DNA from: Streptomyces sp. 71268
GTDB lineage: Bacteria > Actinomycetota > Actinomycetes > Streptomycetales > Streptomycetaceae
Reading direction: 5' to 3'
Assembly: GCF_029392895.1 (NCBI RefSeq)
Contig: NZ_CP114200.1
Location: 4,185,001 to 4,249,000 of the forward strand
Length of the DNA: 64,000 bases
The notes beneath the pieces are model-generated. The model was not told the origin of the DNA. It saw nothing but the letters and a program-made list of their open reading frames with translations, and searched no databases. A program made the position numbers and the translations under genes. Below, one piece after another: positions 1 through 64,000 of the stretch (position 1 is its first letter; each line of letters begins with the position of its first letter).

Positions 1-79
1 CGCTGGCGCGCACGTTGGGGGGACCGCAAGCCACTTGCCGCTTCCAGGCGATCGCGCCTGCCCGAGGAGTAGTCGTTCC

Positions 80-2884
80 ATGAGCGAGCACCGTCGCAAG
101 CCGCCGCAGCCCCAGGGCGGCGGACGAGCAGCGGCCCGGCGCGCGGCGCAGCAGCCGCCAGGCCGCCGCGCAGCGCCACCACCGAGCAGTACGGGGCCGG
201 GCTCCGATGCGTATGAGTCACCCGACGCGGGGCTGCCCCGCGGCGGTCGGGCCGAGTCCCGCCGTGCGGCCCGCGGGGGCGGGGGTCGCCGGAGAGCCGG
301 AGCCGCTGGAGCCGGCGCCGGCGCCGGGGCCGGGGCCGGGGCGAGCGCGGCCCACGGGGCGGCCGGCGCCGGTGGGCCCGGCGCGCCCGGCAGCGGGGGC
401 GCCGGTGGGCCTGGAGGAGGACGCCGGGCCGCGGGCGCGGCCGGTGCCGGAGGCGGGCGCGGACGTGGTCGTGGGGCGGGCGCGGCGGGCCGTACCAAGA
501 AGCGGTTCATCGACTACCCGCGGGCGGGCAAGCGCGGCTTCAAGCGCTGGATGCCCTCCTGGAAGCTGGTCACCGGCACCTGCCTGGTCTTCTTCGCGCT
601 GCTGGTCGGCGCGGTGGGCATCGCGCTGATGCTGGTGGAGGTCCCCACGGCGCAGGCCGCGTCCAAGACGCAGAAGAACGTCTACTACTGGGCGGACGGC
701 AAGCAGATGGTCGTCTCCGGTGGAGGCGACCTGAACCGGCAGATCGTGCCGCTGTCCAAGATCCCGAAGTCGATGCGGAACGCGGTGATCGCGGCCGAGA
801 ACGCCTCGTTCTACGACGACGCCGGCGTCGACCCGATGGGTGTGGCGCGCGCGGTGGTCAACATGGCCAAGGGCGGCCAGACGCAGAGTGGTTCGACCAT
901 CACCCAGCAGTTCGTGAAGAACACCTACCTGGGCCAGGAGCAGACGCTCAAGCGCAAGGTCACCGAGCTGTTCATCTCCATCAAGGTGGGCGCCACCAAG
1001 GACAAGGACGACATCCTCGAGGGCTACCTGAACACCGCCTACTACGGGCGCGGTGCCTACGGCATCCAGGCGGCGGCCCGCGCGTTCTACGACAAGGACT
1101 GCGAGGACCTGACCACGAGCGAGAGCGCGTTCCTCGCGGCGACGCTCAACGGTCCGAACCTCTACGACCCGGCCGGCGGCCAGGGCCTGGCGGCGACCAA
1201 GGAGAAGAACCGCAAGCGGGCCGAGGAGCGTTGGGCGTGGACGCTGGACCGTGAGGTCAAGGTGGGCCGGCTCGACAGCGCGGAGCGGGAGAAGATCACC
1301 AAGTTCCCCGAGCCGCAGAAGCCCAAGTTGGCGACGAACAAGGCCGGTCAGATCGGCTACCTGACCGACCTCGCCGACAACTACATCATCGCCAACTCCG
1401 ACATCTCGAAGGCCGAGTTGGACCGCGGTGGCTACCAGATCCACACCACCTTCGACCGCGAGAAGATGAAGGCGCTGGAGAAGACGGTCAACAAGGTCTC
1501 CAAGGAGAACATCAGGCCCGACAAGCGCCCCCAGGACAAACACGTCCAGTTCGGCGGGGCGTCCGTGGAGCCGGGGACCGGCAAGATCGTCGCCATCTAC
1601 GGCGGCAAGAACGCGCTGGAGCACTACACCAACAACGCGGACGACACCGGTGTCCAGGTCGGCTCCACGTTCAAGCCGTTCGTGCTGGCGGCGGCCATGA
1701 CGGACGGCAAGCGCGATCCCAACCTGCCCCCCGAACAGTCCAGAGAGCAACGCACCCTGGTCTCGCCCAAGAGCATCTACAACGGCGACAACAAGGTGAA
1801 GTTGCGGGACTACAAGGGCGATGTGTGGCTGGACAAGGACGGCAAGGAGTGGCACCAGCGCAACGACGGTGACGAGAGCAGAGGCAAGATCGACCTGCGC
1901 ACCGCCATGCAGTACTCGGTGAACACGCCGTTCATCCAGCTCGGCATGGACGTCGGCACCGACAAGGTGCGCGACGCGGCGCTCGCCGCCGGGCTCAGCA
2001 AGAACCAACTCGCCTCCATCACACCGACGTTCTCGCTCGGCACGTCGTCGCCGAGCGCGATCCGGCTCGCCGGCTCGTACGCCACGTTCGCGGCCAGCGG
2101 CAAGCAGGCCGACCCGTACTCCGTGACCAAGGTCGAGCGGGACGGGGCCGAGGAGTACGTGCACGAGGAGAAGATCGAGCAGGCGTTTGAGCCGAACGTG
2201 GCGGACAACGTCACCGACGTGCTCAAGACCGTGGTCGAGGACGGCACCGGCACCTCCGCGCAGATCGGGCGCGAGGCCGCGGGCAAGACCGGTACCACCG
2301 ACGACAACAAGTCGGCCTGGTTCGCCGGGTACACCCCGCAGCTCTCCACCGCGATCGGCATGTGGAGGGTCGACGACCAGGCCAAGAACCAGAAGTTCCT
2401 GCCGATGTACGGCGTGGGCTCCGACACCGGTTCCGAGAGCATCCACGGTGCCTCGTACCCGGCCAAGATCTGGGCCGGATACATGAAGGAAGCGCTCAAG
2501 AACGAGAAGAAGCTGACCTTCCCCAAGCCCTCCCCGATCGGCGACAAGATCTACGGGGACGGCGCCAGCCCGCCGCCCACGCAGGCGCCGCCGCCGACGA
2601 CGGCGCCGCCGACCGAGGAGCCGACGGAGACGCCCACCACGACGCCGCCGACGACCCCGACCGAGACGCCCACCACGACGCCGCCGACGACGCCGCCGAC
2701 GACGCCGACCGACACCTGCGGTCCCCTCGACCCGACCTGCGGTGACGACGGCGGACCGGGTGGTGGCGATCCGGGCGGGCCGGGCGGTGGTGACCCCGGT
2801 GGCCCGGGCGGTCCGGGCGGGCCGGGTGGTGGTTCACCCAGCACGACGCCCACGGAGGACGACAACGAGCACGGCTGGCTCTAG
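80..2884 (+). CDS. Bifunctional penicillin-binding protein (class A, GT51 + transpeptidase)
   Basis: Polymerises lipid II and cross-links peptidoglycan at the outer face of the membrane. About 934 residues. Order: Arg/Gly/Ala-rich cytoplasmic N-terminus (1-155) with an Ala-Gly repeat tract, one membrane anchor (about 162-185), GT51 domain (about 225-410) with the AENASFYDDAG form of the catalytic Glu motif and GSTITQQ, then the transpeptidase domain with STFK (Ser about 528), SVN (about 613) and KTGT (about 735). The last 100 residues are a Thr-Pro tract followed by a Gly-Pro tract. The ATG at 80 is chosen because GAGGAG lies about 10 bases upstream; the frame is open to 35. Downstream hairpin and same-strand neighbour at 3164. 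Family assignment is secure. Confidence 0.95.
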   Translation: MSEHRRKPPQPQGGGRAAARRAAQQPPGRRAAPPPSSTGPGSDAYESPDAGLPRGGRAESRRAARGGGGRRRAGAAGAGAGAGAGAGASAAHGAAGAGGPGAPGSGGAGGPGGGRRAAGAAGAGGGRGRGRGAGAAGRTKKRFIDYPRAGKRGFKRWMPSWKLVTGTCLVFFALLVGAVGIALMLVEVPTAQAASKTQKNVYYWADGKQMVVSGGGDLNRQIVPLSKIPKSMRNAVIAAENASFYDDAGVDPMGVARAVVNMAKGGQTQSGSTITQQFVKNTYLGQEQTLKRKVTELFISIKVGATKDKDDILEGYLNTAYYGRGAYGIQAAARAFYDKDCEDLTTSESAFLAATLNGPNLYDPAGGQGLAATKEKNRKRAEERWAWTLDREVKVGRLDSAEREKITKFPEPQKPKLATNKAGQIGYLTDLADNYIIANSDISKAELDRGGYQIHTTFDREKMKALEKTVNKVSKENIRPDKRPQDKHVQFGGASVEPGTGKIVAIYGGKNALEHYTNNADDTGVQVGSTFKPFVLAAAMTDGKRDPNLPPEQSREQRTLVSPKSIYNGDNKVKLRDYKGDVWLDKDGKEWHQRNDGDESRGKIDLRTAMQYSVNTPFIQLGMDVGTDKVRDAALAAGLSKNQLASITPTFSLGTSSPSAIRLAGSYATFAASGKQADPYSVTKVERDGAEEYVHEEKIEQAFEPNVADNVTDVLKTVVEDGTGTSAQIGREAAGKTGTTDDNKSAWFAGYTPQLSTAIGMWRVDDQAKNQKFLPMYGVGSDTGSESIHGASYPAKIWAGYMKEALKNEKKLTFPKPSPIGDKIYGDGASPPPTQAPPPTTAPPTEEPTETPTTTPPTTPTETPTTTPPTTPPTTPTDTCGPLDPTCGDDGGPGGGDPGGPGGGDPGGPGGPGGPGGGSPSTTPTEDDNEHGWL

Positions 2885-2947
2885 CCGTTCTCGCCCGCCG
2901 GCCCCCGGCCACGGCCGGGGGTCGCGGAACACGAGGTGAGGGAAGAC

Positions 2948-2983
2948 CCACAGGGCGGGCCCGTTCGCGGGCCCGCCCTGTGG
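2948..2983 (+). terminator. Strong TTCG-loop hairpin after the PBP gene
   Basis: A perfect 16-bp GC stem (2948-2963 with 2968-2983) closed by a TTCG loop, 64 bases after the PBP stop. No long T run follows, as is usual in Streptomyces. Inferred terminator. Confidence 0.8.
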
Positions 2984-3163
2984 CGTTGCCGGTGCCGGCG
3001 GGCCGATCCCGCGCCCCCCGGGGGGCGGTGGCCGGGTGCTGGTCGTGTGCGGCGGGCGGTTGCGGTGGCCGTGTGTCCGTCGCGTGCCGAGTAGGTGCCC
3101 GTGTCGCGGGCCCCGGCGACGGGCCACACCGCCCCCGTGGCCCTCGTACGGCAGGATGTGCGC

Positions 3164-4696
3164 ATGACGAGCGTCCACGGCCCCCACCCGCGTGCCACCG
3201 CCGCCCGGAACCCCGTACGGCCCACCGCCGAGGACGAGGTGGCGGCCGCCGGCAGTGAGCTGATCGGCGGGCCCGTCGGGCGCCGGGCGCTGTCCGGCGT
3301 GAGCTGGTGGACGCCGGTGCGGATCATCGCGCTCGTCGCGATCGGCATGTTCGCCCTCGGCATGGCGCAGAAGGTGCCCTGCTACGACGGCGGCTGGTTC
3401 TTCGGCACCACCACCCAGTACACGCGCGCCTGCTACTCGGACATCCCCCACCTGTACGCCGGCCGTGGCTTCTCCATCGACCTCGTCCCGTACTTCGACC
3501 GCATCCCGCAGGACGTCGCCGGCGGCATGGAGTACCTCGAATACCCCGTTCTGACCGGGCTGTTCATGGAGGTCGCCTCCTGGCTCACGCCGCACGACGG
3601 CAGCGACCAGCACCGGGCCCAGATCTACTGGCTGGTGAACTCCGGGATGCTGATGGTGTGCGCCGTGGCCATCGCCGTCTGCGTCTCCCGCACCCACCGG
3701 CGGCGGCCCTGGGACGGGCTGCTGGTGGCGCTGGCCCCGGCCTTCGCGCTGACCGCCACCGTCAACTGGGACCTGTTCGCGGTCGCGCTCACCTCCGGTG
3801 CCCTGCTCATGTGGTCCCGCAGTCGCCCGCTGGCCGCCGGCGTGCTCCTCGGGCTCGCCACCGCCGCCAAGCTCTACCCCGTGCTGCTGCTCGGCCCGCT
3901 GCTGCTGCTGTGCCTGCGCGCGCGGCGCTGGCGCGCCTGGTGGTCGGCCATCGCGGGCGCCGCGGCGGCCTGGCTCGTGGTCAACCTGCCCGTCATGCTC
4001 ACCCAGGACCAGCAGGGCGACCTGACGATCAGGGAGGGCTGGACGAAGTTCTACACCTTCAGCCAGGAGCGGCCCGTCGACTTCGGCTCCGTCTGGCTGA
4101 TCATCTCCCAGCGCTCCGGCAACCCGATGGACGATGTCAACACCTACGCCACCCTCCTGATGCTGCTGGCCTGCATCGGCATCGGGGCCCTCGCGCTGTT
4201 CGCCCCCCGCCGCCCGCGCCTGGCGCAGCTCGCCTTCCTGGTGGTCGCCGCCTTCGTCGTGACCAACAAGGTCTACTCGCCGCAGTACGTTCTGTGGCTG
4301 GTCCCGCTGGCGGTGCTGGCCCGGCCCCGCTGGCGCGACTTCCTCATCTGGCAGGCCGGCGAACTGCTGTACTTCCTCGGCGTGTGGATGTACCTGGCGT
4401 ACACCAACAGCGGCGACAAGCACCACGGGCTGCCCACCGAGGGCTACCAACTGGCCATCGTGCTGCACCTGCTCGGCACGCTCTACCTGTGCGCGGTGGT
4501 CGTCCGGGACGTGCTGCTGCCCGAGTACGACCCCGTGCGCCGGGACGGCTCCGACGATCCGTCGGGGGGCGTGTTCGACGGGGCTCCGGACGCGTTCACG
4601 CTGCGCCGGCCGGCGGGCAAGCTCGACCTGGACGACGCGTACCCGCACGGGGGCCGGGCCGGCCGTGGCTCGCACGGCGGCACGTACCTGGAGTAG
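3164..4696 (+). CDS. GT87-family (DUF2029) polytopic membrane glycosyltransferase
   Basis: About 510 residues with roughly ten hydrophobic helices beginning near residue 45. It carries the acidic pair and the KLYPVLLL segment typical of GT87 enzymes, which use polyprenyl-phosphate sugars on the outer side of the membrane. The C-terminal 60 residues are polar and cytoplasmic. The start at 3164 (MTSVHGPHP) fits homologues; the frame is open to 3095. It sits between the PBP and femX blocks, so a cell-wall glycan role is likely, but substrate and product cannot be read from sequence. Confidence 0.85.
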   Translation: MTSVHGPHPRATAARNPVRPTAEDEVAAAGSELIGGPVGRRALSGVSWWTPVRIIALVAIGMFALGMAQKVPCYDGGWFFGTTTQYTRACYSDIPHLYAGRGFSIDLVPYFDRIPQDVAGGMEYLEYPVLTGLFMEVASWLTPHDGSDQHRAQIYWLVNSGMLMVCAVAIAVCVSRTHRRRPWDGLLVALAPAFALTATVNWDLFAVALTSGALLMWSRSRPLAAGVLLGLATAAKLYPVLLLGPLLLLCLRARRWRAWWSAIAGAAAAWLVVNLPVMLTQDQQGDLTIREGWTKFYTFSQERPVDFGSVWLIISQRSGNPMDDVNTYATLLMLLACIGIGALALFAPRRPRLAQLAFLVVAAFVVTNKVYSPQYVLWLVPLAVLARPRWRDFLIWQAGELLYFLGVWMYLAYTNSGDKHHGLPTEGYQLAIVLHLLGTLYLCAVVVRDVLLPEYDPVRRDGSDDPSGGVFDGAPDAFTLRRPAGKLDLDDAYPHGGRAGRGSHGGTYLE

Positions 4697-4750
4697 CGCA
4701 CGGGCCCGGCGTGCCCGCCCGCCCGGGGCGGTGGGGCGCCGGAGACGCCG

Positions 4751-4778
4751 CGGGCCCCGCACGTGAGCGCGGGGCCCG
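4751..4778. terminator. Hairpin between convergent genes
   Basis: 10-bp perfect stem CGGGCCCCGC / GCGGGGCCCG (4751-4760 with 4769-4778) in the gap between the convergent GT87 and racemase-like genes; it can serve both strands. Confidence 0.65.
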
Positions 4779-4821
4779 TCGGAGGCGCTGGGGGCGGGAG
4801 CCCCGAGGTTCCGGCGCCGGG

Positions 4822-5853
4822 TCAGCGGTCCAGTATCCGGTCGTACTGGGTGGTGGTGTGGCGCAGGCTGGCCACCAGTTCGTCGCCGACCTGGGGGGCC
4901 GGTACGTCGCCCGGGACGAAGAGGATGGAGACCTGCATGTGCGGCGGCTCGGCGAACCAGCGCTGCTTTCCGGCCCAGGTGAACGGCGACAGGTTGCGGT
5001 TCACGGTCGCGAGTCCCGCCCGGGCCACGCCCTTGGCGCGCGGCATCATGCCGTGCAGAGCCTTGGGGGCCTCCAGGCCCACGCCGTGCGAGGTGCCGCC
5101 GGCGACGACGACGAGGTAGCCGTCCCCCGCGGTCTTCTGCTGCCGGTAGCCGAAGCGGTCGCCCTTGGAGACCCGGGTGACGTCGAGCACCGAGCCGCGG
5201 TACTCGGTCGCGTCGTGGTCCCCCAACCACAGCCGGGTGCCGATCCGGGCGCGGAAGCGGGTCTGCGGGAACTGCTGCTGGAGCCGGGCCAGTTCCTCGG
5301 CCTTGAGGTGACTGACGAACATGGTGTGCAGCGGCAGCCGCGCCGCGCGCAGCCGGTCCATCCAGCCGATGACCTCCTCCACCGCGTCGGAGCCGTCGGT
5401 GCGGTCCAGCGGGAGGTGTATGGCGAAGCCCTCGAGCCGCACGTTCTCGATCGCCGCGTGCAGCTTCGGCAGGTCCTCCTCGGTCACCCCGTGCCGCTTC
5501 ATGCTGCTCATGACCTCGATCATGACGCGGGCGTTGACCAGGCCGTACACGCCGTCGACCGAGGAGACCGAGCGGATGACCCGGTCGGGCAGCGGCACCG
5601 GCTCCTCGCCGCGGCGGAAGGGCGTGAGCACGAGCAGGTCGCCGCTGAAGGTGTCCTTCATGCGCGCGGCCTCGTAGGTGGTGCCGACCGCCAGGATGTC
5701 GGAGCCGATACGGGTGGTCTCCTCGGCCAGCCGCTCGTGGCCGAAGCCGTAGCCGTTGCCCTTGCAGACCGGGACCATGCCAGGGAACTGCTGGAGGACG
5801 CTCTGCTGGTGGGCCCGCCACCGCGCGGTGTCGACGTACAGGGTGAGCGCCAT
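4822..5853 (-). CDS. Alanine racemase-like PLP protein (fold III)
   Basis: 343 residues. The N-terminal PLP barrel is clear: VDTARWR, then PVCKGNGYGFG with the PLP lysine near residue 31. The C-terminal part (YRQQKTAGDGYLVVVAGG...) is shorter than in true Alr (usually 370-390), and I cannot identify the usual catalytic tyrosine of the second domain. It lies downstream of femX on the same strand (130-base gap), so a role in cell-wall amino-acid supply is plausible. Streptomyces carry their main alr elsewhere, so this may be a racemase of another specificity or a PLP-binding paralogue. Confidence 0.85.
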   Translation of the reverse strand: MALTLYVDTARWRAHQQSVLQQFPGMVPVCKGNGYGFGHERLAEETTRIGSDILAVGTTYEAARMKDTFSGDLLVLTPFRRGEEPVPLPDRVIRSVSSVDGVYGLVNARVMIEVMSSMKRHGVTEEDLPKLHAAIENVRLEGFAIHLPLDRTDGSDAVEEVIGWMDRLRAARLPLHTMFVSHLKAEELARLQQQFPQTRFRARIGTRLWLGDHDATEYRGSVLDVTRVSKGDRFGYRQQKTAGDGYLVVVAGGTSHGVGLEAPKALHGMMPRAKGVARAGLATVNRNLSPFTWAGKQRWFAEPPHMQVSILFVPGDVPAPQVGDELVASLRHTTTQYDRILDR

Positions 5854-5983
5854 GGCTGGTGGGAGACCTTTCTCGTCAGTCGGCTCGGGGGTTCATCGTG
5901 GTCGGTGCGGGTGCCGGTCGCTCCCGGCGTGGTCGGGCGAGCGGGCGGTGGGCGCTCGTTCGTACGAGGTCCCGCCGCGGGCC

Positions 5984-7102
5984 CTAGCGGCGCGACATAT
6001 ACATGTCGAGCGCCTTGTGGAGCAGCTTGTTCAGCGGGAAGTCCCACTCGCCCAGGTACTCGGCCGCCTGCCCCCCGGTGCCGACCTTGAACTGGATCAG
6101 GCCGAAGAGGTGGTCGGTCTCGTCGAGCGAGTCGCTGATGCCGCGCAGGTCGTAGACGCTGGCGCCGAGCGCGTACGCGTCGCGCAGCATGCGCCACTGC
6201 ATCGCGTTCGACGGGCGCACCTCGCGCTTGTGGTTGGCGGAGGCGCCGTAGGAGTACCAGACGTGCCCGCCCACGATCAGCATCGTGGCGGCGGCCACCG
6301 CCTCGCCCTCGTGCATGGCGAAGTAGAGCCGCATCCGGTTGGGGTCTTCGCTGTTGAGCGCCGTCCACATGCGCTGGAAGTAGCTGAGCGGACGCGGGCG
6401 GAAGTGGTCGCGCTCGGCGGTGATCTCGTACAGCCGCTGCCATTCGCCCAGGTGCTCGTAGCCGCCCTGGACGACCTCGACGCCCGCCTTCTCGGCCTTC
6501 TTGATGTTGCGTCGCCACAACTGGTTGAAGCCCTTGTGGACGGATTCCAGCGAGCGGTTCTCCAGCGGCACCTGGAAGACGTAGCGCGGCTGGACGTCAC
6601 CGAAGCCGGCGCCGCCGTCCTCGCCCTGCTGCCAGCCCATCTTCCGCAGCCGCTCGGCGACCTCGAAGGCGCGCGGCTCGATGTGCGTGGCCTCCACGTC
6701 GCGCAACCGCTTGACGTCCGGGTTCTGGATGCCGGCCTTGATCGCGGCGGCGTCCCAGCGCCGGATGATCACGGGCGGACCCATCTTCACCGAGAACGCG
6801 CCCTGCCGTTTGAGGTGCGCGAGCATCGGCCGCAGCCAGTCCTCCAGGTTCGGCGCGTACCAGTTCAGCACCGGGCCCTCGGGTAGGTAGGCCAGGTACC
6901 GCTTGATCTTGGGGAGCTGCCGGTAGAGCACCAGGCCGGCGCCGACGACCTGGCCCGTGCTGTCGAACCAGCCCAGGCTCTCCGAGCGCCACTCGGTCTT
7001 GACGTCCGCCCACGCCGGAACCTGCATGTGGCTCGCCGCCGGCAGACTCTGGATGTACGCCAGATGTTGCTCGCGGCTGATGGTCCTCAGGGTCAGGCTC
7101 AT
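5984..7102 (-). CDS. femX: FemX, lipid II:glycine glycyltransferase (FemABX family)
   Basis: 372 residues. FemABX proteins use charged tRNA to add amino acids to the stem peptide of lipid II; in Streptomyces FemX adds the first branching glycine of the cross-bridge. The sequence shows the two GNAT-like halves and the conserved features HMQVPAWADVK near the N-terminus, YLPEGPVLNW, and LRGISDSLDETDHLFGLIQFKVGTGG at the C-terminus. GAGGAG precedes the ATG at 7102. In S. coelicolor the gene in this position is femX, essential in the absence of vancomycin (from memory). Co-oriented with the racemase-like gene. Confidence 0.93.
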   Translation of the reverse strand: MSLTLRTISREQHLAYIQSLPAASHMQVPAWADVKTEWRSESLGWFDSTGQVVGAGLVLYRQLPKIKRYLAYLPEGPVLNWYAPNLEDWLRPMLAHLKRQGAFSVKMGPPVIIRRWDAAAIKAGIQNPDVKRLRDVEATHIEPRAFEVAERLRKMGWQQGEDGGAGFGDVQPRYVFQVPLENRSLESVHKGFNQLWRRNIKKAEKAGVEVVQGGYEHLGEWQRLYEITAERDHFRPRPLSYFQRMWTALNSEDPNRMRLYFAMHEGEAVAAATMLIVGGHVWYSYGASANHKREVRPSNAMQWRMLRDAYALGASVYDLRGISDSLDETDHLFGLIQFKVGTGGQAAEYLGEWDFPLNKLLHKALDMYMSRR

Positions 7103-7377
7103 TGCGGGGCGCTCCTCGGCAGGTGTGTCCCCAGTGTCGGGGCTCCGGCTCTCGCGGCGAAGCCTACTGTGGGAGGGCACGTCACCGGCCGGGCCTACGG
7201 CGAAGAGCGTGGTGCGGTTTCCCGTGGCGGCGGGGAGCGCGGGCAGGGCGCCGCCCGCCCCCGGCCCGCGCGGAACGGGTCGGGGGCGGGCGGTACGACG
7301 GGGCGGGGAGCGCCGGGGACGGCGACGGCGCGGTGCGGGCCGGGGGGCCGTTCGGGGCACGTGGCGCGCGGCGGGCG

Positions 7378-7695
7378 TCAGCCCAGCACACCGCCGAAGA
7401 GGCCGCCGTGCGCCATGCCGAGGAAGAAGCCCATGGCGGCGGCGCCCAAACCGATGATCAAGACGAACCGCTCGGCCGTGGTCGCCGAGATGAACTGCCC
7501 CCAGGCACCGGTCACGATGCCGACCAGCCCCGTCCAGGAGCTGATCAGGTGCAGGTCGTGGAACATCGCTGTGACGAAAGCCACCACGCCGAGCACGATG
7601 GTCGCCGCGGCGAAGGTGTTCTCCACCGGATGCGGCTTGCCGTCGGTGTCGAGGAAGGAGAGAAGACCGTGCTGGGAACGCGCTGCCTGGGCCAT
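7378..7695 (-). CDS. Small conserved membrane protein of unknown function
   Basis: 105 residues with three hydrophobic helices (about 28-45, 50-70, 78-98) and a conserved N-terminal soluble part containing FLDTDGKPHPVENT. GGAGG precedes the ATG by a good distance. This protein is a constant companion of the femX-rpsF junction in Streptomyces. Function unknown; nothing in the sequence suggests catalysis. The 275-base gap to femX shows no other gene. Confidence 0.85.
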   Translation of the reverse strand: MAQAARSQHGLLSFLDTDGKPHPVENTFAAATIVLGVVAFVTAMFHDLHLISSWTGLVGIVTGAWGQFISATTAERFVLIIGLGAAAMGFFLGMAHGGLFGGVLG

Positions 7696-7897
7696 GGGAA
7701 CCTCCGGGTCCTGCGAGGGACGCGGGGCGGCGAGGAGTAACGCCGCTCACACTCGATGCCTCAAGGTTGCGGGCAGACGCGGCGGGATTTCAACCGGAAG
7801 CACCGTCCCGGGTAGTGTGTACGGTCTGCGCCGGTGTCTGCCCAGAGCCCCCAGGGGTACCCGGTCCGCACCAGGCGCTACGCATCACGACCCTCCT

Positions 7898-7916
7898 GCC
7901 ACGGAACGACCGTGGC
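7898..7916 (+). promoter_or_regulatory. Hairpin in the rpsF leader
   Basis: 7-bp stem GCCACGG / CCGTGGC with a 5-base loop, about 15 bases before the rpsF ribosome site (AAAGGAGGTG). Many bacteria carry an S6:S18-binding leader before rpsF; this could be such an element, but I cannot confirm the conserved CCG bulge, so this is a suggestion only. Confidence 0.35.
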
Positions 7917-7944
7917 CGCTGAGTCCAAAGGAGGTGGGTTCCAC

Positions 7945-8235
7945 ATGCGTCACTACGAGGTGATGGTCATCCTCGACCCCGATCTGGAGGAGCGCGCAGT
8001 CTCTCCCCTGATCGAGAACTTCCTCTCCGTCGTCCGTGAGGGCAACGGCAAGGTGGAAAAGGTCGACACCTGGGGCCGTCGGCGTCTCTCGTACGAGATC
8101 AAGAAGAAGCCCGAGGGCATCTACTCGGTCATCGACCTGCAGGCCGAGCCTGCGGTCGTGAAGGAGCTCGACCGCCAGATGAACCTGAACGAGTCGGTCC
8201 TCCGGACCAAGGTCCTGCGCCCCGAGACCCACTGA
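7945..8235 (+). CDS. rpsF: 30S ribosomal protein bS6
   Basis: 96 residues, [12 protein letters not shown]...[18 protein letters not shown], the usual actinobacterial length. Binds S18 on the small-subunit platform. The upstream frame is open to 7834, but the ATG at 7945 has an excellent ribosome site (AAAGGAGG). First gene of rpsF-ssb-rpsR-rplI. Confidence 0.98.
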
Positions 8236-8317
8236 CCGCGTAAGCGGTTCAGCGGTGCTCGGGACGCGTCCTGAGTAGCACAGCAGCCAGCAGCACACCC
8301 GCCGAGAGGTTCATCCA

Positions 8318-8914
8318 ATGGCAGGCGAGACCGTCATCACGGTCGTCGGCAATCTTGTCGACGACCCCGAGCTGCGCTTCACCCCGTCCGGCGCGGCGGT
8401 CGCGAAGTTCCGTGTCGCGTCCACTCCCCGCACCTTCGATCGTCAGACCAACGAGTGGAAGGACGGCGAAAGCCTCTTCCTGACCTGCTCGGTCTGGCGC
8501 CAGGCAGCGGAGAACGTCGCCGAGTCGCTCCAGCGCGGCATGCGCGTCATCGTGCAGGGCCGGCTGAAGCAGCGGTCCTACGAGGACCGCGAGGGCGTCA
8601 AGCGCACGGTCTACGAGCTGGACGTCGACGAGGTCGGCGCCAGCCTGCGGAACGCCACGGCCAAGGTCACCAAGACCTCCGGTCGCGGCGGTCAGGGCGG
8701 TGGCGGCGGCTTTGGCGGTGGCCAGGGCGGCGGCCAGGGTGGCGGCGGCTGGGGCGGCGGCTCCGGCGGCCAGCAGGGCGGCGGCGCTCCCGCCGACGAC
8801 CCCTGGGCGACCAGCGCGCCGGCCGGCGGCGGCCAGCAAGGTGGCGGCGGCTGGGGCGGCGGCTCCGGCGGCGGCCAGCAGGGCGGCGGCTACTCGGACG
8901 AGCCGCCCTTCTAG
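8318..8914 (+). CDS. ssb: Single-stranded DNA-binding protein
   Basis: 198 residues. OB-fold domain at 1-115 ([43 protein letters not shown]), then a Gly/Gln-rich linker with several [10 protein letters not shown] units, ending in the acidic tip DEPPF that recruits replication and repair partners. GAGAGG precedes the ATG. Housekeeping SSB, co-transcribed with ribosomal genes as in other actinobacteria. Confidence 0.97.
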
Positions 8915-8968
8915 AGCGCGAGCTCTGAGGGGCGATCACACCCTTCTTGATCACACAGGAGAAACACC

Positions 8969-9205
8969 ATGGCGAAGCCGCCTCCGCGCAAGCCGAAGAA
9001 GAAGGTCTGCGCGTTCTGCAAGGACAAGACCGCGTACGTGGACTACAAGGACACGAACATGCTGCGGAAGTTCATTTCCGACCGTGGCAAGATCCGTGCC
9101 CGCCGCGTGACCGGCAACTGCACGCAGCACCAGCGTGACGTCGCCACGGCTGTGAAGAACAGCCGTGAGATGGCGCTGCTGCCCTACACCTCGTCCGCGC
9201 GATAA
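8969..9205 (+). CDS. rpsR: 30S ribosomal protein bS18, zinc-ligand (C+) form
   Basis: 78 residues. The CAFC pair near residue 11 and the CTQH motif near residue 51 are the ligands of the zinc-containing S18 type. Streptomyces usually keep a zinc-free S18 paralogue elsewhere under Zur control; this is the constitutive copy. AGGAGAAACACC precedes the ATG. Confidence 0.97.
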
Positions 9206-9224
9206 AGGGAAGGGTGACTGACAG

Positions 9225-9671
9225 ATGAAGATCATCCTCACCCACGAGGTCACCGGCCTCGGCACCGCGGGCGACGTCGTCGACGTCAAGGACGGCTACG
9301 CTCGCAACTACCTGGTCCCGCGCGGTCTCGCGATCCGCTGGACCAAGGGTGGCGAGAAGGACGTCGAGCAGATCCGTCGCGGTCGTCGCATCCGTGAGAT
9401 CGCCACGATCGAGCAGGCCAACGAGATCAAGGCCAAGCTCGAGGGCCTGCGGGTCCAGCTCGCGACCCGTGCCGGCGAGGCCGGCCGCCTCTTCGGCTCG
9501 GTGACCCCGGCTGACATCGCCTCGGCGATCAAGTCCGCCGGTGGCCCGGACGTGGACAAGCGCCGCATCGAGCTCGGTACGCCGGTCAAGACCCTGGGCG
9601 CGCACCAGGTGTCCGTGCGCCTGCACCCCGAGGTCTCGGCCAAGGTCGGCGTCGAGGTCGTCGCGGCCTGA
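9225..9671 (+). CDS. rplI: 50S ribosomal protein bL9
   Basis: 148 residues. N-terminal RNA-binding domain [30 protein letters not shown] and a C-terminal domain joined by a long helix (about 40-75). 19 bases after rpsR; last gene of the operon, followed by a strong hairpin. Confidence 0.98.
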
Positions 9672-9714
9672 CCGTACGCACGCCGATGAGCTGTGTTCGC
9701 ACAGCACGACGGTG

Positions 9715-9748
9715 GAAGGGGCCGCACCCGTGGGGGTGCGGCCCCTTC
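9715..9748 (+). terminator. Terminator of the rpsF-rplI operon
   Basis: Perfect 15-bp stem (9715-9729 with 9734-9748) with a 4-base loop, 43 bases after the rplI stop. Confidence 0.85.
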
Positions 9749-9827
9749 GCGTTGTCTGCGTGGGCGTGGGCGACGCGCTATGGAGGCTGACGCGCTATGG
9801 AGGCTTCCGTGTTCGCTCGTCGCCGCT

Positions 9828-9841
9828 GTTTCACGTGAAAC
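9828..9841. promoter_or_regulatory. parS site (ParB-binding)
   Basis: Exact GTTTCACGTGAAAC palindrome, the canonical bacterial parS core bound by ParB for origin segregation. First of three sites in the non-coding gap between the rplI terminator and the MATE gene end. Confidence 0.95.
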
Positions 9842-9908
9842 GTGTGGGTCCTCGTCCGGCGGGGAGCGGTGTGGCGGTACGTGGTGCCGGCGGTCGTTGG
9901 GCGCGACG

Positions 9909-9922
9909 GTTTCACGTGAAAC
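9909..9922. promoter_or_regulatory. parS site (ParB-binding)
   Basis: Exact GTTTCACGTGAAAC. Second of the three, 81 bases from the first. Confidence 0.95.
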
Positions 9923-9938
9923 GTGGTCGGTGCGGGCT

Positions 9939-9952
9939 GTTTCACGTGAAAC
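9939..9952. promoter_or_regulatory. parS site (ParB-binding)
   Basis: Exact GTTTCACGTGAAAC. Third of the three, 30 bases (about three helical turns) from the second. Confidence 0.95.
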
Positions 9953-10029
9953 GGCGGTGGCCCCGGCGGCTCGGTGGGCCGGAAGCCGGAAGCCGGAGCC
10001 GGGAGCCGGAGCCGGGCGGTGGCGCGGGG

Positions 10030-11367
10030 CTAGCGGGTCGCGCCCGTGACCAGCCAGCGGCCCGAGCGGGTGCGTACCCACAGGGTCAGCATCCGCATGG
10101 TCATCATGAGCACCATCGTCCACCACAGGGCGGTGAGTCCGCCTCCGAGGGTGGGGACGAGGAGGGCGACCGGGGCGAAGACGGCCAGGGTGATGATCAT
10201 CGCCACGGCGAGGTAGGGCCCGTCGCCCGCGCCCATCAGTACGCCATCGAGGATGTACACCACACCGGAGATGGGCTGGGAGACGGCGACGACCAGCAGC
10301 GCGGGGAGCAGCGCGTCCTGTACGACCTGGTCGGACGTGAACAGCGGGATGAACAGCGGACGGGCGAGGATGACGAGCACGCCGAGCACCACGCCGGAGG
10401 CTATCCCCCACTCGACCATGCGGCGGCAGGCGGCGCGGGCCCCCTCCTTGTCGCCGGCTCCGAGGTAGCGGCCGATAATCGCCTGGCCCGCTATGGCGAT
10501 GGCGTCCAGCGCGAAGGCCAGCAGGCTCCACAGGGTGAGGATGATCTGGTGTGCCGCTACCTCGGTGTCGCCGAGGTTGGCCGCGACGCCGGTGGCGATC
10601 AGGGTGACCGTACGCAGCGAGAGGGTGCGCACCAGGAGCGGCACCCCGGCCTGGGCGCAGGCGCGTATGCCGGCCGCGTCCGGGCGTAGCGATGCGCCGT
10701 GTCGACGGGCGCCGCGTACGACCACGGTGAGGTAGGCGGCGGCCATGGCCCACTGCGCGATGACGGTTCCCCAGGCGGAGCCGGCGATGCCGAGGCCGGC
10801 GCCGTAGACGAGTGCGGCGTTGAGCGCGGCGTTGGCGGCGAAGCCTCCGATGGCGACGTAGAGCGGGGTGCGGGTGTCCTGGAGGCCGCGGAGCACGCCG
10901 GTGGCGGCGAGGACGACGAGCATGGCGGGGATGCCGAGGGCGCTGATGCGGAGGTAGGTGATGGCGTGGGGCGCGGCGGTGCTGGAGGCGCCGAAGAGGT
11001 CGACCAGGCCGGGCGCCGTGGGTAGCACCACCGCGACCACGGCGGCGCCGATGAGCAGGGCGAGCCAGATGCCGTCCATCCCCTGCCGGATGGCGCCGGG
11101 CAGATCGCCCGCGCCGACCCGGCGGGCGACGGCGGCCGTGGTGGCGTAGGCGAGGAAGACGAAGATGTTGACGCCGGTGAGCAGCAGGGCCGCCGCGATG
11201 CCGAGCCCGGCGAGTTGGGGCGTACCCAGATGACCGACGATGGCACTGTCGACCATCACGAAGAGGGGCTCCGCGATGAGGGCGCCGAAGGCGGGAACGG
11301 CGAGCGCAATGATCTCTCGATCGTGCCGGCCGCGCGCACGCCGGTCCTTCGCGGGAGCCTGGATCAT
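10030..11367 (-). CDS. MATE family efflux transporter (DinF-like)
   Basis: 445 residues with twelve predicted helices in two halves; starts HDREIIALAVPAFGALIAEPLF as in the DinF branch of MATE exporters, which move cationic drugs or metabolites against Na+ or H+. I prefer the ATG at 11367; a TTG three codons upstream (11376) is possible. Neither has a strong ribosome site. Divergent from dnaB across a 460-base gap full of DnaA-box matches. Convergent with rplI, with parS sites between. Confidence 0.92.
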   Translation of the reverse strand: MIQAPAKDRRARGRHDREIIALAVPAFGALIAEPLFVMVDSAIVGHLGTPQLAGLGIAAALLLTGVNIFVFLAYATTAAVARRVGAGDLPGAIRQGMDGIWLALLIGAAVVAVVLPTAPGLVDLFGASSTAAPHAITYLRISALGIPAMLVVLAATGVLRGLQDTRTPLYVAIGGFAANAALNAALVYGAGLGIAGSAWGTVIAQWAMAAAYLTVVVRGARRHGASLRPDAAGIRACAQAGVPLLVRTLSLRTVTLIATGVAANLGDTEVAAHQIILTLWSLLAFALDAIAIAGQAIIGRYLGAGDKEGARAACRRMVEWGIASGVVLGVLVILARPLFIPLFTSDQVVQDALLPALLVVAVSQPISGVVYILDGVLMGAGDGPYLAVAMIITLAVFAPVALLVPTLGGGLTALWWTMVLMMTMRMLTLWVRTRSGRWLVTGATR

Positions 11368-11381
11368 GCGGCCCAATGTAA

Positions 11382-11644
11382 TCGTCCACAGGTAAGAGAT
11401 GCAATCGTTGAGGAGTCCTTACTTGGGGTCGCTCTCCGTGGTGCTCTCTGTGCCGTTTGTCGCGATCTTCGGCCGACTGGGCAAGTTTTTCTTCTGCACA
11501 GCCCTGGGATAAGAAAAGCCCAGCTCACAAGGGTGAGTGAAGGGCGGAGCGCAGCTTGTCCACAGCGCCGTCCCCCGCCCCGTACACAGCTTTTCCGGGG
11601 TTCTCCACAGGATGGCTTCGATCATCCACATGGCCTGTGGATAA
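11382..11644. promoter_or_regulatory. Cluster of five DnaA-box matches before dnaB
   Basis: Five 9-mers fit the Streptomyces DnaA box (T/C)(T/C)(G/A/C)TCCACA: TCGTCCACA 11382-11390, TTGTCCACA 11556-11564, TTCTCCACA 11601-11609, TCATCCACA 11622-11630, and TTATCCACA on the minus strand at 11636-11644. TTGTCCACA is the consensus form. They lie in the divergent MATE/dnaB promoter region (gap 11368-11826), which otherwise shows no gene. Confidence 0.7.
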
Positions 11645-11826
11645 CCAGATTGGCGGACGGCTTTCGCGGGCCTACCGTGGTCCGGCGCGCGCACCCTTTT
11701 TCTGGCGTGAGGAGCGTCGAACTCGACGCGCCGTAAGCGGAGTCGAGCGTCCTGTTTGTCAGAGCCGTGCCGTAAGAAAGAAGAGCACGGCGAGGGTCCG
11801 CGTCGCGGACGGGAGGAGGTGGCGGG

Positions 11827-13311
11827 GTGAGCATGCCCGAGCCCATGGACGACCCCTGGCCCGACGCTGGCCCCGGTGATCGACTGCCCACGACGCCGCG
11901 CCCCCGCCGGGGCGAAGGCCGTGGCCAGGGCCGCCGCGACGACCAGCACGACCGGGGGCGCGAGGGCGGTGGCTGGGACGGCTCGGGCTTCGAGCGCGTA
12001 CCGCCGCAGGACCTGGACGCGGAGCAGTCCGTGCTCGGCGGCATGTTGCTCTCCAAGGACGCCATCGCCGACGTGGTGGAGGTCCTCAAGGGGCAGGACT
12101 TCTACCGGCCCGCGCACGAGACCATCTACCAGGCCATCCTCGACCTCTACGCCAAGGGCGAGCCCGCCGACCCGATCACGGTGGCCGCCGAGCTCACCAA
12201 GCGCGGTGAGATCACCAAGGTCGGCGGCGCCTCGTATCTGCACACCCTCGTCCAGTCGGTGCCCACCGCCGCCAACGCGGAGTACTACGCGGAGATCGTC
12301 CACGAGCGGGCGGTGCTGCGCCGGCTGGTGGAGGCGGGCACGCGCATCACGCAGATGGGATACGCGGCGGACGGCGACGTCGACGAGATCGTCAACAACG
12401 CCCAGGCCGAGATCTACGCCGTCACCGAGCAGCGCACCAGTGAGGACTACCTCCCGCTCGGCGACATCATGGAGGGCGCGCTCGACGAGATCGAGGCGAT
12501 CGGCTCCCGCAGCGGCCAGATGTCCGGCGTGCCGACCGGCTTCACGGACCTGGACTCGTTGACGAACGGTCTGCACCCGGGGCAGATGATCGTCATCGCG
12601 GCGCGTCCCGCGATGGGTAAGAGCACGCTGGCCCTGGACTTCGCCCGGGCCTGTTCGATCAAGGGCAATCTTCCGAGCGTCATCTTCTCGCTGGAGATGG
12701 GCCGCAACGAGATCGCGATGCGACTGCTCTCGGCGGAGGCGCGGGTGGCGCTGCACCACATGCGGTCCGGGAGCATGACGGACGACGACTGGACCCGGCT
12801 GGCCCGCCGGATGCCCGAGGTGACCGCGGCCCCGCTGTACATCGACGACTCGCCCAACCTGTCGATGATGGAGATCCGCGCCAAGTGCCGCCGTCTCAAG
12901 CAGCGCAACGACCTCCAACTCGTGGTCATCGACTACCTCCAACTGATGCAGTCGGGCGGCGCCAGAAGGCCCGAGAGCCGGCAGCAGGAGGTCTCGGACA
13001 TGTCCCGTAACCTCAAGCTGCTGGCCAAGGAGCTCGAGGTGCCGGTGATCGCGCTGTCCCAGCTCAACCGTGGCCCCGAGCAGCGTACGGACAAGAAGCC
13101 GATGGTCTCCGACCTGCGTGAGTCGGGTTCGATCGAGCAGGACGCCGACATGGTCATCCTGTTGCACCGCGAGGACGCGTACGAGAAGGAGTCGCCCCGG
13201 GCGGGCGAGGCGGACCTGATCGTCGCCAAGCACCGTAACGGCCCGACGGCGACGATCACGGTCGCCTTCCAGGGCCACTACTCGCGGTTCGTGGACATGG
13301 CGCAGACGTAG
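11827..13311 (+). CDS. dnaB: Replicative DNA helicase DnaB
   Basis: 494 residues. The N-terminal primase-interacting domain begins after a polar leader (about 60-160). The RecA-like motor carries Walker A (ARPAMGKST, about 258-266), SLEMGR, and the Walker B region VVIDYLQLM (about 366). The C-terminus keeps SDLRESGSIEQDADMVILLHR. No intein, unlike many mycobacterial DnaB proteins. Start GTG at 11827 with GGAGGAGG just upstream. Confidence 0.98.
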   Translation: MSMPEPMDDPWPDAGPGDRLPTTPRPRRGEGRGQGRRDDQHDRGREGGGWDGSGFERVPPQDLDAEQSVLGGMLLSKDAIADVVEVLKGQDFYRPAHETIYQAILDLYAKGEPADPITVAAELTKRGEITKVGGASYLHTLVQSVPTAANAEYYAEIVHERAVLRRLVEAGTRITQMGYAADGDVDEIVNNAQAEIYAVTEQRTSEDYLPLGDIMEGALDEIEAIGSRSGQMSGVPTGFTDLDSLTNGLHPGQMIVIAARPAMGKSTLALDFARACSIKGNLPSVIFSLEMGRNEIAMRLLSAEARVALHHMRSGSMTDDDWTRLARRMPEVTAAPLYIDDSPNLSMMEIRAKCRRLKQRNDLQLVVIDYLQLMQSGGARRPESRQQEVSDMSRNLKLLAKELEVPVIALSQLNRGPEQRTDKKPMVSDLRESGSIEQDADMVILLHREDAYEKESPRAGEADLIVAKHRNGPTATITVAFQGHYSRFVDMAQT

Positions 13312-13481
13312 GGGCGGCTGGTGCCCTCTCGCCCTCGTGCGGGCCGGAACCGTCGCGCTCGGGCACCTGAATGACGTGGGTGAACGGCACCCGGGGTTTC
13401 GAGGTGTCGCCTGGCATCCCGGATTTCGGCTGAGACGGACGTCTCGCACCGCGTAGGAGTCCGGTAGCGAAGGAGGTGAAG

Positions 13482-13814
13482 GTGGCGCTGAACAAGAAGG
13501 GTTCCCGGCGCATAACCGTTGACGGGATCGAGTACCGCTGGCGGGTCCGCAGGAAGCCCTCCTATCCGCAGGGACTCTGCTGGACACCGATGACCTATGC
13601 GGTCGAAGCGGCCAGCGGCAGCCAGTCGGGCACGACCTTGCTCGTCACCAGCGGCCAGGCCCATCCCAGCAACTGGGCGGGTGTCGAGACGGAGCCGGTT
13701 CTTCCAGCTCACGTTGCCGCCAGCATTCGAGAGGCACGGGATAAGGGCTGGGAGCCAGCCCGGAGCGGCTCTCCTTTCCGGCTCGACCGGTCCGCAGGAT
13801 TCGTCGCCAGGTGA
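13482..13814 (+). CDS. Small Trp/Arg-rich conserved protein, function unknown
   Basis: 110 residues. The pattern KKGSRRITVDGIEYRWRVRRKP...WTPMTYAVE...HPSNWAG...VLPAHVAASIREARDKGWEP...GSPF is shared by many actinobacterial small proteins of unknown role; it looks like a compact beta-rich fold with a C-terminal helix. Start GTG at 13482 with AGGAGG five bases upstream; a GTG two codons earlier is also open. No link to neighbours can be inferred. Confidence 0.75.
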   Translation: MALNKKGSRRITVDGIEYRWRVRRKPSYPQGLCWTPMTYAVEAASGSQSGTTLLVTSGQAHPSNWAGVETEPVLPAHVAASIREARDKGWEPARSGSPFRLDRSAGFVAR

Positions 13815-13918
13815 TGAGGTCAAGCGGCGTGGGGCGGTGCGAACTGCCCGTCGGCGGACCGCATCCGGCCCGACCGTGACCTCGCGGCTCCGCGGAAGCA
13901 CCTTGGCATGATCTCGGC

Positions 13919-14314
13919 ATGACCTCGACCCTTCCTCGCACTGTCCGAGCCGTCGACACCGCTCATCTGCTGGCCCTGGCCCAGGAGGCCGCCCTGCACG
14001 GCTTCAGCCAGCGGCTCCCGGTCGACTGGCTCCGGGAGTACCTCGCCGCGGAGGCGACGCACTACCTGTTCCCGACGATCGTGCAGCGGCTTACGCACCG
14101 TCCCGAGATGCCACTGCAGTGGAGGTGCCAGCAACTGTTGACCGTCAACACTGGAGAGCAGATCTTGGGTCTGCTCGACGTCCTACCCGGCACCTTCGAC
14201 ACGATCCCGGAGACCTTGGACGCGGCGTCCAAGAAGGACATCGTCAGCCGCATCGAGAGAGCGGCGTCCGTGTGCGAGTGGGTGGAACGGACGGGCGCGG
14301 AAGCAGGTTTGTGA
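13919..14314 (+). CDS. Unknown helical protein
   Basis: 131 residues, predicted mostly helical, no signal peptide or membrane segment. Notable stretch LPVDWLREYLAAEATHYLFPTIVQRL. I recognise no domain. It precedes the gene at 14435 by 120 bases on the same strand; both are acidic soluble proteins with a WL/WRC-type aromatic pattern (QWRCQQLL here, CHWRCSEL there). They may be related small regulators or orphan immunity proteins, but this is speculation. Confidence 0.7.
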   Translation: MTSTLPRTVRAVDTAHLLALAQEAALHGFSQRLPVDWLREYLAAEATHYLFPTIVQRLTHRPEMPLQWRCQQLLTVNTGEQILGLLDVLPGTFDTIPETLDAASKKDIVSRIERAASVCEWVERTGAEAGL

Positions 14315-14434
14315 CCCCTATGGCCAGCGCTGTCGGCGTGCTCGCGAGGGTGCTCCACGGAATACAGCGTGTGCAACGTGCTGGGCGAGATGGAATCGGG
14401 CCGACAGGCCGCACGTGTGGTCGAGGATGAGCGC

Positions 14435-15031
14435 ATGGACGTCCCCGAGTTGCTCGAAGCAGCTTCCCTGCTGGTGCCGGAAGAGGCCGCCACCGAGAAC
14501 GACATCACGGTGCGAGACATTTGGGACTACCTCGTCCACGACGAGTGGGAGACCGTCCTGGGCCTGCTGGAGGAGTTGGGGGAGGCTCGCTCGCTCCCGC
14601 TGGCCTTCTGGGAACAGCTCGCCGAAGCGGCTGATCAGCTCCGGCTGGAACGGAGCGCGGCGTGGTGCCACTGGCGATGCTCCGAACTCCGCAACGGTGT
14701 GATCCGCGCGGACCTGACGCTCCGCCCCGCCGCCGAGGCGCGACGCACGACGCCCATCCCCGGCGCCGGCGTCCTGCGGCCGATGTGGGACACCGGACAC
14801 CTCTCGCCCACCGGCGGGCGCGCGGTCAGCATCGCCGGGCTCTGGGTCGAGAACATGCCCGTGCTGGAGCCCGGCGGGCGAGCCACGGTTCGCCTCGTAC
14901 CCCTCACCCCCTCCCACTGGACGCACGTCCGGCCCGGCCAGCAGATCACCATGCACGAGGACCGATCCGTGGCCGGCACCGCGGTCGTCGTGGAGGCCCG
15001 GCCCCCCGTCCCGACCATGCCCGCGCGATGA
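14435..15031 (+). CDS. Unknown protein with a C-terminal EF-Tu domain-3-like barrel
   Basis: 198 residues from the ATG at 14435 (GAGGATGAG just upstream); the frame is open to 14369. The N-terminal 80 residues are helical and acidic (DVPELLEAASLL...DIWDYLVHDEWETVLGLLEELG). The C-terminal 65 residues read as a beta-barrel with the order VSIAGLWVENMPVLEPGGRA, VRLVPLTPSHWTHVRPGQ, ITMHEDRSVAGTAVV, closely resembling the last domain of EF-Tu (PG..V.L..P.....G..I...EG..V.G..VV). No GTPase domain is present. Function unknown. Confidence 0.75.
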   Translation: MDVPELLEAASLLVPEEAATENDITVRDIWDYLVHDEWETVLGLLEELGEARSLPLAFWEQLAEAADQLRLERSAAWCHWRCSELRNGVIRADLTLRPAAEARRTTPIPGAGVLRPMWDTGHLSPTGGRAVSIAGLWVENMPVLEPGGRATVRLVPLTPSHWTHVRPGQQITMHEDRSVAGTAVVVEARPPVPTMPAR

Positions 15032-15100
15032 CACGAGCCGCTGGTGCGAGCACGTCGCACGGCGCCCGGCGGTGCGCGGTGGTGGGGCAGGGGCGCGGCG

Positions 15101-15382
15101 TCACCTGGTGAGGACGAGGCTGACGTTGTGGCCGCCGGAGCCGAACGAGTTGAACAGTGCGGCGGACCACTGACCACTGATCGGTGCGCGGCTCGCCGTG
15201 TACCACGTCGAGTTGTACGCGTGGGTCGAGTTCGTCGAGGTTGCGGGTGGCCGGCGGCGTGCCGTGCCGGAGCGCGAGCAGCGCGGTCATGGCGCCCAAC
15301 GCCCCCGACGCGCCGATCAGGTGCCCCGGCATCGACTTCGTCGCCGTCACCGCGGCGTGGTCGCCGATCACCCGGCCGATCG
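15101..15382 (-). pseudogene. FabF-type ketosynthase relic, truncated and frameshifted
   Basis: The minus strand encodes the C-terminal 90 residues of a beta-ketoacyl-ACP synthase: VTATKSMPGHLIGASGALGA (with the active-site Lys and His), PPATRNLDELDP, LDVVHGEPR. A tandem 7-base duplication (ACCACTG at 15166-15172 and 15173-15179) shifts the frame. In the next frame the expected end follows: SAALFNSFGSGGHNVSLVLTR, then stop at 15101. The first 300 or so residues, including the catalytic Cys, are absent; homology begins right where the membrane-protein gene at 15383 stops. Confidence 0.85.
15166..15179. repeat. 7-base tandem duplication that breaks the ketosynthase relic
   Basis: ACCACTG repeated head to tail. 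Removing one copy restores the ketosynthase reading frame. Confidence 0.85.
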
Positions 15383-16432
15383 TTACCTCAGTGGGGACAG
15401 GGGTGGCTGCTGCCAGGCGGGGCCGACCGAGAGGTAGGTGGTGCGGTGGATGACGTCCCCGGACCGGAGCTTCTGGCTTCCCCAGGCCAGGCCGTCGTTC
15501 CGCGCCCGGTCCACGGCCTCCAGGACGTGGAACGACTTGGTGTCGACGATCAGTTGCCGGCGCCAGGTGTCGGCGTCCAGTTCGACGACCGTGCCGGCGC
15601 GCCCGGTGCTGTCCTTGACCCGTTCCGTCACGCGCGCCCCGGGGATGCCGGTGAGGACATCGAACAGCGCGGCCCGTAGCTCGGGTTCGGCGGGTGACCG
15701 GGCGAGCAGGTCCTCGATGCCGTCGAAGAGTTCCTCGGGCACCGAGTCCCCGGTGGCCTCGCCAACGAGCCGGGACCGCAGCGCTTCCGGGTCGGTGGGC
15801 AGCTTCCGGAGCTCGTCCCACCCGACCGGTTCGCCGCAGATCACCCAGACCGTCCCGCCCATGTCCTGCCGGGTGTAGTCCTGCACCAGGCCGTTGCCGG
15901 GCTTCCCGCGAGTGCCGTTCCGGCTCACCCAGATCGTCTCGTACGACTCGTCCGGCCGCTGCTCCCGGTCGAGGGTCCGGTTCCACTGGAGGATCCGTAC
16001 CTTCCAGTACGGCGCCGTCCTCGCCCGCTCCGTTGCCGGGGTGACCCGCTCGTCACCCGAGTCCGACCAGGGCTGGAACGTGGCCCCCAGCGCGATCGCC
16101 GCCACCGCGGCCGCCGAGACCAGCACCGGCATGTGCCGCCGCCAGGTCCGAGCCGGGACGATCTCGGCCACCGGCTCCCGTTCGAGCCCGATGACGGGAT
16201 CGCCTCCGCCGGCCCGGCCGGTCCGCTTCGCGTGGTGGTGCACCTTTGCTTGGTCGGGGCCTGTCGCCCGATCGGCGTCCGTTGCCGGGTTGGCCGCCGA
16301 TCGCACCGCGGCCAGCGCCGCGGCGACGACGTCCGCCGATGGCGGCGCGACTCGGCCCGCGGCGCGCAACCGCCCGGCACCGGGGAAGTCGAGGAGGGCG
16401 CCGTCGTCGGTGTGCGTGTCCTGCCCGGTCAT
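15383..16432 (-). CDS. Membrane protein of the CU044_5270 type, coupled to the ECF sigma factor
   Basis: 349 residues: cytoplasmic N-terminus (about 1-105), one hydrophobic helix near 110-130 (HMPVLVSAAAVAAIALGATF), then an extracytoplasmic domain with a pattern seen in actinobacterial CU044_5270 family proteins (LPTDPEALRSRL, DLLARSPAEPELRAALFDVLTGIPG). Its ATG overlaps the sigma-factor stop as ATGA, so translation is coupled. By position it should act as the sensor or anti-sigma partner, although it lacks a recognisable zinc anti-sigma motif. Stops at 15383, exactly at the ketosynthase relic. Confidence 0.85.
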   Translation of the reverse strand: MTGQDTHTDDGALLDFPGAGRLRAAGRVAPPSADVVAAALAAVRSAANPATDADRATGPDQAKVHHHAKRTGRAGGGDPVIGLEREPVAEIVPARTWRRHMPVLVSAAAVAAIALGATFQPWSDSGDERVTPATERARTAPYWKVRILQWNRTLDREQRPDESYETIWVSRNGTRGKPGNGLVQDYTRQDMGGTVWVICGEPVGWDELRKLPTDPEALRSRLVGEATGDSVPEELFDGIEDLLARSPAEPELRAALFDVLTGIPGARVTERVKDSTGRAGTVVELDADTWRRQLIVDTKSFHVLEAVDRARNDGLAWGSQKLRSGDVIHRTTYLSVGPAWQQPPLSPLR

Positions 16433-16989
16433 GCGAGGTCTCCTGTCAGGGAAAACGGAGCGGAAGGGCCGAGCGCCGCACGCAGTCGCGTGCGCGCCCG
16501 GTGCAGCCGGGACCTGGCCGTGCCCGCGGGCACGCCGACGACGGCCGCGGCCTCGGTGGGGCTGAGCTGTTCCCACGCGATCAGCAACAGCAGCTCCCGC
16601 TCCACGGCCGGCAGCTCGGCCAGCGTCTGGCGCATCAGCGGCCCGACCGCCGCCGCGTCCAGCCTCCGGTCAACGGCGTGCCACGGATCGCTGCTCACCT
16701 CGCCGGCGAAGGCGGTGGTGGACGCGTGCCGTTCCTGCCCGCGCCAGTGCGCGGCCAGTACGTTGCGGGCCACGCCGAACAGCCACGGCCGGGCGGGCCC
16801 GCGTGCGGCGTCGTAGGTGGTGCGCCCCGCGTACGCCCGTAGCCACGCCTCGGCGAGCAGGTCGTCCGCCGCGCCGGGCGCCCGGCGCGCGAAGTAGCCG
16901 TGCAGCGCGCGCGAATGGCGCTCCACGAGTGGTTCGAACGCCGACGCGTCACTTCCTGACCGCGTCAGCAGTTCCTCGTCCGTCGCCAC
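16429..16989 (-). CDS. ECF-type RNA polymerase sigma factor
   Basis: 186 residues. Region 2 at about 20-90 (RHSRALHGYFARRAPGAADD, PWLFGVARNVLAAHWR) and region 4 at about 125-175 (LPAVERELLLLIAWEQLSP, AGTARSRLHRARTRLRAAL). GTG start at 16989 with GGGGAGG upstream. Overlaps the membrane-protein gene by four bases. Directs a small regulon, probably in response to an envelope signal; target promoters not identifiable here. Confidence 0.93.
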   Translation of the reverse strand: MATDEELLTRSGSDASAFEPLVERHSRALHGYFARRAPGAADDLLAEAWLRAYAGRTTYDAARGPARPWLFGVARNVLAAHWRGQERHASTTAFAGEVSSDPWHAVDRRLDAAAVGPLMRQTLAELPAVERELLLLIAWEQLSPTEAAAVVGVPAGTARSRLHRARTRLRAALGPSAPFSLTGDLA

Positions 16990-17214
16990 AGACCTCCCCT
17001 TCCACGGGCCACGCCTTCCGCGGCCCCCACCCCTTCTTGTCGCCACCCGCCGTGAGCGTTCGCGGCGTGCCTGCGGGTGGGGGCGGCGTGAAGAGGGTGC
17101 GAAGGAGGGTGGTGCGCATGGTGACGTGGGTGTGGGTGTGGGACGTTCGCACCGGCGGCCGCTGCCACCACCGGGGCGCCACGGGCGCGCGCCTCGCGCA
17201 CGGCCGGCGCGAAC

Positions 17215-17268
17215 CGCGTGAGCCGTACAACCCGCGTGAGCCGTGCAACCCGCGTCAGCCGTACGAGC
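17215..17268. repeat. 18-base tandem repeat, three copies
   Basis: Three units near CGCGTGAGCCGTACAACC (17215, 17233, 17251), the third diverged. They lie in the 400-base gap between the sigma factor and PAP2 genes (16990-17393), which contains no gene I can support. Confidence 0.8.
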
Positions 17269-17277
17269 CGGGCAACG

Positions 17278-17315
17278 CAACGGCCTGCTCGCTGTGCTCA
17301 GCGAGCAGGCCGTTG
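17278..17315. terminator. 17-bp hairpin downstream of the PAP2 gene
   Basis: Perfect stem 17278-17294 with 17299-17315 and TGCT loop. It lies 78 bases beyond the PAP2 stop, on its downstream side. Confidence 0.8.
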
Positions 17316-17393
17316 GTCGTCGTACGCCCATGCCCTCAACCCCGCCTGCTCGGGCCAGGCAGGCGGGGCCCGGTCACGCCCGTCAGCTCACGA

Positions 17394-18773
17394 TCAGATG
17401 AGTTCGGGCTGCGGCTGAGGCTTCGGTTCCGTTTCCGACTCGGGTTCCGATTCCCGCACCGGCACGGTCTTCGGCTCCCACCGCTTCGTGAGTCGCATGT
17501 AGCCGTAGACCACCGAGATCATCGCCAGAATCAGCAGCGGGCCGAAGACCCAGGCGTAGTCGGCCATCTCCACCGACAGGAAGCGGTACGACACCAGCAT
17601 CGCGGTGAAGATCGCCGCGCCGTAGGCGACGAACCGGATTCCCGAGCGGTCCCAGTCGTGGTCGATCGTGCGCAGCGCCGCCTCGATCGTGACCGCGAAC
17701 ACCACGCCGGCGACGATGTCCGCACCGTAGTGGTAGCCGAATCCCAGCGTGGCGCCGAGCGTGGCGAGCAGCCAGAACGTTCCCGCGTACCGCAGGAACC
17801 GCGAGCTGTTGCGGGAGTGAATGAAGATCGCGGTAGCCCATGCCGTGTGCAGACTGGGCATGCAGTTGCGCGGGGTGATGTCGTCGAAGGGCATGCTCTG
17901 CGGAACGCCGACCGGCGTCAGCGTGTCCGGCCACAGGTTGGCCACCGCGTACTGCCCACCGTCGGCGCCGTAGGCGAAGATCGGCCCGACCACCGGGTAG
18001 ATCATGTAGATGCCCGGTCCGAGCAGGCCGATCACCAGGAAGGTGCGCACCAGGTGGTGGGTGGGGAAACGGCGATCGACCGCGACGTGCCGGAGCTGGT
18101 AGAGCGCGACGACGACCGCGGCTACCGCGAGTTGCGCGTAGACGTAGTCGAGAACGTGGTAGCCGACCGTTCCTGAGGCTTCAACCAGCCGCCCCACCAG
18201 CCACGACGGGCTGCCCAGCGCGTGGTCGGCGGTCGCCACGTACTGGTCGAGCACCGTGGGACGAGTCTTCCACGTGATGAGCAGCCAGGCGTCGCCGGTC
18301 TTCCGGCCGGCCACCAACAGCAGGCCGAGCCCGACGCCCTTCAGCAACAGGACGCGTTCGCGGCCGCTGCGGCGGGTGATGGCGATGACGCCGTAGGCCA
18401 GGAGCACCCACAGGGCGCCATTGCCGAACATCATCTTGGCGTCGAAGATCCACCGCACCAACGCGAAGACGACGTCGATGCCGACCGCGAATCCGAAGGC
18501 GATGAACCGCTCCCGCCAGGTGAGCACCACCATCATCAACGCCATGCTGGCGTAGAGCAGCGGTCCCGATTTAGGAGCGAATATCACCTCTCGCACCTGG
18601 TTGCTGATCGGCCCCCGTACGCCGTAGTGGCGTGCGGCGATCTCCAGCGCGATGAGGAATGCGAGGGCCACCACGCTCACCACTGCCCACAGGATCACCC
18701 GTGGTTGGCGGCATGCGGTGAGCGCTCTTTTGAAATTTATTCGTGTAAATACCCGCGATGCTACAGATATCAA
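17394..18773 (-). CDS. PAP2-superfamily membrane phosphatase (IPC-synthase-like)
   Basis: 459 residues, about twelve helices. The phosphatase motifs are near the C-terminus: NCMPSLHTAWA and GFGYHYGADIVAG, giving the His...His-Asp active site on the outer side of the membrane. This is the PAP2_3 branch, which includes inositol phosphorylceramide synthase-like proteins. The first start in frame is TTG at 18773, inside an AT-rich stretch with no clear ribosome site, and it overlaps the stop of a 36-codon ORF as TTGA. Later GTG starts near the first helix are possible. Substrate unknown. Confidence 0.85.
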   Translation of the reverse strand: MISVASRVFTRINFKRALTACRQPRVILWAVVSVVALAFLIALEIAARHYGVRGPISNQVREVIFAPKSGPLLYASMALMMVVLTWRERFIAFGFAVGIDVVFALVRWIFDAKMMFGNGALWVLLAYGVIAITRRSGRERVLLLKGVGLGLLLVAGRKTGDAWLLITWKTRPTVLDQYVATADHALGSPSWLVGRLVEASGTVGYHVLDYVYAQLAVAAVVVALYQLRHVAVDRRFPTHHLVRTFLVIGLLGPGIYMIYPVVGPIFAYGADGGQYAVANLWPDTLTPVGVPQSMPFDDITPRNCMPSLHTAWATAIFIHSRNSSRFLRYAGTFWLLATLGATLGFGYHYGADIVAGVVFAVTIEAALRTIDHDWDRSGIRFVAYGAAIFTAMLVSYRFLSVEMADYAWVFGPLLILAMISVVYGYMRLTKRWEPKTVPVRESEPESETEPKPQPQPELI

Positions 18774-18880
18774 TTGTTTGGCCGATTTGTTAGATGCCCA
18801 GTAAGGAGATCATCCTTGCCGGATAGCTTGGTTTCCGGGGGCAGGTGGGCAATGAGGGGCATGGTCGTGAGTTCAATCAT
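18770..18880 (-). CDS. Possible 36-residue leader ORF before the PAP2 gene
   Basis: ATG at 18880 to TGA at 18770-18772: MIELTTMPLIAHLPP..., ending TNRPNN. Its stop overlaps the TTG start of the PAP2 gene (TTGA), a layout that permits translational coupling. The DNA is AT-richer than its surroundings. TATAGCAT immediately overlaps the ATG, so this could equally be promoter plus 5' leader. Unknown peptide; no cysteines. Confidence 0.35.
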   Translation of the reverse strand: MIELTTMPLIAHLPPETKLSGKDDLLTGHLTNRPNN

Positions 18881-19737
18881 GCTATAGGAGCGGTGTGGGT
18901 GGGTTTCGCTGGTCACGGACGGTACGAAGGCCGGTTCATCCTGTGCTCGTCGCGTGATCGCTGCTTGCTCGGTGCTCGCCCGTTGCGTGCTCGCTGCGTG
19001 CTCGTCGTGCGCCGTTGTGTCTCGCGTTGTGCTCTCGTCGCGCTGTCGCCGGGTCGGCGCCTCGGGGAAGGGGGGCGGTAATCGCTGGCCTCCGGGGAGC
19101 GTCGAGGGGTCGAACGGATTATCCGGCGTCTCGCGTGCGTGTGCGCAAGAACGCGAACAGGGAGGCGTGGGCGGGGCGTTGGCGTACGTCGGCCTACGGC
19201 AGATGTGGTGGCCGGCTCCCTCGTGAGGGCGAGATAGGGCGGGATGTGGGGGGCGTGAGTGAGGCGTGAGTGGGGTGCGGGCGGGCTGTGGGTGGGGTGC
19301 GGGTGGGTTCTGGCGGGGCGAGGGTTGGGCGGTGCCGGTTGGGTAGGGGTGGGTGCGCCCTCGCTGCGCCGACGCTCGGCGAACTACGCCGACGGATGGT
19401 GGCCGTGTGGCCGGCGCGGCCGTCGACCGTTGCCCGACCGCCAGTTCCCAGCTACGCGCGGGTCTCTGCGGTGCGGGTGCCGCGTGCGCGCCCTCGGTCG
19501 TGGCGTGAACTGCCCTCCGGGCGCGAGGCGTAGGGCGCATGGCGCGACGCGGGCGACGGCGCGTTGCGTGGGATGAACGGGGTGAGTGGGGTGGGCGGGG
19601 TGAACAGGAAGAGTGGGGAGAACGGGGTGAAATGGGCGGACGGGGTGGCCCGGGCGCGTGTGTGGGCGTTGCGGATGTGTCAGTTCCGCCCGCGAGCGAG
19701 TACTACGATCGGACGCTCATTTCGAAAAGGGGGAAGC
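18881..19737. other. Long G-biased gap without a supportable gene
   Basis: About 860 bases upstream of the lipoprotein gene. The plus strand is strongly G-rich (runs of GTGGGGTGCGGG type at 19260-19360 and GGGGTGA repeats at 19575-19640). Open frames exist but none shows conserved sequence, ribosome site or normal residue use. It must contain the promoters of the flanking divergent genes. Confidence 0.5.
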
Positions 19738-20220
19738 ATGCGGAAGAAGATCGTCATTGGCGCTGCGGTGGCCCTGTCCACGGTTCTCCTCGCGGGTTGT
19801 GGGAGCGACGGCGATTCGTCGAAGAAGAGCAAGGGGCACCAGGCCGATAAGGCCGGCAAGACCGACAAGTCCGTAAGCGGGGGTGCGAACCCGAAGCGGG
19901 ACGGCGCGGCGGCGGGCAACAGTGCCGCGGTCAAGCGCGAGGTCACGCTGGAGGTGCGCGGGAGCGGGTCGTCGCAGATCTACTACAACCTGGACAGCAA
20001 CAAGATGGAGAAGGCCAAGCTGCCGTGGAAGAAGACGTCCACGATCACGCTGGAGACCGACGCGGAGAAGAAGGTCGGCCTCGGCGTCTCCGTCGTGCCC
20101 GGCTCCGTGACCGGCCCTGATGGCATGCTGCGCCCGGCGGACTGCGTCATCACCGTTGACGGAAAGCAGGTCGCGGACAACAGCGGCGGCAAGTCGATGT
20201 GCAAGTACACGGTGAAGTAG
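19738..20220 (+). CDS. MmpS-like secreted lipoprotein
   Basis: 160 residues. Lipoprotein signal: MRKK, hydrophobic core, LLAGC with the lipidated Cys near residue 21. A charged Lys/Ser/Gly linker follows to about 70, then a beta-rich domain: EVTLEVRGSGSSQIYYNLD, KLPWKKTSTITLETD, DCVITVDGKQVADNS, CKYTV. That order matches MmpS-family proteins, accessories of MmpL transporters. No MmpL gene is in the window. AAAGGGGGAAGC precedes the ATG. Confidence 0.85.
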   Translation: MRKKIVIGAAVALSTVLLAGCGSDGDSSKKSKGHQADKAGKTDKSVSGGANPKRDGAAAGNSAAVKREVTLEVRGSGSSQIYYNLDSNKMEKAKLPWKKTSTITLETDAEKKVGLGVSVVPGSVTGPDGMLRPADCVITVDGKQVADNSGGKSMCKYTVK

Positions 20221-20292
20221 GGACCAGGACCACTCGGCGCCCGTACGGCTGGTGGCGCAGGTTCATTACCGCGCGTCCCCGCGTGAGCGGGG

Positions 20293-20319
20293 TTATCCAC
20301 ATCGGCAGGGTTATCCACA
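20293..20319. promoter_or_regulatory. Pair of perfect TTATCCACA DnaA boxes
   Basis: TTATCCACA at 20293-20301 and again at 20311-20319, same strand, 18 bases apart, in the leader region of the VanX-like gene. Confidence 0.6.
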
Positions 20320-20359
20320 GCCCAACCCGGGCTGGGCGGGGCCGGGTGATGATTGCCCC

Positions 20360-21016
20360 ATGACTGAGATCGTCTTGATGTCCGACCCGAGAGTCGCGTC
20401 CGTTCCTGTTCAGGAGTGTGGTGAGCCGCTCGTGGACGTACGTCGAGACGCTGCCCTGCTGGTCGACGAACGGAAGTGGGAGGACGCTGCCGGCGCCTTC
20501 GCCTTCCTCCGCGAAGGCGTGCTCAACCGGCTGCGGGCTGCGCAGGCTGAGCTGCCCCGGGGGATGCGGCTGTTGTTCGTTGAGGGCTATCGTCCGCCGG
20601 CGTTGCAGCGCCGGTACTTCGAGGAGTACGCGGACGGCCTGCGCGCCGAACACCCCGAGTGGTCAGCGGACCAGGTTCGCTCGGCGGCCAGTCGCTACGT
20701 GTCTCCTCCCGAGATAGCCCCGCACAGCGCTGGTGCGGCCGTCGACGTGACCCTCGCCGACGCCGACGGCCGTGAACTCGACCTGGGCACCCGCATGAAC
20801 GCGTCACCGGAGGAGAGCGCGGGCGCCTGCTACACGCAGGCGGACACCATCACTGCCGAGGCCCGCGAGCATCGGGACATCCTCAGCGCCGCGCTCACCT
20901 CGGCGGGACTGGTCAACTACCCCACGGAGTGGTGGCACTGGTCCTACGGAGACCGTTACTGGGCGCTGGAGAGTGGCGCGATAGCCGCCTGCTACGGCCC
21001 CAAGGAACTCGACTGA
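20360..21016 (+). CDS. VanX-like D-Ala-D-Ala dipeptidase (M15D)
   Basis: 218 residues. The zinc site is intact: His122 and Asp129 in PHSAGAAVDVTL, and EWWH with catalytic Glu190 and ligand His193, in the same spacings as VanX. Such enzymes hydrolyse free D-Ala-D-Ala, either for vancomycin resistance or for wall recycling. There are no VanH/VanA-type genes nearby, so recycling or a related dipeptide is more likely. No signal peptide, so cytoplasmic. Start ATG 20360 chosen by homology; the frame is open to 20252. Confidence 0.88.
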   Translation: MTEIVLMSDPRVASVPVQECGEPLVDVRRDAALLVDERKWEDAAGAFAFLREGVLNRLRAAQAELPRGMRLLFVEGYRPPALQRRYFEEYADGLRAEHPEWSADQVRSAASRYVSPPEIAPHSAGAAVDVTLADADGRELDLGTRMNASPEESAGACYTQADTITAEAREHRDILSAALTSAGLVNYPTEWWHWSYGDRYWALESGAIAACYGPKELD

Positions 21017-21055
21017 CTGGGCGGGTGACCTGCGGGGCATGTTGGCGCGTGCGGG

Positions 21056-21586
21056 TTAGGGCTCGGCGGGTGGAGCCGGCGTGGGTGTTGTCGCCGGAGC
21101 CGTCGCGGGAGACTTCCTGGTTGGTGCCGGTGCCTGGTGTTCCGCTTCGCTGCCGGTGCGGGCGAGGAGGCGTTCGTAGCGCTGCCTGGCGGCCTGGGGG
21201 GTGCCGAGGCCGAGGCCAAAGGCGATCTCGGGCCACGTCATACCGCGACCGCGCGCCATCTGGAGGAGACCGGCCTCCAGTTCGTCCATCTCGCCCCGCG
21301 CCAGCGGGATGAGGGTCAGGGCTGCGGTGATGTCGGTGTGGTCCACCTCGGGCTCGCCCTCCTCTCGTTGCGCGGCCCCGCTGAGTAGGAAGGAGACCAG
21401 CCTGATGGCTTCGTGCGCCCCGATGATCGAGGGATGCACCTGTCGTTGGCGCTGCTCGTCGCTGGCCGCGTGGCGTTCGGCGATGCGAAAGAGGGAGGCG
21501 TAGACGCGTTCGGCTCGTGTCCGGTCGGGGTCTGCCGGTGCGAAGGCGGGGGACTGCTCGCGAGGCGAGTCACTGGTCGAGGGCAT
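21056..21586 (-). CDS. Putative DNA-binding protein of unknown role
   Basis: 176 residues. Helical core (about 25-85), then GMTWPEIAFGLGLGTPQAARQRYERLLAR (about 115-142), which reads as a helix-turn-helix of the type seen in actinobacterial proteins that sense whether to enter at a W-P-E-I helix. The C-terminal 35 residues are Pro/Ala/Thr-rich and unstructured. Convergent with the VanX-like gene. Probably a small transcriptional regulator; target unknown. Confidence 0.75.
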   Translation of the reverse strand: MPSTSDSPREQSPAFAPADPDRTRAERVYASLFRIAERHAASDEQRQRQVHPSIIGAHEAIRLVSFLLSGAAQREEGEPEVDHTDITAALTLIPLARGEMDELEAGLLQMARGRGMTWPEIAFGLGLGTPQAARQRYERLLARTGSEAEHQAPAPTRKSPATAPATTPTPAPPAEP

Positions 21587-21901
21587 GTGAGAAGGATGCG
21601 AGAGGTGCGGGAAGTTGTCAACGAATTATTGTGAACGGGTTGTTTGCGTGGTGTGCTGTCCAGAGCGTTGAGCGTCGCAGTCTGTGCGTGTTTTGGTCGC
21701 GACCGCGATGGGAGCGGGGTCAGTGACGGGCCGGCACGGTTCCGGGCTGCGGCGGACGCGATACGGCTACGCGGCACGAGGTCGGGCGGTGTGCAACACG
21801 GTTCGCGTGGCACAGCGCCACGCGTGTCACCGTGGCACGTGCAGTACGACTACGCGCTCCTGAACGCCAGGCGCGTAACAACGGCAACTGCGGTACAACT
21901 C

Positions 21902-21928
21902 CACGGGTTGCACGGGTTGCACGGGTTG
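21902..21928. repeat. 9-base tandem repeat, three copies
   Basis: CACGGGTTG three times in a row. Confidence 0.85.
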
Positions 21929-22400
21929 CACAACGGTGCGCGTGCACAGCAGAACAAGGTGGGGAGGGGCGGTGGGAGGGGGAGGGGGGAGGGGTGGGGC
22001 CCCCGTAGGCCGACGTCGCTCCCTCGTACCGCCAGCCCGCCCCACAACGCGGCGCACGCTCCCGAGCCAGCCCGCCATAACGCAGCCCACCCTGGGCCAG
22101 TCCGTAAGGCCGGGCTACCGAGCCCGTCTGCCGAGCCGGGGCCACCGGACCGGCCCGTTGGGCCGGACTGCCGGCCGGGCCAGCCAGAGCAGGCGGCCTA
22201 GCCCGACACGAAACCTGCCACCGCCACGCCACAGCACCGCCACGCCACAGCAACACCACTCCGCAGCATCACCACTCCGCCGCCCCGCCACTCCGCAGCA
22301 ACGCCACGCCAAGCCATGGCAGCACCGTCCCCGCCCTGCTGCCCCGGCATGACGTTCGACGCAGGCACCGAACAGGCAGAGGCGAGGTCAAGGCGGGGCC

Positions 22401-22500
22401 CGAAGGTGACGAGGCGGGGCCGGAGATGACGATGCGAGCCCGAAGGTGACGAAGTGCGCCCGAAGGTGACGAAGCAGACCCAGAGGCGATGAAGCGGCGG
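22401..22500. repeat. 20-base tandem repeat, five copies
   Basis: Five head-to-tail units starting at 22401, 22421, 22441, 22461 and 22481, with consensus near CGAAGGTGACGAAGCGGGCC; units 1, 3 and 4 share CGAAGGTGACGA exactly, units 2 and 5 have diverged. The period is not a multiple of three. Ends 34 bases before the B3/B4 gene stop. Confidence 0.85.
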
Positions 22501-22533
22501 CTGGGGAGGGGGAGGGAGCGACAGGCGCCGAAG

Positions 22534-23295
22534 TCAGGCCGTGGAGGCGCGCAACAGCCGGGTGTTGATCTTCACCTCGGGGCTGCTGGTGGTCAGCGCA
22601 TCGGTGAGTGCCTCGCCCGCCGCCGAGAGCGCCTGGTCGTCCATCGCCCCGAGGGCGTCCAGGATGAAGAGGGCGCGGGTGGTGTCATGGGTAAGTCGGG
22701 TACGGGTGCACTGGCGCCAGTTCCAGCGCCGACAGGTCACGCCCAGGTCGTCACGCCAGACGACTTCGCCGGCGGCGGGGTGCTCGGTGGCCGGTTCGCC
22801 GCCCGCCGTGGTGTCGAAGACCTCCGTGCCGTCGGCGCGCACCAGTCGTGCCGGGCCCGCGTAGTGGTCGAGGTCCTCGCCGCCCAGCGGCAGGAAGTGG
22901 CTCACCGACACGGCGTTGTAGATGTCGGTCAGCCGGTCCACGCGCGGCAACCCGTCGGTGGCTCGCCGCAACAGGGCCTCCGCGCTGGGCCGGGTACGTT
23001 GCGGCTTGGCACCGAAGGAACGGAACGCCTCGCGCCAGGCGGCGATGTGCGGGTGCTCCTCCAACGGCCCGTCGCCGATGCGCTCGCGCGCGGTGACCTC
23101 GGCCCGCGCGAGCATGTCCTCGCTGAACGCGTCGCTCGGCCCCGGGCGCAGCCCTTCGGCCGTGATGAGCAGAGTGTGGTAGTCGGGGCGTAGGGCCGCC
23201 ACGGCCGGGTCGATGCTGACCGACGCCAGCCAACCCACGGCGTCCACCGTCGCGCCGGTCAGCGGTGTCGGCTCGGCCTGCGTTTCGGGACTCAC
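22534..23295 (-). CDS. B3/B4 tRNA-binding-domain protein
   Basis: 253 residues. The B3/B4 fold is known from the phenylalanyl-tRNA synthetase beta subunit, where it edits mischarged tRNA; free-standing copies are common in actinobacteria and their role is not settled. Visible features: AFRSFGAKPQRTRPSAEALLRRA, LPRVDRLTDIYNAVSV, LPLGGEDLD, and W(RQ)CTRT. Start GTG at 23295 (MSPETQAEP) preferred because AGGAGAGAA sits just before it; an ATG four codons upstream overlaps that site. Divergent from the AraC regulator. Confidence 0.87.
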   Translation of the reverse strand: MSPETQAEPTPLTGATVDAVGWLASVSIDPAVAALRPDYHTLLITAEGLRPGPSDAFSEDMLARAEVTARERIGDGPLEEHPHIAAWREAFRSFGAKPQRTRPSAEALLRRATDGLPRVDRLTDIYNAVSVSHFLPLGGEDLDHYAGPARLVRADGTEVFDTTAGGEPATEHPAAGEVVWRDDLGVTCRRWNWRQCTRTRLTHDTTRALFILDALGAMDDQALSAAGEALTDALTTSSPEVKINTRLLRASTA

Positions 23296-23543
23296 TTCTC
23301 TCCTCATGGGTTACGCCTGCTGGCGACGGCTGGCCGGTCGGCCGCCCGCCCGGTGACGGGCGTCGTCGTGGCCGGCGCGTGCTCTGGCCGGGCTGCCCAC
23401 GCGCGGATCGGGTAGCCGGGCCGGCAATGTACCAAGGGGCCGGGGCACGCTGACGCCCGTCGGTTCCGAGGGGCACGCCCGGTGGCCCGTCCCTTGGACC
23501 TTCCGTTGCGAGGTGCGCGTCACTGGCCAGGCATGCTGGAGCC

Positions 23544-24257
23544 ATGTACCGAGAGTGGCGCTCGCGACGTGCGGGGACGGTGGTGTGGGAGCGCCGTGCC
23601 GAGGCCGGGGCGGGCGGCGTCGCACGGGTGTTGCCCGACGGGTGCATGGACCTGATCTGGTCCGCGGGCCGGCTGCTCGTGGCGGGTCCCGATACCCGGG
23701 CGCACCTCTTCGTCGACCGGCCCGGGGCGGCGCACACCGGGCTACGGTTCGCGCCCGGCGTGGGCCCGACCGTGTTCGGCCTGCCCGCGTCGGCGGTGCG
23801 GGACGACCGGGTCCCGTTGGACGAGGTGTGGCCGCGGGCGGAGGCCGCGCGGCTGGCCGAGCGGATCGCGGCCGTGCCGGCGGCGGCCCGGGCAGAGGTG
23901 TTGGAGGAGGCCGTCGCCGAGCGGCTGCGTACCGGGCGGGCGCGCGACGGCCAGTCGCCGCTGCCGCACGCGCGGGTGGTACGCGGGTTGCGCGCCGGTG
24001 GCACGGTTGCCGCCCTGGCGCGGGACATCGGGCTCAGTGAGCGACAGCTTCGACGCAGATGCCTGGACGCGTTCGGGTACGGGCCGAAGACCCTGGCCAG
24101 GGTCTTGAGAATGGGCGACGCGCTGGAGCTGGCGCGTACGGGGGAGCCGCTCGCCCTGGTAGCGGCACGCGTCGGCTACGCGGACCAGGCCCACTTCGCC
24201 CGCGAGGTGCGCGCACTGGCGGGCGTACCCGTGACGAAGCTGCTGGCCGCCGAATAG
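23544..24257 (+). CDS. AraC-family transcriptional regulator
   Basis: 237 residues. The N-terminal domain (LPDGCMDLIWSAGRLLVAGPDTRAH, FAPGVGPTVFGLPASAVRD) is of the DUF6597 type. The C-terminal 90 residues form the double helix-turn-helix: TVAALARDIGLSERQLRRRC and LALVAARVGYADQAHFAREVRALAG. Divergent from the B3/B4 gene across 248 bases, so it may control it. The inducer is not evident. Confidence 0.9.
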   Translation: MYREWRSRRAGTVVWERRAEAGAGGVARVLPDGCMDLIWSAGRLLVAGPDTRAHLFVDRPGAAHTGLRFAPGVGPTVFGLPASAVRDDRVPLDEVWPRAEAARLAERIAAVPAAARAEVLEEAVAERLRTGRARDGQSPLPHARVVRGLRAGGTVAALARDIGLSERQLRRRCLDAFGYGPKTLARVLRMGDALELARTGEPLALVAARVGYADQAHFAREVRALAGVPVTKLLAAE

Positions 24258-24514
24258 CGCGCCGCGCCGGAGCCCACCGATGCGCGGGCGCCCCCGTGCG
24301 GGCACCTCCACGCTGGACCTCAGCTCGGCCGGACAACCCACACCACCCCGGCCACCCAGATCCCCCAGGCCAGCCAAGCAACCAAAAGAGCCGGGCCGCT
24401 CAGACCTGGCAGACCGAAGCTGGCAGACGGCCTGGCAAACAGAACAGACCTGCTAGGCCAGACCGACAGACAGGAAACCGCGACGCCACCCAGGCGAGGA
24501 TCGAGCAGACCCTC

Positions 24515-24922
24515 TTAGGTCGCCACCGCTTCCAGCGGCGCGAAGAGGTCCACCGCGTTACCGTCCGGGTCGCGGAGCACCGCGTACCGCTGCCCCCACG
24601 GCGCGTCCCACGGCACCTTGTGACCGGCGTACCCGTCTCGCGTCAGCTCCGCGTACAGCGCGTCGACCTCACCCGGACCGTCGCACAGAAAGGCCAGGCC
24701 AAGCCGGTGGCCTCCGCCCTGCGGCGGGGTCCAGTCGGGGTCGAAGGACCGTACGGTCGCCACGGTGTCCCAGGCGATCCGCGTTCCGCCGGGCAACTCC
24801 GCCTCGACGTGCGGTTGGCCGTCGGCGTCGGCCGGGATGGTGAGGCCGAGGCGGCGGTAGAAGGCAAGCGTGGCGGCCATGTCGTCCACGACCATGCCGA
24901 TGAGATCGAATCGAGGTGTCAT
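24515..24922 (-). CDS. VOC-superfamily (glyoxalase/bleomycin-resistance fold) protein
   Basis: 135 residues with the paired beta-alpha-beta-beta-beta layout: FDLIGMVVDDMAATLAFYRRLG at the start, GHRLGLAFLCDGPGEVDALYAELTRDG in the middle, and APWGQRYAVLRDPDGNAVDLFAPL at the end, where the last Asp-Pro-Asp-Gly-Asn motif is typical. Metal-dependent dioxygenase, isomerase or binding protein; substrate unknown. Confidence 0.88.
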   Translation of the reverse strand: MTPRFDLIGMVVDDMAATLAFYRRLGLTIPADADGQPHVEAELPGGTRIAWDTVATVRSFDPDWTPPQGGGHRLGLAFLCDGPGEVDALYAELTRDGYAGHKVPWDAPWGQRYAVLRDPDGNAVDLFAPLEAVAT

Positions 24923-25144
24923 GCGGTCACGTTAGGCAGCCACAGTGGGCAGGGTCTTGAAGGAATCGGACGTGTCCCGATCGCCGAGCGAACCGTACGT
25001 CCCGCACACGACGCCTCCGGCCCGCCGTCGACCCGCCGACTCGTCGAGCGGCGCAGCCCGACGCGGCTGTACGACGCGCCCCGAAGCGGGCGGCCGGACG
25101 ACCGATCAAATGACGTCGAACGACGAAGCGAACGACGCGCTGAT

Positions 25145-25180
25145 TGACCAGTCGACTGACCAGGCGACTGACCAAACGGA
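25145..25180. repeat. 12-base tandem repeat, three copies
   Basis: TGACCA followed by six variable bases, three times (25145, 25157, 25169). Lies in the 350-base gap 24923-25272, which shows no convincing gene. Confidence 0.7.
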
Positions 25181-25272
25181 CACCGCGCCCCGATTCCCGG
25201 TGTCGGCATGGGTGACCCGGTGGCTAGGGTCCAAAGTCGGGACCCGCAGGTTCGATCGCCGACAGGAGAAAC

Positions 25273-26700
25273 ATGACCGAGACCGCCCCGTTTGATGAAC
25301 TCCTTCCCGCCACTCGTCGCGCCCTGCTGCACCGCCTCGCGGTCGGCCAGGCCGAGGGACGTACCCCGTCACTGGTGGGGGCGGTGGTGCGGGACGGGCA
25401 GTTGGTGTGGTCGGGGGCGCGGAGCGCGCTGGCCGATCAGGTGCCCGACACCGACACGCAGTACCGCATCGGATCGATCACCAAGTCGCTGGTGGCGGTT
25501 CTCGTGATGCGGCTGCGCGACGAGGGGTTGCTCGACCTGGCCGACCCGGTCCGCGTCCACCTGGCGGACCGGCTGGCGGCGGAGGGCGCCGATCCGTCAG
25601 TGGGCGACGCGACCATCGCCCAACTGCTGGCCCACCGCAGCGGCCTCGCCGCCGAGGCGCGCGGCCCGTGGTGGGAGCGGACCCCGGGTGACCTGCGTCC
25701 GGAGCTGGGCGATGTGTTCGGCGAGCGCCCGCACCGCCACCCGGCGGAGCACACGTTCCACTACTCCAACCCCGGATACGCGCTCCTCGGCGCCCTGGTC
25801 GAGCAGTTGCGGGGCGCCTCGTGGGACGAGGTGTTGCGCCGCGAGGTGCTGGCGCCACTCGGGATGACCCGTACGTCCGCCACGCCCGAGGCCCCGCACG
25901 CGCACGGTTGGGCGGTGCACCCGTGGGCGGACGTGATGCAGCGCGAGGCCGTCGAGGATGTGGGGGTGATGGGACCGGCGGGACAGCTGTGGTCAACGGC
26001 GGCGGATCTGGCCCGTTATGTGGCGTTTCTCGCGCGGGGCGATGACCGCGTGCTCAACGCCGCGACGCTGGCCGAAATGCGCCGGCCCGCCAACGCGCCA
26101 GAGGGCGCGGTGTGGGATGGCAGCTACGGGCTGGGACTGCAACTGGCCCGCAGGGACGGGCGGCTCCTTTTCGGCCACACCGGTTCCATGCCCGGCTTCC
26201 TCAGTACGGTGTGGGTCAGCCCGGACGAGAACCTTGCCGGCGTCACGTTGGCCAACGCGACCTCGGGGCCGTCCATCGCCAACCTGGCCGCAGATCTCAT
26301 CGGCATCGTCGCGCAGCACGAACCGCCCATCCCCGAACCGTGGCGCCCGCTGCCCGACGTGGACGCGGAACTCCTATCGCTGACTGGCCCCTGGTATTGG
26401 GGCACCACCCCCTTCGTCCTGCGACTGCGCGCCGAACGTTGGCTGGAACTCGCCCCGTTGCGGGGCGGCGGGCGCGGCTCCCGCTTCCGCCCGGAGCGGG
26501 ACGGCACCTGGGTCGGGCTCGACGGCTACTACGCCGGAGAGACGCTGCGCGTGGTGCGCACCGAGCAACCCCACCACACCGAGGGCCCGGACTCGCAGCT
26601 CCACCTCGACCTCGGCACCTTCGTCTTCTCCCGGAAGCCCTACGAGCCGGCGGAGTCGGTGCCGGGCGCACTCGACCCGGAGGGCTGGCGCGGGTTCTGA
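25273..26700 (+). CDS. Serine hydrolase of the beta-lactamase / D-Ala-D-Ala peptidase family (class C-like)
   Basis: 475 residues. The catalytic set is intact: SITK (Ser68, Lys71), YSN (Tyr164) and HTGSMPGF (His302, taking the KTG place). A C-terminal 110-residue domain of mixed beta sheet follows (WYWGTTPFVLRLRAERWLEL), common in this branch. No signal peptide, so probably cytoplasmic; likely a peptidase or esterase rather than a true beta-lactamase. GGAGAAAC precedes the ATG. Confidence 0.9.
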   Translation: MTETAPFDELLPATRRALLHRLAVGQAEGRTPSLVGAVVRDGQLVWSGARSALADQVPDTDTQYRIGSITKSLVAVLVMRLRDEGLLDLADPVRVHLADRLAAEGADPSVGDATIAQLLAHRSGLAAEARGPWWERTPGDLRPELGDVFGERPHRHPAEHTFHYSNPGYALLGALVEQLRGASWDEVLRREVLAPLGMTRTSATPEAPHAHGWAVHPWADVMQREAVEDVGVMGPAGQLWSTAADLARYVAFLARGDDRVLNAATLAEMRRPANAPEGAVWDGSYGLGLQLARRDGRLLFGHTGSMPGFLSTVWVSPDENLAGVTLANATSGPSIANLAADLIGIVAQHEPPIPEPWRPLPDVDAELLSLTGPWYWGTTPFVLRLRAERWLELAPLRGGGRGSRFRPERDGTWVGLDGYYAGETLRVVRTEQPHHTEGPDSQLHLDLGTFVFSRKPYEPAESVPGALDPEGWRGF

Positions 26701-27358
26701 CCGCAAGCGACCGCAGCCGACCGCAGCCGATCGTGTACGGGGCGCGCGTGCCCGAACGCCACGCGAACATGTCCGCCACCTGACGGCTACTGTCCGACGA
26801 TTCCTCCCGATGGCTACTGCCTGACGGCCTGAAACCCGAGGTAGTGCGCGACCATCCTGCCCCCGCCCGCCGCCCGCCGGCGCACTTCACCGGCCACCAA
26901 GGTCCGCACGACACGGGGGCCACACGCCCCACCCGATCGCGCACAGCACCCCAACCGCAGGCCCACAGACCCACAGACCCGCAGGTCCATAGGCCATAGG
27001 CCCACAGACCCGCAGTCGTCCACCCCGCCGCCAACCGCCACGGCGGGGTGGACGCGGTCAGAGGTGCACCTGACCACAGACGCACCCGGCAAGAGACGCG
27101 CCCGGAAAGAGACGCACCGGGCCAGAGACGCACCGCGCCAGGGAACCCCTTCGCAGGTCAGAGCCTTGCCCGTAAGAGGGGCGCGCAGCCTGACCCTGGC
27201 GGTGGTACGCACCGCATGCGTACGCACGGCCGTCCTACGCGCCGGCGGTGGCTGGGTGGCGCGCCCGGCGCACCACAGGCTGTTCTCCAGGCGGCTCGCG
27301 AGGCCACCGCGGACCCACCGCACTCGCGCCGCGCCCCATTCCCACCAGGAGGACAGCC
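26701..27358. other. Gap of low-complexity sequence
   Basis: About 660 bases with short irregular repeats (CACAGACCCGCAG near 26965-27015, AGAGACGC-type units near 27090-27140). I see no supportable gene. The promoter of the SGNH hydrolase should lie at its right end. Confidence 0.45.
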
Positions 27359-28804
27359 ATGCGTACCGCGTCGTCGCGCCTTGCCATCTCGCTCGTCGCA
27401 CTCACCGCCGTACTCGCCACATCGGGCGTGGCCGGCGCCCGCCCCCGGGCCACGGCCTCGCCGCAGACATCCCCCGGCTCGTCCGATACGGATCGCGCTC
27501 GGGCGGCCACGACCTGGTCGGCGGGGTGGGCGGCGCCCGTGCAGCGGCCGAGCGCCGGCTTCGAGGAGAACTGGTCCGAAGCGGGCTTCGACCGCCAGAC
27601 CGTGCGCCAGGTCGTGCGGGTCACCGACGGTGGGAGCGCGGCGCGGATCAAGCTCTCCAACCGCTACGGCGACCAGCCGCTCAGGATCTCCGGTGCGACC
27701 ATCGCGCGCAGTGCCGGCGGCGCTGCCGTGCGGCCCGAGACCCTGCGGAAGCTGACGTTCGGCAACCGTCCGTCGGTGACGATCCCGGCCGGTGGCGAGG
27801 GCGCGAGCGACGCGGCCCCGCTGCGGGTCAGCGCCTTCGACACGGTGACCGTGACGCTGTACTTCGCCGAGCCCACCGGCCCCGCGACCTTCCACGCGCA
27901 GGCGTACGCCCACAGCTACCGCGCGTCGGGCGATCACCGAGGAGACCGCACCGGCTCCGCCTTCCGCGAGCGCACCCGCTCCTGGTACTACCTCTCCGAC
28001 GTCGAGCTGACCGGCGCCCGATCGCCGCACGCGCCGCACTCAGGGCGAGTGGCCGGGCGGGCGCAGACAGCGGCTTCGGCCCATTCAGCATCCGCGGCCC
28101 GGGCGGGTGGCGGTACCGGACTCGAGGGCCACGGCCCCGGCGACGCGTCGCGGCCCGGCGCGGCCCGGAGGGGAGCCGTGGTCGCGTTCGGCGATTCGAT
28201 CACCGACGGGTTCGGCTCCACCGTGGACGCCGACAAGCGTTACCCGGACCAGCTCGCCGAGCGGCTGTCGGCCGCCGGCCGAGCGCGCCCGGTGCTCAAC
28301 GCGGGGATCGGTGGAAACCTGCTGCTCAACGACTCGGCCTGGTACGGGGACCGGGCCCTTGACCGCTTCCAACGGGACGTGCTGGACAAGCCCGGGGTGA
28401 GTTCGGTGATCGTCTTCGAGGGGCTCAACGACATCGGTTTCAGCGAGGTGGACCTGCCCACCTACAAGCCGAATCCGCAACTTTCCGCCACAGAACTGAT
28501 CGACGGATACCGCGAGTTGATCGCCCGAGCCCGTGCCAAGGGGGTGCGCGTGGTGGGCGCGACGATCCTGCCGTTCAAGGGGGCGGAGTACCACACGCCA
28601 CGTGCCGAAGCGAAGCGACAGCAGATCAACACGTGGATACGCACGTCAGGCGAGTTCGACGCGTACGTCGACTTCGCCGCCGCGCTGGCCGACCCGGCGG
28701 ACCCGCTGGCGCTCAACCCCGCGTACGACAGCGGCGACCACAAGCACCCGAACGACGCCGGCTACCGCGCCATGGCCGAGGCGATCGATCTCGACGCCAT
28801 CTGA
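27359..28804 (+). CDS. Secreted SGNH/GDSL hydrolase
   Basis: 481 residues. Sec signal peptide (about 1-27, ending GVAGA). Residues 50-240 form a beta-rich N-terminal domain (QVVRVTDGGSAARIKLSNRYG, VTLYFAEPTGPATFHAQAYAHS) typical of a group of actinobacterial exo-hydrolases. The SGNH core follows: AFGDSITDG (Ser near 280), AGIGGN, EGLNDIG and DHKHPNDAGY with the catalytic Asp/His. Probably an extracellular esterase or lipase on polysaccharide. AGGAGGACAGCC precedes the ATG. Confidence 0.92.
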   Translation: MRTASSRLAISLVALTAVLATSGVAGARPRATASPQTSPGSSDTDRARAATTWSAGWAAPVQRPSAGFEENWSEAGFDRQTVRQVVRVTDGGSAARIKLSNRYGDQPLRISGATIARSAGGAAVRPETLRKLTFGNRPSVTIPAGGEGASDAAPLRVSAFDTVTVTLYFAEPTGPATFHAQAYAHSYRASGDHRGDRTGSAFRERTRSWYYLSDVELTGARSPHAPHSGRVAGRAQTAASAHSASAARAGGGTGLEGHGPGDASRPGAARRGAVVAFGDSITDGFGSTVDADKRYPDQLAERLSAAGRARPVLNAGIGGNLLLNDSAWYGDRALDRFQRDVLDKPGVSSVIVFEGLNDIGFSEVDLPTYKPNPQLSATELIDGYRELIARARAKGVRVVGATILPFKGAEYHTPRAEAKRQQINTWIRTSGEFDAYVDFAAALADPADPLALNPAYDSGDHKHPNDAGYRAMAEAIDLDAI

Positions 28805-28844
28805 ACAGCCGCGACCGCTCTGTCTGAACAGTCGCGACCGCTCT
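28801..28844. repeat. Two 21-base direct repeats after the SGNH gene
   Basis: CTGAACAGCCGCGACCGCTC at 28801 and CTGAACAGTCGCGACCGCTC at 28824, differing at one base; the first overlaps the stop codon. Confidence 0.8.
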
Positions 28845-28908
28845 TTTACGCCTCGCCGCCCGTCCGTCCATCCATCCATACCGATCGCCCACGGGCTCCC
28901 AGAGTTCT

Positions 28909-28942
28909 GCTTCGGCCCGCCGTCCAGACGGCGGGCCGAAGC
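28909..28942. terminator. 16-bp hairpin between convergent genes
   Basis: Perfect stem 28909-28924 with 28927-28942 and a tiny CA loop, between the SGNH hydrolase and the convergent GNAT gene. Confidence 0.8.
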
Positions 28943-29020
28943 CCGTGCCCGTCCCGGCCCTTCCCGATCCGTCCCCGTCCGGCCCGACCGCCGCACCGCA
29001 CGCCCATGGGCTCGTTCGGA

Positions 29021-29050
29021 CCCGACCCGACCCGACCCGACCCGACCCGT
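29021..29050. repeat. (CCCGA)6 pentanucleotide repeat
   Basis: Five exact CCCGA units and a sixth CCCGT, 20 bases beyond the GNAT stop. A run of this type is prone to slippage. Confidence 0.85.
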
Positions 29051-29070
29051 TTCGGACCGTTGCCGACTGT

Positions 29071-29544
29071 TCAGAGTTGCAACTTGAACCCGAGGTGGGA
29101 CGCCTCGAAGCCGAGCCGCTCGTAGAAGCGGTGCGCGTCGATGCGCGTCGCGTCCGAGGTGAGCTGCACCAACTGGCAGCCCGCACGGCGCGACTCGTCG
29201 ATCGCCCACTCGATCATCTGGGTGCCGAGCCCGCTGCCGCGCTCGTCACCGTGGACGCGCACCCCCTCGATGATCGAGCGGGTCGCCCCGCGCCGCGACA
29301 GGCCGGGGATGAAGGTGAGTTGCAGCGTGCCTACCAGGCGACCGTCGCGGACAGCCGCGAGCAGCCACTGGTTGGGGTCGGCGGCGATCCGCTCGAAGGC
29401 CGCCTGGTAGGGCGTGAGGTCGCCGGGCGACTCGCGCTGGGCGCCGAGGGCGTCGTCGGCCAGCATCGCCACGATGGCGGGAATGTCCTCCGCCCGCGCC
29501 CGCCGAAACTCGACCGCCGCTCCGGACTGCTCGAAATCGCTCAT
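29071..29544 (-). CDS. GNAT-family N-acetyltransferase
   Basis: 157 residues. Acetyl-CoA binding motif A is visible as GVRVHGDERGSGLGTQMIEWAIDES, with VQLTSDATRIDAHRFYERLGFEAS as motif B. Starts 21 bases after the MarR gene on the same strand, so the two are an operon. Substrate unknown; co-transcription with MarR and divergence from an exporter hint at detoxification. Confidence 0.92.
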   Translation of the reverse strand: MSDFEQSGAAVEFRRARAEDIPAIVAMLADDALGAQRESPGDLTPYQAAFERIAADPNQWLLAAVRDGRLVGTLQLTFIPGLSRRGATRSIIEGVRVHGDERGSGLGTQMIEWAIDESRRAGCQLVQLTSDATRIDAHRFYERLGFEASHLGFKLQL

Positions 29545-29565
29545 GATCCGGAGGCTACGCCCCGG

Positions 29566-30246
29566 TCATACGGGTTTCGATGCCGGCCCCAGAGTACGGA
29601 CAGCCGTGACCAAAGGCGCCAATTCGGGTCGCTTGGCGGCCTCCTGGAGGGCCTCTCGCAGCGCGGCGTCATGCACCGGCCGCGCCCGTTCCAGCAGCTT
29701 CCGGCCATCGTCGCTGACGTCCGTGTAGATGCCCCTGCGGTCGGTCGGGCAGAGGTAGCGGACCAGCAGGCCACGCTCCTCCAGCCGGCTGACCAGGCGC
29801 GTAGTGGCACTCTGGCTCAGTACGACGACGTCCGCGAGCTGGTTCATGCGCAGGTGGCCGCCCTCGCCGTCGTGCTGTTCGCTCAACACGTCGAGCACGG
29901 AGTACTCCCGCACGCTCAGCTCCGCCGCGGCCTCCAGCGCGCGCTCTATGTGCGCCTCAAGGCGGCTGTGCAGCGCGGACAGCGCGCACCAACTGTGAGC
30001 GAGGGCACGCCCGGGCGGCGCGGGCGGGTCGTCACGCCCGGCCTCCGGCGCGTGGCCCGATTCCCGCGCGTGAGCCGACTCCCCTTCCGAGGACGGGGAG
30101 CGCGGTGAGGTGTTGGCGGCCCCGGCCGGAGCCTGGTCCGTCCGCCGGGCGGCTGAAGTCGGGGTCTGTTCGCGGTCCGGGTCCCGGTCCTCGCCCTGGT
30201 CGGTTTTCTGCCGGTAATCCGTGGCCGAGCCGAGCTGGTGTGCCAT
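29566..30246 (-). CDS. MarR-family transcriptional regulator
   Basis: 226 residues from the ATG at 30246 (GAAGGGGGC upstream). The first 75 residues are a polar, disordered extension unusual for MarR proteins (normally about 150 residues). The core has the winged helix: LSVREYSVLDVLSEQ, RMNQLADVVVLSQSATTRLVSRLEERGLLVR and DRRGIYTDVSDDGRKLL. First gene of MarR-GNAT, divergent from the MFS exporter, which it very probably represses. Confidence 0.93.
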   Translation of the reverse strand: MAHQLGSATDYRQKTDQGEDRDPDREQTPTSAARRTDQAPAGAANTSPRSPSSEGESAHARESGHAPEAGRDDPPAPPGRALAHSWCALSALHSRLEAHIERALEAAAELSVREYSVLDVLSEQHDGEGGHLRMNQLADVVVLSQSATTRLVSRLEERGLLVRYLCPTDRRGIYTDVSDDGRKLLERARPVHDAALREALQEAAKRPELAPLVTAVRTLGPASKPV

Positions 30247-30306
30247 GAGACGCCCCCTTCGGTGTCGTACGAACCAGGATAGGCCACCCGTGAAATAGCC
30301 AGCGCT

Positions 30307-30332
30307 TGCAATCATCCCGCGTCTGCAATTAT
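30307..30332. promoter_or_regulatory. Direct repeats in the MarR/MFS intergenic region
   Basis: TGCAATCAT (30307-30315) and TGCAATTAT (30324-30332), 17 bases apart, in the 133-base divergent promoter region; the second contains CAATTATTG, an inverted repeat. Candidate operator, or promoter elements of the exporter. Confidence 0.4.
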
Positions 30333-30379
30333 TGTGTGTGCTCGTACCTGCTGCGCGCAACGTTCTGGAGGGTGCCGTT

Positions 30380-31678
30380 ATGCCGCTCGCGCTCCTGGCC
30401 CTGGCCGTCGGTGCCTTTGGCATCGGCACGACCGAGTTCGTGATCATGGGGCTGCTCCCCGAGGTGTCGGACTCCTTCGGGGTGTCGATCCCGACCGCGG
30501 GCTTCGCGGTCACGGGGTACGCGCTGGGGGTCGTGGTCGGGGCGCCGTTCATGACGGCGATCGGCACGCGGCTGCCCCGCAAGCAGATGTTGCTGATGCT
30601 GATGGGTCTGTTCATCGCGGGCAATCTGCTCACCGCGCTGGCTCCGGCGTTCGGCGTGCTGCTCGTGGGCCGGGTGCTCGCCTCGTTCACGCACGGGGCG
30701 TTCTTCGGCGTCGGCTCCGTGGTCGCCACCGACCTGGTCGCCCCGAACAAGCGGGCCGGCGCCATCGCCAGCATGTTCATGGGGCTCACGCTCGCCAACG
30801 TCGTCGGCGCTCCTCCCGGCACGCTGATCGGTCAGCACGCGGGTTGGCGCGTCACCTTCTTCATCGTCGCGGGCCTCGGGGTGCTCGGCCTGCTCGGCAT
30901 CGCCAAGCTGGTTCCGGCCCGCCCCGAGCCGGCGACGCCCGAGCTGCGCAAGGAGTTCGGCGCCTTCCGTAACCCGCAGGTCTGGCTCGCCATGACGATG
31001 ACGGTGCTGGGCTTCGGCGGGGTGTTCGCGGCCATCACCTACGTCACGCCGATGATGACGGAGACGGCGGGCTTCGCCGAGTCCAGCGTGATGTGGCTGC
31101 TCGCCCTCTTCGGCGTCGGCATGGTCGCCGGCAACGTGATCGGGGGCCGGTACGCCGACCGTCACGCGATGCCGCTGCTCTACGCGAGCCTCGTCGGTCT
31201 CGCCACGGTGCTCGGACTGTTCACCCTCACCGCCCACCACAAGGTCTTCGCGGCGATCACCCTCATGCTGATCGGCCTCTTCGGCTTCGCGACCGTGCCG
31301 CCGCTCCAGAAGCGGGTCATGGACCACGCCGCCGAGGCTCCCACGGTGGCGTCGGCGGCCAACATCGCCGCCTTCAACCTCGGCAACGCTCTGGCCGCGT
31401 GGCTCGGCGGGCTCGTCATATCCGCCGGCTTCGGGTACACGGCGCCCAACGTGGTCGGCGTGGGCCTGGCGCTGTCGGCCCTGGGCGTGGCGGTCTTCGC
31501 GGCCTGGCTGGAGCGCCGGCAGGAGGGCGAGCCCCCGGCCGCGCGGAGCCGAGTCGTGCGGACCGGCGGGCCGGCCACAGCCGGCACGGAGGCCGGAGCC
31601 GCCGGGGTGGGCGACCCCACCGTGCGGGCGTCGGCGGGCGACGTGACGCCGCAGTCGGCGGCGGACCTCACGACCTGA
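30380..31678 (+). CDS. MFS transporter (Cml/AraJ-like drug exporter)
   Basis: 432 residues, twelve helices. It opens MPLALLALAVGAFGIGTTEFVIMGLLPEV, the signature of the chloramphenicol/arabinose efflux branch; the loop 2-3 motif appears as GTRLPRKQ. C-terminal 45 residues are polar. GGAGGG sits before the ATG at 30380; an upstream GTG/ATG frame is less likely. Divergent from MarR-GNAT. Its last 11 bases overlap the 3' end of the DUF2269 gene on the other strand. Confidence 0.92.
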   Translation: MPLALLALAVGAFGIGTTEFVIMGLLPEVSDSFGVSIPTAGFAVTGYALGVVVGAPFMTAIGTRLPRKQMLLMLMGLFIAGNLLTALAPAFGVLLVGRVLASFTHGAFFGVGSVVATDLVAPNKRAGAIASMFMGLTLANVVGAPPGTLIGQHAGWRVTFFIVAGLGVLGLLGIAKLVPARPEPATPELRKEFGAFRNPQVWLAMTMTVLGFGGVFAAITYVTPMMTETAGFAESSVMWLLALFGVGMVAGNVIGGRYADRHAMPLLYASLVGLATVLGLFTLTAHHKVFAAITLMLIGLFGFATVPPLQKRVMDHAAEAPTVASAANIAAFNLGNALAAWLGGLVISAGFGYTAPNVVGVGLALSALGVAVFAAWLERRQEGEPPAARSRVVRTGGPATAGTEAGAAGVGDPTVRASAGDVTPQSAADLTT

Positions 31679-32171
31679 CACGCCGGTGCCGGCGGCCCCT
31701 GGCCGTCAGCCCCCAGGGCTTGAGCACGGAGATGGCCGTGATGAACACGTAGGTGGCCAGGGCCACCGCGGGCGGGATGATCACGTCGACCGGGTTCGCG
31801 ACGTGGCCACCGGCCACCGCCTGGGCCGCCGCCTCGTTGATGTGGCCCCGCAGGGCGAAGGCGGACAGCCCGGCGGTGACGAGGTTCAGCCAGAACTTCG
31901 TGTAGACCCAGCGGTGCCGAGCCAGCCCCCAGGGTGTGCCCAGCGCGAGTACCAGTCCACTGACCAGGGCCAACAGGCTCAGCGGAATCACCAGCCAATC
32001 GCCGAAGACCTTCATCGCCCGGTACGCGGCCTCGGCGGCCTCCGCCGAGTCGGCGGCCGCCCCCGCGACGGCGAGGGCGAGCAGTCCGCACGTCACCCCG
32101 AGCCAGCCGACGGAGACGACGACATGGACGACGAGAACGGCACGACGGGTGGGTCTGGTGAGCTGACGCAT
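31668..32171 (-). CDS. DUF2269-type small membrane protein
   Basis: 167 residues, four hydrophobic helices: RAVLVVHVVVSVGWLGVTCGLLAL, DWLVIPLSLLALVSGLVLALG, FWLNLVTAGLSAFAL and VALATYVFITAISVL, with conserved TPWGL and KFW. Family of unknown function, sometimes near haem proteins. Start at 32171 chosen at the conserved MRQLTRPTRR; the open frame upstream is made of repeats. Confidence 0.8.
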   Translation of the reverse strand: MRQLTRPTRRAVLVVHVVVSVGWLGVTCGLLALAVAGAAADSAEAAEAAYRAMKVFGDWLVIPLSLLALVSGLVLALGTPWGLARHRWVYTKFWLNLVTAGLSAFALRGHINEAAAQAVAGGHVANPVDVIIPPAVALATYVFITAISVLKPWGLTARGRRHRRVRS

Positions 32172-32371
32172 GTCCCTCACGGTGCCGTGGCCAGCCCCGC
32201 GCGGCGTCACACGGCGGGAGTATCCACGGGGCCTCCACGGGGAGCAGTCCGCCCGCCACCACCACCGCCCCGAACCGAGCGGCCCGTGGCCAGCGAGGCC
32301 GGGTGCGATACGCCTGCCACGCGGACGGGGACGGGGACGGGCGGGGAGCCAGGAGGAACAGACAGCGGGGC

Positions 32372-32440
32372 ACGAGGGGGCGGCCAGGGAGACGCACGAG
32401 GGAGCGGCCAGCGAGACGTACGAGGGGACGGCCAAGGGGA
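32372..32440. repeat. 24-base tandem repeat, about three copies
   Basis: Units beginning ACGAGGG at 32372, 32396 and 32420, e.g. ACGAGGGAGCGGCCAGCGAG; the third is partial. In the 315-base divergent gap between the DUF2269 and HAD genes (32172-32486), otherwise without a supportable gene. Confidence 0.8.
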
Positions 32441-32486
32441 CAAGGGGGCGATGCCGTGGGCCGCGGTGCGCTTACGCTCGACAGAC

Positions 32487-33128
32487 ATGACCAGACTTCA
32501 CCTGTTCGACCTCGACGGAACGCTGATGTACGGGTCGGCCGCGCCCATCGAGATCTCTCGACAACTGGGCCTTGAGCAGGAGATCGCCGACCTGGAGCGA
32601 GCGTTCGCGCGCCAGGTGCTGGGGCCGCCGGAGTTCGCCCTGCGCGTGCGCGAGTTGTGGACGGAGCTCACGGAGGCACAGGTGGCGCTCGCGTTCGAGG
32701 GGGCGCCATGGCTGGACGGAATACGCGAGGTATGGGCGGATATCACGGCACGCGGTGAACGGTGTGCGGTGATATCGCTGTCGCCGGACTTCTTCGTGCG
32801 ACGCCTGCTGGAGTGGGGAGCACACGCGACCTACGGTTCGGTGTTTCCGGCCGTCCCCTTCCGAGAGCCGGTGCGGCCGGACGGCATTCTCAATCCGGCG
32901 GCCAAGGTGAAGATCGCGGATGAACTATGTGAGAGGTTCGGGGTGACGCGGTCGGAATGTGTGGCGTATGGAGACTCCATGTCGGACGCCGAGTTGTTCG
33001 CGGTGCTGCCGACATCCGTCGCGGTCAACGCCGACCGGCACCTGACGGGGATCGCCTCATATGCCTATGTGGGGCGCGATCTGCGCGACGCGTACGAATT
33101 GACCAGCAACCGCCGTCCCTTGCCCTGA
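32487..33128 (+). CDS. HAD-superfamily phosphatase (SerB-like)
   Basis: 213 residues. Motif I FDLDGTL (nucleophile Asp near residue 7), motif II SLSPDFF, the lysine in AAKVKIADELC, and motif III/IV AYGDSMSDAELF. Cytoplasmic phosphomonoesterase; phosphoserine or a related small phosphate ester is plausible, but the cap is short and does not settle it. Start ATG 32487; the frame is open far upstream but that part has no conserved sequence. Confidence 0.9.
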   Translation: MTRLHLFDLDGTLMYGSAAPIEISRQLGLEQEIADLERAFARQVLGPPEFALRVRELWTELTEAQVALAFEGAPWLDGIREVWADITARGERCAVISLSPDFFVRRLLEWGAHATYGSVFPAVPFREPVRPDGILNPAAKVKIADELCERFGVTRSECVAYGDSMSDAELFAVLPTSVAVNADRHLTGIASYAYVGRDLRDAYELTSNRRPLP

Positions 33129-33686
33129 TAAGACGGACATAAGGGCCGGCCGGCACGGGGCTTGTGCATTCAACCGGGGCGGGTATGGTCAACCCCGTTC
33201 GAACGCAAGAACGCCATCGGCACCCCCCGGGGGGTACACCGGTGAGCCCAGCCTAGCGGGAACGGGAGTACGGGAACCGGGAGTTCAGGCTATTGCCGCG
33301 GGCCGTGCGCGAGGGGTGTCACGCTGGCCGACGAAGCGCCACGCACCAGGGCGTATCACCGCTCGGGTCACAGAGCGCTGAGTGTGACGGCCGGCGGGGG
33401 GCAGGCGGTACGCGTGAGAGGTCCGAGGCACGGTTCGGGAACTGGTCCCGCGCGATATGCGTGAAATGTCACGGGGCCGTAATGCGAGTGGGCGGCGTGG
33501 ACCGCTCACCGTACGTGTGTCGCTGAACAAGGGGTCCCGCGACGGGGAGGGAGCAGGGGCGGGCGGGACCGAGATGGCGTGTGGTGTTGGTGGCCCGCCG
33601 TGACGGCGGGTGAGGCCGCACGGCGAAGACTGACAGCGACGCAGACTGACGAAGTCCGGCAGAGAGATGTTCGAGGCGAGGCAACC
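33129..33686. other. Gap before the flavohaemoglobin gene
   Basis: 558 bases. Contains a perfect ACCCCCCGGGGGGT palindrome (33222-33235) and less GC-rich stretches that could be promoter. No gene supported. Confidence 0.45.
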
Positions 33687-35843
33687 ATGAACGCTCCGAC
33701 CACCACGTCAGCCGACGACAGCGAGTCCGGTGGTTCTGGCGACACCCATGGCGAGAACCGTGAACGAGGCTGGTTCACTCCGACCAGGCAGGTAGCCGAC
33801 GCGCCCGCCCGTGGCCAGCGCGGCCCGGCGAGCGCGCACTCGGCGAGCGGTCCGGACGACGGGGCCGCGCCGCGCGCGGCGGCCGAGGCCGAGGGCGCGC
33901 GAGCCCGCGGCCGTTCCGTGGCGGCCATCAGGCCGGTGGGTCGCGGGGCGAACCAGGGTGCCCCGTCGCCCGCGCCACGCCCCGGCTCGTACGAGACACC
34001 CGCGGCACAGCAGCAGCGGGAGCACCAGCGCGCCGCCGAGCCGCACCAGCGCGGTGCGGCGGCCGGCGCGCCGGCGAGCCCGACCCACCCCAGCTCTCCC
34101 GGGTACCCCGACACGGGCTCGTCCGCGTCCCCCACGGCGTCGTCGACGCCCGCCGGGCGCGACGTACGCCGGTCCGAATCGGTGCCCGCGATGCGCCCCG
34201 CGCCGGAAGCGGAGGCGATCACCGCCGGTTCCGCTCAGCGCTCCGCGCCCGTGCCCGCCGCCGGACGGGCCGCGTCCGTGCCCGCCGCCGATGCCCCGCT
34301 GGCCCCCGCGAGCCGCGCTGCCGGCCTCGCGCCCGCCCCCGAGCGGGTGGCGGCCCCTTCGCTCACCACCCCCACCGCGCCTGCCGACCACCCCACCGCA
34401 CCGGCCGGTGAGCCGCGCGCGGCGGCGAGTACGGGGATGGCGGTAGGAGCTGGTCAGACAGGTCTCGACGGCCTGCGGCCGGTGCCGGCGCGCGGTCCTG
34501 GCGGTGGCCCGGACGGGAACCGCTCCCCCGATGCCGCCCGCTACACCGGCGGTGCCGACATCGTCCCGCGCGCCGCCGCGGTGCCGCCGCCCGGCGCCGG
34601 GGAGTCAGGGCCCGGTTCGCCGCTGAGCCGCCCGGGCTTCGGTTCGCCGCTCGACGCGGAGCCGGCCGGCCACGCCGCACGCCCGGCGGGGGCGTTCGCG
34701 GACCTGCCGGAGAGCACGTCAGCCGACACCCAGCTCATCCGGCGCACGCTGTCCGAGATCGAGCCCATCTCGGACAAGGTCACCTCGTACTTCTACGCGC
34801 TCCTCTTCCTCAACCACCCGGAGCTGCGGGAGATGTTCCCGGCGGCCATGGACGCGCAGCGCGACCGGCTGTTCAAGGCGCTGCTCACGTCCGCGCGCCA
34901 CGCCGACGAGCCGGCGCTCCTTGAGGAGTACCTCACGCACCTCGGCCGGGGCCACCGCAAGTACGGCACGCAGCCGGAGCACTACCCGGCGGTGGGCGAG
35001 AGCCTGCTCGGGGCGCTGGCCCGGTACGCGCCGAACACCTGGGGTGAGGCGGCGGAGGCCGCGTGGGTACGGGCGTACACCACGATCTCGCAGACGATGA
35101 TCGACGCCGCGGCCGAGAACGAGCTGCACGCGCCGGCCTGGTGGCAGGCCGAGATCGTGCGCCACGAGCTGCGCACGCCCGACATCGCGGTGGTCACGGT
35201 GCGCCCCGACCAGCCGTACCCGTTCCGCGCCGGCCAGTACACGAGCCTGGAGACGCCCTGGTGGCCACGGGTGTGGCGGCACTACTCGTTCGCGTCGGCA
35301 CCGCGATCGGACGGGCTGTTGTCGTTCCACGTCAAGGCCGTTCCGGCCGGTTGGGTCTCCACATCGCTGGTGCACCACGCCAACCCGGGTGACGTGATCA
35401 AGCTCGGCGCGCCCGCCGGCTCGATGGTGGTCGACCACGAGACGGACAACGGGCTGCTGTGCCTCGGCGGCGGAACCGGCATCGCACCGATCAAGGCGCT
35501 CGTCGAAGACGTCGCCGTGCACGGCAGACAGCGCCCGGTCGAGGTCTTCTACGGCGCCCGCAGCGACCACGACCTCTACGACATCGAGACCATGACGCGC
35601 CTTGAGCGCGAACATCCGTGGCTTTCGGTGCGCCCCGTCATATCGGACGGACCCACCAGCGGACTGCGCGGACCGCTTCCCGACGCGGTGCGGAAGTACG
35701 GGCCGTGGAACGCCTTCGACGCCTATCTCTCGGGACCGCCCGGGTTGATTCGCAGCGGCGTTAGCACCCTGCGCGGCATCGGAATACCGCGGCACCGCAT
35801 CCGCCACGACTCGCTTGAGGAACTGGTGGGGGCGCTCGACTAG
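33687..35843 (+). CDS. Flavohaemoglobin-type protein with a 345-residue disordered N-terminus
   Basis: 718 residues. Residues 1-345 are Pro/Ala/Gly-rich low complexity. A globin domain follows (about 348-485), with the proximal haem ligand His423 in GRGHRKYG. The FAD/NADH reductase part (about 490-718) shows RHYSFAS for flavin, GGGTGIAPI for NADH and the usual GPPG. Likely nitric-oxide dioxygenase or haem-based oxygen reductase. Start ATG 33687 with GAGGCGAGGC upstream. Followed 70 bases later by a flavin-type oxidase with an equally long disordered tail. Confidence 0.9.
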   Translation: MNAPTTTSADDSESGGSGDTHGENRERGWFTPTRQVADAPARGQRGPASAHSASGPDDGAAPRAAAEAEGARARGRSVAAIRPVGRGANQGAPSPAPRPGSYETPAAQQQREHQRAAEPHQRGAAAGAPASPTHPSSPGYPDTGSSASPTASSTPAGRDVRRSESVPAMRPAPEAEAITAGSAQRSAPVPAAGRAASVPAADAPLAPASRAAGLAPAPERVAAPSLTTPTAPADHPTAPAGEPRAAASTGMAVGAGQTGLDGLRPVPARGPGGGPDGNRSPDAARYTGGADIVPRAAAVPPPGAGESGPGSPLSRPGFGSPLDAEPAGHAARPAGAFADLPESTSADTQLIRRTLSEIEPISDKVTSYFYALLFLNHPELREMFPAAMDAQRDRLFKALLTSARHADEPALLEEYLTHLGRGHRKYGTQPEHYPAVGESLLGALARYAPNTWGEAAEAAWVRAYTTISQTMIDAAAENELHAPAWWQAEIVRHELRTPDIAVVTVRPDQPYPFRAGQYTSLETPWWPRVWRHYSFASAPRSDGLLSFHVKAVPAGWVSTSLVHHANPGDVIKLGAPAGSMVVDHETDNGLLCLGGGTGIAPIKALVEDVAVHGRQRPVEVFYGARSDHDLYDIETMTRLEREHPWLSVRPVISDGPTSGLRGPLPDAVRKYGPWNAFDAYLSGPPGLIRSGVSTLRGIGIPRHRIRHDSLEELVGALD

Positions 35844-35913
35844 CCGACGGGCGCGCGATGGCGCCTGGGGCGGTAAGGGCGGGGGGACGAGGAGCGAATG
35901 AGGACTCGAAACT

Positions 35914-37947
35914 GTGGAATACGTGGAGACCGGTCCGGAACGCACCGCTGAGGGCACACCGGACCATCGGCGAGAAACCGCGCCCGACGTGGAACGCCGC
36001 ACGCACGCGGAATCCGATCGGGACGCCCACGGCCAGCCCGAACAGGCGTGGGGTAGTCGAGGGGAGCGCGTGCTGCAGGAACGGCTCGGCAGTGAGGAAA
36101 GGGCCGAGCGGTTTTACGACGAGCAGATGCTCGGCCACCTCAACGCGCGCATGCGGGAGTTCGTGCGGCGCCAGGAAATGTTCTTCCTGGCGACCTCGGA
36201 TGGCAAGGGTGAATGCGACAACACGTTCCGGGCCGGATCTCCGGGATTCCTCCAGGTGTTGGACGACCGTACCGTCGCCTATCCCGAATACCGGGGAAAC
36301 GGCGTCTTCGCGAGCCTCGGAAACATCGAGGAGAATCCGCACGTGGCCCTGCTGTTGCTGGATTTCCAGCAGGACCGGATCGGCCTGCACATCAACGGTC
36401 GGGCCCGGGTGGTCGCGGACGACGACATGCGAGCCGAGCGCCCGTCCCTGCCGGTCGACCCGGTGCCCGGCCGGCGGGCCGTGGTGTGGGTCGAGGTGAC
36501 CGTCGACGAGGCGTACGTGCACTGCTCGAAGCACATCCCGCACCTGGCCAAGGTGGAGCGCGCGCCGCACGGCGAGGGGCGGGCCTGGGGCACGGACGAC
36601 AACCGGCGCAAGGGCGGCGACTACTTCGGTACGGCCGCCGCCGCGCGCGCCCGTCGCGGCCAGGACCGTCGCGGGCCGGGCCGGGGCCGCAAGCAGGACC
36701 CGCGCCCGGCCTCCGCCGGCCGCGCGCCGGAGCCCCACCCCCAGGCGTCCCACGCCTCGCGGGTCTCTCACCAGCACCAGCAGCAATCCCAGGCGCCCGC
36801 GTCGCTCGGAGCCGAGGCCCGGACGCCCGCTCATCAGCAACCCCAAGACCAGCCGCCCGCCCAGCAACAGCCTCAGCACCAGTTTCAACACTCGGGCCAG
36901 TCACAACACCCGGACCAGCCCCCACACGCGGACCAGCCCTCACACCAGGGCCAGCACCAGCACCCGCCAGCCGTTGCGGAGCAACCCTGGGACCAGTACG
37001 CCGAGCGGTGGCAACCACCGGGCCAGGACGAGCCCGCCGACCGGCAGCAGAGCCGCGACCAACCTCTCGACCAGCGACAACCCTGGGAACCGGCCGACTT
37101 CTCGCAGGGGGCGTGGGACCGGCCCACCGCCCAGTTGTCCCGGAGTCAACTCGCCGGCCAGTGGCGACCACAAGATCAGGTCCCCGGTCGGTCGGCGGCC
37201 GAGCCCACCACGACGTCCTCACCCGAGACCCCCCGTGGCCGGGACAACCGGGACGACCTCCCGCCCGCGCCGCCAACCCCGCTCGACGCGCGACACTGGG
37301 ACGCCCCCGCGTCCGGCACCCCCGAGGCCACGGGCTGGCCCCCGCCCCCACCGCTCCCGAGCGACCCACCGTCCCCGAGCGACCCATCCCTCCCGGCCGA
37401 TCCCCTCCTCGCGGCCGGCCCCCCGTCGCCACCCTGGCCCCCGGCCCTGCCGTCGCCCGCGGCCGACGCGCTGGCACCGCCGCAGCCCCCGTACCTGCCT
37501 CAGCCGCCACCCCTGCCCCAACCTGCACCCCTGCCTCAACCCCCGCTGCTGCCAGAGCCGCCGGCCGGAACGCCGAACCTGTCCGTGCCGGCGATCGGTG
37601 CGGACCCGGACCAGCGGCGGGAGCGCGGTCCGAGCGAGGGGCAGAGCGAGGGGCAGGCGGTCTGGGACGAGGGTCGGCGATGGCACGGGGACCAGGACCG
37701 CCAGGTGTGGCAGGAGACGGTGGAGCGGGTGCTGGACCGCGCGCGGCAGCCACTCGCGGCCGAAGAGGGAGAGCAAGAGCCGTTCGCGGGCTGGTTCGTC
37801 GAGCCGCACTCCGGCCCCAAGCCTCCTCTCAGCGCCCCCCGACCCGCGACGGACGACTCCCCGGCACCCTCGTTGCTATCCGGCACATCCGACATATGCG
37901 AGCCACCCCACACCGGCCCGCGCCCATCGGGCCCACACCCCGCCTAG
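35914..37947 (+). CDS. Pyridoxamine-5'-phosphate-oxidase-fold protein with a Gln/Pro-rich tail
   Basis: 677 residues. The PPOX split-barrel is at about 60-235 (GHLNARMREFVRRQEMFFLAT, NTFRAGSPGFLQVLDD, YPEYRGNGVFASLGNIEENP, GLHINGRARVV, VHCSKHIPHL), the form that binds FMN or F420. Residues 245-677 are Gln/His/Pro-rich with no fold I recognise. GTG start at 35914. Directly follows the flavohaemoglobin gene and may share its transcript. Confidence 0.87.
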   Translation: MEYVETGPERTAEGTPDHRRETAPDVERRTHAESDRDAHGQPEQAWGSRGERVLQERLGSEERAERFYDEQMLGHLNARMREFVRRQEMFFLATSDGKGECDNTFRAGSPGFLQVLDDRTVAYPEYRGNGVFASLGNIEENPHVALLLLDFQQDRIGLHINGRARVVADDDMRAERPSLPVDPVPGRRAVVWVEVTVDEAYVHCSKHIPHLAKVERAPHGEGRAWGTDDNRRKGGDYFGTAAAARARRGQDRRGPGRGRKQDPRPASAGRAPEPHPQASHASRVSHQHQQQSQAPASLGAEARTPAHQQPQDQPPAQQQPQHQFQHSGQSQHPDQPPHADQPSHQGQHQHPPAVAEQPWDQYAERWQPPGQDEPADRQQSRDQPLDQRQPWEPADFSQGAWDRPTAQLSRSQLAGQWRPQDQVPGRSAAEPTTTSSPETPRGRDNRDDLPPAPPTPLDARHWDAPASGTPEATGWPPPPPLPSDPPSPSDPSLPADPLLAAGPPSPPWPPALPSPAADALAPPQPPYLPQPPPLPQPAPLPQPPLLPEPPAGTPNLSVPAIGADPDQRRERGPSEGQSEGQAVWDEGRRWHGDQDRQVWQETVERVLDRARQPLAAEEGEQEPFAGWFVEPHSGPKPPLSAPRPATDDSPAPSLLSGTSDICEPPHTGPRPSGPHPA

Positions 37948-38028
37948 CCTCCGAGGGGAGAAACCAAGGGCCGCGGCAGCCCGAGAAACGCCAGCCGAGG
38001 CGAGAAACGCCAACCAGGGCGAGGGGCG

Positions 38029-38553
38029 TCAGCCGAGGTCGCCGGCGAGCAGCGCCCGTACGCCCTCGATGTTGGCGTCGAGGTAGTCGCGGAGCGACGG
38101 CGGCACCACTCCCACCGAGGCGATGCCTTCACGGGTGAACGGCACCCGCACCACCTCGTACTCGCCGCGGGGGGCGTCCACCTCGGGGCCGTGCCGCCTG
38201 CTGAGGTCCATCGAGGCGAGCCGGCAGGCGAAGAAGTGCTGGACCTTGACGCCCTCGTCGGGAACGCCCTGTTCGGGGAGGGTGTCGCGGGCCGCGTCGA
38301 TCGGCACGGTGTCCACGAACGCGGGCACCACGTCGGTCACCTTGGCGCCGAGTTCCTCGTCCATCTCGCGGTGCAGGGCGTCGATGACCGTCGGGTCCTC
38401 GGGCTCCACGCCACCGCCCGGCGTGATCCAGTACGGGGCCTCGCCGGGCTTGGTCCGCTTGATCAGGACGAGTTGGGGCGTGGCGTCGGCGTCGAGGTCG
38501 CCGTCGAGCAGGATGGCGCGGGCGGTGCGCTTGACCACAGGCCGTTCGGTCAT
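38029..38553 (-). CDS. Nudix hydrolase
   Basis: 174 residues. The Nudix helix is GGGVEPEDPTVIDALHREMD followed by EELG, with the REx2EE core intact but one or two extra residues before it. The start MTERPVVKRTARA at 38553 has no ribosome site on its strand, so the mRNA may be leaderless; the open frame continues upstream. Hydrolyses a nucleoside-diphosphate derivative; substrate unknown. Confidence 0.88.
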   Translation of the reverse strand: MTERPVVKRTARAILLDGDLDADATPQLVLIKRTKPGEAPYWITPGGGVEPEDPTVIDALHREMDEELGAKVTDVVPAFVDTVPIDAARDTLPEQGVPDEGVKVQHFFACRLASMDLSRRHGPEVDAPRGEYEVVRVPFTREGIASVGVVPPSLRDYLDANIEGVRALLAGDLG

Positions 38554-38765
38554 AGGGGAGGTCTGCCGCGCGCGCCGCCTCGCGAAACCCCTCGCGGCCT
38601 GGTAGAAGCCCCCACACCGGCGCCCGCCGCGTTCTCCGCTCCCCCGCCCGCTCCTGCCGCCGGTCAGCCATCCACCGCTCGCGCACGGCACCGCGTACCA
38701 GCCGGCCCGCCAGCGGCCCGCCGGCCCACTCGCCAGCCGGCCCCCCGATCAACTCACCTACCGGC

Positions 38766-39671
38766 TCACCAGTCGACGGCGGCGCGGAGCAGCCACTCGT
38801 GGGCGCGGGCGAGGTGCGGGGCCGGCGAGCCGGTGCGCTTGACCAGGAAGTACGTGCGCAGGGGCGGCACCGGTGGGTCGATGAGCGACACCACCTCGCC
38901 CTTGTCCAACGCCTCCATGCACAGGTAGCGCGGCAGGACGGCCACCCCCGAGCCCGCCATCACGCAGGCGAGCACGGCCCGCAGGTCGGGCGCGATGATC
39001 GTGGCGGAGGCGGTGACGGGCGCGTCGAACACGGCCGCCCAGTACGAGGTGACCAGCGGCAGGCTCTCGTGCACCTCGACCATCGGCACCGGCTCCAGCG
39101 CGCGGTGCAGCACCGCGGGGCCGCCGCCCGCGCGCAGCAGGGACGCGCCGAGCCGGGCGGCCCAGCGCGGGGCGGCGACCAGTACGTGTTCCTCGTCGCA
39201 CAGCGGCGTCGCGGTCAACAGCCGGCCGCGCGGCTGGACCGTGGTGATGGCCAGGTCGTACTGGTTGGCGGACAGGCCGGCGAACATCTCGTCGGCGGTG
39301 CCGAACGCGGCGCGGATGTCGAGGCCGTCCAGCGCGAGGTGGGCGAGCGCGGGCAGTACGCGCAGGGTGGTGAACTCCGGTGGCCCGCCGAGGTGCAACG
39401 TGCGCCGGGCGGTGACGTCCGCGCTGTCGGACTCGGTGATCTCCAGGAGCGCGTCGATGTGCGGCGCGGACCGCTGCGCGAGTTCGTCGGCGGCGCTGGT
39501 GGGGGTGACACCGCGGGCCTTGCGGATGAAGAGGGGACGCCCCAACTGGCGTTCCAGCGAACGGATCTGACCGGTGACCGCCGGCTGCGACAGACCGAGC
39601 AGGGTGGCCGCCCGGGTGAGCGAGCCGGCGCGGTAGACCGCGATGAACGTACGGAGCAGGGCCAGGTCCAT
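38766..39671 (-). CDS. LysR-family transcriptional regulator
   Basis: 301 residues. Winged helix at 1-60 (MDLALLRTFIAVYRAGSLTRAATLLGLSQPAVTGQIRSLERQLG) and a periplasmic-binding-like effector domain. No divergent gene follows; the 407-base gap upstream contains no gene. Target and ligand unknown. Confidence 0.92.
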   Translation of the reverse strand: MDLALLRTFIAVYRAGSLTRAATLLGLSQPAVTGQIRSLERQLGRPLFIRKARGVTPTSAADELAQRSAPHIDALLEITESDSADVTARRTLHLGGPPEFTTLRVLPALAHLALDGLDIRAAFGTADEMFAGLSANQYDLAITTVQPRGRLLTATPLCDEEHVLVAAPRWAARLGASLLRAGGGPAVLHRALEPVPMVEVHESLPLVTSYWAAVFDAPVTASATIIAPDLRAVLACVMAGSGVAVLPRYLCMEALDKGEVVSLIDPPVPPLRTYFLVKRTGSPAPHLARAHEWLLRAAVDW

Positions 39672-40078
39672 CGATTCCCCTCAGCATTGGTCGCCCCGCC
39701 ATACCCCAACTATAAATATGTCGATAGCTTCATGTCGCTAGGGTGATTGGACACTGACGCAGAGTCAACTAGCCTAGGTCGCGCGGTTCGATGAGCGTTG
39801 AACCGTGGCTGGCAGAGCCACGAGGGGGGAGGTTCTGCCAGCCTGCACCGCGTCCGGGCCACCCGCGCCCGAGCCCGCCCCGTGCGCCCACAACCCGAGC
39901 CCGCCGCGTTGAAGTGAGCTCCGACTCCCCGCGAGTCCGCCGCCCCCGCGCGTCCGCTACCTCCGCGCGACCGCCGCCCCGGGCACCCGCCTCCGCGCAC
40001 CCCCCGGCGACAACCAGCGCCACGTCACCGCGCGCCCCCCGTGCGCCACCACACCCCCGCACCTCATAGCCGGCTCTC
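39672..40078. other. Gap upstream of the LysR gene
   Basis: AT-rich part at 39705-39740 holds CTAT at 39710-39713 and ATAG at 39724-39727 (inverted arms, 10-base spacer), a possible LysR T-N11-A type operator. The rest is GC-rich and empty. Confidence 0.35.
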
Positions 40079-41329
40079 CTACGTCGCGGCCCCGTCGGCC
40101 GCCGCGTCCAGGGCCTGTCGTACGTCCGCGAGGAGGTCGGCCGTGTCCTCCACGCCGACCGAGAAGCGGATGAAGCCCTCCGGTACGTCGTCCCCGCCCC
40201 ACCGCTCGCGCCGCTCGGCGGTCGACCGTACGCCGCCGAAGCTCGTCGCGTCGCTCACCAGGCGCAGGGCGGCCAGGAAGCGCTGGGCGTGGGCGCGGTC
40301 GGGGAGGGCGAAGGACACCACGCACCCGTAGCGGCCGTGCCGCATCTGCCGCTTCGCCACCTCGTGCGCGGGGTCCTGGGGCAGGCCGGGGTGGCGCACG
40401 CCGGTGACGTCGGGCCGGTCGAGCAGCAGGCGCGCCAGGGCCAGTGCGGTCACCGCCTGTCGGTCGACGCGGAGTTGGAGGGTGGCCAGCGAACGGTGGG
40501 CGAGCCAGGTCTCCATCGGGCCCGGAACGGCACCCACGCTCTTGCGCCAGGCCCGTACGCCGGCGGCCAGCTCCGGGGTGCGGCAGGTGACGTAGCCGAG
40601 CAGCAGATCGCCGTGGCCCGTGAGGGCCTTGGTGCCGCTGGCCAGCGAGAAGTCGGCGCCGAGCGCGAGAGGGCGCTGGCCGAGCGGCGTAGCCAACGTG
40701 TTGTCGACCGCCACCAGCGCGCCCCGCTCGTGGGCCGCCGAGGCCAGCCGCCGGACGTCGCAGACGTCCAGGCTCGGGTTGCACGGCGTCTCCAGCCACA
40801 GCAGCCGCGCCCCGTCCACGAGCGGGAGCTGCGCGTCGCCACCGGTGGGGGCGGTGCGCACGGTGACGCCGTAGCCGGTGAGCCGGTCGCGCAGCGCGTG
40901 CAGCAGGTGGTAGCCGTCGGAGGGCAGCACGACCGTGTCGCCCTGGCGTAGTTGCGAGAAGAGCACGGCCGACATCGCCGCGGCGCCGGAGGCGAAGACG
41001 ACGGTCTCGGGTCGCGGCGGGGAGCCGGGGGCGGTCGGGCCCGCTTCGGCGGGGCACTCCAGTTCGGTGAGGGCCCGCTCAAGGAGCGTCCAGGTCGGGT
41101 TGGCGTCCCGGCCGTAGGTGTACGGGCCGTCCAGCGGGTCCGCGTCGCCGGGCAGGTGGAAGTGGGCGGCGAAGACGGGCCCGGGCAACGTCGGCTCGTA
41201 CGCGGCCGGCTCGGGCAGCCCGGCCCGCACCGCGCGCGTGCCGTCGCCGCGCGCCTCGGCCCGCGCCTCACCGCGCGTTTCGGCCCGTGCCTCGGCTTGT
41301 GGAGTGCTCTCCTCAGACGGGTCGCCCAT
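40079..41329 (-). CDS. Cys/Met-metabolism PLP enzyme (cystathionine gamma-lyase/synthase family)
   Basis: 416 residues. PLP lysine in SGTKALTGHGD; other family marks are YTYGRDANPTW, VFASGAAAMSAV, LETPCNPSLDVCD and the C-terminal SFGGVRSTAERRERWGGDDVPEGFIRFSVGVED. First 55 residues are polar and repetitive (AEARAETRGEARAE). AAGGAG precedes the ATG at 41329. Transsulfuration or methionine-type chemistry; exact substrate uncertain. Confidence 0.92.
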   Translation of the reverse strand: MGDPSEESTPQAEARAETRGEARAEARGDGTRAVRAGLPEPAAYEPTLPGPVFAAHFHLPGDADPLDGPYTYGRDANPTWTLLERALTELECPAEAGPTAPGSPPRPETVVFASGAAAMSAVLFSQLRQGDTVVLPSDGYHLLHALRDRLTGYGVTVRTAPTGGDAQLPLVDGARLLWLETPCNPSLDVCDVRRLASAAHERGALVAVDNTLATPLGQRPLALGADFSLASGTKALTGHGDLLLGYVTCRTPELAAGVRAWRKSVGAVPGPMETWLAHRSLATLQLRVDRQAVTALALARLLLDRPDVTGVRHPGLPQDPAHEVAKRQMRHGRYGCVVSFALPDRAHAQRFLAALRLVSDATSFGGVRSTAERRERWGGDDVPEGFIRFSVGVEDTADLLADVRQALDAAADGAAT

Positions 41330-41580
41330 GGTCCGCTCCTTCCGTGCCCTCGCGAGGGCCGCTCGTGCGTCCGCCTCCTGCGGCGTGTGTTGCCTGCCTC
41401 CGGCCTCCGCGCCCGGCCAGGCGCTCCGACCCGCTCGGCGCCGCGCCAGGGAGCGGGTGCCGCGCGGCCCCGGGGCGGGCCACCGGGGGCGCGCCCACCG
41501 GGCCACCGGTCCGAGGGGTGGCCCGGGGGCGGCTTCCGGAGGGCCGTCGTCCGCGGGCTTCGCCTGACCGCGCCACGGGG

Positions 41581-41958
41581 TCAGTCCCGGTCGGGGAGGG
41601 CCGCGTTCAGGGCCCAGGAGACGATCGAGATGATCAGCGCGCCGACGAAGGCGGCACCGAAGCCATCCACGTGGAAGCTGAGGTCCATCGTGTCGGCCAG
41701 CCACGAGGTGAGCATCAGCATCAGCGCGTTCACGACCAGCGTGAACAGGCCAAGGGTGACCAGGAACAGCGGAAACGAGAGAAACTTCACCACCGGCTTG
41801 ACGACGAAGTTCACCAGCCCGAAGAGCAGGGCCACCAGAATCAGGGTGACCGTCTTGCGGCCGGTGTTCTCGCCGGTCAAGGTGATGTCCTTGAGTAGCC
41901 AGATGGCGACCCACAGGGCCGCCGCGTTGGCGAGCGTCTTTACTACGAAATTCCTCAT
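41581..41958 (-). CDS. Phage-holin-superfamily (DUF/holin 4) membrane protein
   Basis: 125 residues, four helices: LANAAALWVAIWLLKDITL, TLILVALLFGLVNFVVKP, LFLVTLGLFTLVVNALMLML, GAALIISIVSWALN-like end. Despite the family name these are chromosomal housekeeping membrane proteins of unknown role, not prophage. Divergent from the cupin gene by 43 bases. Confidence 0.88.
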   Translation of the reverse strand: MRNFVVKTLANAAALWVAIWLLKDITLTGENTGRKTVTLILVALLFGLVNFVVKPVVKFLSFPLFLVTLGLFTLVVNALMLMLTSWLADTMDLSFHVDGFGAAFVGALIISIVSWALNAALPDRD

Positions 41959-42001
41959 GGAAGCGATCGTTGCAGATGAGACAGCAAGGGGTGGAGAGGG
42001 C

Positions 42002-42319
42002 ATGAAGGCGTTCCGGCTGGACGAGCTGGAGGCGGAGCGCGCCGCCAACGAGGGGGCGTACCTGCAGTTCCTGCGGGAGCGCAACATGTCCGTGGGGCTG
42101 TACGCGCTGGACGCGGGCAGCACCGATCCGCAGCAGCCGCACCGGCAGGACGAGGTGTACCTGGTGGTGAGCGGCCGCGCGGCGATCACCGTGGGCACGG
42201 AGACCACCCCGGTCGCGCGCGGCAGCGTCGTGTACGTGCCCGCCGGCGTGCCGCACAAGTTCCACCACATCTCGGAGGACCTGCGGGTCATGGTGGTCTT
42301 CTCGCCGCCCGAGAGCTGA
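42002..42319 (+). CDS. Small cupin-domain protein
   Basis: 105 residues, one cupin barrel: PHRQDEVYLVVSGRAAITVG and VYVPAGVPHKFHHISEDLRVMVVF. The metal ligands His...Glu and the last His are present. Could be an isomerase, dioxygenase or sensor. GGAGAGGGC precedes the ATG. Confidence 0.9.
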   Translation: MKAFRLDELEAERAANEGAYLQFLRERNMSVGLYALDAGSTDPQQPHRQDEVYLVVSGRAAITVGTETTPVARGSVVYVPAGVPHKFHHISEDLRVMVVFSPPES

Positions 42320-42339
42320 CCCGACGCGCCCGGCGCGGG

Positions 42340-42369
42340 GCGCGCACGGGCCGGGCGCGCACGGGCCGG
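42340..42369. repeat. 15-base tandem repeat, two copies
   Basis: GCGCGCACGGGCCGG twice, just after the cupin gene. The rest of the gap 42320-42794 (475 bases) is GC-rich without a supportable gene. Confidence 0.7.
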
Positions 42370-42794
42370 GGCTTCCCGCCCCGCCCCCTGGCCGCCCCCG
42401 CCCGGTCGCCCGGCGGGTGCGTCCCCACGTACCCCGCCCGTCCTCGCGTTCCCCGGAGCCCCGCCGCCCGCGTCTCCCGGAGCGTCGCCCCGCGTCCCCC
42501 GGCCAGCGCCCCCGCCCCCGTCCGACCCGCCCGACCCTGACTGCCCCCGAGCCACGACCGCGGGCCCCCTCGCCCTGGCCCCACCAGGCCGGCGGCCCTC
42601 CGCCGGGTACCCGACGTAGCCCGTGGGTGCCAGACCGGGGCGGCGGACCCGTAGGGGACGGGTCAGGGGAGTACGGGGGCCGTCCGCGCCCCACGGGCCG
42701 CCGCGCCGCTCTAGCATCGGGAGTACGAGGGGGAGACCAGCGAAGCAGCGAGATCACGGGATCGAGCAGGGCGAACAGAAAGCAGGGAGCCATC

Positions 42795-43016
42795 GTGGCC
42801 GCGAAGCAGATACTCCAGGGCCTTCCGTGGTGGGTGAAGTGGGTCGTCGTGCCGCTTCTCGTCATCGTGGTCTTCGGCGGTCTGATCACCAGCGTCGTCG
42901 GCTTCGTGGCCTGGCTGTTGTTCCGGGCACTACTGCTGGTCGCCGTCATCGGCGGTCTGGTCTACGTGGTGCGCAAGTTCACGTCCTCCTCCCGGTCGTC
43001 GCGGGACGACTGGTAG
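42795..43016 (+). CDS. DUF5326-type small membrane protein
   Basis: 73 residues, two hydrophobic helices (WVVVPLLVIVVFGGLITSVV and WLLFRALLLVAVIGGLVYVV), C-terminal SSSRSSRDDW. GTG start at 42795 with GGGAG upstream. Conserved in Streptomyces; function unknown. Confidence 0.8.
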   Translation: MAAKQILQGLPWWVKWVVVPLLVIVVFGGLITSVVGFVAWLLFRALLLVAVIGGLVYVVRKFTSSSRSSRDDW

Positions 43017-43099
43017 GGACCACAGCACCCCTGGTGCAGACCTTCAACGGCGCGTTCTGGCCCCGTACATGACGCATTGCACGGCATCCCACCACTTAC

Positions 43100-43126
43100 C
43101 TAACCAGAAGCCCATCTTCCGGTTAG
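43100..43126. promoter_or_regulatory. Inverted repeat upstream of ssgR
   Basis: Arms CTAACCAGAAG (43100-43110) and CTTCCGGTTAG (43116-43126) with a 5-base spacer, one mismatch, in an AT-richer stretch 120-150 bases before ssgR. Candidate IclR-type operator; a terminator for the DUF5326 gene is the alternative. Confidence 0.5.
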
Positions 43127-43251
43127 AGTGCGGAAACGTTGCGGTCCGGCACGAGCCCCGACGGGGCGCGCGAGCCGGGTGACGCAGCGGTGGCGGGGGC
43201 GGCCCCCGCCCGGCGGGTGCGCGCCCGCCCGCAGCCCTGGGGGTGACTGTG

Positions 43252-44190
43252 GTGTCAGCAGGCACGAGACCGCCGCGCCGACCGGTCCACGAGACGGGAA
43301 CGCACCCGCGTACGCGTGCGGCCGGCGAACCGCCTCCGCCCCGGCCGAAGGCGGCTCACACCCCCTCCGAACCGACGCTCATCAGCTCCGTCCAACGCGC
43401 GCTGCGCCTCCTGGAGGCCGTCGGCGCGCATGCGGACGGGGCGCCAGCCAAGCAGTTGGCGCGCGAGGCGGGCCTGCCGCTGCCGACCGCGTACCACCTG
43501 CTGCGCACCCTCGCCCACGAGGGCTACCTCCACCGTGAGAACGGCCTGTTCCGCTACGGCGACGCCGTCCGAAGGCTCGGCGCCGGCCGCGCGGGGTCGC
43601 CGGCGCTCCCCGACCAGCCGGGGCAGTCCGACCGTCAGCCCGACCGGCAGCTCAGCCAGCCCGGTGCGGGGCCGGGCCCGTCCGGCCGCGTCGCCCACAT
43701 CGTCGCCGCGCTCGCCGGCGAACTCGGAGTGGCCGTCTACTTCGCCGTGTACCGCGAGGGTGAGGTGGACGTGCTCGCCACCGCCGACGCGCCCGGGGCG
43801 CCAGTGGTCGAAGAGTGGGCCGACTTCCGGCAGACCGCGCACGCGCACGCCATCGGTCAGTGCCTGCTGGCCCAGCTGGGCGAGGCCGAGCGGGCCGACC
43901 ACTTCGCGCGCTACCCGGTGCGGGCCCTCACCCCGTACTCGGTGCGTGACGAGGCAGGATTCCACCGCCGGTGCGCCGCGAGACGGCCCCTTCAGCCCGT
44001 CTGCGAACGCGAGGAGTACGCGCTCGGCACGGTCTGCGCGGCCCTCCCCCTGATAGTCGGCGAGACGGCGGCGACCTTGGCGGTTTCCACCCCCCTGGCC
44101 AGAGCGGAACGACTCCGCCCCGCTGTCGATTCGCTACGCTCCAGAGTCGGAGCGCTTATCGGCTCCCTGTCGTTCTCTATCAGTATCTGA
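43252..44190 (+). CDS. ssgR: SsgR, IclR-family activator of ssgA
   Basis: 312 residues. Pro-rich N-terminus, IclR winged helix at about 42-105 (SSVQRALRLLEAVGAHADGAPAKQLAREAGLPLPTAYHLLRTLAHEGYL), then the effector domain from about 140, with a Gln/Pro-rich insertion between. In S. coelicolor SsgR switches on ssgA, which lies directly downstream here too. Three GTG codons compete (43243, 43249, 43252); spacing to GGGGG favours the last. Confidence 0.9.
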   Translation: MSAGTRPPRRPVHETGTHPRTRAAGEPPPPRPKAAHTPSEPTLISSVQRALRLLEAVGAHADGAPAKQLAREAGLPLPTAYHLLRTLAHEGYLHRENGLFRYGDAVRRLGAGRAGSPALPDQPGQSDRQPDRQLSQPGAGPGPSGRVAHIVAALAGELGVAVYFAVYREGEVDVLATADAPGAPVVEEWADFRQTAHAHAIGQCLLAQLGEAERADHFARYPVRALTPYSVRDEAGFHRRCAARRPLQPVCEREEYALGTVCAALPLIVGETAATLAVSTPLARAERLRPAVDSLRSRVGALIGSLSFSISI

Positions 44191-44207
44191 AAACTCACTC
44201 CTTGTGA

Positions 44208-44226
44208 TCCGCTGAGTGTTAGCGGA
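44208..44226 (+). other. Small hairpin after ssgR
   Basis: TCCGCT (44208-44213) with AGCGGA (44221-44226). Weak; could be a terminator remnant or leader element. Confidence 0.35.
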
Positions 44227-44241
44227 CGATGGCGTCAAGAG

Positions 44242-44265
44242 GGCCAGGTTGGCTGAAACCTGGCC
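44242..44265 (+). promoter_or_regulatory. Hairpin in the ssgA leader
   Basis: Perfect 9-bp stem GGCCAGGTT / AACCTGGCC with a 6-base loop, ending 27 bases before the ssgA start. Confidence 0.5.
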
Positions 44266-44292
44266 ATTCCCACCGACTCGGGGCGGCGAACG

Positions 44293-44730
44293 ATGCGTGA
44301 CACAGTCCAGGCAGAGGTGACGATGACCTTCCTCGTCTCGGAGGAGCTCTCCTTCCGCATTCCGGTCGATCTCGGCTACGACAAGGCCGATCCGTACGCG
44401 GTGCGGTTCACCTTCCACCTTCCCGGCGATGCCCCCGTGAGCTGGGCCTTCGCCCGGGAGTTGCTCCTCGACGGGCTCTGCGGGCCCATCGGCGAGGGCG
44501 ACGTGCACATCTGCCCAACTGGCCCGGACGAACTCTCGGATGTGCTGATCCGGCTCCAAGTCGGCGCCGAGGGAGCCCTGTTCCGGGTCGGCGCGGCACC
44601 GCTGGTGGCCTTCCTGGACCGGACGGACCGACTGGTTCCGTTCGGTTGCGAGGAGGAGGCGAGCGACCCGGCCTGCAGCCTGGACGCGGTGTTGGACCGC
44701 ATCCTGGCGGGGGACCGTTACGCAGGGTGA
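44293..44730 (+). CDS. ssgA: SsgA, sporulation and cell-division activator
   Basis: 145 residues, SsgA-like (SALP) family found only in morphologically complex actinobacteria. Landmarks: MTFLVSEELSFRIPVDLGYDKADPYAVRF, FHLPGDAPVSWAFARELLLDG, IRLQVGAEGALFRVGAAPLVAFLDRTDRLVP. SsgA positions septa by recruiting SsgB and FtsZ in aerial hyphae. The start at 44293 (MRDTVQAEV) gives the usual N-terminal extension. Gene pair with ssgR, 102 bases apart. Confidence 0.95.
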   Translation: MRDTVQAEVTMTFLVSEELSFRIPVDLGYDKADPYAVRFTFHLPGDAPVSWAFARELLLDGLCGPIGEGDVHICPTGPDELSDVLIRLQVGAEGALFRVGAAPLVAFLDRTDRLVPFGCEEEASDPACSLDAVLDRILAGDRYAG

Positions 44731-44901
44731 GATGGGCGCTGGTCACGGTGAGTTGCCTGGACGTTTTTTCGCCTGGGCCCCCGTAGGCGCTACGTGCCCG
44801 CGCTCCGGCGGCCCTTCGAGCCCCCCACGCACCCACGTGCGCCACCGGCCGCCGGCCCCCGTCCCCGGGCCCCCACCGACCGCCGCCTCTCCCCCCGCGC
44901 C

Positions 44902-46296
44902 CTACTTCGCCCGCCGGCGGCGGCCCTTCCCGCGCCCCGGCAGGCCCGCGCCGCGCCCGGCCGGCGCGCCCGGCCCGGACCCGGCGTTCGGCGCCGGAAC
45001 GGGCGCGGGGCCGGCGCCGCCGTCAGCCCGCCGGCCGACCGCCGCGCCGACCCCGCGCCCCGCCCCCGCCGAGCCCGCCCCGCCCGCCGTGGCCGGCACG
45101 CTCGCCGGGCTGCGGTCCGCGGAGACGACCAGCGCCGCGAGCAGGGTGGTCACCGGCACCGAGGCCACCAGGCCGATGCTGCCGACCAGGGTCCGCACGA
45201 TCTCCTCGGCGACGATCTCGCTGGTCGCGACCGTGCTCACGCCGCTGTCCGCGATCGAGAACAGCAGCAAGAGCGGCAAGGCGGCGCCCGCGTAGGCCAG
45301 CACCAGCGTGTTGACCACCGACGCGATGTGGTCCCGCCCGATGCGCATGGCCGCCGCGTACAACGTGCGCCAGTGTGCCGACGGGTCGGCCTCCTTGAGC
45401 TCCCACACCGCCGAGGTCTGGGTGACGGTCACGTCGTCGAGGACGCCGAGCGAGCCGATGATGACGCCGGCGAGCAGCAGGCCCTGGATCTCGATGTCGG
45501 GGTAGAGCCCGTGCACCAGGCCGGTCTGGTCGTCGGTGTTGCCGGTCAGGTGGGCCCAGCCGATGAACAGCGAGCCGAGCAGGCCGATCAGCAGCAGCGA
45601 GATCAGCGTGCCGAGCACCGCGACGGAGGTCCTGGCGGTCAGCCCGTGACACATGTACAGCGCCACCAGCATGATCGCGCTGCCCCCGACCACCGCCACT
45701 ACCAGCGGGTTCGAGCCCTGCAGGATGGCGGGCAGGATGAACAGCGTCAGCACCCCGAAGCTGATCGCGAGGGCCACCAGCGCGAACACCCCGCGCAGCC
45801 GCCCCACCGCCACCACGGCCAGCGCGAACAGCCCGGCAAGCAGCGCCATCGGCATCTCCCGATCGACGTCGGAGACCGAGTACTGCAGCTCCTTGGGCGC
45901 CTTGGGGGCGTACGCCAGGATGAGCTTCTGGCCCTTCTCGAACTGCCGGGACGCGGACGGCTGCACGATCTCGGGGAACGTACGGCCCTTGTCCTTGCCC
46001 GACGTCACCTCGATCGTGGCCTTTTCGCACATCTCGTCCTTGGCCGCGCCCCCCGCCGCCGGGTCGCCCGACTGCTGCCCTGGCGGGGGCTGTTGCGGCT
46101 GGGCGTGCACGTCCGCGCAGCGCACCTGGTCGATCCGCACCACCCGCCCCGACTCGGTCGTCCGGTCGAAGCCGAGGCCCGAATCGCCCTTGTGGCCCGG
46201 CGCCCCGCCCGGCCACAGCACGGCGAGCCCGACCGCGACCGCCACGCTGAACGGGATGAGCACCGCCGCGATCACCTTGCGCAGATGCCGCGACAC
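44902..46296 (-). CDS. YibE/F-family membrane protein, N-terminus unresolved
   Basis: 464 residues from the only start codon in frame, GTG at 46296. Eight helices (YibE/F domain about 150-400: LAGLFALAVVAVGRLRGVFALVALAISFGVLTLF, then GLLLAGVIIGSLGVLDDVTVTQTSAVWELKEADP). The frame continues upstream as a His-Gly tract (GHGHGHSHSHG) and a Pro-rich leader, but meets TGA next to an ATG at about 46595 without a usable start, which suggests a 1-base indel or a non-standard start. Possible metal or ion transporter; function unproven. Convergent with ssgA. Confidence 0.8.
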   Translation of the reverse strand: MSRHLRKVIAAVLIPFSVAVAVGLAVLWPGGAPGHKGDSGLGFDRTTESGRVVRIDQVRCADVHAQPQQPPPGQQSGDPAAGGAAKDEMCEKATIEVTSGKDKGRTFPEIVQPSASRQFEKGQKLILAYAPKAPKELQYSVSDVDREMPMALLAGLFALAVVAVGRLRGVFALVALAISFGVLTLFILPAILQGSNPLVVAVVGGSAIMLVALYMCHGLTARTSVAVLGTLISLLLIGLLGSLFIGWAHLTGNTDDQTGLVHGLYPDIEIQGLLLAGVIIGSLGVLDDVTVTQTSAVWELKEADPSAHWRTLYAAAMRIGRDHIASVVNTLVLAYAGAALPLLLLFSIADSGVSTVATSEIVAEEIVRTLVGSIGLVASVPVTTLLAALVVSADRSPASVPATAGGAGSAGAGRGVGAAVGRRADGGAGPAPVPAPNAGSGPGAPAGRGAGLPGRGKGRRRRAK

Positions 46297-46664
46297 CGGA
46301 GCGGCGGGACCGTGACTGTGGCTGTGCCCATGGCCGTGCCCATGCCCGTGTCCGCCGCCGGTCCCGGGTCCAGACCCGGGCCCGGGACCGGACTCGTGGT
46401 CGTGGCCGGTGGGTTCGCCGTCGAACCCGGCTCCGCCCGTGGGCCGTTCGCCGCCCGCGCCCGGCTCCGCGGGGCCGGGCGGTGGGGACGACGGTGGCGG
46501 TGGGGGGAGGCCGGGGCCGGGTGGCCGTCCGGGGGCGGGCGGCCCGGCGTGGGGGGTGCGGCCGCCGCTGGGGCCCTGGCTCGGTGGGAGTCATGGTCCG
46601 ATCATCGCAAGGCCCCCTGGCCCAATCCGCCGGGGAGCGGTTAGCGTGGTGGCACCTTTGCAAT

Positions 46665-48597
<1,933 letters not shown>

Positions 48598-48607
48598 CCG
48601 CCCCTTC

Positions 48608-48646
48608 CCCGAGCGCCGTCCCGACCCACCCGGGACGGCGCTCGGG
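48608..48646 (+). terminator. Terminator of thiC
   Basis: Perfect 16-bp stem (48608-48623 with 48631-48646), loop ACCCACC, 11 bases after the stop. Confidence 0.85.
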
Positions 48647-48780
48647 CGCGTCGAGGGCCGGAATCGGGCGCGGCCTCGGCGGGGTGGGCCAGGGGGCTTC
48701 GAGCGTGGGCCCGGGGCACGGTGCACGCCCGGAGGTAGGGGCGGAGCAGGAGCGCGTCCAGGCGGGCTCGGGGGCACGGG

Positions 48781-49494
48781 TCATCGAGCGCGAGCGTGGC
48801 CGACGGCGGCCTCGGCCAGGCCGGCGATCAGCGGATGGGCCCGGGTGCCGTCGCCGTCCAGTTCGGGTTGGAAGAGTGTGGCCAGGAAGAAGGGATGGTC
48901 GGGCAGTTCGACGACGCGGACCTCGCCCGCCTCGTCGGTGCCGGTGAAGGCCAGGCCGTGGGCGCGCAGGGTGTCCAGGTAGTCGGGGTTGGGCGCGTAG
49001 TCGCAGTGGTAGCGCGCCCGGGCGCGGTCGGCTCCGATGAGGTCGCGGGCCCGGGAGCCGGGGGAGAGGCGGACGACGCCCTCGTGGCCGACGAGCGAGC
49101 AGGCCAGCGGGACGATCACGGCGTCCTCCGCCGGTGCCTCCGGGTCGTTCTCGGCGTGGGCGGCGCGGTCCAGGCCACAGACGCCGCGCGCGAACTCCAG
49201 GAGGGCGTGTTGGAATCCGCCGCAGGTGCCCAGGAAGGGGACGCCCCTCTCGCGTGCCCCGCGGATCGCGGCCAGGACGCCGGCCTCGCTGCGGTACGGG
49301 CTGCCCGGCAGGACCCAGACCGCGTCGAAACCGTCCGCCACCGTCTCGTCGGCGTCCTGGGTGGCGATCCAGTAGGCGTCCAGGTCCCATCCGTCCCTGA
49401 CGCGCAGGGCCTCAAGGAGGCCGGGGATGCGGGCGTGGGAGCGAACGGCGTCGGAGCGGTCCGCGACCAGCGCGACGCGTGCTGTGAGGTTCAT
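48781..49494 (-). CDS. CTP-synthase C-terminal-region-related protein (class I glutaminase fold)
   Basis: 237 residues. Nucleophile elbow FLGTCGGFQH with the Cys near residue 95. Where CTP synthase has FHPE, this protein has FQPELD, so the catalytic His is replaced by Gln. The same change is known in a family annotated as CTP-synthase-C-related (seleno)proteins, where the Cys can be selenocysteine; here the codon is an ordinary Cys. So it is probably not a glutaminase. Start ATG 49494. Divergent from a LysR gene. Confidence 0.85.
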   Translation of the reverse strand: MNLTARVALVADRSDAVRSHARIPGLLEALRVRDGWDLDAYWIATQDADETVADGFDAVWVLPGSPYRSEAGVLAAIRGARERGVPFLGTCGGFQHALLEFARGVCGLDRAAHAENDPEAPAEDAVIVPLACSLVGHEGVVRLSPGSRARDLIGADRARARYHCDYAPNPDYLDTLRAHGLAFTGTDEAGEVRVVELPDHPFFLATLFQPELDGDGTRAHPLIAGLAEAAVGHARAR

Positions 49495-49564
49495 GCTCCC
49501 CATCCTGCTGACCAGCACGTATCGCGTCCAACGATGATTCCTGCACCCTGTATAAGTGATCCTG

Positions 49565-50470
49565 ATGCGCATGGACACGCATCTGTTGCGCACCTTCGTC
49601 GCGGTGCTCGACCACCGCTCCTTCTCCGGTGCCGCCAAGGCCCTGGGCTACACCCAGTCCGCGGTCTCCCAACACGTCGCAGCGCTCGAAGCCGACCTGG
49701 GCGCCCGGCTGGTCGAACGCCGGCCCGTCGCGCCCACGCCGGCCGGGGCGCGGCTGCTTGAGCACGCCCCCGCGCTGCTCCTGCGGCTGGACGCCGCCCG
49801 CGCCGACGTCGCCCGGCTGCACCACGCCCAGCCCGCCCACCTGACGGTCGCCTGCTCGGCCCCCGCCCTGTCCACCGCCGTCGCACGCGCCCTCGCCCAA
49901 CTGCGGGCGGCCATCCCCCTGCTGGAACTCGACGTACGAATCCTGGCCCGGGAAGCCGTGATCGAGGAGGTCCTCACCGCCCGCGCCGACCTCGGCCTCG
50001 TCGACGGCGTCGCCGCACCCAGCGACCCGCTCCCCCTGCCGGACCTCGGCCCCACGACCACGCTCGCGGTGGCCGAGCAGCCGCTGGCCGTGCTCTTCCC
50101 CACCGACCACCCGCTGGCCCGGCGCCGCTCGGTCCGGCTCACCGACCTGACGCAGGCCCAGTGGATCGACGCCCCCGGCACCGCCATCCCGCTCGACCGG
50201 CTCCGTGTCGTCTGCCGAACCGAGGGGTTCCGCCCTCGCGTCCGCCACCGGGGAACCGACCTGCACGGCCTCGCCGCCCTGGCCGCCGCCGGCCTTGGCC
50301 TCGCGGCCCTCCCCCTCTCCCTGGCCGCCACGCTCCCCGACGTGACCGCCGTGCCGGCCGACGAGCCCCGCCTGGTGCACCGTACGGAACTCGTCCACAC
50401 CGCCCACCCGGCCGAATACGTACGGCAGTTGGCCGGCCTCATCGCCGACCGCGCGGCAGCCGCGTCGTGA
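49565..50470 (+). CDS. LysR-family transcriptional regulator
   Basis: 301 residues from ATG 49565 (MRMDTHLLRTF); ATG 49571 is the alternative. Winged helix at 1-62 (LLRTFVAVLDHRSFSGAAKALGYTQSAVSQHVAALEADLG), then effector domain. A TATAAG box ends nine bases before the ATG and no ribosome site is seen, so the mRNA may be leaderless. Divergent (70 bases) from the CTP-synthase-C-related gene, which it may regulate. Confidence 0.92.
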   Translation: MRMDTHLLRTFVAVLDHRSFSGAAKALGYTQSAVSQHVAALEADLGARLVERRPVAPTPAGARLLEHAPALLLRLDAARADVARLHHAQPAHLTVACSAPALSTAVARALAQLRAAIPLLELDVRILAREAVIEEVLTARADLGLVDGVAAPSDPLPLPDLGPTTTLAVAEQPLAVLFPTDHPLARRRSVRLTDLTQAQWIDAPGTAIPLDRLRVVCRTEGFRPRVRHRGTDLHGLAALAAAGLGLAALPLSLAATLPDVTAVPADEPRLVHRTELVHTAHPAEYVRQLAGLIADRAAAAS

Positions 50471-50686
50471 CCTTCCTTGCCGGGACCGGACGGCCCCTCA
50501 CCGAGACCGGCCGGGGCCGAGTGGGTGTGGTCGATGTCGGTGGGACCGGATCGGCGGCGGCCGGCTTCGTAGGAGGTGCCCGGCTGAGTGGTGGGCCGTA
50601 CGGCTCGCCCACCGCCACCCGGACGCGCTCGCCACCCGGACGCGCTCGCCGCGCGGGGGCGCGCCGCGAGCGCTCGCCGGGGCGGG

Positions 50687-51577
50687 CTAGGACGGCCGGT
50701 GGTCCCGGCCGCCGAAATCCGGGCTGGTGAAGTCCGGGCTGCTGTAGCGCGGGCCCGGGGCCGGGTCGGAGCCACCGTCGCCGGGGCTGGTGAAGCCGGG
50801 GCGGCTGTAGCCCAGGTGGGGCGTGCGGCTGGGCGCGGTGGCGCGGGGCGGTCGGTGGTCGGCGGAGGGTGCCGGGCCCGCGGCGCCGCCACCGTGCTCG
50901 GGGCCCGTCGGTGCCTCGCCGTTCGCCATCGCCTCGCTGAGGAACGGCACCATGCCCCGCTCCAACAGGGCCCGCTGCCACTTCTCGCGCGCCCGGTCCA
51001 CCTCCGCGGCCCGGGTTCGGGCGCGCCGGCCGCCACCGTTGCGCAGGGCGGTGACCAGGAGCCCCGCCCCGGCGATCAGGGCGCTGATCGCGGCACAGGC
51101 CGCGAACACCCAGCCGGCGGTGACCAGGGGCTGGCCGACGGACGCGTCCGGCGCGAACACCCGCAGGACGTAGCCGACGATCAGGAAGATCGCCGCGGCG
51201 GCGCCGGCGAGCACCGGTGCCAGCACGGCGAGAACGGCCACGAGCCCCGCGCCGGACCCGTCGGTGCCGTCACCCCCGGGCTCGCCCGGGGAGACCGTGC
51301 CGCCCGGCGGGGTGCCCTCGCTCCCCTCCGGCCGGGGCGGGGGCAGGGGCGTGCCCAGGGACTTCCGTGCCTGGACGTACCGGTCGTACTCGGTCGCCGC
51401 ACACGCCGATATGGCGGTCGACGCGTTGAGCGCCATCGTGCGCAGTTGGTGTGTGCTGAGTCGTTGGCCCGTGGTGTTCAGGCCAGGGTTTCGTTGTTCT
51501 GTCGCGCGCAGCGCCTCGTCGAGAACGCGCTCGAAGTCCGGGCGATCCTCGGTGAGCAGGTATGGAGCGCTGTTCAT
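50687..51577 (-). CDS. Membrane protein of unknown function with repeated C-terminal motif
   Basis: 296 residues. N-terminal helical soluble domain (about 1-75), Pro-rich linker, two helices (about 110-140 and 152-180), charged helix (about 185-205), and a disordered tail carrying two related motifs, YSRPGFTSPG and YSSPDFTSPDFGG. Similar tails end several Streptomyces membrane proteins. Function unknown. Confidence 0.8.
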   Translation of the reverse strand: MNSAPYLLTEDRPDFERVLDEALRATEQRNPGLNTTGQRLSTHQLRTMALNASTAISACAATEYDRYVQARKSLGTPLPPPRPEGSEGTPPGGTVSPGEPGGDGTDGSGAGLVAVLAVLAPVLAGAAAAIFLIVGYVLRVFAPDASVGQPLVTAGWVFAACAAISALIAGAGLLVTALRNGGGRRARTRAAEVDRAREKWQRALLERGMVPFLSEAMANGEAPTGPEHGGGAAGPAPSADHRPPRATAPSRTPHLGYSRPGFTSPGDGGSDPAPGPRYSSPDFTSPDFGGRDHRPS

Positions 51578-51766
51578 GGGTGCATCCCCCGATGCTCCGT
51601 AGGGCCTTGATACCGGCTGTTACCGGTCACGGGCGGGAACGGAGGAGAGCCTGCTACGGATAAGCCGATGGTAGAGCTGTCGCGGTGCGGGATGACAGGG
51701 TGCTATCCGAAAATCGCCCCGCACGGGTGGGATTCCTCATTGCCCGCCTACCCGACGGCCTAACCT

Positions 51767-53611
51767 TCAACCACGCAGGGGGAATTGCACGACAAGGAGC
51801 TTTCCGGCCATCGTGACGCCGCCGTCCATGGCGATGGCGAGGTCGTCGGCGTACACGTGCGGGCCGCTGACCAGCGGCCGGCTCTCCTCGCCGTCGGCGT
51901 CCTCGGCACCGACCTCGCCGAGCAGGTACGGAATCGGACTGTGCCCGTGGACCAGGCGCTCGCCGCCGTAGGTGTCCAGGAGTTCGCGTACGGCCATCGC
52001 GCCGGCCTCGTCCCGGAAGGCGAACCGCTTGGTGAACTTGCGGAACAGGTCCCAGCACTCGTCGGCGTCGCCGCGCTGGAGCGTCTCGGTGACGGTGTCG
52101 TTGACCGCCTCGATGGAGTCGCCGTACTCCAGGTAGGCGGTGGTGTCGGAGTGCAGCAGCAGGTGCCCGTCCTCCTCGACCATCGCGTCGAGCCGGGACA
52201 TCCACTGCACGTGGTGGTCCTCAAGCCGTTCCATGTCGGTGCGCTGGCCGCCGTTGAGCAGCCACGCGGCCTGGAAGGAGGCGGTGCCGGCGCCGGACTG
52301 GACGGGGGTGTCACCGAAGCGCTTGGCGCCGATGAGCAGCAGTTCGTGATTGCCCATCAGGGCCTTGCAGTAGCCGCCGGCCGCGGCGGCCTGGGCGGAG
52401 AGCTGCATGACCAGGTCGATCACGCCGATGCCGTCCGGGCCCCGGTCGGTGAAGTCGCCGAGGAACCAGAGTCTGGCCTTCCCCGCCGACCAGTTGCCCT
52501 CGGCGTCGATGAGGCCCTGCTCGGCCAGCGCGGCCCGTAGCTCGTCGAGGTAGCCGTGCACGTCGCCGACGACGAACAGCGGGCCGAGCCCCTCCCGGTC
52601 GGCGCGCGCGGGCGCCGCCGCGGGCTCTGACTCGATCGCGTCGGCGAAGCCGGCCGTGGACAGGTCGGCGATCGTGCTGCCGGGCCCCACACCGCGCGCG
52701 ATGACGGGCAGGTCGCGCTCGGTCGGGGTGTACTCGGGGTCGGCGTGCGCGGGGGCGCCCGGGTGGTCGGCCGCGCCGGCCGTGGCCTGGGCCGGGGGCA
52801 CGGCGGCCGGCTGCCGCGGTGCGGGTACGGTGCCCGGCGCGTACTCGGCCGGCGGTACGGCGTGCCCACGGCCCTGGCCCGGCACGCTCGCGGGCGCGGC
52901 GTGACCCGGGGGCTGGGCCCCGGGCTGGGACGGGTCGACGGGGGGCGTCGGGTGGCCGGGCGCGCCCTGGCCCGGTGCGTACGACTGCGGGTTGCTGGGC
53001 TGCCGGGTGGCCGACTGGGAGGCGGAGGCCGGGTGCGGCGCGGGGGCGCCCTGCTGGTGTGCGTGCGGCGGGTGGGGCTCGTGCTGCTGGTGCGGTGTGG
53101 TCGGACGGGGCGTGGCCTGGGGCGCGTTCGGCTGCGGGGCCGCCGGGGCGGCCTGGGAGGCCGGTGCCGCCTGGGGGGCGTACGCCTGCGGCGCGCGGGG
53201 GGCCGGGGTCCGGGGCGCCTGCTGGTCCCGCACCGTGGTTCCCGGCTGGGCGGCGGACGGGGCCTGCGGGGTGGAGCCGGCCGCGAGGGGGCGCACCCGC
53301 GCCGAGGCGGGGCTGACGTGGGTCATGCGGAGGGTGGGCGCGGGGGCCGGGGGCTGCGTGGTGGCGCCATCGGGGGCGCCGGCGTGCGCCGCGCGGGCGT
53401 GAGGACCCTCCGGCTGCGCGCCGAGCGGTCCTTGGGGCGCGCGCCCCGGGCCCGGCTGCGGCGCGGCGGGGTTGACCTGTGCCGGGGCGGGGTGTGCTGC
53501 TGGGGCGGGCGGGTGTTCCGCTTCGCCCTGGTCGGGCCGCGCGTCGTGCTCCGCATCCGGAGGCGAAGACGTGGTCCGTGCCGTGGGTCCCAGACCGGCC
53601 CCCTGAGTCAT
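51767..53611 (-). CDS. Metallophosphoesterase with a long disordered N-terminus
   Basis: 614 residues. Residues 1-340 are Ala/Pro/Gln-rich. The calcineurin-like domain follows: GDVHG (about 347), GDFTDRG, MGNHE, LLHSD and VHGHS, giving the two-metal site. Related to the PrpE/diadenosine tetraphosphatase branch. GGAGGGG precedes the ATG at 53611. Cytoplasmic; substrate unknown. Confidence 0.92.
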   Translation of the reverse strand: MTQGAGLGPTARTTSSPPDAEHDARPDQGEAEHPPAPAAHPAPAQVNPAAPQPGPGRAPQGPLGAQPEGPHARAAHAGAPDGATTQPPAPAPTLRMTHVSPASARVRPLAAGSTPQAPSAAQPGTTVRDQQAPRTPAPRAPQAYAPQAAPASQAAPAAPQPNAPQATPRPTTPHQQHEPHPPHAHQQGAPAPHPASASQSATRQPSNPQSYAPGQGAPGHPTPPVDPSQPGAQPPGHAAPASVPGQGRGHAVPPAEYAPGTVPAPRQPAAVPPAQATAGAADHPGAPAHADPEYTPTERDLPVIARGVGPGSTIADLSTAGFADAIESEPAAAPARADREGLGPLFVVGDVHGYLDELRAALAEQGLIDAEGNWSAGKARLWFLGDFTDRGPDGIGVIDLVMQLSAQAAAAGGYCKALMGNHELLLIGAKRFGDTPVQSGAGTASFQAAWLLNGGQRTDMERLEDHHVQWMSRLDAMVEEDGHLLLHSDTTAYLEYGDSIEAVNDTVTETLQRGDADECWDLFRKFTKRFAFRDEAGAMAVRELLDTYGGERLVHGHSPIPYLLGEVGAEDADGEESRPLVSGPHVYADDLAIAMDGGVTMAGKLLVVQFPLRG

Positions 53612-53948
53612 CGACCCCTCCACCATCGCGCCGCCGTGCACCTTCTGGACCTTGCCTGGTCGACGGCGGTCCGCGGTGTCGTCCGCCCATCATAGGAATG
53701 ACCGTCGGGGGTTGTGACGCACCAGGGGTCGCGAAATGGGTCGAGCGCAGGGTTCGCCGGCCATTTCTCCCGAATTGGCCGCTTGGCAGGGGCGCATTAC
53801 GGCGCCACGAGGCGGTGGCGACCGGATCGGGTGCGGGCCGGCCGGCCCAGCGGGGCCGGGTGGGGCGAGGGGGCGGGCGTGCCGTGGGGTACGGGGCGCG
53901 GGGCGGCTGGAGGGGGTGGTGGGAGCGAGGCCGGGGGCGCGCGCGGAG
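53612..53948. other. Gap between metallophosphoesterase and LacI genes
   Basis: 337 bases, GC-rich; the promoter of the metallophosphoesterase should lie near 53640-53720. No gene supported. Confidence 0.4.
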
Positions 53949-55049
53949 CTAGGCGCCCGCGGGTCCGCGCGGGGCGCTCACGGTGGTCCGGGGCGACCGT
54001 CGCTGCGACGACGCGCGCACGATCAGCTCGGTCGGTATCACCTGTTCGACCGGGCCGCCGGCGTCCACGCCCTCGATGGCGTCGATGAGGAGTTGGACGA
54101 CCGCGGTGCCGATCCGGCGGGGCTTGAGGGAGAGGGTGGTGACCGGCGGGTCGGTGGTGGTGTAGACGCTGGACTCGCTACAGCACACGAGCAGCAGGTC
54201 GTCCGGGACGCGCAGCCCGTAGCGCCGGGCGGCGGCGAGCAGGTCGGTGCCGTTGGGGTCGAAGAGCCCGTAGACGGCGTCCGGTCGGTCGGGTCTGGCC
54301 AGCAGCCGGTCGGCGGCGACGGCGCCCGCGCAAGGGTCGTGCGCCGGGTACTCCTCGTACACCGGGTCCTGGCCGACGCGCTCGCACCAGGAGAGGTACG
54401 CGGAGGTGGAGAGCCGGGTGTAGGTGTCCGTGGTGGTGCCGGTGAGGAGCCCGATGCGGCGGGCGCCCGCCTCGGCGAGGTGGTCGAGCAGCCCGCACAC
54501 GGCCGCCTGGTGGTCGTTGTCCACCCAGGCGGTGACGGGCAGCGAGCCGGCCGGGCGCCCGTCGGAGACGACGGGGATGCCGTGGCGTACGAGTTCGGCC
54601 ACCACCGGGTCCTGGTCGGAGGGGTCGATGACCACGGTGCCGTCCAGTGCCACGTTGGACCACACGTCGTGGCGCGAGGTGGCGGGCAGGATGACGAGGG
54701 CGTAGCCGCGGGCCAGCGCGGCGGAGGTGGCCGCGCGGGCCATCTCGGCGAAGTAGGCGAACTCGGTGAAGGTGAAAGGTTCATCCCCGTACGTGGTCAC
54801 GGTCAGTCCGATGAGACCTGACTTGCCGGTACGGAGCGTGCGGGCCGCGGCGGAGGGGCGGTAGCCCAGCCGGTCGGCGACCTCGCGGACGTGGCGACGG
54901 GTGGCGTCCGGTAGCCGTCCCTTGCCGTTGAGCGCGTCGGAGACGGTCGTGATCGAGACCCCGGCTGCGGCGGCCACGTCCCGGATGCCCGCTCGCCCCA
55001 GCCGGCGGCCGGTCGACCGGCTCACCTGGTGCTTCCCTGCTGCTGTCAT
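53949..55049 (-). CDS. LacI-family transcriptional regulator
   Basis: 366 residues. The LacI helix-turn-helix is near residue 20 (RAGIRDVAAAAGVSITTVSDALNGKGRLPD), then the sugar-binding fold (GLIGLTVTTYGDEPFTF, DGTVVIDPSDQDPV, HLAEAGARRIGLLTG, DAVYGLFDPNGTDLL). Divergent from hisC across 360 bases. Ligand unknown. Confidence 0.93.
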   Translation of the reverse strand: MTAAGKHQVSRSTGRRLGRAGIRDVAAAAGVSITTVSDALNGKGRLPDATRRHVREVADRLGYRPSAAARTLRTGKSGLIGLTVTTYGDEPFTFTEFAYFAEMARAATSAALARGYALVILPATSRHDVWSNVALDGTVVIDPSDQDPVVAELVRHGIPVVSDGRPAGSLPVTAWVDNDHQAAVCGLLDHLAEAGARRIGLLTGTTTDTYTRLSTSAYLSWCERVGQDPVYEEYPAHDPCAGAVAADRLLARPDRPDAVYGLFDPNGTDLLAAARRYGLRVPDDLLLVCCSESSVYTTTDPPVTTLSLKPRRIGTAVVQLLIDAIEGVDAGGPVEQVIPTELIVRASSQRRSPRTTVSAPRGPAGA

Positions 55050-55409
55050 GGCGAGCCGATAGTAGGGCTCGAGGGGTGCGTTCGGAGGAATCGGTAATCC
55101 ACTGTCAACAGGCACGATTCTGCATGAGCAACAACCCTTAAAAACCTTGGAAGTAAAGGCAGTTGGCTGCTCTGCTAGGTCTCTGCTCGGCCACGCGACG
55201 GTCGTGCCTGCTGATTGGCTTATGTTTCGGAGAGGTCTCAACTCACTCTCACGGGTGATGCGCGCCACGGCGCTCGCTACCGGCGCACAGCCAGGAGAAG
55301 GGCGCTCCCCATGGTCTTTACGGCACCCGGGGGAATCCTCATAAGGTAAACAGTATTGCGTGTCTGACAGGTGACTGCTGTGCCCGGTACGGTCCAAGGA
55401 GGATCTGCG
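55050..55409. other. Divergent LacI/hisC intergenic region
   Basis: AT-richer than its surroundings at 55080-55160 and 55320-55360. It should hold both promoters; I cannot fix them. An operator for the LacI protein is likely but no clear palindrome stands out. Confidence 0.4.
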
Positions 55410-56495
55410 GTGTCTGAAAAGAGCCCCAAGCTGCGCGCTGCGCTCGACGGCGTTCCGACCTACAAGCCAGGCAAGCCCGCGGCGGCGGCGCCGGGTGGCG
55501 TGACCACGTACAAGCTGTCCTCGAACGAGAACCCCTACCCGCCGCTGCCCGGCGTCCTGGAGGAGGCGGTGCGCGCCGCCGGTGCGCTCAACCGCTACCC
55601 GGACCTGGCCTGCACCGGGCTGATGGCGGAGCTGTCCAGCCGGTTCGAGGTGCCGATCGAGCACCTGGCCACCGGCACCGGCTCGGTGGGCATCGCGCAG
55701 CAGCTCGTACAGTCGACGGCCGGCCCGGGTGACGAGGTCATCTTCGCCTGGCGCTCCTTCGAGGCGTACCCGATCGTCACGCAGATCGCCGGGGCGACGC
55801 CGGTGCCGGTGCCGTTGACGGCCGACGAGGGCCACGACCTGGACGCGATGCTGGCCGCGGTCACCGAGCGGACCCGACTGATATTCGTCTGCAACCCCAA
55901 CAACCCGACCGGCACCGTGGTCCGCCGCGCGGAGCTGGAGCGCTTCCTCGACCAGGTGCCGTCCGACATCCTGATCGTGCTGGACGAGGCGTACCGCGAG
56001 TTCATCCGCGACGAGGACGTCCCGGACGGGATCGACCTGTACCGGAACCGCCCCAACGTGTGTGTGCTGCGAACCTTCTCCAAGGCGTACGGGCTGGCCG
56101 GGCTGCGGGTCGGCTTCGCGGTGGGCCACGACCCGGTGGCGGCGGCGCTGCGCAAGACGGCGGTGCCGTTCGGTGTGACGCAGGTGGCGCAGGAGGCGGC
56201 CATCGCGTCGCTGCGCAGCGAGGACGCGCTGAGCGAGCGGGTGGCGGCGCTGGTCGTGGAGCGGACCCGGGTCTACGAGGCGCTCGTCGCGCAGGGTTGG
56301 ACCGTGCCCGAGTCGCACGGCAACTTCGTCTGGCTGCGGCTCGGCGACCGCGCGCTGGACTTCGCGGCGGCGTGCGAGCGTGGTGGCGTGGTCGTCCGGC
56401 CGTTCCAGGGCGACGGCGTGCGGATCACGATCGGCGAGACCGAGGCGAACGACCTGTTCCTGAAGGCGGCGGAGGCGTTCCGCAAGGAGATCTGA
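55410..56495 (+). CDS. hisC: Histidinol-phosphate / aromatic aminotransferase
   Basis: 361 residues, fold-type I PLP enzyme. PLP lysine Lys225 in [23 protein letters not shown] and ELSSRF...[11 protein letters not shown] also match. GTG start at 55410 with AAGGAGGATCT upstream. Streptomyces also have hisC in the his operon; this second copy may act on aromatic amino acids. Confidence 0.92.
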
Positions 56496-56590
56496 GCGGG
56501 CCGCCGGACCCCGGAGCCCTGAGCGGGCCGGGGGTCCGGCGCCGCTGGCGCGGTGTTCCGGGGAACCGGCACCGCCGGCACGGTGGTACG

Positions 56591-56614
56591 AGGGCGCGGC
56601 TTCGGCCGCGCCCT
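56591..56614 (+). terminator. Terminator of hisC
   Basis: 10-bp stem AGGGCGCGGC / GCCGCGCCCT with TTCG loop, followed by TT, 95 bases after the stop. Confidence 0.75.
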
Positions 56615-56936
56615 TTCGTGTGCCGTCTCCCGCGTGCCGCCGTACGCCCGTGGGCGCGGAGAGTGGCGTTTGCCACAGGGTGTGCCGCGTCATACGGGCG
56701 CGGGACCGGCCCGGTCGGTGCCGGGTGGGCTCGGGCGGGGTGTGGTCAGGGGCCGGGCGTGGCGTCGGGGTGGTCGGGGAGCCGTATTCCGCGCTGGTGG
56801 TGGGGTGTTCGGCGGTACGGGGGCGTGCGGGTCGGCTCGTCGCGCCGGTGGGGCCGCTCGGGTGCGGGCCGGGGGAGGGTCGCCGGCGGGGCGGTGGCGG
56901 GGCACCCCCGGTGCGGGCTGACGAAAGTATGTGCGT

Positions 56937-56942
56937 CATAAT
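56937..56942 (+). promoter_or_regulatory. Possible -10 of the cyd promoter
   Basis: CATAAT about 16 bases before the Rex operator start; no clear -35. The 560-base gap before cydA otherwise holds only the hisC hairpin. Confidence 0.35.
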
Positions 56943-56952
56943 TCCTTGTGAA

Positions 56953-56968
56953 TGTGAACGCGTTCACA
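56953..56968. promoter_or_regulatory. Rex operator upstream of cydA
   Basis: TGTGAACGCGTTCACA, a perfect match to the Streptomyces Rex site. The outer CTTGTGAA and TTCACAAG arms (56945-56952 and 56963-56970) form a second, nested palindrome. Rex, an NADH sensor, represses cyd genes when NADH is low. Confidence 0.9.
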
Positions 56969-57059
56969 AGCTCGTCGATGCGTCCCCCTTTGACCGTGAT
57001 CAATGGGGTGGATCGCCCCGGCGGGTGCGCGGCTCAGCAAGACGGCAAGGAGACACGAC

Positions 57060-58661
57060 GTGGACCTGGCTCTGGCTCCGGAGACCCTGGCACGGTGGCA
57101 ATTTGGCATCACGACCGTCTACCACTACCTCTTTGTTCCGCTGACGATCAGCCTCGCGGCGTTCACGGCCGGTCTGGAGACCGCCTGGGTGCGCACGGGC
57201 AAGGAGAAGTACTTCCACGCGACGAAGTTCTGGGGAAAGCTCTTCCTGATCAACATCGCGATGGGTGTCGTCACCGGCATCGTGCAGGAGTTCCAGTTCG
57301 GCATGAACTGGTCCGACTACTCGCGCTTCGTCGGTGACGTGTTCGGCGCTCCCCTCGCCATGGAGGCGCTGATCGCCTTCTTCTTCGAGTCCACCTTCAT
57401 CGGGCTGTGGATCTTCGGCTGGGACAAGCTGCCGAAGAAGATCCACTGCGCGTGCATCTGGATCGTGGCCATCGGCACCACGCTCTCCGCGTACTTCATC
57501 CTGGCCGCCAACTCCTGGATGCAGCACCCCGTCGGTTACTCGATCGACAAGGCCACCGGGCGGGCCGAGCTGACGGACATGTGGGCCGTGCTCACCCAGA
57601 ACACCACCCTGGTCGTCGTCTTCCACACGCTGACCGCGGCCTTCCTCACCGGTGCGGCCTTCGTTGTCGGTATCGCCTCGTACCACCTGCTGCGTGCCAA
57701 GCGGGCCCAGGACCGGGGCGAGGAACTGCCGGAGAAGCAGCGTCGGCAGGTCGGCGCGATGCGCTCCTCGCTGCGGGCCGCGCTGGTGATCGCGGTGATC
57801 GCGGGGCTCGGCACCGCGATCAGCGGTGACCGGCTCGGCAAGGTGATGTTCGAGCAGCAGCCGATGAAGATGGCCGCGGCCGAGGCGCTGTGGGAGACCG
57901 AGGCGCCGGCGCCCTTCTCGATCTTCGCGGTCGGTGACGTGAGCGAGGGCCACAACAGCGTCGAGTTCAGCGTCCCCGGCATCCTCTCCTTCCTCGCGCA
58001 CGACAACTTCTCGGCCTCCGTGCCCGGTATCAACGACATCGCCGAGCGGGAGGCGAAGCTCTACGGCGGCGAGCCCGAGGACTACATCCCGAGCATCTTC
58101 ATGACCTTCTGGGGCTTCCGCCTCATGATCGGGTTCGGCATGACCTCCTTCGCCGCCGGCGTGATCGGCCTGTGGACCACTCGCCGAAAGCTGTGGCTCG
58201 CGCCGGACAAGCGGACCGGCGAGTACGAGGTCCCACGGCTGATGCTCACCAAGAACCGCGAGATGAGTGCCTTCTTCACCACCTGGTCCTGGCGGATCGG
58301 CCTGCTCACCATGGGCTTCCCGCTGATCGCCAACTCCTTCGGCTGGATCTTCACCGAGATGGGCCGCCAGCCCTGGGTGGTCTACGGGCTGATGCGCACC
58401 TCGGACGCGGTGTCCCCAGGCGTGAGCCAGACCGAGGTGGTGATCTCGATGAGCGTGTTCACGCTGCTGTACGGCGTGCTCGCGGTGATCGAGGTGAAGC
58501 TGCTGGCCAAGTACGCCAAGGCCGGGCCCGACGTGGACGAGAAGCCACCGGCCAAGGACCCGAAGCTGCGCTTCCCCAAGCCGGGCGACCCCGGGGCCGC
58601 CGGTGGCGGCGACGCCGCGTCGGCCGAGGACGCCGACAAGCCGATGACCTTCGCGTACTGA
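57060..58661 (+). CDS. cydA: Cytochrome bd oxidase subunit I
   Basis: 533 residues, nine helices. Haem ligands: the first His in TTVYHYLFVPLTI, the second in VFHTLTAAFLTGAAF, and the Met in EMGRQPWVV. Oxidises menaquinol and reduces O2. GTG start at 57060 with AAGGAG upstream; the open frame extends a little further. First gene of cydAB-cydCD. Confidence 0.97.
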   Translation: MDLALAPETLARWQFGITTVYHYLFVPLTISLAAFTAGLETAWVRTGKEKYFHATKFWGKLFLINIAMGVVTGIVQEFQFGMNWSDYSRFVGDVFGAPLAMEALIAFFFESTFIGLWIFGWDKLPKKIHCACIWIVAIGTTLSAYFILAANSWMQHPVGYSIDKATGRAELTDMWAVLTQNTTLVVVFHTLTAAFLTGAAFVVGIASYHLLRAKRAQDRGEELPEKQRRQVGAMRSSLRAALVIAVIAGLGTAISGDRLGKVMFEQQPMKMAAAEALWETEAPAPFSIFAVGDVSEGHNSVEFSVPGILSFLAHDNFSASVPGINDIAEREAKLYGGEPEDYIPSIFMTFWGFRLMIGFGMTSFAAGVIGLWTTRRKLWLAPDKRTGEYEVPRLMLTKNREMSAFFTTWSWRIGLLTMGFPLIANSFGWIFTEMGRQPWVVYGLMRTSDAVSPGVSQTEVVISMSVFTLLYGVLAVIEVKLLAKYAKAGPDVDEKPPAKDPKLRFPKPGDPGAAGGGDAASAEDADKPMTFAY

Positions 58662-58685
58662 CGACGGCTGGAACGGAGACCGACC

Positions 58686-59690
58686 ATGCACCTCCACGAC
58701 GTCTGGTTCGTGCTGATTGCCGTCCTGTGGACTGGCTACTTCTTCCTCGAGGGGTTCGACTTCGGCATCGGCGTACTGACCAAGCTGCTCGCCCGCGACC
58801 GCACCGAGCGCCGCGTGCTGATCAACACCATCGGGCCCGTCTGGGACGGCAACGAGGTGTGGCTGCTGACCGCTGGCGGCGCCACCTTCGCGGCCTTCCC
58901 CGACTGGTACGCGACGCTGTTCAGCGGCTTCTACCTGCCGCTGCTCGTCATCCTGGTCTGCCTGATCGTGCGTGGCGTGGCCTTCGAGTACCGGCACAAG
59001 CGCAGCGAGGAGAGCTGGCAGCGCAACTGGGAGCGGGCCATCTTCTGGTGCTCGCTGATCCCCGCGTTCCTGTGGGGCGCGGTGTTCGCCAACATGGTGC
59101 GCGGCGTGCCGATCGGCGCGGACAAGAACTTCGCGGGCAACCTGCTCGACCTGGTCAACCCGTACGCGCTGCTCGGTGGGTTGGTGACACTGACGTTGTT
59201 CACCTTCCACGGCGCGGTCTTCGCGGCGCTGAAGACCGTCGGTGACATCCGCACCCGGGCGCGCCGGCTCGCCGGCTGGCTCGGCCTGGTGACGGCGGCG
59301 CTCGCGGCGGCCTTCCTGGTGTGGACGCAGCTCGACTCGGGCGGCACGGGCAGCCTCGTGGCGCTGGTCATCGCCGTGCTCGCGCTGGCCGGGGCGCTGG
59401 TGATGAACGGTCGGGGTCGCGAGGGTTGGGCCTTCGGGCTCTCCGGGGTCACCATCGCGGCGGCCGTGGCCATGCTCTTCCTGTCGCTCTTCCCGGACGT
59501 CATGCCCTCCTCGCTCGACGCGCAGTGGAGCCTGACCGCCGAGAACGCCGCGTCCAGCCCGTACACGCTCAAGATCATGACGTGGATCGCGGGCGTCATG
59601 ACCCCCGTCGTGCTCGCCTACCAGGCGTGGACGTACTGGGTGTTCCGGCAGCGGATCGGGACCCAGCACATCCCCGTCGACGCGCACTGA
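58686..59690 (+). CDS. cydB: Cytochrome bd oxidase subunit II
   Basis: 334 residues, about nine helices; WTGYFFLEGFDFGIG and WDGNEVWLLTAGGATFAAFPDWYA are the family marks. 24 bases after cydA. Confidence 0.97.
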   Translation: MHLHDVWFVLIAVLWTGYFFLEGFDFGIGVLTKLLARDRTERRVLINTIGPVWDGNEVWLLTAGGATFAAFPDWYATLFSGFYLPLLVILVCLIVRGVAFEYRHKRSEESWQRNWERAIFWCSLIPAFLWGAVFANMVRGVPIGADKNFAGNLLDLVNPYALLGGLVTLTLFTFHGAVFAALKTVGDIRTRARRLAGWLGLVTAALAAAFLVWTQLDSGGTGSLVALVIAVLALAGALVMNGRGREGWAFGLSGVTIAAAVAMLFLSLFPDVMPSSLDAQWSLTAENAASSPYTLKIMTWIAGVMTPVVLAYQAWTYWVFRQRIGTQHIPVDAH

Positions 59691-59859
59691 TGTCTGCGCG
59701 ACGGACGGGCCGACGCGGGGAGTGTGCGGTGAGCGGGTGCGTGGCGAGGGCCGGGAGGTACGGCGGTGTCGGAGCCGAACGGATGCGGGCCGGGGCCGCG
59801 TTGGCCGGTGTCAGCGCGGGCGTGGCCACGGCCGGTGGGCGGCGGTGGGCCGGTCGGGT

Positions 59860-59873
59860 GTTTCACGTGAAAC
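59860..59873. promoter_or_regulatory. parS site (ParB-binding)
   Basis: Exact GTTTCACGTGAAAC; first of four in the cydB-cydCD gap. Confidence 0.95.
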
Positions 59874-59886
59874 CGTCCGCGCGCCT

Positions 59887-59900
59887 GTTTCACGTGAAAC
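59887..59900. promoter_or_regulatory. parS site (ParB-binding)
   Basis: Exact GTTTCACGTGAAAC; 27 bases from the first. Confidence 0.95.
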
Positions 59901-59913
59901 GGTCCGCGTGCGT

Positions 59914-59927
59914 GTTTCACGTGAAAC
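59914..59927. promoter_or_regulatory. parS site (ParB-binding)
   Basis: Exact GTTTCACGTGAAAC; 27 bases from the second. Confidence 0.95.
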
Positions 59928-59936
59928 CAGGTCGGT

Positions 59937-59950
59937 GTTTCACGTGAAAC
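59937..59950. promoter_or_regulatory. parS site overlapping the cydCD start
   Basis: Exact GTTTCACGTGAAAC; 23 bases from the third. Its central GTG (59944) is the likely cydCD start codon. Confidence 0.93.
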
Positions 59951-62900
59951 CAATCGACCCACGGCTACTGCACTACGCCCGCGCCACCCGCTTCTTCCTG
60001 CTCGCCTCGGTCGCCCTCGGGCTGGTCGGTGCCGGACTGGTCATCGCTCAGGCGATGCTCATCGCAGAGATCGTGGTGGGCGCCTTCCAGCGCGGCGAGT
60101 CCGTCGAGGGGCTGGCGACGCCGTTGATGCTGCTGGTCGGCGTCGCGGTAGGGCGGGCGGCGGTCGCCTCGCTGACCGAACTCGCCGCGCACCGGGCCAG
60201 CGCCGAGGTCAAGTCCGAGCTGCGGATGCGGCTGCTGACCCGGGCGACCGAACTCGGGCCCGGCTGGCTGAGCACCCAGCGCACCGGCGAGCTGACCACG
60301 CTGGCGACCCGGGGCGTCGACGCCCTGGACGACTACTTCGCCCGCTACCTTCCGCAGCTCGGGCTCGCCGTGGTGGTCCCGCTGGCGGTGCTGGCCCGGA
60401 TCGTCACCGAGGACTGGGTGTCGGCGCTGATCATCGTGATCACGCTGCCGCTCATCCCGGTCTTCATGATGCTCATCGGCTGGGCCACCCAACATCGGAT
60501 GGACCGGCAGTGGCGGTTGCTCTCCCGGCTCTCCGGGCACTTCCTCGACGTCGTGGCGGGGCTGCCGACGCTCAAGGTGTTCGGGCGGGCCAAGGCGCAG
60601 GCCGAGTCCATCCGCGCTATCACCTCCGACTACCGACGGGCGACGCTCAGGACGCTGCGCATCGCCTTCCTGTCCTCGTTCGCGCTGGAGCTGCTGGCGA
60701 CGCTGTCGGTGGCGCTGGTCGCGGTGGGCATCGGGATGCGGCTCGTGCACGGGGACATGGACCTGTACGCGGGGCTCGTCGTGCTGATCCTCGCGCCCGA
60801 GGCGTACCTTCCGCTGCGCCAGGTCGGGGCCGAGTACCACGCGGCGGCGGAGGGGCTGGCGGCGGCCGACGAGGTCTTCGCCGTCCTGGAGACCGGCGCG
60901 GCGGGGAGCCCCGATGCGTCCGGTGGTGCGGCGGGCCGTTCGTCCGCCGGTGGCCCGGGGCGTTCGGTCGGGGTGCCCGACGCGCGGTCGGCCGCGCTGG
61001 TGGTGGACGGCCTGGTGGTGCGACACCCCGGGCGTACCGAACCCTCCCTCGACGCGACCTCGTTCACCGTCGCGCCCGGTGAGACCGTGGCCGTCGTCGG
61101 GCCGAGCGGCGCGGGCAAGTCCACCCTGCTTCAGGTGGTGCTCGGGTTCGTGGGCCCGGGCAGCGGCGTGGAGCGGGGCGGGGTGCGCGTCGGCGACACG
61201 CCACTGGCCGACCTCACGGACGCGGGCTGGCGGGCCTGGCGGGACCAGGTGGCCTGGGTACCGCAGCGGCCCTACCTGTTCGCGGGCACCATCGCGGAGA
61301 ACGTGCGGCTGGCCCGCCCGGACGCCGACGACGAGGCGGTACGGGGCGCGCTGCGCGACGCGAGCGCGCTGGACTTCGTCACGGCGTTGCCCGACGGGCC
61401 GCAGACCGTGATCGGCGAGGACGGCGTGGGCCTGTCCGCGGGCCAGCGGCAACGGCTGGCGCTGGCCAGGGCGTTCCTCGCCGACCGGCCGGTGCTCCTG
61501 CTCGACGAGCCGACCGCGAACCTGGACGGCGAGACGGAAGCCCTCGTGGTGGACGCGGTACGCCGGCTGGCCGTCGGCCGCACGGTGTTGCTCGTCGTCC
61601 ACCGACCGGCCCTGCTGGCCATCGCGGACCGCGTGGTCCGCGTCGGACCGACCACCGAGGCGACACCGTCCGATGGGCGCGACGCGCTGCCGGCCGCGGC
61701 GGCCACGGGCGCGACCGCTCGCGCCGCGCGGGCGGTCGCCGACGGCCGGCCCGCGGGCGTGGCCCGGCCGGTAGCGGAGCAACGGGACGGTTCGGAGTCG
61801 GACCGGGCGGCGGTCGAGCCGGTGGGTCCGGTCGCCGGTGGCGCGCCGGTGGAGCCGGCCTCGGGCGAGGGCGGGCGGCGCCCGCACGTCGCGCCCGAGG
61901 CGGGCCCGGGCCGGCGGGAGCGCGGGGCGCTGGCCCTGGTGCGCGCGGTGGGCCGGGAGCGGCGGGGGCGGTTCGCGCTCGCCCTGCTGCTCGGCAGCCT
62001 CGCGCTGGGCAGCGCCGTCGGGCTGATGGCCGTATCCGGCTGGCTGATCTCGCGGGCCTCGCAGCAGCCGCCGGTGCTGTACCTGATGGTGGCCGTGACC
62101 GCGACCCGCGCGTTCGGCATCGGCCGCGCGGTCTTCCGCTACGCGGAGCGGCTCGTCTCGCACGACGCCGCGCTGCGCGTGCTGGCCGACCTGCGGGTCG
62201 CGGTCTACCGACGCCTTGAGCGGCTCGCGCCCGCGGGGCTACGTGAGAGCCGACGCGGAGATCTGCTGTCCCGGCTGGTCGCGGACGTGGACGCGATGCA
62301 GGACTACTTCCTGCGCTGGCTGCTGCCGGTCGGCTCGGCCCTGGTGGTGGGCGCCGCGTCCGTCGGGTTCATGACCTGGCTGCTGCCGGAGGCGGGCGCG
62401 CTGCTCGCGGTGGGGCTGCTGGCGGCCGGCGTCGGGGTGCCGCTGCTGACCAGCGCGTGGGCCCGGCATACCGAGCGGCAGTTGGCGCCCGCGCGCGGCG
62501 CGCTGTCGGTGGGCGTGGTCGATCTGCTGACGGGCACGGCCGAGCTGACGGTGGCCGGCGCGCTACCCACCCGTACGGCCTCGGTGCGCCGCGCCGACGG
62601 GTTGCTCACCACGATCGCGCGGCGGGCCGCCGGCGCGGGCGCGCTCGGGGCCGGGCTCGCGGCGCTGAGCTGCGGCATCACGGTCTCGGCCACCGCGTGG
62701 GTGGGCGTACAGGCGGTGCGGGACGGGCGGCTGGACGGGCTGTGGCTCGCGGTCGTCGTCCTCACCCCGCTCGCCGCCTTCGAGACGGTCGGCGGCCTGC
62801 CGGGCGCCGTGCGCTACCGGCAGCGGGTGCGGCGGGCGGCCGAACGGGTCCACGAGGTGTTGGACGCGCCGTCGCCGGTCCGCGAGCCGGACCCGGCGGC

Positions 62901-63741
62901 GGCCCCGCCGGAGCAGCCGCACCCCCTGGTCGTACGGGGCCTCACGGCGCGCTACCCGGGGCAGCGGCGGCCGGCCCTCGCCGGGTTCGACCTGGAGCTG
63001 GTGGCCGGGCGGCGGGTGGCCGTGGTCGGGCCGTCCGGCTCGGGCAAGACGACGCTCGCGCAGGTGCTGCTTCGCTTCCTGGACCCGGAGGCGGGGACGT
63101 ACACGCTGGCCGGGGCGGACGCCACGGGCCTTTCCGGGGACGCGGTGCGCCGGCTGGTCGGGCTGTGCGCGCAGGACGCGCACCTCTTCGACAGCTCGCT
63201 GCGGGAGAACCTGCGGCTGGCCCGCCCCGGGGCGAGCACGGACGAGTTGCGGGCGGCGCTGGCCGGGGCCCGGCTGCTCGACTGGGCGGACGGGCTGCCG
63301 GACGGCCTCGACTCGCTGGTCGGCGAGCATGGCGCGCGGCTCTCCGGTGGCCAGCGCCAACGGCTGGCGCTGGCCAGGGCGCTGCTCGCCGACTTCCCCG
63401 TACTGGTGCTCGACGAGCCCGCCGAGCACCTCGACCTGCCGACGGCGGACGCGTTGACCCGCGATCTGCTGGCGGCCACCGAGGGGCGTACGACCGTGTT
63501 GATCACGCACCGGCTGGCGGGGCTCGACGCCGTGGACGAGGTGCTGGTGCTGGACGCGGGGCGGGTGGTGCAGCGGGGCACGTACGACGAGTTGGTCCGG
63601 GCGCCCGGCCCGTTCCGGCGGATGCTGGAGCGCGAGCGCGCCACGGAGGCCGGTCACGGCACGCATGCCGTGGCGGGTCCGCCGTCCGGCACGGCGGGAG
63701 GCGGCGGCGCGAACGGGCGTGCCGCTGCGGTGGGGGTGTGA
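59944..63741 (+). CDS. cydD: Fused CydDC ABC transporter for cytochrome bd assembly
   Basis: 1265 residues. Two ABC exporter halves in one chain: first membrane domain (about 10-300), Walker A GPSGAGKST (about 385) and signature LSAGQRQRLALARAF; a Pro/Ala/Gly linker; second membrane domain (about 670-960), Walker A GPSGSGKTT (about 1028) and LSGGQRQRLALARAL with VLDEPAEHLD. Exports thiols or haem needed for cytochrome bd. Start GTG 59944 (VKPIDPRLL) fits homologues; the open frame to 59722 only translates parS repeats as VSRET. No strong ribosome site. Confidence 0.94.
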   Translation: MKPIDPRLLHYARATRFFLLASVALGLVGAGLVIAQAMLIAEIVVGAFQRGESVEGLATPLMLLVGVAVGRAAVASLTELAAHRASAEVKSELRMRLLTRATELGPGWLSTQRTGELTTLATRGVDALDDYFARYLPQLGLAVVVPLAVLARIVTEDWVSALIIVITLPLIPVFMMLIGWATQHRMDRQWRLLSRLSGHFLDVVAGLPTLKVFGRAKAQAESIRAITSDYRRATLRTLRIAFLSSFALELLATLSVALVAVGIGMRLVHGDMDLYAGLVVLILAPEAYLPLRQVGAEYHAAAEGLAAADEVFAVLETGAAGSPDASGGAAGRSSAGGPGRSVGVPDARSAALVVDGLVVRHPGRTEPSLDATSFTVAPGETVAVVGPSGAGKSTLLQVVLGFVGPGSGVERGGVRVGDTPLADLTDAGWRAWRDQVAWVPQRPYLFAGTIAENVRLARPDADDEAVRGALRDASALDFVTALPDGPQTVIGEDGVGLSAGQRQRLALARAFLADRPVLLLDEPTANLDGETEALVVDAVRRLAVGRTVLLVVHRPALLAIADRVVRVGPTTEATPSDGRDALPAAAATGATARAARAVADGRPAGVARPVAEQRDGSESDRAAVEPVGPVAGGAPVEPASGEGGRRPHVAPEAGPGRRERGALALVRAVGRERRGRFALALLLGSLALGSAVGLMAVSGWLISRASQQPPVLYLMVAVTATRAFGIGRAVFRYAERLVSHDAALRVLADLRVAVYRRLERLAPAGLRESRRGDLLSRLVADVDAMQDYFLRWLLPVGSALVVGAASVGFMTWLLPEAGALLAVGLLAAGVGVPLLTSAWARHTERQLAPARGALSVGVVDLLTGTAELTVAGALPTRTASVRRADGLLTTIARRAAGAGALGAGLAALSCGITVSATAWVGVQAVRDGRLDGLWLAVVVLTPLAAFETVGGLPGAVRYRQRVRRAAERVHEVLDAPSPVREPDPAAAPPEQPHPLVVRGLTARYPGQRRPALAGFDLELVAGRRVAVVGPSGSGKTTLAQVLLRFLDPEAGTYTLAGADATGLSGDAVRRLVGLCAQDAHLFDSSLRENLRLARPGASTDELRAALAGARLLDWADGLPDGLDSLVGEHGARLSGGQRQRLALARALLADFPVLVLDEPAEHLDLPTADALTRDLLAATEGRTTVLITHRLAGLDAVDEVLVLDAGRVVQRGTYDELVRAPGPFRRMLERERATEAGHGTHAVAGPPSGTAGGGGANGRAAAVGV

Positions 63742-63853
63742 CGGGGCGCGCGGCGGTCGGGAGCCGCTGGACGAGGGGGCCAGGGAGGTGGCTCCGACAC
63801 CGGGCCGAAGCTGACACTTTCCCTGCCAAAAGGGACTAACTACGCTCGCCTCC

Positions 63854-64000
63854 ATGGCAGTCACGGGGGCCCCCGAGCCCAGCGAATCAGCCGGCCCGAC
63901 GGCAGCGGCGGCCGGAGCGGAAGCGGAAGCGACGGGAGCCGCGGCCCGGGGCGCGGTGGGGGGCGGGCCGCGCGACCCGTTGGAGGCCGCCACCGCCGCC
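63854..64000 (+). CDS. Start of a gene cut by the window end
   Basis: ATG at 63854 and 49 open codons to the end, Ala/Glu-rich (MAVTGAPEPSESAGP...). CTGACA and TAACTA upstream resemble a promoter. By S. coelicolor order the next gene is a sensor histidine kinase, which often starts with such a tail; not provable here. Confidence 0.5.
   Translation, partial: MAVTGAPEPSESAGPTAAAAGAEAEATGAAARGAVGGGPRDPLEAATAA

Follow-up and report, generated by a model that had tools for sequence, protein, structure and literature searches.

A putative ParB-loading site overlapping the cydCD start codon in the Rex-type cyd operon of Streptomyces sp. 71268

The stretch of the Streptomyces sp. 71268 chromosome analysed here (64,000 nucleotides, hereafter the window) carries four exact copies of the centromere-like palindrome parS upstream of cydCD, and the last of them is centred on the GTG that most likely starts this gene. 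We consider it probable, from comparison of this region across genomes, that the copy at 59937 is a true site of ParB loading, distal to the origin, that has become part of the translation start of cydCD within a Rex-type cyd operon and is kept by constraints acting both on DNA and on mRNA. The same bases seem, in this regard, to be kept for two jobs, those of centromere site and of translation start. ParB would read the site on DNA and the ribosome would read the same bases on mRNA: the left half of parS would serve as the spacer between the ribosome site and the start codon, and the right half would provide the start GTG, then AAA for Lys and the opening base of a Pro codon. If this is true, centromere and translation-start functions share bases across a large genus, at one gene and probably at two. 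The features on which the argument rests are the following, in window coordinates.

56952-56969, no strand assigned: Rex-operator-like site ATGTGAACGCGTTCACAA upstream of cydA, one mismatch to the consensus
57003-58661, plus strand: cydA (PF01654), open reading frame start as listed, unrefined
58686-59690, plus strand: cydB (PF02322, TIGR00203)
59860-59873, no strand assigned: parS no. 1, exact, perhaps one unit of a 27-base tandem duplication
59887-59900, no strand assigned: parS no. 2, exact, perhaps one unit of a 27-base tandem duplication
59914-59927, no strand assigned: parS no. 3, exact, an extra copy whose position is not conserved
59928-59936, plus strand: spacer CAGGTCGGT with a weak Shine-Dalgarno-like AGG(T), where the conserved purine run of relatives falls
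59935-59937, plus strand: alternative in-frame GTG start (would give MFHVKP...), 9 bases upstream of the central GTG, its last base being the first of parS
59937-59950, no strand assigned: parS no. 4, exact, centred on the cydCD GTG, the conserved copy
59944-59946, plus strand: GTG, most likely cydCD start (V/M-K-P-I-D-P-R-L-L; VKPIDPRLL), inside parS no. 4; homologues lacking parS start at the same codon
59944-63741, plus strand: cydCD, fused thiol-reductant ABC exporter CydD-CydC (TIGR02857, TIGR02868; Pfam ABC domains)

A direct site search recovered the four exact sites (GTTTCACGTGAAAC) that the initial annotation had described, starting at 59860, 59887, 59914 and 59937 with start-to-start distances of 27, 27 and 23. 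The same annotation had them filling the 253-base gap between cydB and cydCD; the length of the gap is right (cydB ends at 59690 and the GTG lies at 59944), but 59691-59859 holds no parS and the fourth site enters the gene by 7 bases. The whole window contains 7 matches at up to three mismatches, all 7 of them exact, against a mean of 0.78 and a maximum of 5 in 100 shuffles. Compared with the published 16-base consensus TGTTNCACGTGAAACA (PMC2346475), parS no. 4 agrees at 15 of 16 positions (59936-59951), the last base being C and not A. The array of four is found in this genome and in G031 only, among the genomes read, with near-identical spacers. The first two sites with their spacers (59860-59913) resemble a 27-base tandem duplication (cgtccgcgcgcct / ggtccgcgtgcgt).

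These sites belong to a chromosomal parS set of the usual kind. The 8.38-Mb genome holds 16 exact copies, 15 of which lie within 79 kb (4166019-4244950), clustered near oriC together with parAB; a DnaA (dnaA) motif occurs at 4160745, and 84 kb separate it from the cydCD parS. The genome encodes a cognate ParB with ParB_N, HTH_ParB and ParB_C domains and also ParA (both by Pfam), and a parB homologue is present in 121 of 121 Streptomyces genomes. ParB loading at parS and its subsequent sliding are described in published work, and the chromosomal parS clusters of Streptomyces ParABS systems share the same palindrome, near oriC and mostly on one side, with a rightward bias reported across streptomycetes (PMC8743542). 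In S. venezuelae, 16 or 17 parS sites have been counted, and most or all of them give a ParB ChIP signal (PMC4852455, PMC12511625). ParB would probably occupy the site at 59937; a DNA-binding protein other than ParB, of similar specificity, may read it instead. The lone exact parS outside the cluster lies at 3818605, about 350 kb away, and outliers occur also in several other genomes.

The placement of the fourth site depends on which codon starts cydCD. The GTG at the centre of the palindrome had been proposed as the one best fitting the CydD N-terminus, and our comparison agrees, with 59944 as the most likely start. This codon is favoured by the spacing of the Shine-Dalgarno (SD) sequence in relatives, by the N-termini of genomes lacking parS and by the 13 of 119 genomes in which no ATG, GTG or TTG besides the central GTG follows the in-frame stop. 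The ribosome site of the window itself is weak. Across the 119 Streptomyces genomes whose start parS has at most one mismatch, purines occupy position -14 in 118, -13 in 116 and each of -12 and -11 in 113, and an SD match of at least 4 bases is found in 91, lying 8-11 bases before the central GTG in 84 of these 91. It is unlikely, on the sequences compared, that translation instead begins at an upstream ATG or GTG at -9, in which case parS would be coding (FHVKP) and overlap that codon by one base. A second start is indeed available in most genomes, since the -9 codon is ATG in 60, GTG in 41 and TTG in 3 of 119. The remaining 15, however, have CTG (12) or ACG or AGG (3) there, in 108 of 119 genomes the end of the longest stretch of purines is 8-10 bases ahead of the central GTG, which places it against or almost against the -9 codon, and the genomes lacking parS start at the central codon.

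With the central GTG taken as the start, the overlap proves to be strongly conserved, which answers positively whether other Streptomyces keep a parS at this position. A CydD N-terminal query matched all 121 Streptomyces genomes, and the start region was read in 119 of them, leaving out G001 (match not full-length) and G081 (match split over contigs, with the pattern nonetheless present); 17 further genomes of the genus, taken as best-scoring matches and not at random, bring the set to 136. parS lies in identical register on the cydCD start in this set, being exact in 118, with one mismatch in 1 (G169), two in 1 (G080), three to five in none and at least six in 16. The start parS is, in other words, nearly all-or-none. 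Searched as a pattern of parS plus the next codons, it is present in 346 of 392 Streptomyces genomes (337 of 380 of good quality), and all four named Streptomyces loci share the overlap; the exact pattern is absent in 46 of 392 (about 12%), which we count against the preferred explanation. Within the 119 genomes formed by the 118 exact ones and G169, the invariance of the 14 bases, the GTG and the AAA is no separate evidence, because they were chosen at no more than one mismatch; the T directly before parS, on which they were not selected, is present in 116 of 119, as in the 16-base consensus.

Beyond the genus, the start parS occurs in all 15 genomes read of a sister genus (15 of 35 drawn, 8 of these as best scorers), 6 of them exact and 9 carrying the variant GTTCCACGTGAAAC (e.g., L147, L180). 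It is absent from all 33 genomes read in a further 15 genera, and a class-wide draw with a pattern admitting GTTCCACGTGAAAC, which contained no other genus of the family, gave 0 of 354 genomes outside Streptomyces vs. 33 of 40 within it. Four cydCD-like paralogues (G022b, G110b, G093b, G081b) lack it too; in a fifth, weak match (G012b), the start region does not align.

The variants found speak to what reads the palindrome. All one-mismatch forms (G169 and the 9 genomes of the sister genus) are GTTCCACGTGAAAC and differ solely at the N of the consensus TGTTNCACGTGAAACA; binding of both half-sites, GTTCCAC and GTTTCAC, is reported for the ParB proteins of several species (PMC7022226). We regard it as very improbable that the conserved element is an RNA hairpin at the start codon and not a ParB site. 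The palindrome does fold, with a 5-bp stem of -3.1 kcal/mol, and mean unpaired probability with vs. without parS is 0.53 vs. 0.60 at the start and 0.36 vs. 0.50 in the SD region (134 vs. 50 genomes, no significance computed). Yet the sole variant that recurs (position 4 changed from T to C, in 9 of 15 genomes of the sister genus and in G169) turns a stem pair into C-A while fitting the DNA consensus, the fold energy of the start region does not differ with or without parS (p 0.50), and no compensatory stem changes that keep pairing appear in the genomes read, so that the element lacks the covariation by which a hairpin would be recognized. The pair-breaking recurrent variant and the equal fold energy are together our grounds for rejecting a hairpin as the main cause.

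Carrying the site constrains codon choice. Among the 49 genomes that lack parS, 32 start with ATG and 17 with GTG, and their second codon is AAG in 31, AAA in 3 and Arg in 15, while Lys elsewhere in CydD (codons 4-95, in the 119) is encoded by 123 AAG vs. 6 AAA. By fixing GTG and the Lys codon AAA, parS thus imposes an uncommon codon and a weaker start.

Starts of the form M(K/R)P(V/I)DPRLL occur without parS in other genera, which suggests that the protein start came first and that parS was written over it; the older start (RTG-AAR-CC) would already have given most of a half-site. Trees of cyd require 5 (183 rows) and 4 (102 rows) changes of state, with gain and loss not distinguished, and a parAB tree of 21 genomes, one row of which is very long, requires 3. 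All parS rows as one group are weakly rejected (p-AU 0.025, from a quick tree, the group having been defined after inspection of the first tree). Given shared ancestry and only 3-5 changes on the trees, few independent events stand behind the genome counts.

These few changes of state, together with the MKP/MRP N-termini found without parS in other genera, are what would be expected if the site were harmless and persisted through common descent and coding constraint alone, a neutral carry-over that we find quite improbable. The left half is non-coding under the central-GTG start, yet sites with 1-5 mismatches number just 2 of 136, one of them within the consensus. Moreover, the start-codon parS is the only fixed copy: 47 of 119 genomes have additional parS within 300 bases upstream, scattered over 24 different offsets, so copies in the vicinity are not positionally stable. 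The suggestion that parS may simply tolerate this position does not hold up well either, as the strong conservation of the overlap makes bare tolerance at a random spot unlikely. Dual selection on DNA and mRNA would account for this pattern, in that the site, once made, could not easily be relocated, while the copies around it are gained and lost.

The operon shows the features of a Rex-type cyd operon, with an operator-like site upstream of cydA and the order cydA-cydB-cydCD. The site is identical to the S. avermitilis cydA1 entry in Table 1 of PMC5355995, and the Rex-controlled cydABCD operon of Streptomyces described there has the operator and gene order found here; parS, present in the window operon, goes unmentioned in the available parts of that paper. 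Among genomes with the start parS, the cydB-cydCD gap spans 12-271 bases, with a median of 60 and 24 gaps at or below 22 (118 measured), vs. -4 to 210 bases with a median of 12 (16 measured) among those without it (Mann-Whitney p 3.7e-5, a statistic that ignores kinship). The short gaps leave scant room for a promoter of cydCD's own, which makes read-through from cydA likely; the operon, presumably Rex-controlled at cydA, is thus probably transcribed through parS.

In this context, control of cydCD by ParB is possible. A strong form of it, in which ParB, once loaded on the start codon, controls cydCD as a roadblock to RNA polymerase coming from cydA or by lowering initiation, and so ties cytochrome bd assembly to the state of the segrosome, seems to us improbable from the comparisons at hand. 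The exact placement of parS kept across a genus would fit such a role, as would the longer gaps in genomes carrying it and the ParB-mediated repression of P. aeruginosa genes next to parS3 and parS4 (PMC7022226). Against it, genes beside parS in B. subtilis are reported as unchanged upon loss of Spo0J (PMC7022226), and cyd operons lacking the start parS exist at a similar distance from parB. A search of titles and abstracts, with subscription papers mostly outside it, returned nothing on ParB control of cydCD, on a cyd parS or on a start-codon parS. Under the reading we prefer, a loading site within the translation start, any effect of ParB on cydCD would probably be small.

Genomes lacking the start parS usually have a shorter cydB-cydCD gap and an ATG start. 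Sixteen such genomes were considered, and in the 10 that have cydCD and parB on one contig the two are 47-87 kb apart; cydCD can therefore do without the site. The distances in these 10 lead us to reject loss of the site through a move of cydCD far from the origin. In genomes hand-picked for parS counts, mostly of few contigs, eight with the start site hold 12-27 exact parS (this genome, G031 and G052, 16 each; G005, 22; G044, 12; G092, 14; G100, 18; G012, 27) and six without it hold 8-11 (G058, 11; G051, 9; G089, G105, G047 and G088, 8 each), with no exact parS near cydCD in these six. In this genome, G052 and G044, no parS on that side of the cluster lies further out than the one at cydCD, and G092, G005 and G100 have one more beyond it. 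Such a cluster-edge position fits the one-sided bias of parS and favours a role in segregation. Species with and without the site, together with parS-less cydCD paralogues within one genome, provide a natural test of whether the gene is influenced by ParB loading inside an operon. Contig C1 of G012 carries its 27 parS in several clusters and a cydCD copy millions of bases from parB, where rearrangement or misassembly is possible, and its parS count is all that we use from this genome.

Related arrangements are known elsewhere. In mycobacteria, parS within parA and upstream of gidB likewise overlaps a gene or promoter, and the authors propose that ParB may influence expression (PMC2346475); those sites fall within a coding region or coincide with a -10 box, none of them at cyd, and the available text does not describe them on a translation start. 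The parS3 and parS4 sites of P. aeruginosa are likewise close upstream of genes but are intergenic (PMC7022226), whereas the site studied here is mid-operon and on a start codon. As for Streptomyces, the accessible portions of the parS cluster papers cited above do not discuss a start-codon parS, and neither PMC4852455 nor PMC12511625 contains the term cyd. The window contains, besides, a further cluster of three exact parS at 9828-9952, between a gene ending at 9671 and a minus-strand gene at 10030-11376.

A second case seems to exist at parA, to judge from its reading frame. In this genome (4166017-4167312; L133 2018-3313), the parA start may fall within a parS, with the register found at cydCD. 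Upstream of parA, parS reads (GTG)TTTCAC-GTG-AAA-C and is followed by the conserved peptide VK(R/H)RSL..., whose reading frame continues without interruption into that of ParA in all 21 genomes read; the distance from this parS to one internal to parA keeps one reading frame in the 19 genomes having both. The pattern is found in 374 of 392 Streptomyces genomes, hits that were not individually read and some of which are other sites. Against such a start, GC at third positions over the first 60 codons amounts to only 0.53-0.73, a low value for coding sequence of the genus, and no clear SD sequence is present, so that ParA could start further in. We would give little weight to the broader idea that parS-start-codon fusions at parA and cydCD form a small conserved class in which ParB, sitting on the DNA of a translation start, would set the output of ParA and of the exporter that serves cytochrome bd assembly, the state of the segrosome feeding into both segregation and respiration. 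The parA-internal parS occurs in 19 of 21 genomes and a parB-internal one in 9 of 21, which places the cydCD site among the well-fixed parS, though not as the most fixed. A rough coding test over all 16 parS of this genome flagged only the cydCD and parA sites; applied to 15 of the 16 sites of G052, it flagged two others (L227, L233) and missed parA, and it is accordingly not a census. At L227 and L233, the central GTG of parS opens a long frame by this rough test.
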